36,739 nucleotides of DNA from an uncultured Desulfobacteraceae bacterium (GTDB lineage Bacteria > Desulfobacterota > Desulfobacteria > Desulfobacterales > Desulfobacteraceae), in assembly GCA_913041495.1 (NCBI GenBank), contig CAJWHT010000038.1, forward strand, positions 1 to 36,739, in the 5' to 3' direction. Numbering within the stretch: the stretch's first letter is position 1; every line of letters starts with the position of its first letter. Below are positions 1 through 36,739 of this stretch, piece by piece. The notes below the pieces were generated by a model. The model ran no database searches. It was given only the letters and a program-made list of their open reading frames with translations, and was not told the DNA's origin. Made by a program: the position numbers and the translations under genes.

Positions 1-400
1 GCCATGGGCCGCCCATGAACGTCATGCGCCGTGCCCACAACAAACCATGAAAGAAATCAACGAGTTGCCTGGTTCTTTCATATAAACCGAATAAGCTTTC
101 AGAGCAAAATCGGCACCTAATTCTTCAGAGCATTCTTCACAATAATCTATGGAGAAATTGAATTCTTTGCTGCATTTTTTCCCATAGTGTCAAATTACCT
201 CAAGCTTCAAACAATTTTGTGGAAAGCTCAAAAGGATTGCTCGCCCGATCAAAACCCGCAAAAACACATCAAAATTTAAGAGAAAAATGGTGGAATTTTT
301 GGGTGCAAAATTGGGTGCAATTTGAACCGGGTTGCGTAAAGGGGGCTGGGTGACGTAAAAAGGCCTGTAAGCTGAAGAAGCCTACAGGCCTTTGTTTTCA
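1..400. other. Gene-poor left edge next to tRNA-Lys, with a short direct repeat
   Basis: I find no convincing gene here. The 10-mer TTGGGTGCAA occurs twice at 299-308 and 311-320, a 12-bp period. The region faces the 3' end of the tRNA-Lys gene, the side on which tRNA-targeted integrated elements lie, so the repeat could be an integrase arm site or chance. On the minus strand (about 185 to 22) a short reading frame with a CEEC and a CCGHG motif is open, but it has no start codon in frame. An ATG joins it only through a shift at a run of six A, so I do not call it a gene. Confidence 0.4.
357..391 (-). terminator. Rho-independent terminator of tRNA-Lys
   Basis: Near-perfect inverted repeat: AAGGCCTGTA on the left pairs with TACAGGCCTT on the right around a 13-nt loop. 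Read leftward from the tRNA, the stem is followed by a run of T (the complement of AAAAA at 357-361). It starts about 10 nt beyond the encoded CCA end of the tRNA, so it fits the end of a single-tRNA transcript. Confidence 0.8.
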
Positions 401-476
<76 letters not shown>

Positions 477-494
477 ATGAATTGAACGCGAGAG

Positions 495-523
495 AAAATA
501 CCAGTCATGGCATGGCTTGTCAA
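495..523 (-). promoter_or_regulatory. Sigma70 promoter of tRNA-Lys
   Basis: Read leftward there is a perfect -35 TTGACA (518-523), a 17-bp spacer and -10 TATTTT (495-500), about 18 nt before the mature tRNA 5' end. The strong consensus suits a stable RNA gene. Confidence 0.8.
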
Positions 524-567
524 TACCTTTTTTGGCCGGGTGGATTTTTTACGGATTCAAATCAGTG

Positions 568-597
568 TTGACCCCCGGATGGCGATTTTGATATATT
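568..597 (+). promoter_or_regulatory. Candidate sigma70 promoter of hemL operon
   Basis: TTGACC (568-573), 18-bp spacer, TATATT (592-597). This gives a leader of about 45 nt before the hemL start. It is divergent from the tRNA promoter. Confidence 0.6.
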
Positions 598-650
598 GCA
601 GTGTTTTGGGGTCAACCGAATAATATTCATAAATTTTAAGGAACAATCAT

Positions 651-1937
651 ATGGCAAACGTAAAATCACAGACCTTGTTTGAGGCGGCAAAGAATCTGAT
701 TCCCGGTGGTGTGAATTCACCAGTAAGGGCCTGCGGCTCCGTGGGCGGGGAGCCTGTGTTTATTGAACGGGGGGAGGGCAGCAAGCTTTATGATGCCGAT
801 GCCAACAGCTATATTGATTATGTCCTGTCCTGGGGGCCTCTGATTCTGGGGCATCGTCCGCCCCAGGTGATTGAGGCGCTGCAGAAAGTGCTTGATATCG
901 GTACCAGTTTCGGGGCGCCTACTGCGCTGGAGACTGAACTGGCTCAGCTGGTGGTGGATATGGTGCCGTCCGTGGATATGATCCGGATGGTCAATTCCGG
1001 TACCGAAGCCACCATGAGTGCCATCCGCCTGGCCCGGGGCTATACCGGCCGGGATCTCATTGTAAAGTTTGACGGCTGCTACCACGGCCATGCCGATACC
1101 CTGCTGGTGGCGGCGGGTTCCGGGATTGCCACCTTAGGTATTCCGGGCAGCCCCGGCGTACCGGAGGATGTCATCAGAAATACCCTTTCCATTACCTATA
1201 ACGACGTGGAAGGCTTTGAGCGGTTGATGGCGGAAAAGGGCGACCAGATTGCCTGCGTGATTCTCGAGCCGGTGGCAGGGAACATGGGGATGGTTCGTCC
1301 CAGGCCGGAATTCCTTGAGGCGCTCAGATCCCAGACAGAAAAGCACGGCACCGTTCTGATCTTTGATGAGGTGATGACCGGGTTCCGGGTCGGGAACAGC
1401 GGGTGTGCCCAAGGGTACTTTAATATCACCCCGGATCTGACCTGCTTTGGCAAGGTCATCGGCGGCGGACTGCCTGTGGGGGCTTACGGCGGAAAAAGAG
1501 AGATCATGTCCCAGATTGCCCCGGTGGGTTCCATTTACCAGGCCGGTACCCTTTCCGGCAACCCCCTGGCCATGGCTGCCGGTATTGCCACACTCACCGC
1601 ATTGAAAGACGACGCCCATTATGCGGAACTGGACCGGAAAACAGATGATTTCATCAATGGACTCCAGGCTGCGGCAGATGCTGCCGGCATCCCCATGCAG
1701 TCCGGTCATATCGGGTCCATGGCAGGGTTCTTTTTTACGGATCAGGATGTATTTAACTTTGATGATGCCAAGACCTGTGACCTGGAGCGGTTTGCCAGAT
1801 TCTACCAGGGCATGCTGGCCAAGGGCATTTATCTGGCCCCGTCCCAGTTTGAAGCCTGTTTTGTATCCGCGGCCCATACGGACGAAGATATTGCCGCAAC
1901 CGTAGCTGCGGCCAAAGAAGTTATGGCAGAGCTGTAA
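651..1937 (+). CDS. hemL: Glutamate-1-semialdehyde 2,1-aminomutase
   Basis: PLP enzyme of the C5 tetrapyrrole pathway that converts glutamate-1-semialdehyde to 5-aminolevulinate in the cytoplasm. At 428 aa it matches the family's usual length. The N-terminal PGGVNSPVR motif, the [10 protein letters not shown] substrate region, the FDEVMTGFR segment and the Schiff-base lysine in [13 protein letters not shown] (K268) are all present. ATG 651 has AAGGAA at 638-643. It is first in a tight run with mpl (14-nt gap), the small membrane protein and the hemerythrin. Supply of 5-aminolevulinate matters to an organism with many c-haems, sirohaem and B12, and those needs are visible elsewhere in this window. 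Confidence 0.97.
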
Positions 1938-1951
1938 ACCCGGATTAAACT

Positions 1952-3352
1952 ATGACCAACGACATCAAACGCATCCACCTGGTGGCGGCCTGCGGCACCG
2001 GCATGGGAACCCTTGCCTGTATCCTCAAGGAGATGGGGTACGAGATAACCGGTTCGGATCAGAACGTATACCCGCCCATGAGCGCTTTTCTGGAAGCCAA
2101 CGGGATTCACCTGTGCAGCGGGTTTGATCCGGCAAATATCGGTGATGATCCGGCACCGGATCTGGTGATCATCGGCAATGCCGTTTCCCGGGACAATCCC
2201 GAAGCAAAGGCTGTCATGGCGAGAAAGATCCCTTATATCTCCATGCCCCAGGCCGTGAATCGATTTATCGCCGGCAACAAAAAGATCATCCTGGTGACCG
2301 GGACCCACGGTAAAACCACCACCTCCGCCATCATGTCCCATCTGCTGGAAACCGCAGGGCTTTCCCCCTCGTTTATGATCGGGGGCATCCTCAAGGATTT
2401 TAACTCCAGCTTTAAGATCGGGCAGGGGGATTATATGGTGATCGAAGGGGACGAGTATGACACGGCCTTTTTTGATAAAGGGCCCAAGTTCATGCATTAC
2501 GACCCTTATATCACCATTACCACCAGTATCGAGTTTGACCATGCAGACATATTTACGGATCTGGACCATATCTGCCGGATCTTCCGGGAATTTTTTAAAA
2601 AGATAAAGGATCACAGCCATGTGATTGCCTGCAGGGAAAATAAGACGTTGACGGAGGTGCTGGCAGAGGCAGGCGTGGATGCGCAAACTTACGGAGACGG
2701 CGGCGACTGGTCCTTTTCCGGCCATGAGACGCGTTCGGGAAGGACAAACGCGCGCATAGCAGGGCCGGCAGCGGAACTGATGCTGGACACCCCGCTTCAG
2801 GGCCGGCACAACCTGCTCAACGCCACTGCATGTATTGCCGCAGCAAAGAAGCTGGGCATTCCGGACGAGAAAATTATAGAAGGGATAGCCTCTTTTTCAG
2901 GTGTCAAACGGCGCCAGGAAATCAGGGGGGTGTGCAACGGCATTACAATAATGGATGATTTTGCCCACCACCCTTCGGCCGTAAGGGAGACCATTGCCGC
3001 GGTCCGTCCTTTTTATCCGGACGGGCGGCTGGTGGCCGTGTTTGAACCCCGGACCAATACAAGCATGCGCAGCTTTTTTCAGCAGACCTATCCTGCGGCG
3101 TTTGATCTGGCGGATATGGTATGCATCTGCAACCCCTGCGTGACAAAACAAATCCCCGAGGCGGAGCGGTTCCGGCCGGAGCTGCTGGTCTCGGATATTT
3201 GTGAGCGGGGCGTAAGGGCCCGCCATTTTGAAACACCCGACCAGGTCATTGATGCCCTGGCAGGAGAGCTGCGCCCCAATGATTTGGTGTTGATCATGTC
3301 CAACGGGGGCTTTGGTAATATCCATGAGCGTCTGCTGGAGCGGCTTCGGTGA
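1952..3352 (+). CDS. mpl: UDP-N-acetylmuramate:L-Ala-gamma-D-Glu-meso-DAP ligase
   Basis: Murein-recycling ligase that reattaches the recovered tripeptide to UDP-MurNAc using ATP. At 466 aa it has the three-domain Mur ligase layout. The N-terminal Rossmann domain carries the Mpl/MurC-like HLVAACGTGMGTLA motif. The ATP site is GTHGKTTTS (residues 117-125). The Mg/substrate segment EGDEYDTAFFD is typical of Mpl rather than MurC. The C-terminal domain contains DDFAHHPSAVRETI. Mpl is preferred over MurC because there is no surrounding division/cell-wall cluster and because of the EGDEYD segment. It follows hemL closely, and its stop overlaps the next start (GTGA). Confidence 0.92.
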   Translation: MTNDIKRIHLVAACGTGMGTLACILKEMGYEITGSDQNVYPPMSAFLEANGIHLCSGFDPANIGDDPAPDLVIIGNAVSRDNPEAKAVMARKIPYISMPQAVNRFIAGNKKIILVTGTHGKTTTSAIMSHLLETAGLSPSFMIGGILKDFNSSFKIGQGDYMVIEGDEYDTAFFDKGPKFMHYDPYITITTSIEFDHADIFTDLDHICRIFREFFKKIKDHSHVIACRENKTLTEVLAEAGVDAQTYGDGGDWSFSGHETRSGRTNARIAGPAAELMLDTPLQGRHNLLNATACIAAAKKLGIPDEKIIEGIASFSGVKRRQEIRGVCNGITIMDDFAHHPSAVRETIAAVRPFYPDGRLVAVFEPRTNTSMRSFFQQTYPAAFDLADMVCICNPCVTKQIPEAERFRPELLVSDICERGVRARHFETPDQVIDALAGELRPNDLVLIMSNGGFGNIHERLLERLR

Positions 3353-3537
3353 AAAAAATAGGATTAAGAATTGTCGGTATCGGCATTTTTCATATGATAT
3401 TGTACGGCTATCTGGTTCCTTTTGTGATCTATCCCCGGTTTGGCGACAACGGAATGACCTTCGCCTTTGTGGTGGCCGTGGTGGTGTCTGCGGCTGTTCT
3501 GGGAACCCTGTGGCTGCAAAAGAATAAAAAACCGTAA
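3349..3537 (+). CDS. Small two-helix membrane protein, unknown function
   Basis: A 62-aa protein starting at GTG 3349, which overlaps the mpl stop by 4 nt and suggests translational coupling. There are two hydrophobic helices, residues about 5-28 and 37-56, joined by a short loop with YPRFGDNG, and a lysine-rich C-terminus that should face the cytoplasm. The downstream hemerythrin starts 13 nt later. The position hints at a membrane accessory of the hemL-mpl operon, but I recognise no family. Confidence 0.75.
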   Translation: MKKIGLRIVGIGIFHMILYGYLVPFVIYPRFGDNGMTFAFVVAVVVSAAVLGTLWLQKNKKP

Positions 3538-3550
3538 AGGAGACAAACCA

Positions 3551-3982
3551 ATGACAGAAAAAATAGAGTGGGATGAGAAATACAGCGTCGATGTGCCTGA
3601 AATCGACAAATACCAGAAAGAACTCTTTGATAAATTTAACGAACTCATTGATATGAGAGCTTCAAAGAAAATGGATCCCAAGGTGGCCACCAATCTGGTG
3701 TCCGATCTCAATGATTATACCAAGATGTTTTTCAACAAAGAGGAATCCCTGCTCAAACGCAAAAAATATCCGGATCTGGACGTCCATGCCAAAGCCCACC
3801 GCCAGTTCATCAAAAACTCCATTGGCCTGCGGCGGGAAATTGCCGAAGATATCAACAATCTGTCCATGGATGTGATTGTTGAACTCAGGGATTGGCTGGT
3901 GGATCACATTGAAACCAGCGATTCCCTTTACGTTCCCTTCCTGAGAATCAACCAGTATATCGAAGACTGCCGTAAAAAATAG
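3551..3982 (+). CDS. Bacteriohemerythrin-like protein lacking two iron-ligand histidines
   Basis: A 143-aa single-domain hemerythrin-fold protein. Family members carry O2 or sense redox with a di-iron site of five His, one Glu and one Asp. ATG 3551 is preceded by AAAGGAG, and an upstream in-frame extension would run back into the previous gene. The fold signature is clear: EW near the N-terminus, VPEID, YP.L..H...H, and WLVDHIETSD. Ligands E64, H79, H83, H119 and D124 are in place. The helix A histidine is Gln22 and the helix B histidine is Phe60. These two lost residues are the His ligands of the same iron, so one iron site is probably missing or very weak. Membership in the family is sure; O2 carriage is doubtful. 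Confidence 0.9.
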   Translation: MTEKIEWDEKYSVDVPEIDKYQKELFDKFNELIDMRASKKMDPKVATNLVSDLNDYTKMFFNKEESLLKRKKYPDLDVHAKAHRQFIKNSIGLRREIAEDINNLSMDVIVELRDWLVDHIETSDSLYVPFLRINQYIEDCRKK

Positions 3983-3990
3983 GGTTAAAG

Positions 3991-4063
3991 AATTCTGTCA
4001 CGGGTGACGATGTAAAATTTAGGTAATTGATTTACTTGGCTTTTACATGACCCGGACAGAATT
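3991..4063 (+). promoter_or_regulatory. Long imperfect hairpin abutting the start of the basic 88-aa gene
   Basis: The left arm 3991-4017 pairs with the right arm 4041-4063 in blocks of 9 (AATTCTGTC/GACAGAATT), 5 (CGGGT/ACCCG) and about 9 (C.ATGTAAAA/TTTTACAT.G) base pairs separated by small bulges, with a loop of about 23 nt. The right arm ends one base before ATG 4064, so the weak ribosome site (GGACAG) lies inside the stem. There is no T tract, so it reads as translational control or an RNA processing site rather than a terminator. Confidence 0.6.
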
Positions 4064-4330
4064 ATGGTGTTTGATTACAAAATACTGCCAACCAGCCAGG
4101 AGATCCTGGAAGGCCCCAACGAGATAAAGGGGTTTATTGACCGCCGCAAACGCGTTACCCGGAAGCTGAAGCGGGACCGGCGAAAGGCCAAAAGGGACCG
4201 CAGGAAAAGCGTACGTGACGGGGTGATCGTTAATCTGTCTTTCAAGAACGACAGGAGAAAGGGCGGGGACCGTCGCCGTCCCGGCGGCGGACGCCGGCCG
4301 ACATCACGGAACGGAGGGATTCGGGTCTGA
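4064..4330 (+). CDS. Very basic DRRK-repeat small protein, unknown function
   Basis: An 88-aa protein. Residues 1-25 are ordinary (MVFDYKILPTSQEILEGPNE). After that come arginine/lysine-rich repeats: DRRK appears at KRDRRKAK, RDRRKSV and NDRRKGG, followed by GGDRRRPGGGRR. The predicted charge is strongly positive and the second half is probably disordered, which suits RNA, DNA or membrane-surface binding. The start lies directly after a long hairpin and has only a weak ribosome site. GTG 4067 is an alternative start. It converges on the sigma54-type regulator gene, with no obvious terminator between them. I recognise no named family. Confidence 0.6.
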   Translation: MVFDYKILPTSQEILEGPNEIKGFIDRRKRVTRKLKRDRRKAKRDRRKSVRDGVIVNLSFKNDRRKGGDRRRPGGGRRPTSRNGGIRV

Positions 4331-4374
4331 CGGGTTCCTCTTAAAAAAAACGTATGGAAAAAAAATTCAATTGG

Positions 4375-5961
4375 TTAGTGCTGGATACCATACTTTTTCA
4401 TCTTGTTGATCAGTGCCGTGTGTGAAATTTTCAGTGCAACAGCACATTTGCGAATGCTCGGATACCGCTTCAGGGCGGATTCGAGCAGTTCTTTTTCATA
4501 TTTTCCAAGTTGTTCTTTCAAGGGGCCCTGGCTTACCGTCTTTGGCGACGGCGACCGAAGTTCCCGGATGCGCTCTTCAATTTCCCGGCCGAAGATAATG
4601 GCCCGGGAATCAATGGTTTCCTTGTCAGAGATAATCGATCCGCGTTCAATGACATTTTTTAGTTCCCTCACATTGCCGGGCCAGGTATGGTGACTAAGTT
4701 TCTCCATGGCGTCCGTTGTCAGCTTCTTGGGGTGGGACCCCACCTGCTTGGCGATTCTTGACAGGAAATGGCCGGTTAACGGTGTCAGGTCTCCCAGCCT
4801 TTCCCGAAGGGGCGGTACGTGGATGGGAAGGACGTTGATGCGGTAGTACAGGTCCTCTCTGAACTGGTTGTTCTGGATCATCTCTTCAATGAGGCGGCTG
4901 GTGGCGGTGATGATTCGGGTGTTCACCGGGATCTCCCGGGCACCGCCGATCCGTCGGACGCTTTTTTCCTGGATCACCCTGAGTATTTTGGCCTGGGCGC
5001 CCAGGGGCATATCCGCGATCTCGTCCAGAAAGAGGGTGCCGTTGTGGGCAATTTCAAACAAGCCTCTTTTTCCCTGCTTTTCCCCGCCGGTGAAGGTGCC
5101 CTTTTCATAGCCGAACAATTCGCTCTCAAGGAGGGACTCGGGCAGGGCGGCGCAATTCACTGCCACAAAATCCCCGGAGCGGCCGCTTTCCGCATGGATA
5201 GCCTTGGCAAAGAGTTCCTTTCCGGTGCCGCTTTCTCCCCGGATGGACACCACGGAAGCGGATTTGGCTATTCGCTGGGCAAAGGATATGGCATCCATGA
5301 TAGGTTCGCTTGTGCCAATGATGTCTGAAAAGGTGATGCGGGTGGGGGAGTTGACCTCTTCTGCCAGTTCCTTGATCTGCCGCATGTCCCGCATGACTTC
5401 GATGGCACCGGTGATTTCACCTGTGCTGTCCGCAATGGGAATACAGTTGGAGAAAAACTGAAACCTGCCCCCCGGGGTGATAACGTTACGTTTTCGCTTG
5501 TAAAAGGAGCGGCCCTTGAGGCACTTGAGCAAATCCTTGTTTTCCAGGGGAAGGTCGGACAGGTTTGTTCCGATGAGTTTTGGAAAGTCCCAGCCGTACA
5601 TCTGCTTGGCCACGTGGTTGATGAAGGTCACCGTGGCGTCTTTTTCTATGGCGATGATTCCGTCACGGATACTGTCAAGAACCACCTCCAGTCTCTTTTT
5701 TCTGATCTCCGAAGGCATGGCCGTAATCCGGGTGATCCGGATAAGATCGGGGATGGATTCCAGGCTCAGGATGATGTCGTCGTCCCCGGGGGAGTTGGGC
5801 CCGCTTTGGGTTTCGATGTAGACCAGGGTTTTTTTGTCCTGGTTTTTCACCTCCATGGATATGATGTTCAGATCGTTGCCGCCGATGCATCTGGCAATGT
5901 CTTCAACGATAAGTTTCCGGTCCCAGAAGAGCAGTTCAAGTTTTAAGGTGGACAGGATCAT
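4375..5961 (-). CDS. TyrR-like sigma54-type transcriptional regulator (ACT-PAS-AAA+-HTH)
   Basis: A 528-aa cytoplasmic regulator. An ACT-like domain (residues about 1-78) is followed by a PAS domain (about 90-195), an AAA+ ATPase (about 210-440) and a C-terminal TyrR-type helix-turn-helix (about 490-525, RKCAVALKISHTALINKMKK). Walker A is GESGTGKE (242-249) and Walker B is TLFLDE (309-314). The sigma54-contact loop, normally GAFTGA, reads GTFTGG (288-293), so sigma54 activation is possible but not certain. TyrR itself has lost this loop. The N-terminal ACT domain suggests an amino acid ligand. ATG 5961 has AAAGG upstream. No -24/-12 promoter was seen in the adjoining intergenic DNA. Confidence 0.88.
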   Translation of the reverse strand: MILSTLKLELLFWDRKLIVEDIARCIGGNDLNIISMEVKNQDKKTLVYIETQSGPNSPGDDDIILSLESIPDLIRITRITAMPSEIRKKRLEVVLDSIRDGIIAIEKDATVTFINHVAKQMYGWDFPKLIGTNLSDLPLENKDLLKCLKGRSFYKRKRNVITPGGRFQFFSNCIPIADSTGEITGAIEVMRDMRQIKELAEEVNSPTRITFSDIIGTSEPIMDAISFAQRIAKSASVVSIRGESGTGKELFAKAIHAESGRSGDFVAVNCAALPESLLESELFGYEKGTFTGGEKQGKRGLFEIAHNGTLFLDEIADMPLGAQAKILRVIQEKSVRRIGGAREIPVNTRIITATSRLIEEMIQNNQFREDLYYRINVLPIHVPPLRERLGDLTPLTGHFLSRIAKQVGSHPKKLTTDAMEKLSHHTWPGNVRELKNVIERGSIISDKETIDSRAIIFGREIEERIRELRSPSPKTVSQGPLKEQLGKYEKELLESALKRYPSIRKCAVALKISHTALINKMKKYGIQH

Positions 5962-6284
5962 GGCGGCCTTTGTCTTTAGGGTCGATATCGGGCCTGATCC
6001 TATGCGAAGTTTGAGCCCGAATCAAGAGAAATTCACAGACTTACACCCCATTTGCCCACAAAGCCCGGCCCTGGGGACTTAAGGCTATTTACAAAAAAGT
6101 CAAGGTTTTTGATTTTATTACTTGACTTTGGGGGGGGATCATGTAATTTGCGTAGTGATGCACAATTTTTAGGTGATGTGCAAATGTTTCCGCCAAAAGG
6201 TGTCATTCTTCAAAATTCCAGTGAGGTTTGCCCCCGAAGTAGAGACGACTTTTTTTTTATTTTTTTTATCAGGAGATTGCCAAT
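5962..6284 (+). promoter_or_regulatory. Promoter and long 5' leader of the cold-shock gene
   Basis: This intergenic stretch between divergent genes holds a TTGACT (6122-6127), 16-bp spacer, TAATTT (6144-6149) promoter candidate. The implied leader is about 130 nt, as is common for cold-shock mRNAs. It contains the short dyad TGCAC/GTGCA around 6170-6190 and a nearly pure T stretch (6250-6268) just before the ribosome site AGGAGA (6271-6276). The left part, 5962-6110, shows nothing I can name. Confidence 0.5.
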
Positions 6285-6488
6285 ATGGCCACCGGTACAG
6301 TAAAATGGTTTAATGACGCAAAAGGTTTTGGATTTATTGAAGTAGAAGGCGGCGGAAAAGACGTTTTCGTACATCATACAGGAATTAACGGATCCGGTTT
6401 CAAGTCCCTTAACGAGGGTGACCGGGTTGAATTTGATGTCGAAGAAGGCCAGAAAGGTCCTGCTGCTGCTAACGTAACCGTGATCTAA
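6285..6488 (+). CDS. csp: Cold-shock domain protein, CspA family
   Basis: A 67-aa single cold-shock domain that binds single-stranded RNA/DNA and melts mRNA structure. RNP1 is KGFGFIEV and RNP2 is DVFVHH; the N-terminal [16 protein letters not shown] is canonical. The length matches the family. ATG 6285 has a good ribosome site. It is monocistronic, framed by a long leader and a strong terminator. Whether expression responds to cold, stationary phase or neither cannot be read from the sequence. Confidence 0.96.
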
Positions 6489-6514
6489 TCCATTTACGCA
6501 GCAATCGATTTCTT

Positions 6515-6559
6515 AAACCGTCCCTGCAGTGAGCCGATCACTGCAGGGACGGTTTTTTT
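6515..6559 (+). terminator. Strong intrinsic terminator after csp
   Basis: Perfect 18-bp stem (6515-6532 with 6538-6555) around loop GCCGA, merging into a run of seven T (6553-6559). It separates csp from recD. Confidence 0.95.
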
Positions 6560-6577
6560 GTCCTGATTATTCCACCT

Positions 6578-8365
6578 ATGACGCCGTTAACCACATCTTT
6601 GTTCGACCAGTGCCACGACCAGGGAATTTTCTCCCATCTGGATTATTATTTCGCAAAGACCATGGCGGGTATCTTTGAGGAAACCTCTTCTATGATACTT
6701 TTCAGCGCGGCCCTGGTGTCAAAGGTCCTTGCCGAAGGTCACATCTGTCTGGATCTGTCCGCCATGGCCGGAACCCCTTTGACAGACAGCGGCGATGCCG
6801 TAGATATTCTCTTGCTGCCCGACCTTGCATCCTGGATTGCGGCGCTTTCCGCCTCTGACATGGTGGCCCTGGAAACGGCCCATGGGGCAGAACCGGATGA
6901 TCCACGGCTGGCGTGGGTGCGCAGAACGCCGCTGATCCTGGACCGGGACAACAACCTGTACCTTGCCAAGTATTACGATTTTCAGCACCGTCTGGCCCGC
7001 AACATCCACATGCGGATCTCTTCTGAAAAAGATTGCACTAATATTGATGCGTCGTTTATCGATCGGGGGATCAAACGGTTCTTTGGGGACGATGCCGCAC
7101 CTGAAACCGAAGGGCAGCAGGCGGCTGTGCGGCAGGCACTGGCCAAAAAGTTTCTTGTGATTTCAGGGGGGCCGGGCACCGGAAAGACGCATATTACCAA
7201 CATCATCTGTGACCTGCTGACCCTCTGGGCAAAGCAGAGGGATCAGGAGAAACCCAGAATCCTTGCCCTTGCCCCCACAGGGAAAGCCGCCGGACGGCTC
7301 AATGACGGTGCCACCATACATGCCGTGCTAAAGCCTAAACCTGTGGGTGTCGGATTCCGGCATGATGCGCAAAATCCCCTGGCCGCGGATGTGGTCATCG
7401 TTGACGAGGCCTCCATGATCGATATGGCCCTGATGACCCGGCTGCTGGAGGCAATCCCGGAAGATGCCCGGGTTATCCTTCTGGGGGACAAGAACCAGTT
7501 GTCACCGGTACAGGCCGGTGCCGTCTTTACGGACCTGTGCCATGCGGATACCATGGCCGGACACCGGGTGCTGCTGACCTTCAATTTCAGGTCCAGGGGG
7601 CAAAGCGGGATTGAAAATCTGGCCAATGCCGTCAATGAAAATGACCTTGCCACCCTGATGCGGATTTTAGAAACGGATACCTATGACGATGTCGGCTTTG
7701 AAAACCTTAAGGGCAAGGCGGCCCTTATCCCCACCATAGAAAAATATGCGGCAGGGGGATATACCCCCCTGGTGGCGTCGGCCGATCTGGAAACGGCACT
7801 GAACCGCCTGGATGATTTCCGCATCCTTTGCGCCCATAACCGGGGGGAGGGCGGAACATTACAAGTTAATCATCTTTGTGAAAAGGTTTTACGGACAACC
7901 ACCGGAAATGATATAAGTGGGTCGCTTTTTAGGCAAATTGTGATGGTCACCCGCAATGACTACAGGCTGGGATTGTTCAACGGGGACACCGGGGTGGTCT
8001 GGGCCGGCGATGAAAAACAATCCGCCGGGGCCAGGCAGATCCTGGCCGTTTTCCCGGATGGCAGCAAGGGGTGCCGGCAGCTCCGGTACGCAGACCTGCC
8101 GGACCATGAACCGGCCTTTGCCCTGACCATTCACAAAGCCCAGGGCTCTGAATACGGCACTGTCCTGGTGGTCATACCTGACAGGATTTCCCCTGTGGTG
8201 ACCCGGCAACTCCTCTACACGGGGATCACACGGGCCAGAAAAAAGGTGATCATCGCAGGGCGTCCGGAGGTGATCCGGGAGGCCATGGCCATGCCGCTGC
8301 AACGCAGATCCAACCTTGAGGCTGTGCTGTCCCGGCTGTGCGGCAGGACAGAACCCCACGCCTGA
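6578..8365 (+). CDS. recD: Exodeoxyribonuclease V alpha subunit (RecD-like helicase)
   Basis: A 595-aa SF1B helicase of the RecD family, the 5'-3' motor of RecBCD in double-strand break repair. Walker A is GGPGTGKTH (K203). Motif II is VVIVDEASMID, followed by LLGDKNQLSPVQAGAVF. Late motifs include FALTIHKAQGSEY and LLYTGITRARKKV. Both the length and the N-terminal domain before the motor fit RecD of RecBCD more than the longer RecD2. recB and recC are not in the window. The start at ATG 6578 lacks a clear ribosome site and lies just after the csp terminator, so the exact start is less certain. The next gene follows after about 80 nt. Confidence 0.88.
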   Translation: MTPLTTSLFDQCHDQGIFSHLDYYFAKTMAGIFEETSSMILFSAALVSKVLAEGHICLDLSAMAGTPLTDSGDAVDILLLPDLASWIAALSASDMVALETAHGAEPDDPRLAWVRRTPLILDRDNNLYLAKYYDFQHRLARNIHMRISSEKDCTNIDASFIDRGIKRFFGDDAAPETEGQQAAVRQALAKKFLVISGGPGTGKTHITNIICDLLTLWAKQRDQEKPRILALAPTGKAAGRLNDGATIHAVLKPKPVGVGFRHDAQNPLAADVVIVDEASMIDMALMTRLLEAIPEDARVILLGDKNQLSPVQAGAVFTDLCHADTMAGHRVLLTFNFRSRGQSGIENLANAVNENDLATLMRILETDTYDDVGFENLKGKAALIPTIEKYAAGGYTPLVASADLETALNRLDDFRILCAHNRGEGGTLQVNHLCEKVLRTTTGNDISGSLFRQIVMVTRNDYRLGLFNGDTGVVWAGDEKQSAGARQILAVFPDGSKGCRQLRYADLPDHEPAFALTIHKAQGSEYGTVLVVIPDRISPVVTRQLLYTGITRARKKVIIAGRPEVIREAMAMPLQRRSNLEAVLSRLCGRTEPHA

Positions 8366-8444
8366 TCAGCCCGGCAATGGCTGCCCGGCAAGGCCTGTTA
8401 CGGCTCTTCCGGGAGACTTTGGACCCGTAACAGAAAGAAATCCT

Positions 8445-9824
8445 TTGAAAACCGAAAACGCCATACCCAATCAGATCTGGATGTTTTTTGCATCGGTAAG
8501 GCTCACCGTTTACACCCTGGTGATCCTTGCGGTGACATCCATTATCGGCACTGTCATTCTCCAGAACGGAAGTCCGCAGCAATACGTCAACCTATACGGT
8601 CAGGGGCTGTACAACCTGATCCAGGTCCTTCAGATCGACGATATGTACCACGCGTGGTGGTACCTTTTGCTGCTTTTGCTGCTCTGTATCAATATTGTGG
8701 TCTGCTCCGTGGAGCGTCTGTCCAAAACCTGGAAAATCATCTTTCCGGACAAAATCAAGGTCAATCCCAAACGCTTCTTGTCAGCCAAAAACAAGGAAAG
8801 CTTTGAAACCGAGAAGGACCTGGAACCCCTCTGCGCTGAGTATGAGGCGCTGTTGTCCAAACGGATCGGCAAAGTGATCCGGCAAGAGGCCGAGGGCAGC
8901 GTCGTTCTTTATGCGGAAAAGGGCCGGTGGACACGGCTTGGGGTCTACGTGGTCCATGCCTCCGTTATTTTGCTGCTGGCCGGCGCCCTTATCGGTGCGC
9001 TTTTCGGATTCAAGGCCAGTCTTCGCCTGGATGAGGGGGAGACGGCAGATACCGTATTTGATTCCAAGACACGGATGCCCATAAAGCTGCCCTTTGCCAT
9101 CCAGTGCAACGAGTTTGAAGTCCGGTTTTACGATACCGGCGCCCCGGAAGAATTCCGGTCCAATCTCACCGTGATCGAGGGCGGCCAGGAGAGCTTTACC
9201 CGGGATATCCGGGTGAACCAGCCCCTGCGCTATAAAGGGATCAACGTATTCCAGTCCTCCTACGGCACGGCCTCCCCCAACGAAGCCGTATTTCAAATCA
9301 CCGACAACATCACCCAGGACGTCATCACGCAGACCATTAAAAAAGGCCAGGCCGTGGATCTGCCCGGCAACATGGGTACCTTTAAATTTGAAGGGTTTCT
9401 GCCCCATTTCGACTTCAGGGGCCACAATCTGGGTGAGGCCTTTTTCGGCCGCATGACCCTGGCCGAGGGCAAAAATTTCCAGATCGGCCTGCCCACCAAG
9501 TTCCCCACCTTCGACAAGATGAGAAAAGGGCGGTTCACCGTGGTGGTCAAAGATTTTGACCAGGCCTATTACACCGGTCTTCAGGTCACCAAGGATCCCG
9601 GGGTATGGTACGTATATGCCGGGTTTATCTTCATGATCGTGGGCTGCTGGGTTACCTTTTTCATTTCCCACCAGTCGGTGTGTATCGGGCTTGAAACCAG
9701 CATGAGCAATGCCGGCAGCACCAGCGGTCCGGTCCGGGTGTGGGTGGCAGGCAAAGCCAACCGGAACGCCCACGGCATGACCCTGAAAATCAGAAAACTC
9801 GCCACAATTTTAAAGGACATCTAA
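8445..9824 (+). CDS. resB: ResB/Ccs1-like cytochrome c biogenesis protein
   Basis: Membrane component of system II cytochrome c maturation that works with CcsA to deliver and ligate haem outside the membrane. About 459 aa from a TTG start at 8445, preceded by AGAAAGAAA. A longer in-frame reading would overlap recD and encode non-family sequence. The family signature WMFFASVRLTVYTLVILAVT opens TM1. Further TM helices are at HAWWYLLLLLLLC, VVHASVILLLAGALIGALFG and a C-terminal VYAGFIFMIVGCWVTFF. The large loop before the last helix is the extracytoplasmic ResB domain. ccsA follows 5 nt later, and the multihaem cytochrome gene qrcA follows that. Confidence 0.9.
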   Translation: MKTENAIPNQIWMFFASVRLTVYTLVILAVTSIIGTVILQNGSPQQYVNLYGQGLYNLIQVLQIDDMYHAWWYLLLLLLLCINIVVCSVERLSKTWKIIFPDKIKVNPKRFLSAKNKESFETEKDLEPLCAEYEALLSKRIGKVIRQEAEGSVVLYAEKGRWTRLGVYVVHASVILLLAGALIGALFGFKASLRLDEGETADTVFDSKTRMPIKLPFAIQCNEFEVRFYDTGAPEEFRSNLTVIEGGQESFTRDIRVNQPLRYKGINVFQSSYGTASPNEAVFQITDNITQDVITQTIKKGQAVDLPGNMGTFKFEGFLPHFDFRGHNLGEAFFGRMTLAEGKNFQIGLPTKFPTFDKMRKGRFTVVVKDFDQAYYTGLQVTKDPGVWYVYAGFIFMIVGCWVTFFISHQSVCIGLETSMSNAGSTSGPVRVWVAGKANRNAHGMTLKIRKLATILKDI

Positions 9825-9829
9825 GGCAA

Positions 9830-10663
9830 ATGAACTCTTCTTTACTTTTATCCGCAGCAACATTTATTTATGCCCTGGCCTCGGTGTTTTACATCGGTTC
9901 CTTTTCCTTCAAGAAACAGGTGCTTGCCAAGCTCGGGTTCTGGGTGATCGTCATCGGCTTTATTGCCAACACCTCCGGCATTCTGCTTCGGTGGATGGAG
10001 TCCTACCAGATGGGATACGGCCACGCCCCTTTTTCAAACATGTACGAATCCCTGGTGTTTTTCTCCTGGACCGTGGCTGCCCTGTATATTTTTGTGGAGA
10101 TTAAATACCGGGAAAGCATCATCGGGGTTTTTGTTTCACCCCTGATCTTTCTGGCCATTGCCTATGCTTCTTTTGACCCGTCCATATCCTCCAAGATCAG
10201 CCCCCTGATCCCGGCCCTGAAGTCCAATTGGCTCATTGCCCACGTGATCACCTGTTTCCTGGGGTATGCCGGGTTTGCCCTGGCCTTCGGCTTTTCCTTT
10301 ATATATTTTGTAAAACCCAGAGATCCCAACGCCACATCCATATTCGCCAAACTGCCGGACTGGGAGATCATAGACGAGCTGACCTACCAGATGATCGTAT
10401 TCGGATTCCTCTTTCTGACCATCGGCATTATCACAGGTTCGGTGTGGGCCAACTCTGCCTGGGGCAAATACTGGTCCTGGGATCCCAAAGAAACCTGGTC
10501 TCTGATCACCTGGTTTATTTACGCCATTTTCCTTCATCTTCGGCTCATGCGCGGCTGGCACGGAGCAAAGCTGGCACTGGTATCCATCTTTGGCTTCTTC
10601 TGTGTGCTGTTTACCTACTTTGGCGTGAACTATCTGCTCAGCGGCCTGCACAGTTACGGATAA
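9830..10663 (+). CDS. ccsA: CcsA/ResC-like cytochrome c biogenesis protein
   Basis: A 277-aa polytopic haem-handling protein of system II, from ATG 9830 with AAGG just upstream. The diagnostic tryptophan-rich WWD-type segment is present as WGKYWSWDPKETWSLITWFIYAI, which is given here only by its ends and centre: WGKYWSWDPKE then TWSLITW. Conserved external/TM histidines lie near GHAPFSNMYES, LIAHVITCFLGYAGFA and the C-terminal HLR. About eight TM helices. It forms a pair with resB and ends before a strong terminator. Confidence 0.93.
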   Translation: MNSSLLLSAATFIYALASVFYIGSFSFKKQVLAKLGFWVIVIGFIANTSGILLRWMESYQMGYGHAPFSNMYESLVFFSWTVAALYIFVEIKYRESIIGVFVSPLIFLAIAYASFDPSISSKISPLIPALKSNWLIAHVITCFLGYAGFALAFGFSFIYFVKPRDPNATSIFAKLPDWEIIDELTYQMIVFGFLFLTIGIITGSVWANSAWGKYWSWDPKETWSLITWFIYAIFLHLRLMRGWHGAKLALVSIFGFFCVLFTYFGVNYLLSGLHSYG

Positions 10664-10726
10664 ACCTTCAATTGGTTTTATCGACGTTGTAACTAAAATT
10701 TAATAATTTCTCATCGCACAAAAAAC

Positions 10727-10766
10727 AAAAAAAAGGGGGAATCGCCTACGGATTCCCCCTTTTTTT
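10727..10766. terminator. Intrinsic terminator after ccsA
   Basis: GGGGGAATC (10735-10743) pairs with GATTCCCCC (10751-10759) around loop GCCTACG. Eight A on the left and seven T on the right extend the stem and form the T tract. It isolates the resB-ccsA unit from the qrc promoter. Confidence 0.93.
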
Positions 10767-10802
10767 GCGGGTGTTTCACACGCTCTTGCCTCCCTTATTT
10801 AC

Positions 10803-10830
10803 TTGACAAGAAATCAAGATATTGTATAGA
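10803..10830 (+). promoter_or_regulatory. Sigma70-type promoter of the qrc operon
   Basis: Perfect TTGACA (10803-10808), 16-bp spacer, TATAGA (10825-10830). It lies 136 nt before the qrcA start in a 302-nt gap that otherwise holds only the ccsA terminator and an unassigned leader. A second TTGACA at 10841-10846 has no good -10 partner. Confidence 0.65.
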
Positions 10831-10965
10831 TTAACCCGAATTGACAGTTTTGGACGTATTGCAGACGCGGCAACGGGGTTTGCTGCCTGCACAAAGTATA
10901 GGTCGGGCGTGTGGCCGGCCATAAGGTTATAGTAACATCAACTTATTAACATTGATGGAGTTTTC

Positions 10966-11649
10966 ATGAGCGAAATAGAAAACAAAGCTGAACATGGTTC
11001 CATGGATGGTGCAGGGGAATGCGCCGCCGGTGATCCAAAAGATGACAAAGGCCTCGGGCTCGGCGTCATTTTTTTTATGGTGGCATTTTTAGTATGCTTC
11101 CTTTCCGGCTGGCTGCTTTTTCCCAAGTTGCTTTATTCAAAGCACGAGCAACCCTTTAACTTTGATCACGAGCTTCATACTGCTGAAGCCGGTGATTGTG
11201 AATCCTGCCACTTCTTAAGGGAAGACGGTACCTGGTCCGGTATCCCCAATCTTGCGTCCTGTATGGAATGCCATACGGACGAACCCATGGGGGAAACCGA
11301 AGACGAAGCTATCTTCTGCGAAGAATATGTGGCCAAAGAGAAGGAAGTGCCCTGGTTTGTTTACTCAAAACAGCCGGACTGTGTTTTCTTCTCCCATGCA
11401 GCCCATATCAACGGCGAGAATGCCGCCGGTAAAATGGACTGTAAAACCTGCCATGGTCCCATCGGCGAATCCACCTCGTCCCGCCCCTATGAAGAAAACA
11501 GAATCACCGGCTACAGCCGTGATATCTGGGGCAAGAACATCTGGGGATTTAAGAAACATTCCTGGGATCGGATGAAGATGGATGACTGCGCTAACTGTCA
11601 CGTGGAAATGGATGGCCATAAAGGCTATTGTTTCCAGTGTCACAAGTAA
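10966..11649 (+). CDS. qrcA: Qrc complex multihaem cytochrome c subunit
   Basis: A 227-aa membrane-anchored periplasmic cytochrome, the entry point for electrons from the type I cytochrome c3 pool in Qrc. An N-terminal helix (residues about 31-53) anchors it. Five CxxCH haem sites are visible at C78, C99, C159, C208 and C222. QrcA of Desulfovibrio is described as a hexahaem protein. Here a segment with a single Cys (DCVFFSHAAH, 139-147) keeps histidines that could serve as axial ligands but cannot bind a c-haem in the normal way. The first gene of a five-gene run with qrcB, C, D and a small protein. Confidence 0.92.
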   Translation: MSEIENKAEHGSMDGAGECAAGDPKDDKGLGLGVIFFMVAFLVCFLSGWLLFPKLLYSKHEQPFNFDHELHTAEAGDCESCHFLREDGTWSGIPNLASCMECHTDEPMGETEDEAIFCEEYVAKEKEVPWFVYSKQPDCVFFSHAAHINGENAAGKMDCKTCHGPIGESTSSRPYEENRITGYSRDIWGKNIWGFKKHSWDRMKMDDCANCHVEMDGHKGYCFQCHK

Positions 11650-11692
11650 CGCGCCTCAACGAGCGAAATCTTTTTTTTGTAAAGGAAATCTT

Positions 11693-13813
11693 ATGAAAAT
11701 TGATAGACGAAGCTTCTTGGGATTGGGACTTGGCGCAGCAGCTGGTATTGCAGTTTCCCCCGTTGGGGTGAAGCTCACAGATGATTCCTCCATCTGGACC
11801 CAGAACTGGCCCTGGACCCCGGTTCCCGAAGACGGTGAAATAACTTACGACCCTTCAGTCTGCAGCCTTTGCCCCGGCAGCTGCGGCATCAGTGTTAGAA
11901 AAATCAAAGGACGCCCGGTGAAAATCGAAGGTGCGGACGGCTACCCCGTGAACAACGGCGGCGCCTGTCTACACGGAATTGCCGGCCTCCAGTATCTTTA
12001 CGATCCCTCACGGGTGAAAACTCCCATGCGGAAAAACGGCAACCGTTTTGAAGCCATCTCCTGGGAAGAGGCCATCTCCATCGTTGCCGGTAAACTTGCC
12101 GACATCCGTACGGACGGCGCCCCGGAAACCTTAGGGGTGATCACCGGCAGTGCCGCAGGCTCCATGCCCGCGCTGTTCAAACGGTTCCTGGACGCATTCG
12201 GTTCTCCCAATGCTTACGAGATGCCGAGCCTGGAAGGCAACCTCCAGCTCACCGCCGCCACACTTCACGGCGCTGGCAACACCATCGGGTTTGACCTTGA
12301 AAATTCCGATTTCGTACTGAGTTTCGGTGCGGGCATCATCGAAGGCTGGGGATCTCCCGTGGCCTGTTTCAAGGCCAATGCCTCCAGAAAAGAACGCCAC
12401 GCCAAACTCTACCAGATTGAGCCCAGACTTTCCAACACCGCCGCCGGCGCTGACAAGTGGATTCCCATCAATCCCGGCACCGAAGCGGACCTGGCCCTGG
12501 GGCTTTGCGCAGTGCTTTTGAGCAAGAACCTTTTCACCCAGGGGAACTTCACCGGCGGGTTCCAGAAGTTTACCGCCGTGATCCAGAAAGAATACTCTCC
12601 CACACGGGTTGAAGCCAGCACTGGCATCCCGGCTGCGGACATTGAAGCGCTGGCCGTTGCATTTGCCAAGGCCAAGGCACCTGTTGCCGTACCCGGCAAG
12701 GGACGGGGTGACCACGGACAAAACCTGAAAGAATTTGCCGCTGTTCAGACCCTGAACGCCCTGGCCGGCAGACTGAACCAGGAAGGCGGTGCCTTTGTGA
12801 TGGCACAGCCCGAATACCTCTCCTTTCCCGAAGCGGCCATGGACGAAATTGCCGAAGCCGGTGCAGGCAAGGAAAAAATCGCAGGTTCCGTCAACAAGCT
12901 TATCGAAGACATTAACGGGTCTGACAAGCCGCTGCTGAACGCCCTGTTCGTTCACAACGCCAATCCCTGTTATACGCTGAAAAACACCCAGCGGGTGAAA
13001 GATGCCTTCAAAAAGGTGCCCTTCGTGGTCAGTTTCTCCTCTTTTATGGACGAAACCGCCATGGAAGCAGACGTGATCCTGCCCGCATCCACTTTCCTGG
13101 AACGTACCGAAGACGTACCTGCCGGTGCCGGCCTGCCCAAATCCGTGATCGGTCTGGCAACCCCCCAGGTGGACCCGGTCTTCAACACCAAGAATCCGGG
13201 CGATGCCCTGATTCAGGTGGCCCAGGCCATGGGCGGCACCATTGCCGAAAGCTTTGAGTGGGAAACCTATGACGAATGTCTGGAAGCTGTTGCCGCAGAT
13301 ATCTGGGACAGCCTCTCAGAAGAAGGGTCTGTTGTCGTTGCCGAGGGTGTACCCGAGGGAACCCCCGCCGTTGATGTCAGCTACCTGGCAGCCAACCCCA
13401 CATCCGTAGAGATGAAGGGCGAAGGCGATTTCACCCTGGTGGCCATTGACAATATGCGGCTCACCGGTACCATCCCTGCCGCCTCTCCCTTTGCCATCAA
13501 GACGGTATCCGACAAGGTGCTTTCCGGTACACAGACCGTGGTTGAAATCAACCCGGCATCCGCCAAGGGTCTGAAAGACGGCGGCGAAGCTATCATTGCC
13601 ACCGAACAGGGCGAAGCCAAAGTAAAAGTCAACTTAAACGAAGGTATCATGCCGGGCGTTATCGGGATGGTAAAAGGCCTGGGTCACACCTTTGACAACC
13701 CCTATGTGGCTGGCAAAGGCGTAAACGTGAACGATCTGATCGGCCCGGTCATCGAGCCCGGATCAGGACTGGATGCCGCTTTCGGAATCAAGGCCACGCT
13801 GAAAAAGGCGTAA
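11693..13813 (+). CDS. qrcB: Qrc complex molybdopterin-oxidoreductase-like subunit
   Basis: A 706-aa periplasmic protein of the molybdopterin oxidoreductase superfamily, exported by Tat: DRRSFLGLGLGAAAG at the N-terminus. ATG 11693 is preceded by AAAGGAAA; an upstream extension overlaps qrcA in another frame. A [4Fe-4S] site is C57, C60, C64 and C92. In catalytic relatives a Cys, Sec or Ser after the Fe-S domain binds the metal. Here the equivalent stretch (around YEMPSLEGNLQLT) has no Cys. That agrees with reports that Qrc binds no molybdenum and uses this subunit for electron transfer or scaffolding. Sits between qrcA and qrcC. Confidence 0.92.
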   Translation: MKIDRRSFLGLGLGAAAGIAVSPVGVKLTDDSSIWTQNWPWTPVPEDGEITYDPSVCSLCPGSCGISVRKIKGRPVKIEGADGYPVNNGGACLHGIAGLQYLYDPSRVKTPMRKNGNRFEAISWEEAISIVAGKLADIRTDGAPETLGVITGSAAGSMPALFKRFLDAFGSPNAYEMPSLEGNLQLTAATLHGAGNTIGFDLENSDFVLSFGAGIIEGWGSPVACFKANASRKERHAKLYQIEPRLSNTAAGADKWIPINPGTEADLALGLCAVLLSKNLFTQGNFTGGFQKFTAVIQKEYSPTRVEASTGIPAADIEALAVAFAKAKAPVAVPGKGRGDHGQNLKEFAAVQTLNALAGRLNQEGGAFVMAQPEYLSFPEAAMDEIAEAGAGKEKIAGSVNKLIEDINGSDKPLLNALFVHNANPCYTLKNTQRVKDAFKKVPFVVSFSSFMDETAMEADVILPASTFLERTEDVPAGAGLPKSVIGLATPQVDPVFNTKNPGDALIQVAQAMGGTIAESFEWETYDECLEAVAADIWDSLSEEGSVVVAEGVPEGTPAVDVSYLAANPTSVEMKGEGDFTLVAIDNMRLTGTIPAASPFAIKTVSDKVLSGTQTVVEINPASAKGLKDGGEAIIATEQGEAKVKVNLNEGIMPGVIGMVKGLGHTFDNPYVAGKGVNVNDLIGPVIEPGSGLDAAFGIKATLKKA

Positions 13814-13865
13814 GGCGTTTCGAAAGGCAAACTGATACGAACGAGAAATCTTGAAAGAGGTTCTG

Positions 13866-14723
13866 ATGATACAACATGAAAATGCACACAAGTTCGGAAT
13901 GGTTGTCGATCTGGACAAATGTACGGGATGCGGCTCCTGCATGGTCTCGTGCATGGCAGAGAACAACGTTCCGTTTAAGGAGGATGAAACCCGTAAAAAG
14001 GACAGCATCACCTGGATGCGGGTTTACAAACTGACCAACGGCAAACCCTTTCCGGAAACCGAAGTGGTCTATATGCCCAGACCCTGCCAGCACTGCAGCG
14101 GACTTGGCGACCACGGCCACTCTCCTTGCGTTTCCGTATGTCCGGCAACCGCCACTGACTACGGATACGACACCGGGATCGTTTCCCAGATCTACACCCG
14201 CTGCTTCGGCTGCCGGTACTGCATGGGGGCATGCCCCTACCATGCCAGGTACTTTAACTGGTGGGATCCCAAATGGCCCGAAGGTCAGGAAAACTACCTG
14301 AGCCCCAACGTGAGCCCGCGTATGCGTGGCGTTGTGGAAAAATGCTCTTTCTGCTACCACCGTTACCAGCTTGCAAGGGAAAAAGGGTATATGGAAGAAC
14401 GGGAGATCGAAGAAAATGAATATCAGACCGCGTGCACCACGGCGTGCCCGGCCGGTGCCATTACCTTCGGCGACCTGAACAACCCCGAGCATGAGGTTAC
14501 CAAAATCGTCAAACCGGATCCCCATCCCGACCCCATGAACAAGAACGTGGTGGGAAAATCCAGAAATCCCAAGGTCTTCAGGCTGCTTGAGCGGCTGGGC
14601 ACCAACACCAAGGTCTACTATATGTCCGAACGTGAATGGGTGAGAAAGGCCGGGGACAACTACCTTGACGGTGAATGGGATAAGAGAAAGAATCATCATG
14701 GGTCTTCCTCTGACCATGGTTAA
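13866..14723 (+). CDS. qrcC: Qrc complex four-cluster ferredoxin subunit
   Basis: A 285-aa periplasmic iron-sulfur subunit with four cysteine groups of the PsrB/DmsB type: CTGCGSCMVSC, CQHC...CVSVC, CFGCRYCMGAC and CSFC...CTTACPAG, which should hold four cubane clusters. ATG 13866 is chosen because AAAGAGG lies 5 nt upstream; an in-frame TTG at 13851 is weaker. No own signal peptide is seen, so export with Tat-bearing QrcB is likely. It carries electrons from the QrcA/B side to the membrane subunit QrcD. Confidence 0.94.
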   Translation: MIQHENAHKFGMVVDLDKCTGCGSCMVSCMAENNVPFKEDETRKKDSITWMRVYKLTNGKPFPETEVVYMPRPCQHCSGLGDHGHSPCVSVCPATATDYGYDTGIVSQIYTRCFGCRYCMGACPYHARYFNWWDPKWPEGQENYLSPNVSPRMRGVVEKCSFCYHRYQLAREKGYMEEREIEENEYQTACTTACPAGAITFGDLNNPEHEVTKIVKPDPHPDPMNKNVVGKSRNPKVFRLLERLGTNTKVYYMSEREWVRKAGDNYLDGEWDKRKNHHGSSSDHG

Positions 14724-14750
14724 CTATCCAAGACTTAGGAGTAATTAAAT

Positions 14751-16001
14751 ATGGATTCTGCATTAATACCTGAAGGCGCCAAGCGGTGTGCATTCCCAAA
14801 GTTTATGATTGGGATGGCCGTAGTCGGTGCCGTACTGCTCTGGGGCGTTTACGCCATGTTCCTTTGCTGGTTTAAAGGCCTGAATCAGACCAATATGAAT
14901 GACTATTACGGGTTCGCCCTCTGGATCTGGGCCGACCTTGCGGTCATTGCCATCGGCGGCGGTGCCTTTTTTACAGGTCTTTTGAAGTATATCTTCAAGA
15001 TCGACGAATTGAAAAACATTATTAACTTTGCCGTGATCATAGGCTTTATCTGCTACTCTTCCGCCCTTTTGATCCTGGCCATTGATATCGGACAGCCCCT
15101 GCGCGGCTGGTTCATTTTTTGGCATGCCAACGTGCACTCCATGCTCACTGAGGTAGCGTTCTGCCTGTCCTGCTACTTTGCGGTACTGACCATCGAGTTC
15201 ATTCCCAACATCCTGGAAAACCGCCAGCTTAACAAGGTGCCGTTCTTCCATCACCTGGCCCACAACATGCACGGCGTGATGGCGATTTTCGCAGCCACCG
15301 GTGCGTTCCTGTCCTTCTTCCACCAGGGGTCCCTGGGTGGTGTGGCAGGCGTTATGTTCGGCCGTCCCTTTGCCGTACGTGAAGGCCTTTTAATCTGGCC
15401 CTGGACCTTCTTTTTGTTCACCTGGTCCGCGGCGGCCTTCGGTCCCTGCTTCACCCTGCTGGTGACCAAGATCACGGAAGCCATCACCGGCAAGAAGCTG
15501 GTTGGGGACAAAACCATCCACCTGCTGGCAAAAATCGCCGGCTGGATGATCACCACCTATATGGTTGCCAAGATTATAGACACCATTTACTGGGCAACTG
15601 TTACCGCGCCCAGCCTGGGCTTCAGCCTGAGCCATTTTTATACCAACAACGCCTTCTACGGGTACTGGATTTTGATTGCTGAAATCCTGGTCTGCGGTGT
15701 GCTTCCCGGTATTCTGCTCATCATGAAATCCACCCGGGAAAATCCGACCACCCGTCTGGTTGCCATTATCCTGGCCACCATCGGCGTCTGCCTCAACCGC
15801 TGGGTCATGGTCCTGCAGATCATGGCAGTGCCCGTCATGTCTTTTGACACCTGGGCATTGTACATTCCCTCATGGCAGGAAGTGGCCACCACCATCCTGC
15901 CCGTGGCATATGGCATCATGCTGATCGCCGTAGCTTACCGGTACCTGCCGGTATTCCCCCAGGAACTGGAACTCAACAAGTCTGCCAAGGCAGCTGAATA
16001 A
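14751..16001 (+). CDS. qrcD: Qrc complex NrfD/PsrC-like quinone-binding membrane subunit
   Basis: A 416-aa integral membrane protein of the NrfD/PsrC family with about ten TM helices, the menaquinone-reducing subunit of Qrc. Typical features include the early WGVYAMF helix, IDIGQPLRGWFIFWHANVHS, HHLAHNMHGVMAIF and the late LNRWVMVLQIMAV helix. Conserved charged residues inside helices (D/H/R) are consistent with a quinone site and proton path. ATG 14751 follows GGAG at about 14737. Only 14 nt separate it from the small downstream gene. Confidence 0.94.
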   Translation: MDSALIPEGAKRCAFPKFMIGMAVVGAVLLWGVYAMFLCWFKGLNQTNMNDYYGFALWIWADLAVIAIGGGAFFTGLLKYIFKIDELKNIINFAVIIGFICYSSALLILAIDIGQPLRGWFIFWHANVHSMLTEVAFCLSCYFAVLTIEFIPNILENRQLNKVPFFHHLAHNMHGVMAIFAATGAFLSFFHQGSLGGVAGVMFGRPFAVREGLLIWPWTFFLFTWSAAAFGPCFTLLVTKITEAITGKKLVGDKTIHLLAKIAGWMITTYMVAKIIDTIYWATVTAPSLGFSLSHFYTNNAFYGYWILIAEILVCGVLPGILLIMKSTRENPTTRLVAIILATIGVCLNRWVMVLQIMAVPVMSFDTWALYIPSWQEVATTILPVAYGIMLIAVAYRYLPVFPQELELNKSAKAAE

Positions 16002-16015
16002 AAAGGAGAGAACTT

Positions 16016-16183
16016 ATGTTTCCGTTTTGTTTTGAATGGGCCTGGGATGTCGGACACGCCATTTTCTTCGGCGGGCTCTGGTATGCCGTCGGCATCCTCG
16101 GTGCCGGCATGACCTTTTGCATCGGCAAAGCTGCCTGGGACACCATCAACGATGATGGGGAAGGCCACGGCGGCCATCACTAA
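16016..16183 (+). CDS. 55-aa single-helix membrane protein at the end of the qrc operon
   Basis: Begins at ATG 16016 with an excellent ribosome site (AAAAGGAGAG) 14 nt after qrcD, and ends before the operon terminator. The protein opens MFPFCFEWAWDVGHAIF, has one hydrophobic segment (about residues 13-37, glycine-rich, GGLWYAVGILGAGMTFCIG) shown here only as its limits, and ends with an acidic/histidine tail GEGHGGHH. It has two Cys (5 and 35) and several His. Its position and ribosome site argue it is real and translated with Qrc, perhaps as a small accessory or assembly subunit. I know of no described fifth Qrc subunit. Confidence 0.8.
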   Translation: MFPFCFEWAWDVGHAIFFGGLWYAVGILGAGMTFCIGKAAWDTINDDGEGHGGHH

Positions 16184-16226
16184 GATTGCCTGACCGGCCT
16201 CGTGTATCGTCCGGTCAACCCATAAA

Positions 16227-16268
16227 AAAAAGCGCATCCTTTTCCTGCGGGAATAGGGTGCGCTTTTT
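16227..16268 (+). terminator. Terminator of the qrc operon
   Basis: AAAAAGCGCATCC pairs with GGGTGCGCTTTTT (one G-T wobble) around a 16-nt loop and ends in five T. A smaller upstream stem, GACCGG (16192-16197) with CCGGTC (16211-16216), precedes it. Confidence 0.9.
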
Positions 16269-16383
16269 CGTTTTTCTCTGCAAGATCTCCCCATATTAGA
16301 GCCTTAGGCAATATGTTTTGCAATGAGGGTTCAATTGGGGTATCATCACTTGTACCAATCTGATCGTCTTCTCTTTTTAATTT

Positions 16384-16400
16384 GGTAACGGCACCGTACC
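16384..16400. promoter_or_regulatory. Small dyad upstream of the corrinoid-protein operon
   Basis: GGTAACGGCACCGTACC is an imperfect inverted repeat (GGTA.CGG with CCGTACC) about 50 nt before the corrinoid gene. The surrounding gap, 16270-16452, is AT-rich. A -10-like TTTAAT is at 16376-16381 but has no well-spaced -35. It may be an operator; the evidence is weak. Confidence 0.3.
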
Positions 16401-16452
16401 GGATTTAATCTGAAAGTCTTAAAGATATTTGGATCCGGAAAGGATGATGGAT

Positions 16453-17121
16453 ATGATAGACCAATTAAAAAAGAATTATCTTGTAGCCATACTTGAGACC
16501 CGGCGCGACGGTGCGTTCGATGCAATTGATGCCGCACTGGACCATGGGCATTCTCCTGAAACGGTAATCTTTAAACTCCTGATTCCCGCCATGGAAGAGA
16601 TGGCGGCCATTGTCGAAAGCGGTGAGGAAGCCACCCTGGCCCAATTGTACCTGGCGTCCCAGATTTCGTCGCAAGTTACTGAGCGTCTGATTCCCATTTT
16701 CAGCTCAAAGGTGGAAAGCCGCGGGACCATGATTATCGGTACGGCATTTGAAGATTTCCATGGTCTTGGGAAAAAAATCGTCAGCGGCTGTCTTGCCTCC
16801 CGTCTGGTAAAGGTCATTGACCTGGGGTTGAACGTAACGGCGGAAAAATTTGTTGACACAGCGGTTGAGAATGAGGCGTCTGTTATCGGCATTTCCTCCA
16901 TGATGGTCCACACGGCCCGCGGTACAAACGGTCCGTCCGGGGTGAGGGAGCTGCTGATTCGCCGGGGCCTTGAAGACCGGATCAGTCTGGTGGTGGGCGG
17001 TGCGCCGTATAAGTTTCACCCCGAACTATACCGGAAGGTGGGAGCGAATGCCTGGGCCAGGGACGGTATGACCGCTGCAGGCGTCATATCTGATCTTATG
17101 GGTGGTGGCAGGGCATCATGA
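16453..17121 (+). CDS. Corrinoid (B12)-binding protein, MtaC/MtbC-like
   Basis: A 222-aa methyltransferase corrinoid protein. An N-terminal four-helix cap domain (about 1-85, with LAQLYLASQISSQ) precedes a Rossmann B12-binding domain holding the base-off lower-ligand motif DxHxxG as EDFHGLG, with H103. The later GISSMM and VVGGAP turns also fit. ATG 16453 follows AAGGATGATGG; ATG 16444 and TTG 16429 are alternatives. Its stop overlaps the next start (ATGA). Family members shuttle a methyl group between a substrate methyltransferase and an acceptor enzyme. No MttB/MtaB-type substrate enzyme or RamA-type activator is adjacent, so the carried methyl source is unknown. Confidence 0.92.
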   Translation: MIDQLKKNYLVAILETRRDGAFDAIDAALDHGHSPETVIFKLLIPAMEEMAAIVESGEEATLAQLYLASQISSQVTERLIPIFSSKVESRGTMIIGTAFEDFHGLGKKIVSGCLASRLVKVIDLGLNVTAEKFVDTAVENEASVIGISSMMVHTARGTNGPSGVRELLIRRGLEDRISLVVGGAPYKFHPELYRKVGANAWARDGMTAAGVISDLMGGGRAS

Positions 17122-18158
17122 CGGCGGCCATGACACCTATTGAGCGCATGACTATGGTGATGACAGGCGGTATTCCTGACCGGGTTCCCATCATGGGCAA
17201 TCTTCTGGAACAGGGGGCGGATGCCCTGGGTATTCCCATAAAGACCTACTATACCAAAGGGGAGTATGTGGCCGAAGGGCAGTTGAAACTCAGGGAGAAG
17301 TACGGGTACGACAATCTATCCGGATTTTTTTACGCAGGTCAGGAGGCACAGATGCTGGGGTGCCGCCATATTATTTTTTCAGAACAGGGGCCTCCCAATG
17401 TCGGCCACCTGATCATCAAGGATCATACCGATATCGAGGCGCTGATTGTGCCGGAGGATGTGGCAGAGCATCCATGTTTTCGTGAGCTTGCTACCTGTAT
17501 CCGTATCTTAAAGCAGGAGGCCGCAGGAAAAGTGCCTGTGGGAAGTTCCGTTATCAGTTCTTTTTCCCTGCCGGCCATCCTCATGGGGATCGACCGGTGG
17601 ATGGATCTGATGCTGAACGGTCCTGAAAAATTAAGGGACAATCTGCTGCGCAAATGTTCCGATTTTACCATCCGTCTTGCCCTGGCGCTGAAAGCAGCCG
17701 GTGTGGACGGGGTCTCCTATTCGAATCCGGTGGGGTCGGCTGACTTTTTAACGCTGAAGCAGTTCAGAAAACTCTGTCTGCCCTGGGTGAAACGGGATAT
17801 TGAAGGGATCGGTATCGAAGGGGTTACCTATTTTAACGGCGGGGGGCGGATTAACCCGATGCTTTCGGACCTGATCGACGAAACCGGTATCATGGTGTAT
17901 TATATCAACCCCATGGATGATGTGGCCAAAGCCGGGCAGATTATCGGGGACAGGGGGATCAGCAGCGGGGTCATCAACGACATACCGCTGATAGACTGGA
18001 CCCGTGAGGACATATACAAGGAGGTCCGCAGAATCATGGACGCTGGTGCTGCTGACGGAAGATTTATTTTCGGCACCCTAGTCATGCCGTATCTCATTCC
18101 GGAAGAAAACATCCATCATCTCTTTGATGCCGCCAGAGAAAACGGAGCGTATACGTGA
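17118..18158 (+). CDS. URO-D superfamily protein (MtaA-like) without the zinc ligands
   Basis: A 346-aa TIM-barrel protein of the uroporphyrinogen decarboxylase/MtaA superfamily: MTPIERMTMVMTGGIPDRVPIM at the N-terminus is typical, shown here by its ends MTPIER and DRVPIM. MtaA/MtbA enzymes move a methyl group from a corrinoid protein to a zinc-bound thiol using His-x-Cys plus a later Cys. Here the His-x-Cys position reads Y238-F-N240 followed by GGG, and no Cys follows in the last third. Canonical thiol methyl transfer is therefore unlikely. True uroporphyrinogen decarboxylase activity also looks unlikely in this setting. It overlaps both neighbours by 4 nt (ATGA, GTGA), so it almost certainly acts with the corrinoid protein. 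Confidence 0.85.
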   Translation: MTAAMTPIERMTMVMTGGIPDRVPIMGNLLEQGADALGIPIKTYYTKGEYVAEGQLKLREKYGYDNLSGFFYAGQEAQMLGCRHIIFSEQGPPNVGHLIIKDHTDIEALIVPEDVAEHPCFRELATCIRILKQEAAGKVPVGSSVISSFSLPAILMGIDRWMDLMLNGPEKLRDNLLRKCSDFTIRLALALKAAGVDGVSYSNPVGSADFLTLKQFRKLCLPWVKRDIEGIGIEGVTYFNGGGRINPMLSDLIDETGIMVYYINPMDDVAKAGQIIGDRGISSGVINDIPLIDWTREDIYKEVRRIMDAGAADGRFIFGTLVMPYLIPEENIHHLFDAARENGAYT

Positions 18159-18766
18159 ACGTGGCCGATCCGGAAAAAACTTGCGGCCGGCCTGCCATTG
18201 TGGCTTGCGGGATCTTGAAGCGTGAAATCCGTCACATTGTTGAGGCCAGGGGATGGCAGGTGGATGTCACCTTTCTGGATTCGTCCCTGCACATTTATCT
18301 TGACCGGCTGCACACCGTGCTCACCAAAGCGTTGTCCCGCAGCGGTAACCGCCCTGCGCTGCTGGTTTACGGTGCCTGCCACCCGCAGATGGAAGATATC
18401 CTGGCCGATGCCGGTGCCGCGCGCCCCCCTGTCCAGAATTGTGTGGAGCTTTTGCTGGGAAGGAAACGTTTTTCCAACGCATTGTCAACGGGGGCTTTTT
18501 TCTTGTTTGAAGACTGGTCAAAACGATGGGAAACCATCAGCCATTCCTATTTTGGCTCCTGGGAGCTGATGCGGGACGTTTTTCAGGATGCCCACACCCA
18601 CCTGCTGTGCATCCGGACGCCCTGTTCGGGGGATTTTACGGCTGATGCCGAGGTGGTGTCCCAGCGTCTCGGCCTGCCCCTTGTCTGGATGGATACAGGA
18701 CTTGAACACCTGGAGAAGACACTGGAAACCTCTCTTGAGCATTTGATTTCGGGGGAAAACAGATGA
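18155..18766 (+). CDS. DUF1638-type protein
   Basis: A 203-aa cytoplasmic protein that resembles the DUF1638 family: a VACGILKREI opening, FLDSSLHIYLDRL, a central LLVYGACHPQM and a later LLGRKRFS region. Conserved-looking cysteines occur in ACG, GACH, QNCVE and TPCSG, which could bind a metal or cofactor. Start is GTG 18155 overlapping the previous stop (GTGA), and its own stop overlaps the kinase start (ATGA). DUF1638 genes often accompany corrinoid methyltransferase genes, but no reaction is known to me. Confidence 0.8.
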   Translation: MNVADPEKTCGRPAIVACGILKREIRHIVEARGWQVDVTFLDSSLHIYLDRLHTVLTKALSRSGNRPALLVYGACHPQMEDILADAGAARPPVQNCVELLLGRKRFSNALSTGAFFLFEDWSKRWETISHSYFGSWELMRDVFQDAHTHLLCIRTPCSGDFTADAEVVSQRLGLPLVWMDTGLEHLEKTLETSLEHLISGENR

Positions 18767-20856
18767 CCAGCCGTGTGGAAGAACTCCTGGCGGAAAACGA
18801 AGCCCTAAAGCTACGTCTTAAAACCGTTTCCAAAGAAAAGGCCGATCTCCAGATGGCGGTCAGTCTTATCGATCGGATCGCCTCTGCAACGAAAAAAAAC
18901 GACGTCGTTTCAGTCATACTTGAGATCCTGGTGACGGCCATCGGCGGTTCCAACATTGCTGTTTACTATGAAGCGGACGGAAAGTGGCGGTACACGGATA
19001 TATTGGGGACAAAGAAATGGTTGGATGACATTGATTGCGGTCTTGTGCGTGACGTTCTTAGCACCGGGGAGTTCAGGAAAGAAAATGAATCCGAGTTGTC
19101 AAAACTGAGCATTCCCGGGTACCCCAGAACCTATGAGACCTGGGGATATCCCCTGAAGGTGGGCGAAGATGTGTTCGGGGCCGTGCGGCTCCAGGGAATG
19201 GCCATTAAACACGCCCACTACCGGTCAAATATCGATCCGTTTATCCAGTATTCCTCCCTGGTGCTCTACCATGAGATCTCAAACGTCAAAACCCTGCAGA
19301 CGGCCTATCGGAAAATAAGCCTTGCAAGGGACCGGCTCCAGGAAAGCGAGGAGAAGTTCCGGCAGTTGATCGAAAACGTCAACAAGGTCTTCTGGATCAG
19401 GGATGCCCGCACCAATGACCTGTTGTATATGTCCCCGAATTTTGAGGATATCTGGGGAATGTCCATACGCAAGATCTCGGAAGATACCGATAGTGTCATT
19501 GATGCCATCCACCCGGAGGACCGGAGCATGGTGGCGTACAAATTTCAGCGGCAGAATCTTTCCAAGGCCTTTGAATTGGATTACCGTATTCTGCGCCCGG
19601 CAGACGGCACGGTCCGCTGGATTCATGAGAAAAACTTCCCCATTCCCGATAAATCCGGAAAAATATACCGCAGGGCCGGGGTCAGTGAGGACATCACCGA
19701 ACGCATTCAGATGGAGGCAAAGCTGCGACAGGCGCAAAAGATGGAATCCATAGGTAACCTTGCCGGCGGCATTGCCCATGATTTCAACAATATCTTGTTT
19801 CCCATCGTGGGGATGGCTGAACTTTTGCTGGATGACCTTCCCGCCGGAAGCCAGGCCCGGGAGAATGCCCGGGAAATATTGACTGCGGGACTCCGGGGCA
19901 GCGAACTGGTCAAGCAGATCCTTTCCTTCAGCCGCCACACAGACCAGGAACCTGTCCCGGTCAAGATTCAACAGGTACTCAGGGATGTACTCAAGCTGTG
20001 CCGGGCCAGTATTCCTGCGGATATTGATATCCGGGAGGAAATAGAACCTCAGACCCGCCAGGTCATGTCCGATCCCACCCAGCTTCATCAGGTGGCCATG
20101 AATCTGATCACCAACGCATATCATGCCCTGGAAGACGGGGGCCGTATTACGGTCCGGCTTGATGAGGTTGTGATTGAATCCGATAATCCGGATACCTTTT
20201 CACTTGCACCTGGCCCCCATGCAAGGTTGCGGGTGTCGGACAACGGGACGGGAATCCCTGCCGATATTCTGAACAAAATATTTGATCCCTATTTTACCAC
20301 AAAGAAAAAAGGTAAAGGGACCGGACTCGGTCTTGCAGTGGTTCATGGTATTGTCAAAGATTACAGCGGAGATATTCTGGTTGACAGTACGCCTGGACGA
20401 GGTACCATAGTCACGGTTTATATTCCCATAGCCGAACAGCAGGGCTCTCAGATTGAAGATGCAGAACTGGTGTGTACGGAGCGCGGCTGTGAGTCCATTC
20501 TCGTGGTGGATGATGAGCCTGCCGTCGTTCGTCTGGAACGGCTCATCCTGGAGCGGCTGGGATACAGGGTTACGGCCTTTAACTCCAGCACGGCGGCATT
20601 GGATGCGGTAGAATCAGATCCCTGGGCCTATGTTCTGGTGATTTCGGACATGACGATGCCCAATCTGACCGGTGACCAGTTGACCCGCCAGATTCATTCC
20701 ATCCGGCCGGAGCTTCCGGTCATCATATGTACCGGTTACAGTGAACGGCTGAACCTGGATGCTGTCGGTGACATCGGGGTGAAAGGCGTGTTGATGAAAC
20801 CCATCGTCCGGTCCGATATGGCCGATATGGTCAGAAAAACCCTGGATGCCACATGA
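18763..20856 (+). CDS. Hybrid histidine kinase (GAF-PAS-HisKA-HATPase-REC)
   Basis: A 697-aa soluble sensor kinase. It has a short N-terminal coiled coil (about 1-42), a GAF-like domain (about 45-180), a second helix leading to PAS/PAC (about 195-325, ending YRRAGVSEDITER), an H-box IAHDFNN with phospho-acceptor H339, and an ATPase domain with N box NLITNAYHAL and G boxes DNGTGIP and GKGTGLGLA. A C-terminal receiver has acceptor D629 in ISDMTMPN. No TM helix is seen, so it senses a cytoplasmic signal. ATG 18763 overlaps the DUF1638 stop, which ties it by translation to the corrinoid/URO-D/DUF1638 trio. Confidence 0.92.
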   Translation: MTSRVEELLAENEALKLRLKTVSKEKADLQMAVSLIDRIASATKKNDVVSVILEILVTAIGGSNIAVYYEADGKWRYTDILGTKKWLDDIDCGLVRDVLSTGEFRKENESELSKLSIPGYPRTYETWGYPLKVGEDVFGAVRLQGMAIKHAHYRSNIDPFIQYSSLVLYHEISNVKTLQTAYRKISLARDRLQESEEKFRQLIENVNKVFWIRDARTNDLLYMSPNFEDIWGMSIRKISEDTDSVIDAIHPEDRSMVAYKFQRQNLSKAFELDYRILRPADGTVRWIHEKNFPIPDKSGKIYRRAGVSEDITERIQMEAKLRQAQKMESIGNLAGGIAHDFNNILFPIVGMAELLLDDLPAGSQARENAREILTAGLRGSELVKQILSFSRHTDQEPVPVKIQQVLRDVLKLCRASIPADIDIREEIEPQTRQVMSDPTQLHQVAMNLITNAYHALEDGGRITVRLDEVVIESDNPDTFSLAPGPHARLRVSDNGTGIPADILNKIFDPYFTTKKKGKGTGLGLAVVHGIVKDYSGDILVDSTPGRGTIVTVYIPIAEQQGSQIEDAELVCTERGCESILVVDDEPAVVRLERLILERLGYRVTAFNSSTAALDAVESDPWAYVLVISDMTMPNLTGDQLTRQIHSIRPELPVIICTGYSERLNLDAVGDIGVKGVLMKPIVRSDMADMVRKTLDAT

Positions 20857-20921
20857 GGGGAAATGACGAGCGGGTCAGAACCCGGGATGGCGCATAGGAT
20901 TATCCAAAAAAGAGGTGCCAG

Positions 20922-21620
20922 ATGACAGCCAGTGATACCACCGCCAGGGGCGATACATTGCCCTGCGTATTAATTGTTGACGATGAACCGGATATCGCTG
21001 CCAGCCTGTCCATGCTCATGACAGATGAAGGATACGAGGCCATGACGGCCGCCAACGGCCGGGAGGCGCTGGACCTGTACGTCCGTCATGATGTTGACGT
21101 GGTGATTACAGATATACGTATGCCGGTTGTGGACGGGCTTTCCCTGCTCAGAGAAATAAAGCGGGTGGACCCCTATGCCGCCATTATCGTGATGACCGGA
21201 TTCGCATCCGTTGAGAATGTGGTCAGCGCCATGAGGGAAAACGGGGCCTTTGACTATTTGCTGAAACCCATTGAGGATATGGATATTCTTTCTATGGCCG
21301 TTTCCCGGGCCTTCTCGCACCGGCGTCTGAAATTGGAGAACGAGGCGCTGCTGGAACGGCTGACCCTGAAAACCCAGGCCCTTGGGAAGAAAAACCGGGA
21401 GCTTGAAGAGGCTCTGGAGACCATCAAGGTCCTTGAAGGGATTCTCCCCATCTGTTCTGGCTGCCGGAAGATCAGGGATGACAAGGGCTATTGGCAGCAG
21501 TTGGAAAAATATATCGAAGCCCACGCCGACGTGATGTTTTCCCATGGGATCTGTGAAGAATGCGCCCGGAAAATTTACGGGGACGAGGATTGGTTCAATG
21601 ATCCTGCGGGCAGCCGGTAA
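20922..21620 (+). CDS. Response regulator with coiled coil and C-terminal CxxC...CxxC domain
   Basis: A 232-aa protein. The receiver domain (about 14-130) has VDDEPD, acceptor D64 in VITDIRMP, MTG and K115. A coiled coil (about 133-172) leads to a compact C-terminal domain with C178xxC181 and H208...C211xxC214, a probable zinc site. The block ILPICSGCRKIRDDKGYW to SHGICEECARKIY recurs in many deltaproteobacterial regulators as I remember them. There is no DNA-binding HTH, GGDEF or HD-GYP output, so it may work by protein contact. ATG 20922 has AGAGG at 20911-20915. It follows the hybrid kinase by 65 nt and is its likely partner. Confidence 0.9.
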   Translation: MTASDTTARGDTLPCVLIVDDEPDIAASLSMLMTDEGYEAMTAANGREALDLYVRHDVDVVITDIRMPVVDGLSLLREIKRVDPYAAIIVMTGFASVENVVSAMRENGAFDYLLKPIEDMDILSMAVSRAFSHRRLKLENEALLERLTLKTQALGKKNRELEEALETIKVLEGILPICSGCRKIRDDKGYWQQLEKYIEAHADVMFSHGICEECARKIYGDEDWFNDPAGSR

Positions 21621-21719
21621 TCAGGCCGATGTCATTTTTGCGATATAAGGCCCTGAGCAGTTTAAATATGTTATACCTAACGGTTACCTTGGATGACCTG
21701 TCCTCAAACGCGTTTTTTA

Positions 21720-21748
21720 TTGACTTCCTGAAAAAACCTTATTAGGTT
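21720..21748 (+). promoter_or_regulatory. Candidate promoter of the B12-riboswitch/cbiK transcript
   Basis: TTGACT (21720-21725), 17-bp spacer, TAGGTT (21743-21748). The predicted start at about 21755 falls at the beginning of the riboswitch P1 stem. The -10 is weak. The rest of 21621-21719 shows only an imperfect TCAGGCC/GGCCCTGA stem without a T run. Confidence 0.4.
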
Positions 21749-21750
21749 AC

Positions 21751-21916
21751 CCCAGAATCCAGGTGCCGAATCCGGCTTGAAAGGGAACCCTGTGAGAATC
21801 GGGGACGGGCCCGCCGCTGTAATCGGGGACAAAATCCGCAAATCTGCCACTGCTCCTAAGTTGGAACGGGAAGGCGCGGATGGAGAGTGATCCGAAAGTC
21901 AGAAGACCTGCCTGGG
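21751..21916 (+). ncRNA. Cobalamin riboswitch
   Basis: All hallmarks are present. P1 is closed by CCCAG (21751-21755) with CTGGG (21912-21916). The core contains GGGAACCCTGTGAGAATC, GGGACGGGCCCGCCGCTGT and GCCACTG, and ends with the B12 box AGTCAGAAGACCTGCCTG. It sits upstream of cbiK, a cobalt chelatase of B12 synthesis. Binding of adenosyl- or other cobalamin should repress the gene through the terminator just downstream. Confidence 0.96.
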
Positions 21917-21962
21917 ATATATCGTTCGTACTCCTTGGACAAGATACGGACACTATGGAGCC

Positions 21963-22020
21963 ATCTGGAAGAAGAATGGGCTATTCCAGATCAATATGCA
22001 TTGGTCTGGATTTTCTATTT
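21963..22020 (+). terminator. Riboswitch expression platform: terminator with competing antiterminator
   Basis: The terminator stem TCCAGATCAAT (21985-21995) pairs with ATTGGTCTGGA (22000-22010; one G-U pair) around loop ATGC and is followed by TTTTCTATTT. ATCTGGAA (21963-21970) can instead pair with TTCCAGAT (21984-21991), which would destroy the terminator. The two folds exclude each other. This fits transcription control of cbiK by the cobalamin aptamer, whose last base lies about 47 nt upstream. Confidence 0.8.
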
Positions 22021-22047
22021 CCGGACCGTGAAAAAACGGAGAAATCA

Positions 22048-23040
22048 ATGAAGTTGACATCCTTTTTTATCGCGGTTGCCCTGGTTATCACCATCACCGC
22101 AACCCAGTCATTTGCAAGCGGAAACTACCATGTTGAACACAAAAGCGCTGTCGTGCTTGCCATGTTCGGAACGACGGTTGAACCGGCCCTTCAAGGCCTG
22201 CTCAAAATCCAGAAACAGATCCGTCAGCAGTTTCCCGGGACCGAAGTTAAAATCGCCTTTACCTCCAACATCATCCGTAAAAAATGGCAACGCCGCGCAG
22301 AAGACCCCGAATACATAAAAGCCCACCCGGAAATCCCCAAAGCGGTGCTTCATGTCAAAACCCCGCTGGCAACCATCGCGGATCTTCAGAACGATGGGTA
22401 TGACAACATCGTGATTCAGCCCACCCATGTTTCCATGGGAGAGGAATTTCTTGATCTGCATACCTATGTAAAGGCGCTGATGGAAATGGGAACTTTTAAA
22501 AAGCCCAAGTACAAGCCTTTTCAGAAAGTGGCTCTGGGGCGTCCTGCCATGGGGACCTATGGTACCAAATTCCCGTACACAGATGATATCGCCGCATTGG
22601 CCAAAGCCATGGCGCCGGATGCAGAACTTGCCGGCAGGGAAAACGCCGGTATCGTCTACATGGGCCATGGGAACGCGTTCTTTCCCGGCAACGGCGGCGC
22701 TTATCTTGAGTTCGCGGCAAAAATGAGAGAGGTATACCCCGGTGTGGTGACCACCATCGGCACCGTGGAAGGCTACCCCGGCATTGATCACGTTATGGAG
22801 GATTTAAGGCTGCGCGGTGTGAAAAAAGTTGTCCTCAAACCTTTCATGGTTGTTGCGGGGGATCATTCCCTGAACGATATGGCCAGTGATGAGGAAGATT
22901 CCTGGAAAACCATCCTTACGAAAAACGGATTTGATGTGATCCCGGTGACCCAGGGATTAGGAGATAATCCGGATTTTGCCCGTATCTTCGTGGACCATGC
23001 CGTTGACGCGGCTAAAGAGGCGGGAATTGAACTAAAGTAG
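22048..23040 (+). CDS. cbiK: Periplasmic sirohydrochlorin cobaltochelatase, CbiK type
   Basis: A 330-aa class II chelatase that inserts Co2+ into sirohydrochlorin in the anaerobic B12 pathway. Residues 1-24 form a Sec signal peptide ending SFASG, so the mature enzyme is periplasmic, like the CbiK-P form known in Desulfovibrio vulgaris, which also binds haem. Active-site residues are H207 (YMGHGN), E241 (GTVEGYPG) and H273 (VAGDHSLNDM). ATG 22048 with GGAG upstream is preferred; a longer reading would run back into the riboswitch. Why a cobaltochelatase is exported is unclear, and an iron- or haem-related role has been suggested for such forms. Confidence 0.94.
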   Translation: MKLTSFFIAVALVITITATQSFASGNYHVEHKSAVVLAMFGTTVEPALQGLLKIQKQIRQQFPGTEVKIAFTSNIIRKKWQRRAEDPEYIKAHPEIPKAVLHVKTPLATIADLQNDGYDNIVIQPTHVSMGEEFLDLHTYVKALMEMGTFKKPKYKPFQKVALGRPAMGTYGTKFPYTDDIAALAKAMAPDAELAGRENAGIVYMGHGNAFFPGNGGAYLEFAAKMREVYPGVVTTIGTVEGYPGIDHVMEDLRLRGVKKVVLKPFMVVAGDHSLNDMASDEEDSWKTILTKNGFDVIPVTQGLGDNPDFARIFVDHAVDAAKEAGIELK

Positions 23041-23098
23041 CGGGACTGACCGTATTCTTTGTCCGGAACCAAGTTCCGCCATAGCACAAAGCAGTGGC

Positions 23099-23129
23099 GC
23101 CGGGCATATCATGGTTCGATGTGCCCGGC
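23099..23129 (+). terminator. Possible hairpin terminator after cbiK
   Basis: GCCGGGCA (23099-23106) pairs with TGCCCGGC (23122-23129). There is no T tract, so it may be a weak terminator, an attenuator or an mRNA-stabilising stem before the methyltransferase gene 35 nt on. A 6-bp stem CGGAAC/GTTCCG lies upstream at 23064-23078. Confidence 0.4.
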
Positions 23130-23164
23130 TGATTATGGTGCCCAGTACCCCATATGAAAGGACA

Positions 23165-24112
23165 ATGATGACACGAATCGGCAATGCGCTCAGCCGGCAG
23201 AATATCCTGGTGGTTGACGGCGCCATGGGAACGCAGCTGGAACAGCGGGGCTGTGATCTCAATGACCCCATCTGGTCTGCCCGGCTGCTGGCGGAGTCGC
23301 CGGAAACCGTCGCAGCCGTCCACACCGACTATCTGAAGGCCGGGGCAGACTGTCTTATTACAGCCTCCTACCAGGCAACCTTTGAAGGCTTTTCGGCCCG
23401 TGGGGTCAGTGAAACGGCTGCCGCAGGGCTGATTCGTTCCGCGGTTACCCTGGCCCGGGACTGTGTTGACACCTTCTGGGCTGATCCTGCAAACCGCAAG
23501 GACCGGATGAAGCCCCTGGTGGCGGCCTCTGTGGGGCCTTACGGCGCTTATCTGGCCGATGGTTCCGAATTTCGGGGAGATTACAATCTCAGTGAATCGG
23601 AACTGGCCGCCTTTCACCGAAAACGTCTGGCAACCTTAATCCAGGCCGGTCCTGATCTGCTTGCCTGCGAAACCATCCCCTGTTTTTCCGAGGCAAGGGC
23701 GCTGGCAGCACTATTGGAAGAGTTTGTGCCAGTTGAAGCCTGGGTCAGCTTCAGCGCCCGGGACGGCCGGCACATCAGCAACGGAGAGCCGGTCCGGGAC
23801 TGCGCGGCCTGGCTGGACGACAAACCATCTGTGGCTGCCGTCGGCATCAACTGCACCGACCCGCAATATATCCCTTCATTGATCCGTGAGATACGATGGG
23901 GCACGGACAAACCGGTTATCGTCTATCCCAACCGCGGGGGTGTCTGGGATGCGGCTGCCAAAACCTGGCTCATGGACCACGGCCTGCCCACCTTTGATGA
24001 GATGGCAGCGCGCTGGTTTGATGCAGGTGCACGGCTTATCGGCGGTTGCTGCCAGACCGGGCCGGCCGATATCCGGGCCCTGGCAAAGGCTTTGAAGCAA
24101 CCCAAGACGTAA
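23165..24112 (+). CDS. mmuM: Homocysteine S-methyltransferase
   Basis: A 315-aa zinc-dependent methyltransferase of the MmuM/Hmt type that makes methionine from homocysteine with S-methylmethionine or S-adenosylmethionine as donor. The N-terminal VVDGAMGTQLEQRG, the ITASYQAT segment and zinc ligands in GINCTDP and GGCCQTG are diagnostic. ATG 23165 has AAAGGA at 23157-23162. There is no B12-binding domain, so it is not MetH. It stands between cbiK and the PEP-synthase-like gene; the gap to cbiK is 124 nt, so joint transcription is open. Confidence 0.93.
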   Translation: MMTRIGNALSRQNILVVDGAMGTQLEQRGCDLNDPIWSARLLAESPETVAAVHTDYLKAGADCLITASYQATFEGFSARGVSETAAAGLIRSAVTLARDCVDTFWADPANRKDRMKPLVAASVGPYGAYLADGSEFRGDYNLSESELAAFHRKRLATLIQAGPDLLACETIPCFSEARALAALLEEFVPVEAWVSFSARDGRHISNGEPVRDCAAWLDDKPSVAAVGINCTDPQYIPSLIREIRWGTDKPVIVYPNRGGVWDAAAKTWLMDHGLPTFDEMAARWFDAGARLIGGCCQTGPADIRALAKALKQPKT

Positions 24113-24145
24113 CCGGTCCATATCAAAATTTAACGGGCACCTGTT

Positions 24146-24175
24146 GTTTACCCGGTAGGGGATTAGTGCTATTAT
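24146..24175 (+). promoter_or_regulatory. Weak promoter candidate before the receiver/PEP-synthase-like gene
   Basis: GTTTAC (24146-24151), 18-bp spacer, TATTAT (24170-24175), 58 nt before the start codon. Only the -10 is convincing. Confidence 0.35.
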
Positions 24176-24233
24176 CCCACTTCTAATTCCTAAGAATCCG
24201 CTAACCCGGCCAAACCAAAGGAAGCTGAGGACC

Positions 24234-27215
24234 ATGATGACAGAACGTCCTTTTGACACCTCCCCGGAAAACACAGGGGAACAATCCTCCCGGTTTAAAC
24301 TCTTCCACAAACTGATGTCCCGCAAGGTGAGGCACATCCTGCTTATATCCACCTCCTACGAGGCCTGGATCATGGAAGAGGACTGCCGCTTGTCCGAGCA
24401 GATCATCAATGAATACCGGGGCCTGAATCTGAGCCGCCCCCCCCAACTGACCTGGGTATCATCTGCCGAACTGGCCGTGGAAAAGATGGGGACCCGGGGG
24501 TTTGACCTGGTCATCGTTATTTCCAGGGCAGTGGATGAAACCGCCTACGGGGCAGGGGAGCGGATCAAGGCCCGGGTCCCGGATATGCCGGTGATCCTGC
24601 TGACCCACCAGGAAGTCCTGCCCGAAGCCGGTGTCCGGCTGGCCACAAGTTCTTCAGGAATCGACCGGATTTTCTACTGGTCCGGGGATGCCGGCATCCT
24701 TCTGGCTATCATCAAGCATGTGGAGGACCGGATGAATGTGGGGCCGGATACGGCCTGCGCCGGCATCCGGGTGATCATCGTTGTGGAGGACTCCCCGTTT
24801 TACCGGTCGGTTATCCTGCCGGCCCTTTACCGGGAGCTGGTCACGGAAACCCAGGCGCTGATCGAAGACAGCCTGAACGAAGAGCACCGCATCCTGTCCA
24901 TGCGCGCCCGGCCCAAAATCCTGCTGGCGGGTTCCTATGAGCAGGCCATGGAGGTTTATGAAACCTACAAACCCTATGTCCTCGGGGTGATTTCCGACGT
25001 CCGGTTTCCGAACCGAGGTGCCCTGGACGGGGAAGCCGGCCTGAAACTGCTCCGGTACATTAAATCCGACCGGTTTGACATCCCTTTGCTGCTGGCCAGT
25101 TCCGAACCTGAAAATGCCGAACCTGCGGCCCGGATTCCCGCCGTGTTTATCGATAAAAGTACCTCCCGTCTCCAGGAAAGGATCGCCGGTTTTCTAATGG
25201 ACTATCTCGGGTTCGGCCCGTTTGTTTTTCGGCAGCCGGACGGCAGGGTCATCCAAAAGGCCTCCGATCTTTTTGAACTGGAGCAGGGGCTTCGAACCAT
25301 TTCCGAAGCCGCCTTCGTTCGCCATTGCTGTCAGAATGATTTTTCCCGCTGGCTTTTTTCCCTGGCCGAGGTTGAGCTTGCCAACCAGCTTCGTCCATTG
25401 CGGGACACCGATTTCGACAGTGTGGAAATCCACCGCCGCCATCTTATTGAACTCATCCGGGATAAGCGGCGGGAACGTCTCAAAGGGGTGATCGTTGATT
25501 TTGACAAGCACAGGTTCGATCCGGAAACCGGCTTTCTTAAGACGGGGAAGGGATCTCTTGGGGGAAAGGCCAGGGGCCAGGCATTTATCTCCTGGATTAT
25601 CAGCCGCTCCGAAACCTGTTTCCAATCTTTTGAAGGGATTTGCGTCATGGTGCCCCAGACCCTGGTGATCACCACCGAAGGATTTGATGATTTCATCCGG
25701 CTCAATCATCTTGGGGAACTGATGCACAGGGATTTCACGGACGAGGAAATTGCAGAACGGTTCGTGGATGCCACCTTCCCTGAAAATCTCAAATGCCGGC
25801 TGACCACCTTCCTTGGGAGCGTGGATTATCCCCTGGCCGTCCGTTCCTCAGGCCTGCTTGAGGATGCCAGGTTCAAACCCTATGCGGGCCTTTACAAGAC
25901 TTTTTTTGTCCCCAATGACGATGCGGATATGGAATGCCGCATCCTCCAGCTCATGGAGGCCGTCAAGATGGTCTGGGCCTCCACCTTCTACCGGGCACCC
26001 CGGGCGTTTACCCGACGGGTGGGAAACCGCATGGAGAGTGAAAAGATGGCGGTCATCATTCAGCAGGTGGTGGGCAGCCGCTACGGCGATCACTTTTATC
26101 CGGCGGTATCGGGCGTGGCACAGTCAAAAAACTATTATCCCTTTTCCAGGATGACACCGGAGGACGGCATCGTGAACATCGCTATGGGGCTGGGCAAAGC
26201 CGTGATGGAGGGGGAAAACAATCTCAGGTTCTGCCCCAGGTATCCGGAAATCCTGCCCCAGCGCTCCACCGTCCGGGACATCCTTGAAAATGCCCAGCAA
26301 TACTTTTACGCCTTGAAAATGGGGGAACCCACCTGCAGCCTCGGGGTGAACGATGCCGTTACCCTGGTGCGCAGGGATCTTCACGAAGCCAAAGACGAAT
26401 ATCCCGTGCGTGCGCTTTGTTCCACTTATTTCCCTGCGGACGACCGCATCCGCGATACCTGGTCCGCCCAGGGCTTTCCCGTGCTGACCTTTGCTTCCCT
26501 GCTCAAGTACAAGAGTCTGCCTGTGGCGGAAATTATCCGGGATCTTCTGGCACTTGGCAGCCGTGAGCTTGGATGCCCCGTGGAGATTGAGTTTGCCCTG
26601 GACCTGTCTCCGGATGCGTCGGAGGCGGCCCGGTTTGCGGTTCTTCAGATTCGTCCCATGAGCGCCAGGGAGGAGATGCTGGATGTCTCCATCACGGATG
26701 AGGACCTGAGCCTTGCCCTGTGCATTTCCCACATGGCACTGGGCAACACGGTAAACACAGAGATGTCCGATATTATTTATGTGAAACCCGATACCTTTGA
26801 CCCGTCCAAAACCGTGGAAATCGTCCCTGAAATCGCCAAGATCAACCGGGCGTTGTCAAAAACGGACCGCAAATATATCCTCATCGGCCCGGGCCGCTGG
26901 GGCACCGCTGACCGATGGCTGGGCATCCCGGTGACATGGGGAGACATCAGCGGTGTCGGCGCCATCGTGGAGACTGTTCATCCGGACATCCAGGCCGATC
27001 CGTCCCAAGGGTCCCATTTCTTCCACAACATCACTGCCCTGGGAATCAATTACTTCAACGTCGGGCACCATAATGGAGATCTTATGGATACACTCCGTCT
27101 GGCCGGTTTTAAAACGGTGCAGGAGACGCCCCATGTGGTCCATGTCAAAGCGCCCAAAGAACTGACCCTGAAAGTGGACGGCCGCAGCGGCAAGGGAATT
27201 ATCAGGGAATCTTAG
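24234..27215 (+). CDS. Receiver-domain/PEP-pyruvate-binding (PpsA N-domain-like) fusion protein
   Basis: A 993-aa soluble protein. Residues about 33-165 form a degenerate receiver-like domain. Residues about 177-325 form a second receiver with E185/D186 (VVEDSPF), possible phospho-acceptor D255 (ISDVRFP) and K308 (FIDKS). From about 440 a PEP-synthase/PPDK ATP-binding domain follows: GSLGGKARGQAF, PLAVRSSGLLEDA, PYAGLYKTFFV, a late EIEFALD and VLQIRPM. The phosphohistidine swivel domain and the PEP-binding barrel of true PpsA are absent. Instead there is a C-terminal ILIGPGRWGTADRWLG...GSHFFHNI module. It cannot be a complete PEP synthase; a phosphorylation-controlled ATP-dependent kinase or dikinase-like role is inferred. 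ATG 24234 has GAGG upstream. Confidence 0.85.
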   Translation: MMTERPFDTSPENTGEQSSRFKLFHKLMSRKVRHILLISTSYEAWIMEEDCRLSEQIINEYRGLNLSRPPQLTWVSSAELAVEKMGTRGFDLVIVISRAVDETAYGAGERIKARVPDMPVILLTHQEVLPEAGVRLATSSSGIDRIFYWSGDAGILLAIIKHVEDRMNVGPDTACAGIRVIIVVEDSPFYRSVILPALYRELVTETQALIEDSLNEEHRILSMRARPKILLAGSYEQAMEVYETYKPYVLGVISDVRFPNRGALDGEAGLKLLRYIKSDRFDIPLLLASSEPENAEPAARIPAVFIDKSTSRLQERIAGFLMDYLGFGPFVFRQPDGRVIQKASDLFELEQGLRTISEAAFVRHCCQNDFSRWLFSLAEVELANQLRPLRDTDFDSVEIHRRHLIELIRDKRRERLKGVIVDFDKHRFDPETGFLKTGKGSLGGKARGQAFISWIISRSETCFQSFEGICVMVPQTLVITTEGFDDFIRLNHLGELMHRDFTDEEIAERFVDATFPENLKCRLTTFLGSVDYPLAVRSSGLLEDARFKPYAGLYKTFFVPNDDADMECRILQLMEAVKMVWASTFYRAPRAFTRRVGNRMESEKMAVIIQQVVGSRYGDHFYPAVSGVAQSKNYYPFSRMTPEDGIVNIAMGLGKAVMEGENNLRFCPRYPEILPQRSTVRDILENAQQYFYALKMGEPTCSLGVNDAVTLVRRDLHEAKDEYPVRALCSTYFPADDRIRDTWSAQGFPVLTFASLLKYKSLPVAEIIRDLLALGSRELGCPVEIEFALDLSPDASEAARFAVLQIRPMSAREEMLDVSITDEDLSLALCISHMALGNTVNTEMSDIIYVKPDTFDPSKTVEIVPEIAKINRALSKTDRKYILIGPGRWGTADRWLGIPVTWGDISGVGAIVETVHPDIQADPSQGSHFFHNITALGINYFNVGHHNGDLMDTLRLAGFKTVQETPHVVHVKAPKELTLKVDGRSGKGIIRES

Positions 27216-27280
27216 AAGAATCGGGGAGCACGGCCGTTTTTCATTTCTTTTTTGCCGGTTTCGGATTATAACCGGAATCC

Positions 27281-28180
27281 ATGAAAAAAGAATACGCACT
27301 GGGCCTGCTGACGGTATTGTTCTGGTCCACATCCGCCACGGCATTCAAGATCACCCTTCAGTACCTGGACGTGCTGCAGCTTCTGTTCTATTCCATCATC
27401 ACGGCAGTTGCCGTCCTCGGGTGCTTCCTGGCGGCAAAGGGACGGCTTGGCCGGGCCTTCGGGCTGCCGGCGAAAACCTATGTATTTTATATGACCCTGG
27501 GGGTACTCAATCCCTTTATTTACTACTGGATGGCGGTGACGGGCTACGACCTTTTGCCGGCCCAGATCGCCCAGCCCATCAACTATACCTGGGTGATCAC
27601 CCTTTCCCTGCTGTCCGTTCCCCTGCTGAAACAATCCCTGACAGGGATGCAGGTCCTGGCCACCCTGGTCTGCTATTCGGGTGTGGTGGCCCTTTCCTGG
27701 CAGGGTGGGGCGGCCGGAGGCGAAAGCATCAGTATGACGGGAGTATTTCTGGCTGCCTCCTGCACCGTGATCTGGGCCCTGTACTGGATATATAACGTCC
27801 GGGCCAAGGAAGACCCCATAACCGCTATCTTTCTCAACTTCCTGTTCAGTATCCCATTTGCCGGTTTGGCCTGCATGGCGTTTTCCAGCCTGACGGTGAC
27901 GGATATCAGAGGGCTTTACGGTGCGGTATGGATTGGCTGCTTTGAGTTCGGTTTTGCCTTCATCACCTGGATTATGGCATTGAAACTGGCTGACAATACC
28001 AATCGTGTGACCAATCTTATTTTTTTAACCCCCTTTGTTTCCCTGGTTTTCATCGCCACAGTCCTGGGGGAGGCCATCCTGCCCAGGACCTGGGTGGGCC
28101 TCGTGCTGATCTTTACCGGTATTTTTATCCAGAAATACGGGGAGGTCAGGGCCGGTCTGACTAGTCAGACCCGACCCTGA
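27281..28180 (+). CDS. EamA-family DMT transporter
   Basis: A 299-aa inner-membrane protein with ten predicted TM helices in two EamA repeats (about 8-135 and 150-290). The N-terminal FWSTSATAFKI helix and the late TNLIFLTPFVSLVF helix are typical of drug/metabolite transporters that export amino acids or other metabolites. Substrate cannot be read. ATG 27281 has a poor ribosome site and lies just after a small CCGGTT/AACCGG stem. It converges on hcp with a 9-nt gap. Confidence 0.85.
   Translation: MKKEYALGLLTVLFWSTSATAFKITLQYLDVLQLLFYSIITAVAVLGCFLAAKGRLGRAFGLPAKTYVFYMTLGVLNPFIYYWMAVTGYDLLPAQIAQPINYTWVITLSLLSVPLLKQSLTGMQVLATLVCYSGVVALSWQGGAAGGESISMTGVFLAASCTVIWALYWIYNVRAKEDPITAIFLNFLFSIPFAGLACMAFSSLTVTDIRGLYGAVWIGCFEFGFAFITWIMALKLADNTNRVTNLIFLTPFVSLVFIATVLGEAILPRTWVGLVLIFTGIFIQKYGEVRAGLTSQTRP
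28147..28179. terminator. Palindromic hairpin shared by convergent eamA and hcp ends
   Basis: A perfect 18-nt palindrome GGTCTGACTAGTCAGACC (28154-28171) is flanked by CAGGG (28147-28151) and CCCTG (28175-28179), giving about 14 bp of stem with one internal bulge. It overlaps the last codons of the transporter and ends 10 nt before the hcp stop. There is no T tract on either strand. It may be a factor-dependent bidirectional terminator or a protein site. Confidence 0.5.
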
Positions 28181-28189
28181 GAGGTGGCT

Positions 28190-29905
28190 TTATTTGCCCT
28201 GCATCATGGCTTCGATATCGGCTTCCACCTCACCGATGGGTTTGATATCAAAGTTTTCCACCAGTACGTTTAGGACGGTGGGAGACACAAAGGCGGGCAG
28301 GGAGGGGCCCAGCCGGATGCCTTTGACGCCGAGGAAGAGCAGGGCCAGAAGTACGGCCACGGCCTTTTGTTCGTACCATCCGATATCAAAGGAGATGGGC
28401 AGTTCGTTGATGTCTTCCAGTTCGAACACTTCTTTGAGCTTCAGGGCAATGACGGCAAGCGAGTAACTATCGTTGCACTGGCCGGCATCCAGCACCCTTG
28501 GGATACCGCCGATGTCGCCAAGATTCAGTTTGTTGTAGCGGTACTTGGCGCAGCCTGCAGTGAGGATGACGGTATCCTGGGGCAGTTTTTCCGCCACTTG
28601 CGTGAAGTAGCCGCGGCCTTTCTGCCGGCCGTCGCAGCCCGCCATGACGACGAAGCGTTTTATGGCACCGCTCTTTACTGCGTCCACCACTTTATCGGCC
28701 AGGGCAAGCACCTGGTTGTGGGCGAACCCGCCGACGATGGCGCCGGTTTCAAGCTCGGTGGGAGGTGCGCAGGATTTGGCTGCCTCGATTACCCGGGAGA
28801 AATCCTTGGCCTGACCGTTTTTCCGTTCGGGGATATGGCCCACGCCGGGGTAGGCAACCACACCGGTGGTGAACATCCGGTCCTGGTAGGTGTTTGTCTT
28901 TTTCACCGGGATGATGCAGTTGGTGGTCATCAGGATAGGGCCGTTAAAGGATTCGAATTCCTCGTTCTGATGCCACCAGGAGCTGCCGTAGTTCCCTTTG
29001 AGATGGCTGTACTTTTTAAAGGCCGGATAATAGTTGGCGGGCAGCATTTCACCGTGGGTGTATAAGTCCACGCCGGTGCCTTCGGTCTGCTTGAGCAGCT
29101 CTTCCATATCCTTGAGGTCATGGCCGCTGATGAGGATACCGGGGTTGCTGCCTACGCCGATATTGACTTCGGTGATTTCAGGATTTCCATAGGCTGTGGT
29201 GTTGGCTTCATCCAGGGCCGCCATGGTGGTGACGGCGATTTCACCGGTTTTCAGCACCAGGGCCACCATTTCATCCACGGACAGGTCCTCGGTGGTGGAG
29301 GCTAAGCCTTCAATGAGGTGGTCGTAGATCTCAGTTTTTTCCACACCCAGCACGGCGGCATGGTCTGCATAGGCGGCAACCCCTTTCAGGCCGAGGATCA
29401 AAAGCTCCCGCAAAGAGCGGACATCTTGGTTTTCAGTGGCCAGAATCCCAACGGTTTTGGCTTTTTCCTGGAAATCGGATGTCTCGGTGCCGAACCAGAG
29501 GGCAGCCTCGGTCAGCCCAGTATCTGCACCGGCTGCCGATGCCTCTGAGAACAAGCCCTTGATCTTGTCCCAGAGGGAGGTCTTTTCCGGCCCCGGGGCC
29601 ATAGCGTCAAATGTTGCCTTGAGTTCCTTTTTAAGGGTGACGGACTGCTGGATCCAGTGGACCAGGTTGTCATCGTCAAAGTTGGCGTTGGTGATGGTGG
29701 TGAACAGGGCTTTGGCCACAAAACGCCCGGTATCCATACCCGTATCCGCCCCTTTTTCCTTCAGCCATTTGTGAAGGACGGCAATTCCTTTCAGGTTGTA
29801 GATCAAAAGGTCCTGGAGATTGGAGGTGGTGGCCTCTTTTCCGCACATCCCCTTTACCGTACATCCGGTTCCCTTAGCCGCTTCCTGGCACTGAAAACAA
29901 AACAT
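28190..29905 (-). CDS. hcp: Hybrid cluster protein (hydroxylamine/NO reductase)
   Basis: A 571-aa cytoplasmic Fe-S protein that removes nitric oxide or hydroxylamine during nitrosative stress. The N-terminal cluster motif is C3xxC6...C15...C21 (CX2CX8CX5C), as in anaerobe Hcp. Hybrid-cluster ligand regions [43 protein letters not shown] and [10 protein letters not shown] are all present. ATG 29905 with AAGGAG is preferred over an upstream in-frame start, which would remove the ribosome site. An HcpR-like palindrome lies 82 nt upstream. It is downstream of acr3 on the same strand but has its own control region. Confidence 0.96.
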
Positions 29906-29986
29906 GTGAACTCCTTTATTCGTTAAGATTTGTCCGTTCAGTTTTAAATCACGCCCCAACCATACACGGGGCCGAACCGGAATTCT

Positions 29987-30000
29987 TTGACCTGGGTCAA
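29987..30000 (-). promoter_or_regulatory. HcpR-like operator upstream of hcp
   Basis: TTGACCTGGGTCAA is a perfect dyad (TTGAC-N4-GTCAA), the consensus described for HcpR, the Crp/Fnr-family regulator of hcp in sulfate reducers. Its centre is 88 nt from the hcp start. The regulator gene itself is not in the window. Confidence 0.8.
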
Positions 30001-30019
30001 GATTTGGAATTGTTTGTTT

Positions 30020-31198
30020 TTATTTTTCGAACCAATGTGTCGTTTTCTTGCAGAATCCTACCAGCATCAGCATCACCGGCACCTCGATGAGAACGCCCAC
30101 CACGGTGGCAAGAGCGGCACCGGAGGAGAGGCCGAAGAGCATGACCGCCGTGGCAATGGCCACCTCAAAATGGTTGGAGGCGCCGATCATGGCTGCAGGG
30201 GCTGCATCCGCATAGTTGAGTTTTAAAATTCTTGCCGCAGCATACCCCAGGGCAAAGATCAGGACGGTCTGGATAAAAAGGGGAATGGCGATCCACAGGA
30301 TGGTCAGGGGATTGGCCAGGATCACCTCTCCTTTGAAGCTGAACAGCAGGACCAGGGTCAGCAGCAGGGCGGATATGGTCACCGGTGTCAGCACCCCAAG
30401 GAATTTCTCCTTGAACCAGGTCTCTCCTTTGGCGGAGATGATCCATTTGCGCGAGAAAAACCCTGCCACCAGGGGAAGGGCCACGTATATCCCTACGGAG
30501 AGCACCAGGGCCTGCCAGGGGATGGGCAGTTTGCCCACACCCAAAAGAAATCCGCCCAGAATGCCGTAAAGCACCAGCATGGTCAGGGAGTTCAGGGCCA
30601 CCATGACCAGGGTGAGGCCGTCATTGCCCCGGGACAGGTAGCTCCACACCAGGACCATGGCCGTGCAAGGGGCGATGCCCAAAAGGATGCAGCCTGCGAA
30701 ATAGCTTCGCCACAGCGGGATCTGCAGCATTTTGATACCGTCCTGGAGGACCACCATACCGGCGCCGTGGCTGGCACCCACGGGCAAATCAAGGCCGAAG
30801 GGCATTTTCACCAGATCCATGGCTTCGGTACCGATAAATGATTTCAGGAGGAACCCTAAAAAAAACAAGGAGATGGCATACATGGTAAACGGTTTGACAG
30901 CCCAGTTGATAAAGAGGGTCAGGAAAACCGGCTTCCCGCTTTTCCCTGCACGGATGACGGAGGCGAAATCAATTTTCACCATGATGGGATACATCATAAA
31001 AAAGAGGCAGACCGCTATGGGGATGGACACCACCGGCGCGCCGTTCACATTGATGGACATCCCGTCCAGGGTGTGGGCCAGGTCCGGGGCGATTTTCCCA
31101 AGAAAGATGCCGCCGATGATACACAGCCCCACCCATACCGTCAGATACCGCTCGAAAATACTGGTCATTTTCCGTTCATTGCCTGTTTCCGCACTCAT
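30020..31198 (-). CDS. acr3: Arsenite efflux transporter, Acr3 type
   Basis: A 392-aa inner-membrane protein with ten TM helices of the ACR3/BASS family that expels As(III). Typical segments are [13 protein letters not shown] in TM1, [12 protein letters not shown], the conserved Cys in [18 protein letters not shown] and the C-terminal [17 protein letters not shown] 31198 with AAAGG is used; M11 (31168) is an alternative. Third gene of arsR-arsC-acr3 with 24-nt spacing to arsC. Confidence 0.96.
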
Positions 31199-31222
31199 TT
31201 TCTTTGCCTTTCCTGTATTGGG

Positions 31223-31678
31223 TTACGCGATACGCTTTGTTATATTTTCGGGCATTTTTTCAACAAAGGCCCTGATTTCGTCCCTGACCCTGCGGTAGCA
31301 GTCCAGTTGCCGTTCTTCGTCTTCACCACGGTCTGCAAGTTCGGCCGCCAGTTTGGGCGGATCATCAAACCCCACATGGATCACCTTGCACCGCGGTGGA
31401 AAATAGGGACAGGTTTCGTTGGCATGGCCGCAAACCGTGATCACTGCGTCCAGTCCCGTTTCCATGAATTCATCCAGGAGCTTGGAGCTGTGCCCGGAGA
31501 TATCCACCCCGGCTTCGGCCATTACCTTTACGGCGTTGGGATTGAGTCCGTGGGTTTCAATACCTGCCGAACAGGCATCGATGATGTCCCCTTTGAGTTT
31601 CCTGGTCCAGCCTTCCGCCATCTGGCTCCGGCAGGAGTTTCCCGTGCACAGGAATAGTACCTTAAGCTTTTCAGTCAT
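31223..31678 (-). CDS. arsC: Arsenate reductase, thioredoxin-coupled (LMW-PTPase fold)
   Basis: A 151-aa cytoplasmic enzyme reducing As(V) to As(III). The phosphatase-like P-loop is CTGNSCRS (C11, R17). The two relay cysteines are C83 and C90, matching C10/C82/C89 of the Staphylococcus pI258-type enzyme, so it should be regenerated by thioredoxin rather than glutaredoxin. The DPP loop (GFDDPPKL) carries the general acid. It lies between arsR (26-nt gap) and acr3. Confidence 0.95.
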   Translation of the reverse strand: MTEKLKVLFLCTGNSCRSQMAEGWTRKLKGDIIDACSAGIETHGLNPNAVKVMAEAGVDISGHSSKLLDEFMETGLDAVITVCGHANETCPYFPPRCKVIHVGFDDPPKLAAELADRGEDEERQLDCYRRVRDEIRAFVEKMPENITKRIA

Positions 31679-31704
31679 CGTATGCTCTTCTTTTTGATTT
31701 CAGG

Positions 31705-32085
31705 TTAAGACGTTGAACACCGGCCGCTTTCCCGCTGGTTCTGACTCAGTTCCTCGCAGGGAATTTCAAGGACTTGTTTCAGGGTGCACATATCTTTTTT
31801 GGCCTGTTTTGTCCCGCTGATCCGGGCGTTAACCCATTCAAAAAGAGGACTTAGGTCCGGGTTGTCTCTATTCAGGCGGAAATATATCCAGCGTCCCTGT
31901 TTCCTTTTGCTCAGCACCCCGGCCGTTACCATCTGGCTCAGATGCTTTGAGGCGGTTGCCCCGGCCACCTGCAGAAACTCGGTAATCTGGCAGGCGCATA
32001 GTTCTTCATGAACCAGCAATGCGCTAAGAATTCTTAACCGGTTCCTGTCAGATATTGATTTCAGGATGACAAGCAGATCATTCAT
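31705..32085 (-). CDS. arsR: ArsR-family arsenic-responsive repressor
   Basis: A 126-aa winged-helix repressor. The metalloid site ELCAC (C30, C32) lies in the early helix, as in classical ArsR. Recognition region is ATASKHLSQMVTAGVLSKR and the wing is KQGRWIYFRLN. The C-terminal tail has three further Cys (MCTLK, IPCEE, RCSTS). It should bind the dyad in its own promoter and release it on As(III). First gene of arsR-arsC-acr3. Confidence 0.95.
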   Translation of the reverse strand: MNDLLVILKSISDRNRLRILSALLVHEELCACQITEFLQVAGATASKHLSQMVTAGVLSKRKQGRWIYFRLNRDNPDLSPLFEWVNARISGTKQAKKDMCTLKQVLEIPCEELSQNQRESGRCSTS

Positions 32086-32115
32086 AACTTTAATATTTAT
32101 ACATTTAGCTAATCG

Positions 32116-32149
32116 TCGAAATGATAGTTCGATGGCCAGGGATTGTCAA
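32116..32149 (-). promoter_or_regulatory. ars promoter with overlapping ArsR-type dyad
   Basis: Read leftward: TTGACA (32144-32149), 17-bp spacer, TATCAT (32121-32126). The inverted repeat TCGAA (32116-32120)/TTCGA (32128-32132) brackets the -10, an ideal place for ArsR repression. The remaining DNA to 32282 shows nothing I can name. Confidence 0.75.
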
Positions 32150-32282
32150 TAAGAAACAGGCCGGAAGAAAAAGCAAAACAGAATACTAATATATAAATAT
32201 CAGATGGTTAGGATGCGATGGGACGGTCTGTCCAAAACGGGCAGGACGACAGCTCAAATGTAAATGCAGTGAGACTGAGGCG

Positions 32283-32483
32283 CTAACTGATTTTCAATTC
32301 GATGTTGTGTTTTTTCAAGGTGGTATCTACGGCACGGCTCAGGGTGCCGACACTGACATTGGAAACAAAGGAATCTCCTTGCGTCTTAATGCGGATACCC
32401 TGCACGTTGTTCTTTGTCAGCTTCAGCAGAACGCCAAGCCCGAATGTTTTTTTTATCTGAAATGTGTCTTTTGTATGTGTCAT
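32283..32483 (-). CDS. Small 66-aa protein, unknown function, with FNR-like site upstream
   Basis: A soluble, basic 66-aa protein (MTHTKDTFQIKK... to ...KKHNIELKIS) without Cys, TM helix or signal. The pattern suggests a small beta-rich body and a C-terminal helix (SRAVDTTLKKHN). ATG 32483 has AGAGGTGA about 10 nt upstream. A near-ideal Crp/Fnr-type palindrome lies 71-84 nt upstream, so it appears to be an individually regulated gene between the ars and thiol-redox operons. I recognise no family. Confidence 0.6.
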   Translation of the reverse strand: MTHTKDTFQIKKTFGLGVLLKLTKNNVQGIRIKTQGDSFVSNVSVGTLSRAVDTTLKKHNIELKIS

Positions 32484-32553
32484 GGCCTGTCACCTCTCAG
32501 CCTTATGGTCGTTTGTTGCTTTCCATCATTGCACAAGGGGTGGCTAAACCGCC

Positions 32554-32567
32554 TTGATATGGATCAA
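32554..32567 (-). promoter_or_regulatory. FNR/DNR-like operator upstream of the 66-aa gene
   Basis: TTGATATGGATCAA matches the FNR consensus TTGAT-N4-ATCAA exactly and extends one base each side (C...G). It differs from the HcpR-type site at hcp in the inner base of each half, so a different Crp/Fnr regulator may read it. A poor -10 (CAATGA, read leftward) lies at 32526-32531, at a distance fitting class II activation. Confidence 0.7.
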
Positions 32568-32618
32568 GAATTGCCTCTTTTTTACTTAAATTCCAGCGGG
32601 GTATAAGAATCCTGTGGA

Positions 32619-33524
32619 TCAGGGGGGCGGGGAGGCCGGACCTATTTTTTTCCGGCACGATACAGACGCACCCCTAAAGGGTATCCCGCCGATCTCCAGA
32701 TCCACTGCCCCGGATTTACAGGTGGTCATGCAGGAGAGGCAGAGGATGCATTCCGGGTGCCGCGGGCTTTGGCTGATATTTACATCCACAGGGCAGGCCT
32801 GGGCGCAGGCGTTGCATCCGTTGCACCGGCTGCCGTTTACCCGGAGCTGCACCAGCCGCACCCTGCTGAACAGAGCGTAGAATGCCCCCAAGGGGCATGC
32901 GGTCCGGCAAAAGGGCCGGCTGGAAAAAACCGCCCAGACCGTGAAGCCGAGAAGGATAACCGCCTTAACGGCAAATAGTACCCCGAGGGTGTCCCTAAGG
33001 GCCGGCTGCATCAACAGCATGGGCAGTCCTGCCTCCAGAGTGCCGGCAGGGCAGATATATTTGCAGAACCAGGGAGAACCGCTGCCGAAGTCATTCACGG
33101 CAAAAAGCGGCAGCAGAACCACGGTGGAAACCAGCAGGCCGTACTTCACGGCCCTGAGATTTTTCCAGATCCTGAACTTGGGGGAGGGGACCTTGTGGAG
33201 AAGCTCCTGGAATAATCCGAAGGGGCAGGCCCAGCCGCAGACCATACGGCCGAAGGTTGCCCCGATGATCCCCAGGGCGCCTGTGACATAGAGCCCCACA
33301 TAGAACTGGCCGGTTTCCAGGGTAAGGCGGATACCCCCCAGCAATTGCTGGATGGCGCCGATGGGGCAGGCGGTGGTGGCGGCAGGGCAGGAGTAGCAGT
33401 TCAGGCCCGGCGCACAGATCACCTTCAAGGGGCCCTGGTAAATGGTCCGGGTAAAGGGAAAGGCCCAATAGCCGTTGCTCAGGAAGAAAAAAAGGGCCTG
33501 GACCCATTTGCGAAGCGTGCCCAT
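32619..33524 (-). CDS. Membrane polyferredoxin, NapH/CcoG-like 4Fe-4S protein
   Basis: A 301-aa membrane protein with about four to five TM helices and several Cys-Pro pairs: NCYSC/ACPIG (43-53), CGWACPFG (96-103), CKYICPAG (154-161) and CRTACPLG (206-213). The C-terminal cytoplasmic region carries a double [4Fe-4S] ferredoxin: C234, C237, C240, C244 and C259, C262, C265, C269. Such proteins pass electrons across the membrane. Here it ends an operon of envelope thiol enzymes, so feeding electrons to TlpA/DsbA-type cysteines is plausible. ATG 33524 lies 3 nt after the preceding small gene's stop. Confidence 0.88.
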   Translation of the reverse strand: MGTLRKWVQALFFFLSNGYWAFPFTRTIYQGPLKVICAPGLNCYSCPAATTACPIGAIQQLLGGIRLTLETGQFYVGLYVTGALGIIGATFGRMVCGWACPFGLFQELLHKVPSPKFRIWKNLRAVKYGLLVSTVVLLPLFAVNDFGSGSPWFCKYICPAGTLEAGLPMLLMQPALRDTLGVLFAVKAVILLGFTVWAVFSSRPFCRTACPLGAFYALFSRVRLVQLRVNGSRCNGCNACAQACPVDVNISQSPRHPECILCLSCMTTCKSGAVDLEIGGIPFRGASVSCRKKIGPASPPP

Positions 33525-33527
33525 GGA

Positions 33528-33659
33528 TTATCCGATACCGATGCAGGCCAGGCAGACCTGGGTGGATAGCTTGAGCACCCGGGAAGGTTCGTCCACACCG
33601 ATCCCTATCAGCATAAGCAAAAGGAAGATGCCAATGACAATAAAGGGCGTGATTCTCAT
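33528..33659 (-). CDS. CD1871A-family-like CXXC membrane peptide
   Basis: A 43-aa protein: short basic N-terminus, one TM helix (about 5-22), a charged stretch and the C-terminal sequence QVCLACIGIG. The CxxC followed by IGIG at the very end matches my memory of the small CD1871A family of CXXC proteins. ATG 33659 overlaps the tlpA stop (ATGA), so the two are translationally coupled, and the polyferredoxin starts 3 nt after its stop. Probably a membrane-tethered thiol carrier between TlpA-like and polyferredoxin partners. Confidence 0.75.
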   Translation of the reverse strand: MRITPFIVIGIFLLLMLIGIGVDEPSRVLKLSTQVCLACIGIG

Positions 33660-34186
33660 TGGGGACCGGACCCTGCTTCCCGGTTGATGTAGGTCTTTAT
33701 CATATCCATATATTCTGCGGCATCCCATTGTTCCGGGCCGATGAACTTGTGCCTGAGAATCCCGTCCTTATCCACGATATAGGTTTCCGGCAGCCCGGTC
33801 AGGCGGTACAGACTGCCTGTCATATTGTCCGAATCATCGAGGATGGGCATGGTGTATCCCTTTTGTCCGGCCAGGAAGAGGGCCGGCCCCATCTTGTCGT
33901 TGTTCAGCACCGCCAGCATTTTAAATTGATCCGCCGGCATGGCAGCATAAAGCTTCTGCATGGACGGCAGTTCCTGGAGGCAGGGGGGGCACCAGGTGGC
34001 CCAGAAGTTGATAAACACCACCTGGCCCTTCAGATCGGAAAGCCGCCAGGTTTTACCTTCGGCATCCTTCAGGGCGAAATCCGGGGCCAAAGCTCCGATT
34101 TTGGGGCCTGGCGGGCGATCGTTGCAGCCCGCGGTGATCAGGCTGGCCAGAAAAAGGATAATAACAGCAGCTTTGATTCGGTTCAT
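33656..34186 (-). CDS. TlpA/ResA-like thioredoxin lipoprotein
   Basis: A 176-aa envelope thiol-disulfide protein. Residues 1-20 form a lipoprotein signal with a lipobox ending TAGC (lipidated C21). The AhpC/TSA-like thioredoxin fold follows with GALAPDFALKD and active site WCPPC (C66, C69), and cis-Pro region GLPETYIVD. ATG 34186 is chosen for its strong GGAGGA site. A longer in-frame reading adds 20 non-signal residues. Members reduce apocytochrome c or other envelope disulfides. Given ResB/CcsA and the multihaem QrcA in the same window, apocytochrome reduction is one candidate job. Confidence 0.88.
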   Translation of the reverse strand: MNRIKAAVIILFLASLITAGCNDRPPGPKIGALAPDFALKDAEGKTWRLSDLKGQVVFINFWATWCPPCLQELPSMQKLYAAMPADQFKMLAVLNNDKMGPALFLAGQKGYTMPILDDSDNMTGSLYRLTGLPETYIVDKDGILRHKFIGPEQWDAAEYMDMIKTYINREAGSGPQ

Positions 34187-34260
34187 GGGCGTCCTCCGTT
34201 GGCCGGGATCGTGTGCAGGCACGTGTTGCATTACAGGCCGGCACACCGCCCGGAATATGT

Positions 34261-34277
34261 TTAAAGGTGACCTTTAA
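34261..34277. promoter_or_regulatory. 17-bp palindrome between dsbA and tlpA
   Basis: TTAAAGGTGACCTTTAA has 8-bp perfect arms (TTAAAGGT/ACCTTTAA) about one central base. It overlaps the dsbA-like stop codon and lies 75 nt before the tlpA start. It may be an internal operator; no clear -35/-10 pair follows. Confidence 0.35.
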
Positions 34278-34915
34278 TAATTTTTCTCAAGCTCTTCTTG
34301 AATGAGATGTAACAGGGGCTGACGGCCAAAGGGCTCAAGTGGCCGTCCGTTGACAAAGAACCCCGGGGTCTTTCTTACCTTCAGGGTGTCGGCATCCGCC
34401 ATATCCTGTTTGATCCGTCTGGCGAATTCCGGATCATTCATATCTGTTTTGAGCTGGTTTATGTCCAGCCCCACCGCCGGCAGGAACTCCCAGATTCTTT
34501 CCGGCCGGGGATCTGCGTGGCTGGCCCAGGCGGACTGGGACCGGAACATGGCCGCCAGGGTTTCCCAGTATTTGTCCTGGTTGCCGGCGGCCTCCAGCAT
34601 TTTCACAAAAATGTCCGCCCCGTGATGGAACGGGGCATACCGGATCACCAGTTTGATTTTATCCGGATTGGCTGCCATGATTTTTTTAATGAAGGGGGAA
34701 AAGGCGGCACAGGTCTCGCAGGCCGGGTCCATGAATTCCACAATGGTTACCCGGGCATCGGGATTGCCCAGCACCCGGGAGTGTTCCCGGACAAACACGG
34801 GATCATCGGCCAGCTGGCCGTACATCCGGGCACGTTCTTCTTTGTAGTAGAGGCTGGTGCCGGCAAAAATACAGATAAACAACAGGCAGATACCTGCGAA
34901 AATTTTATATTTCAT
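34274..34915 (-). CDS. DsbA-family thiol-disulfide oxidoreductase
   Basis: A 213-aa membrane-anchored or secreted protein. An N-terminal hydrophobic helix (about 4-23) is followed by a DsbA/BdbD thioredoxin fold with active site CETC (C66, C69) in VEFMDPACETCAAF and the cis-Pro loop RKTPGFFVNG. The PACETC form is typical of BdbD/DsbG-like relatives rather than E. coli DsbA (CPHC). It overlaps dsbB by 11 nt, so the two are an oxidase pair. Likely forms or isomerises disulfides in exported proteins. Confidence 0.9.
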   Translation of the reverse strand: MKYKIFAGICLLFICIFAGTSLYYKEERARMYGQLADDPVFVREHSRVLGNPDARVTIVEFMDPACETCAAFSPFIKKIMAANPDKIKLVIRYAPFHHGADIFVKMLEAAGNQDKYWETLAAMFRSQSAWASHADPRPERIWEFLPAVGLDINQLKTDMNDPEFARRIKQDMADADTLKVRKTPGFFVNGRPLEPFGRQPLLHLIQEELEKNY

Positions 34916-35351
34916 TTTTATTCGTCCTTATTTTTAAAACAATCAATACTGCGATGATCAGGGAGAATGCCATAAGGGACATCATGGGGATGCTGATGAA
35001 CCCGAAAAGTTCAATGTACTTTTCGGTGCATGAAATCCCTTGCGTGCAGGGAGAAAGTTCCTTTGAAATTATCCCCGCATAGAGCAGGGTATGGTACAGG
35101 GCCGTGCCCCATCCGATGACAGCCAGGGGAAGGGCATACTTAATGACCCTGCCGTCAAAGGGAAAAAGACCGGTTGCCAGGATGATCACCAGGGGAAAAA
35201 GGCAGATCCGCTGGTACCAGCAGAGCACACAGGGGGCAAATTCCATGACGTGGCTGAAAAAAATGCTGCCCAGGGCGGATGCGGTGGCAATCCCCCAGGC
35301 GGTCAGCAGAAGCGTCCAATTGATGTCGGATGCCTTGTAACGGTCAAACAT
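34905..35351 (-). CDS. dsbB: DsbB/BdbC-like disulfide bond formation protein
   Basis: A 148-aa inner-membrane protein with four TM helices that reoxidises DsbA with quinone. The first pair is C41xxC44 in PCVLCWYQRI, the family hallmark, and the second periplasmic-loop pair is C102/C108 in SPCTQGISC. ATG 35351 (MFDRYKAS) is preferred; a longer frame adds a non-family stretch. It overlaps the following dsbA-like gene, as BdbC/BdbD pairs often do. Confidence 0.92.
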   Translation of the reverse strand: MFDRYKASDINWTLLLTAWGIATASALGSIFFSHVMEFAPCVLCWYQRICLFPLVIILATGLFPFDGRVIKYALPLAVIGWGTALYHTLLYAGIISKELSPCTQGISCTEKYIELFGFISIPMMSLMAFSLIIAVLIVLKIRTNKNEI

Positions 35352-35463
35352 AAACACGTACCTAATTGTATTTGAAGATTCCAGTTCAGGCCGAGGGGTA
35401 CCCAAAAGGAGCCGGACCCGTCGCCGTTCTCATCATGTTCGGATGGTCCCGGAAGCAAAGGAA

Positions 35464-35886
35464 TTAACACAGGTAGGCAAGTGTCAGTTTGTAAATGGGA
35501 ACAGGATGGGGGGTAAGGTTCCGGTACAGGGCTTCCCGGGGCAGTACAGATTTGTCCAAAGCGTTCCAGGGCCGAAAGACACCCGATACCGCAAATACCG
35601 GCGGCAGATTGATTTTCTGCCATCTTAAGATCTTTTTCCCGTTGGTGCCGCAGAAAAGATCCGTGCATTTCCCGGTGTCCGAATCCAGGCAGCAGGCCGG
35701 CAGAAGGGTTTTGCATGACACATTGATGCAGGCGGACAGGCCAGGGGCGGCGGCTTTTTTCTGCCACAGGCTGTGGGCGCTTCGATCTGAGTCCGGGCAC
35801 CTTTCGAAATGGGCCGTGGCTGCCCACAGCAATACGATTGCTGCCAAAAGCCATCTTGTATGTCGAATTATTAGATTCATTTTCAT
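35464..35886 (-). CDS. Cys-rich secreted protein, unknown function
   Basis: A 140-aa protein with a likely Sec signal (residues 1-26, basic start then LLAAIVLLWAATA). The mature part has eight cysteines before a tail ending LAYLC: FERCPDSD, SACINVSCKTLLPACC, GKCTDLFCG. ATG 35886 or ATG 35880 may be the start; neither has a clear ribosome site, and both sit only 8-14 nt from the predicted transcript start. It is first in the thiol-redox operon, 112 nt before dsbB, so it may be a substrate or accessory of the Dsb pair. No family is recognised. Confidence 0.6.
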   Translation of the reverse strand: MKMNLIIRHTRWLLAAIVLLWAATAHFERCPDSDRSAHSLWQKKAAAPGLSACINVSCKTLLPACCLDSDTGKCTDLFCGTNGKKILRWQKINLPPVFAVSGVFRPWNALDKSVLPREALYRNLTPHPVPIYKLTLAYLC

Positions 35887-35900
35887 CTGTCTGGCCGCAA

Positions 35901-35929
35901 TTTCTAAGTGAAACCTGCGGTTGTGTCAA
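35901..35929 (-). promoter_or_regulatory. Promoter of the thiol-redox operon
   Basis: Read leftward: perfect TTGACA (35924-35929), 17-bp spacer, TAGAAA (35901-35906). The predicted start is about 35894, leaving a very short leader before the Cys-rich gene. Confidence 0.65.
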
Positions 35930-36027
35930 GGCATTACGGAGAATATTATCAAAAGATAATACCAGCTATCGTTGTTGCCTCAATGTTTTGATAGGGGCAG
36001 CGATAAATTATGTGATCGATATATTTT

Positions 36028-36056
36028 TTGCCTATAAAGATATATTGATTTATACT
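36028..36056 (+). promoter_or_regulatory. Candidate promoter of the membrane sensor gene
   Basis: TTGCCT (36028-36033), 17-bp spacer, TATACT (36051-36056), 44 nt before ATG 36100, in markedly AT-rich DNA. Confidence 0.55.
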
Positions 36057-36099
36057 CAACTTTTCATCGACAATCGCATCAAACCTAAGAGTTGAGGAC

Positions 36100-36739
36100 A
36101 TGAATAGGTTATTTACGCTGTTCCGGAAAAACTACGACGATCAAGGCCAGGAACTTCTCTTAAAAGCCCGATTCCTGCTGTCATTAACACTCGTTGTGGT
36201 TTTATGTTTATGTGTGACTATAATCTATACCAGTTTTACATTTGGACTTGTGAGTTTAACCGTCGCAACACAGTCTGTGGGTCTTTGTATCATGCTCACA
36301 GCGCTGGTCTTACTGCTAAAAGGCAGATATAATTTAGCGGTTCACATCGTTTTTATCACAAGTTTTTCCGTTGCATGGATTTTGATGTTTTATGAACCCG
36401 TATCTTCTATCCTTATAAAATTAGATACAATTGTATTTATCGTCGGTTTGATGTCAGCCTTGCCTTTGATGTTCCTGAGTACACGAAAACCAATCGTACT
36501 ATATTTTGTTTTTAATTTTGGCATTTTTCTTGGGTTCAACTACTATCTTAGCCTTGTTACAGATCTATCTGTCCGAGAGCATGTCGATTATGCACTCGAC
36601 AATTCCATAGCCATGGCTTTTGTCTTTGCCGTTTCTTACATTTTATTCACAATCTATAGTAAAATATTGGATTCCATGAGGCGATTCAGACTATTTCTCA
36701 GTGCTATCATCGATTCAATGCCTTCCATTATCATCGGCT
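36100..36739 (+). CDS. Membrane sensor protein, N-terminal part (cut by window end)
   Basis: An open frame from ATG 36100 (TTGAGGA at 36092-36098) to the window edge, 213 codons seen. After a charged start (MNRLFTLFRKNYDDQGQ) come about six TM helices up to residue 188 or so. A short linker then leads to FRLFLSAIIDSMPSIIIG, the usual opening of a PAS domain. This is the pattern of membrane sensor kinases or GGDEF proteins; the output domain is outside the window. The base composition is AT-richer than the rest of the window, which could mean transfer or simply a different gene class. Confidence 0.8.
   Translation, partial: MNRLFTLFRKNYDDQGQELLLKARFLLSLTLVVVLCLCVTIIYTSFTFGLVSLTVATQSVGLCIMLTALVLLLKGRYNLAVHIVFITSFSVAWILMFYEPVSSILIKLDTIVFIVGLMSALPLMFLSTRKPIVLYFVFNFGIFLGFNYYLSLVTDLSVREHVDYALDNSIAMAFVFAVSYILFTIYSKILDSMRRFRLFLSAIIDSMPSIIIG

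Follow-up and report, generated by a model that had tools for sequence, protein, structure and literature searches.

A corrinoid methyltransferase-like gene set joined to a sensor kinase: evidence for a proposed sensory input module

Several described systems place a corrinoid protein beside a protein of the URO-D fold. Soluble coenzyme M methyltransferases (MtaA/MtbA) act with MtbC-type corrinoid proteins, and in the type 1 mlp gene clusters (PMC10418091) a URO-D-fold protein is likewise encoded with a corrinoid protein carrying the base-off histidine. The latter clusters contain two or three Mlps and a RACE activase, lack conserved synteny, and are described as metabolic. The mec cassette of dichloromethane degraders carries a kinase, a response regulator, a corrinoid protein and URO-D-family proteins side by side, encodes several methyltransferases including a proposed MTII, and has a kinase with a PocR domain (PMC9768040). 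The CdmBC and O-demethylase methyltransferase I systems also combine a URO-D fold with a corrinoid partner, with CdmB requiring no zinc, but they are catabolic, and the account of them mentions neither a sensor nor a histidine kinase (PMC13222342). In contrast, CarH and the photocobilins use a B12-binding domain as the input to a signalling output through adenosylcobalamin light chemistry (PMC10979010, PMC11796333). A comparable logic, in which a separate cofactor protein next to the kinase supplies the input, is found in the H-NOX and NosP haem proteins encoded beside histidine kinases, although these involve haem and gas binding rather than a corrinoid and have no enzyme-like partners.

We examined a locus that combines elements of these systems within a 36,739-nt stretch of DNA (hereafter the window) from an uncultured Desulfobacteraceae bacterium (GCA_913041495.1, contig CAJWHT010000038.1). 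The original prediction described a corrinoid gene, a URO-D gene, a DUF1638 gene and a kinase gene, each overlapping the next by 4 nt, followed after 65 nt by a response regulator, and this observation proved correct to the base. The features of the locus are as follows.

16453..17121 (+): corrinoid protein, a helical cap plus a B12-binding domain with base-off motif DFHGLG; stop codon at 17119-17121, start uncertain (in-frame TTG 16429 or ATG 16444, 16447 or 16453, the last being that originally chosen); Pfam B12-binding (PF02310) 64.2 bits and B12-binding_2 (PF02607) 31.7 bits
17118..18158 (+): URO-D-fold methyltransferase-like protein without the MtaA H-x-C zinc motif; ATGA overlap with the preceding gene; PF01208, 154.5 bits
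18155..18766 (+): DUF1638 protein; GTGA overlap; PF07796, 96.1 bits
18763..20856 (+): hybrid sensor histidine kinase (GAF-PAS-HisKA-HATPase-receiver, the GAF domain predicted); ATGA overlap
18763..19332 (+): predicted GAF domain of the kinase, the part shared by the signal proteins of this module; boundary approximate
19354..19683 (+): PAS domain; PF08447/PF00989, residues 198-307
19753..20433 (+): kinase core, HisKA (PF00512, residues 331-393) and HATPase_c (PF02518, residues 437-557)
20497..20832 (+): receiver domain of the hybrid kinase; PF00072, residues 579-690
20922..21620 (+): response regulator, 65 nt after the kinase stop; receiver domain (PF00072, 99 bits) plus a C-terminal Cys-containing region with no Pfam match

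Although these genes were originally called translationally fused, that is the wrong term, as they are separate overlapping genes. A 4-nt overlap is not special in itself, whereas the conserved order is. In relatives, a start codon overlapping the stop by 4 nt is available at 55 of 65 corrinoid/URO-D, 26 of 52 URO-D/DUF1638 and 24 of 50 DUF1638/signal-protein junctions, and 3 of those last 50 are single fused genes. Scans for promoters and terminators were uninformative, yielding 12 promoter-like sites against 5.0 expected, mostly inside genes, and 5 terminator-like sites against 6.3 expected.

To determine whether the block is a local accident, we searched one genome for each of 84,980 species with clade I corrinoid proteins alone, which gave 68 loci whose records name 12 phyla. 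One of these loci, L169, is methionine synthase, and most loci are from metagenome bins. Of the 63 loci with more than 2.6 kb of downstream sequence, 62 have a URO-D gene next, 51 have URO-D plus DUF1638, and 60 have a signalling protein that begins with the same GAF domain. DUF1638 is absent in 10 of the 63 and so is not essential. The retention of gene order beyond close strains, which had been set beforehand as a test of the idea, is thus observed. The response regulator, in contrast, is not supported as a conserved fifth gene, since it was not tagged behind the kinase in L103, the near relative with enough sequence (the sequence of L102 ends too soon to tell); it is perhaps the local partner of the kinase.

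The first ~190 residues of the window's kinase match no Pfam family but are predicted to adopt a GAF fold (pLDDT 87.5), with Foldseek matches to solved GAF domains (best E 2.8e-6). Behind this domain the outputs vary. Among the 60 signal proteins, HATPase_c was found in 50, HisKA in 49, HisKA_2 in 2, GGDEF in 1 and HD-GYP in 1 (see loci L119, L163, L142 and L158), and in clade II, GGDEF (L036) and HD-GYP (L082) outputs are also present. In four loci (L082, L115, L121 and L135), DUF1638 and the GAF domain occur in one chain.

We next asked how closely the GAF domain is confined to this cluster. In 50 module-bearing genomes, 54 of 61 such GAF domains lie within 2.6 kb behind a strong corrinoid match, 6 more within 10 kb on the same strand, and 1, in genome G573, stands apart, whereas 0 of 11 weaker corrinoid matches in those genomes have such a GAF domain close behind. 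One further genome, G312, has a kinase with this GAF domain and no trio in the 14 kb retrieved. In a search of 395 genomes, only two GAF hits came from genomes not used to build the profile, one with the module and one without. Outside the module, a signal protein lies downstream of DUF1638 in 0 of 21 loci. Across 37 loci, distances between corrinoid proteins correlate with those between GAF domains (r 0.85) and URO-D proteins (0.82) more strongly than with those between kinase cores (0.49), with a 95% bootstrap range of 0.18-0.63 for the difference between the first and the last.

The corrinoid protein scores 80.7 bits against a curated cut-off of 215.3 for the methyltransferase cognate corrinoid proteins (TIGR02370), yet the base-off motif DxHxxG is present in 66 of 66 clade I proteins, the window's included, and DxHxLG in 9 of 9 clade II proteins. 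The URO-D protein scores 82.8 bits against a cut-off of 235.4 for the MtaA/CmuA methyltransferases (TIGR01463). Its nearest solved structure is MtaA (4ay7, 94 bits), but in the alignment to 4ay7 the LHICGN stretch has no counterpart. H-x-C-G occurs in 0 of 61 clade I URO-D proteins, and no H-x-C was seen in the aligned stretch of 75, clade II included. We therefore rejected an identity as MtaA. An identity as uroporphyrinogen decarboxylase is also disfavored, as the profile scores solved decarboxylases lower (best 45.7 bits) than MtaA. In DUF1638, C18, H46, C75 and C96 are invariant in 68 of 68 aligned rows, from which we infer a possible metal site. Its structural model is confident (pLDDT 93.4), but the best Foldseek match is weak (3ojc, E 7.4e-4, TM 0.35), and no function was drawn from it. 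A mixed alignment meant to show a DUF1638-GAF interface came out misaligned and was not used. Genetic evidence links DUF1638 to B12-dependent methionine synthase function in Phaeobacter (PMC5764234).

The original interpretation, that the trio may serve as a sensor of methyl-corrinoid state or of a methylated compound or else form a methyl-transfer branch under tight local control, is supported only in part: the sensor reading now outweighs the plain methyltransferase reading, but an MtaA-like methyl-acceptor role for the URO-D protein is not supported. With reasonable though not high confidence, we favor the hypothesis that the corrinoid, URO-D and DUF1638 proteins form a sensory input module for the kinase. 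In this view, the URO-D protein would move a methyl group from a small donor onto the cobalt of the corrinoid protein, or remove one; DUF1638, perhaps through a bound metal, would help keep the cobalt in its active reduced state; and the methylation or redox state of the corrinoid protein would be read by the GAF domain, changing the phosphorylation of the kinase. The conserved order, the near confinement of the GAF domain to the module, the exchangeable outputs, the natural DUF1638-GAF fusions and the co-variation are shown here, whereas direct contact, the methyl chemistry, the role of DUF1638, the nature of the signal and any dependence of kinase activity on the methyl or cobalt state are inferred, as none of the evidence is biochemical. 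Against this reading, RACo-type activases, which bear on how the cobalt would be kept reduced, were found in only 30 of the 50 module-bearing genomes.

Alternatively, the block might be a catabolic methyltransferase set with its own regulatory kinase, as in the mec cassette, with the kinase sensing a substrate by itself and controlling the genes while the corrinoid and URO-D proteins perform metabolism. The composition of that cassette, the zinc-independent activity of CdmB (PMC13222342) and the 22 matches to MTTB-type methyltransferases in the window's genome are consistent with this possibility, which we nevertheless consider unlikely. No RACo-type gene was tagged in any of the 68 loci, and no methyltransferase family is among the families shared by two or more of 109 flanking proteins (single occurrences are not listed). 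A tie to MTTB methylotrophy was rejected, as only 7 of 50 module-bearing genomes have an MTTB match and 43 show none. Moreover, a catabolic set does not explain the GGDEF and HD-GYP outputs or the DUF1638-GAF fusions. Pfam analysis of the window's genes revealed neither an MTII nor a PocR-type kinase, and the block has a single URO-D gene in fixed order with DUF1638 and a signalling protein, unlike the type 1 mlp clusters.

It is also possible, but unlikely, that the trio makes or removes a small diffusible methylated compound that the GAF domain binds, with no need for contact between the corrinoid protein and the kinase. GAF domains commonly bind small ligands, and the protein fused to the GAF domain is DUF1638 rather than the corrinoid protein. 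Tight co-variation and fusion are easier to understand with direct contact, but do not exclude this scenario. Least likely is a B12-based light sensor of the CarH or photocobilin kind, in which the corrinoid protein would bind adenosylcobalamin and be changed by light. B12-binding domains do control enzyme domains, including a diguanylate cyclase in a photocobilin (PMC11796333), and clade II corrinoid proteins carry GxxW in the cap in 9 of 9 cases. However, of the light signatures listed in that work, the two tested in the cap are rare in clade I (GxxW in 1 of 66, EH in 2 of 66), and EH occurs in only 1 of 9 clade II proteins. A light sensor also gives no reason for the URO-D protein.

We found no description of a system of this composition among the open-licence papers searched. 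Corrinoid methyltransferases are known as catabolic or biosynthetic enzymes, whereas the conserved block described here, which is passed around among bacteria as one unit joined to signalling proteins, is probably used to sense something rather than to feed the cell. A broader hypothesis, which remains tentative and which we consider slightly less likely than not, is that many groups of bacteria use a dedicated, non-catabolic corrinoid methyl-transfer set as a general chemical sense organ, in which the methylation state of a B12 protein is the signal and a specialised GAF domain passes it to kinases, diguanylate cyclases and HD-GYP phosphodiesterases. Named isolates carry the module, among them Desulfospira joergensenii DSM 10085 (L120), Citrifermentans bremense (L109) and Geobacter argillaceus (L118), so the idea is open to direct testing. 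If the same machinery serves as an input to two-component and c-di-GMP signalling, anaerobes would have a direct sense of methyl donors or of cobalt redox state. This would give DUF1638, for which Price and colleagues had no specific proposal (PMC5764234), a setting in which its function can be tested, and would warn against annotating such URO-D and corrinoid genes as methylotrophy.

The window lies in a draft genome of 5.77 Mb in 328 contigs, and a QrcD gene located just upstream of the genes of interest yields a score above its curated cut-off (690.3 against 570), which marks a sulfate reducer. The five genes named in the original prediction are present at the positions assigned to them, with overlaps of ATGA, GTGA and ATGA and a 65-nt gap preceding the response regulator, and thus that observation holds. 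Pfam searches identified a B12-binding cap and domain in the first product, URO-D in the second, DUF1638 in the third, PAS, HisKA, HATPase_c and receiver domains in the kinase, and a receiver domain in the response regulator. Although the first ~190 residues of the kinase match no Pfam family, the predicted structure of this region (pLDDT 87.5) is a GAF fold. Further along the window, we observed the following features:

21744-21929: cobalamin riboswitch (108.6 bits), standing before the next gene.
21880-23040: CbiK-type cobaltochelatase gene; the mechanical start at 21880 lies inside the riboswitch, and an ATG at 22048, opening a signal-peptide-like stretch, is a likelier start.
23111-24112: homocysteine S-methyltransferase gene.
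24234-27215: gene for a 993-residue protein with a PPDK_N (ATP-binding) domain and no curated name above cut-off.

To establish whether this arrangement is conserved, the DUF1638 protein of the window was sought in 145 relatives, and the surroundings of the best matches were examined. Ten loci (designated L032-L041) exhibit the order corrinoid protein, URO-D, DUF1638, signal protein, with the first three proteins sharing about 23-72% identity with those of the window. The DUF1638 gene of L034 and L114 (Desulfobacula MAG) carries one in-frame TGA within an otherwise complete module, which might reflect a broken gene, an error or selenocysteine. A profile search of 395 genomes of the phylum added loci L082-L085; in L084, the corrinoid gene was missed by gene calling but was recovered by a further search. 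Two clades are apparent, clade I (the window, L032-L034, L083 and L084) and clade II (L035-L041, L082 and L085), which are about 19-35% identical to each other. In clade II, one signal protein is a GGDEF protein (L036), whereas another is a single chain composed of DUF1638-GAF-PAS-PAS-HD-GYP (L082).

As an independent test, we searched one genome for each of 84,980 species using a profile built solely from five clade I corrinoid proteins, such that neighboring genes played no part in retrieval. This search returned 68 loci, one of which (L169) is methionine synthase and four of which (L102, L110, L114 and L120) appear to be seed loci recovered again. Of the 63 loci with more than 2.6 kb after the corrinoid gene, 62 have URO-D next, 51 have URO-D and DUF1638, 50 have all three genes followed by the GAF-type signal protein, and 10 more have URO-D followed by this signal protein without DUF1638. 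The exceptions are L111, in which such proteins lie further on, L136 and L169. When the four seeds are excluded, 46 of 59 loci have all three genes followed by the signal protein and 10 have URO-D followed by it without DUF1638. Three genomes each carry two copies of the module on one contig (L107 and L123; L113 and L137; L128 and L132). The record titles place the corrinoid proteins in 12 groups of phylum rank, although titles of "Deltaproteobacteria" are counted here as Myxococcota and metagenomic bins can be contaminated, with L138 (Alphaproteobacteria) and L140 (Bacteroidales) being near copies. These labels are scattered over the tree more than single origins would give, which is consistent with transfer but does not prove it.

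The signal proteins vary in their outputs. Among 60 that were scanned, comprising that of the window and 59 of the 60 found, 50 carry HATPase_c, 49 HisKA, 2 HisKA_2, 33 a receiver, 1 GGDEF and 1 HD-GYP. Seven are longer than 1,500 residues, five of which are cut by the end of the sequence examined, leaving their outputs unknown. In L115, L121 and L135, DUF1638, GAF and kinase are encoded by one gene.

We next assessed how specific the GAF domain is to this gene cluster. In 50 module-bearing genomes, the GAF profile gives 61 hits at E<=1e-10 and the corrinoid profile gives 66 at E<=1e-30, of which 55 are strong (E<1e-75) and 11 are weaker (E 1e-31 to 1e-43). Of the 61 GAF hits, 54 lie within 2.6 kb behind a strong corrinoid match, 6 lie within 10 kb on the same strand, and 1 (in genome G573) stands apart; conversely, 54 of the 55 strong corrinoid matches have the GAF domain, whereas 0 of the 11 weaker matches has one close behind. 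Because these genomes were chosen for having the module, and most of their module GAF domains are included in the profile, the relevant finding is the scarcity of further copies. In the 395 genomes of the phylum, the GAF profile produces four hits: those of the window and of genome G288, both of which were in the profile, that of G169, which has the module, and that of G312, which has a kinase but no trio within the 14 kb examined. A hybrid kinase with the module's GAF domain but no trio beside it is located at L185:6838-9351. The DUF1638 profile at E<1e-50 and the clade II corrinoid profile at E<=1e-40 find the same five genomes. As the window is in the first profile and two of the five genomes are in the second, the point is again that no other genome appears, in a search that scores only its best candidates per genome.

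Across 37 non-redundant loci, pairwise distances correlate at 0.85 for the corrinoid protein and GAF domain, 0.82 for the corrinoid and URO-D proteins, and 0.49 for the corrinoid protein and kinase core, with a bootstrap range of 0.18-0.63 for the difference between the first and the last of these values. The kinase core resides in the same gene as the GAF domain, and thus shared inheritance alone would treat both alike. The GAF domain stays with the trio while outputs change. None of 21 DUF1638 loci outside the module has a signal protein as its downstream neighbor.

The sequences of the components bear on their possible chemistry. The motif DxHxxG, which provides the base-off histidine of methyl-carrying corrinoid proteins, is retained in 66 of 66 clade I corrinoid proteins. 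Among solved structures, the URO-D proteins are nearest to MtaA (4ay7), but they lack its H-x-C motif. This absence does not make them inactive, as CdmB, a chloromethane methyltransferase of the URO-D fold, needs no zinc (PMC13222342). DUF1638 has three cysteines and a histidine that are invariant in 68 aligned rows, 18 of which are from outside the module. In the genome of the window, DUF1638 is fused to hydantoinase-type (ASKHA-like) domains at L050:3899-6697 and L101:9455-10801, and in this genome and many relatives it heads a protein of about 940 residues, of which the one scanned in full (L050) is DUF1638 plus hydantoinase-type domains. At L086:105-3070, a corrinoid gene, a DUF1638 gene and a RACo-type activase gene occur in a row without URO-D or kinase, which might represent a metabolic counterpart of the module. 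In Phaeobacter, a DUF1638 protein is needed together with a RamA-like protein for B12-dependent methionine synthesis, although the authors make no specific proposal for its role (PMC5764234), and a later paper lists it among proteins predicted to recharge cobalamin (PMC12478193). A role for DUF1638 in keeping the cobalt active is an inference.

The genomic context does not point to methylotrophy by default. The genome of the window has three RACo-type matches and 22 MTTB matches, some of which are pieces of one gene; four of the latter (on contigs C254, C183, C73 and C262) carry one in-frame TAG, suggesting pyrrolysine use. However, only 7 of 50 module-bearing genomes have an MTTB match and 30 of 50 have a RACo-type match, although draft genomes may miss genes. 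No RACo-type gene was tagged within the 68 loci. Among 109 flanking proteins, for which only families with two or more members were listed, 20 have a receiver, 16 have HATPase_c, and 2 have a MEDS sensory domain (methanogen/methylotroph, DcmR type), the last of these in the flanks of L102-L165.

Our literature searches revealed no description of this arrangement, with the nearest systems being the mec cassette (PMC9768040), the type 1 mlp clusters (PMC10418091) and B12 photoreceptors (PMC10979010, PMC11796333). The original prediction that the trio may serve as a sensor that signals through the kinase is partly supported. Whereas the conserved gene order, the close association with the GAF domain and the variety of outputs are shown here, direct contact between the components, the methyl donor and the state that is read are inferred. 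The simplest account of these findings is that a corrinoid methyl-transfer set forms a sensory input module, which is read by a dedicated GAF domain and plugged into different outputs.
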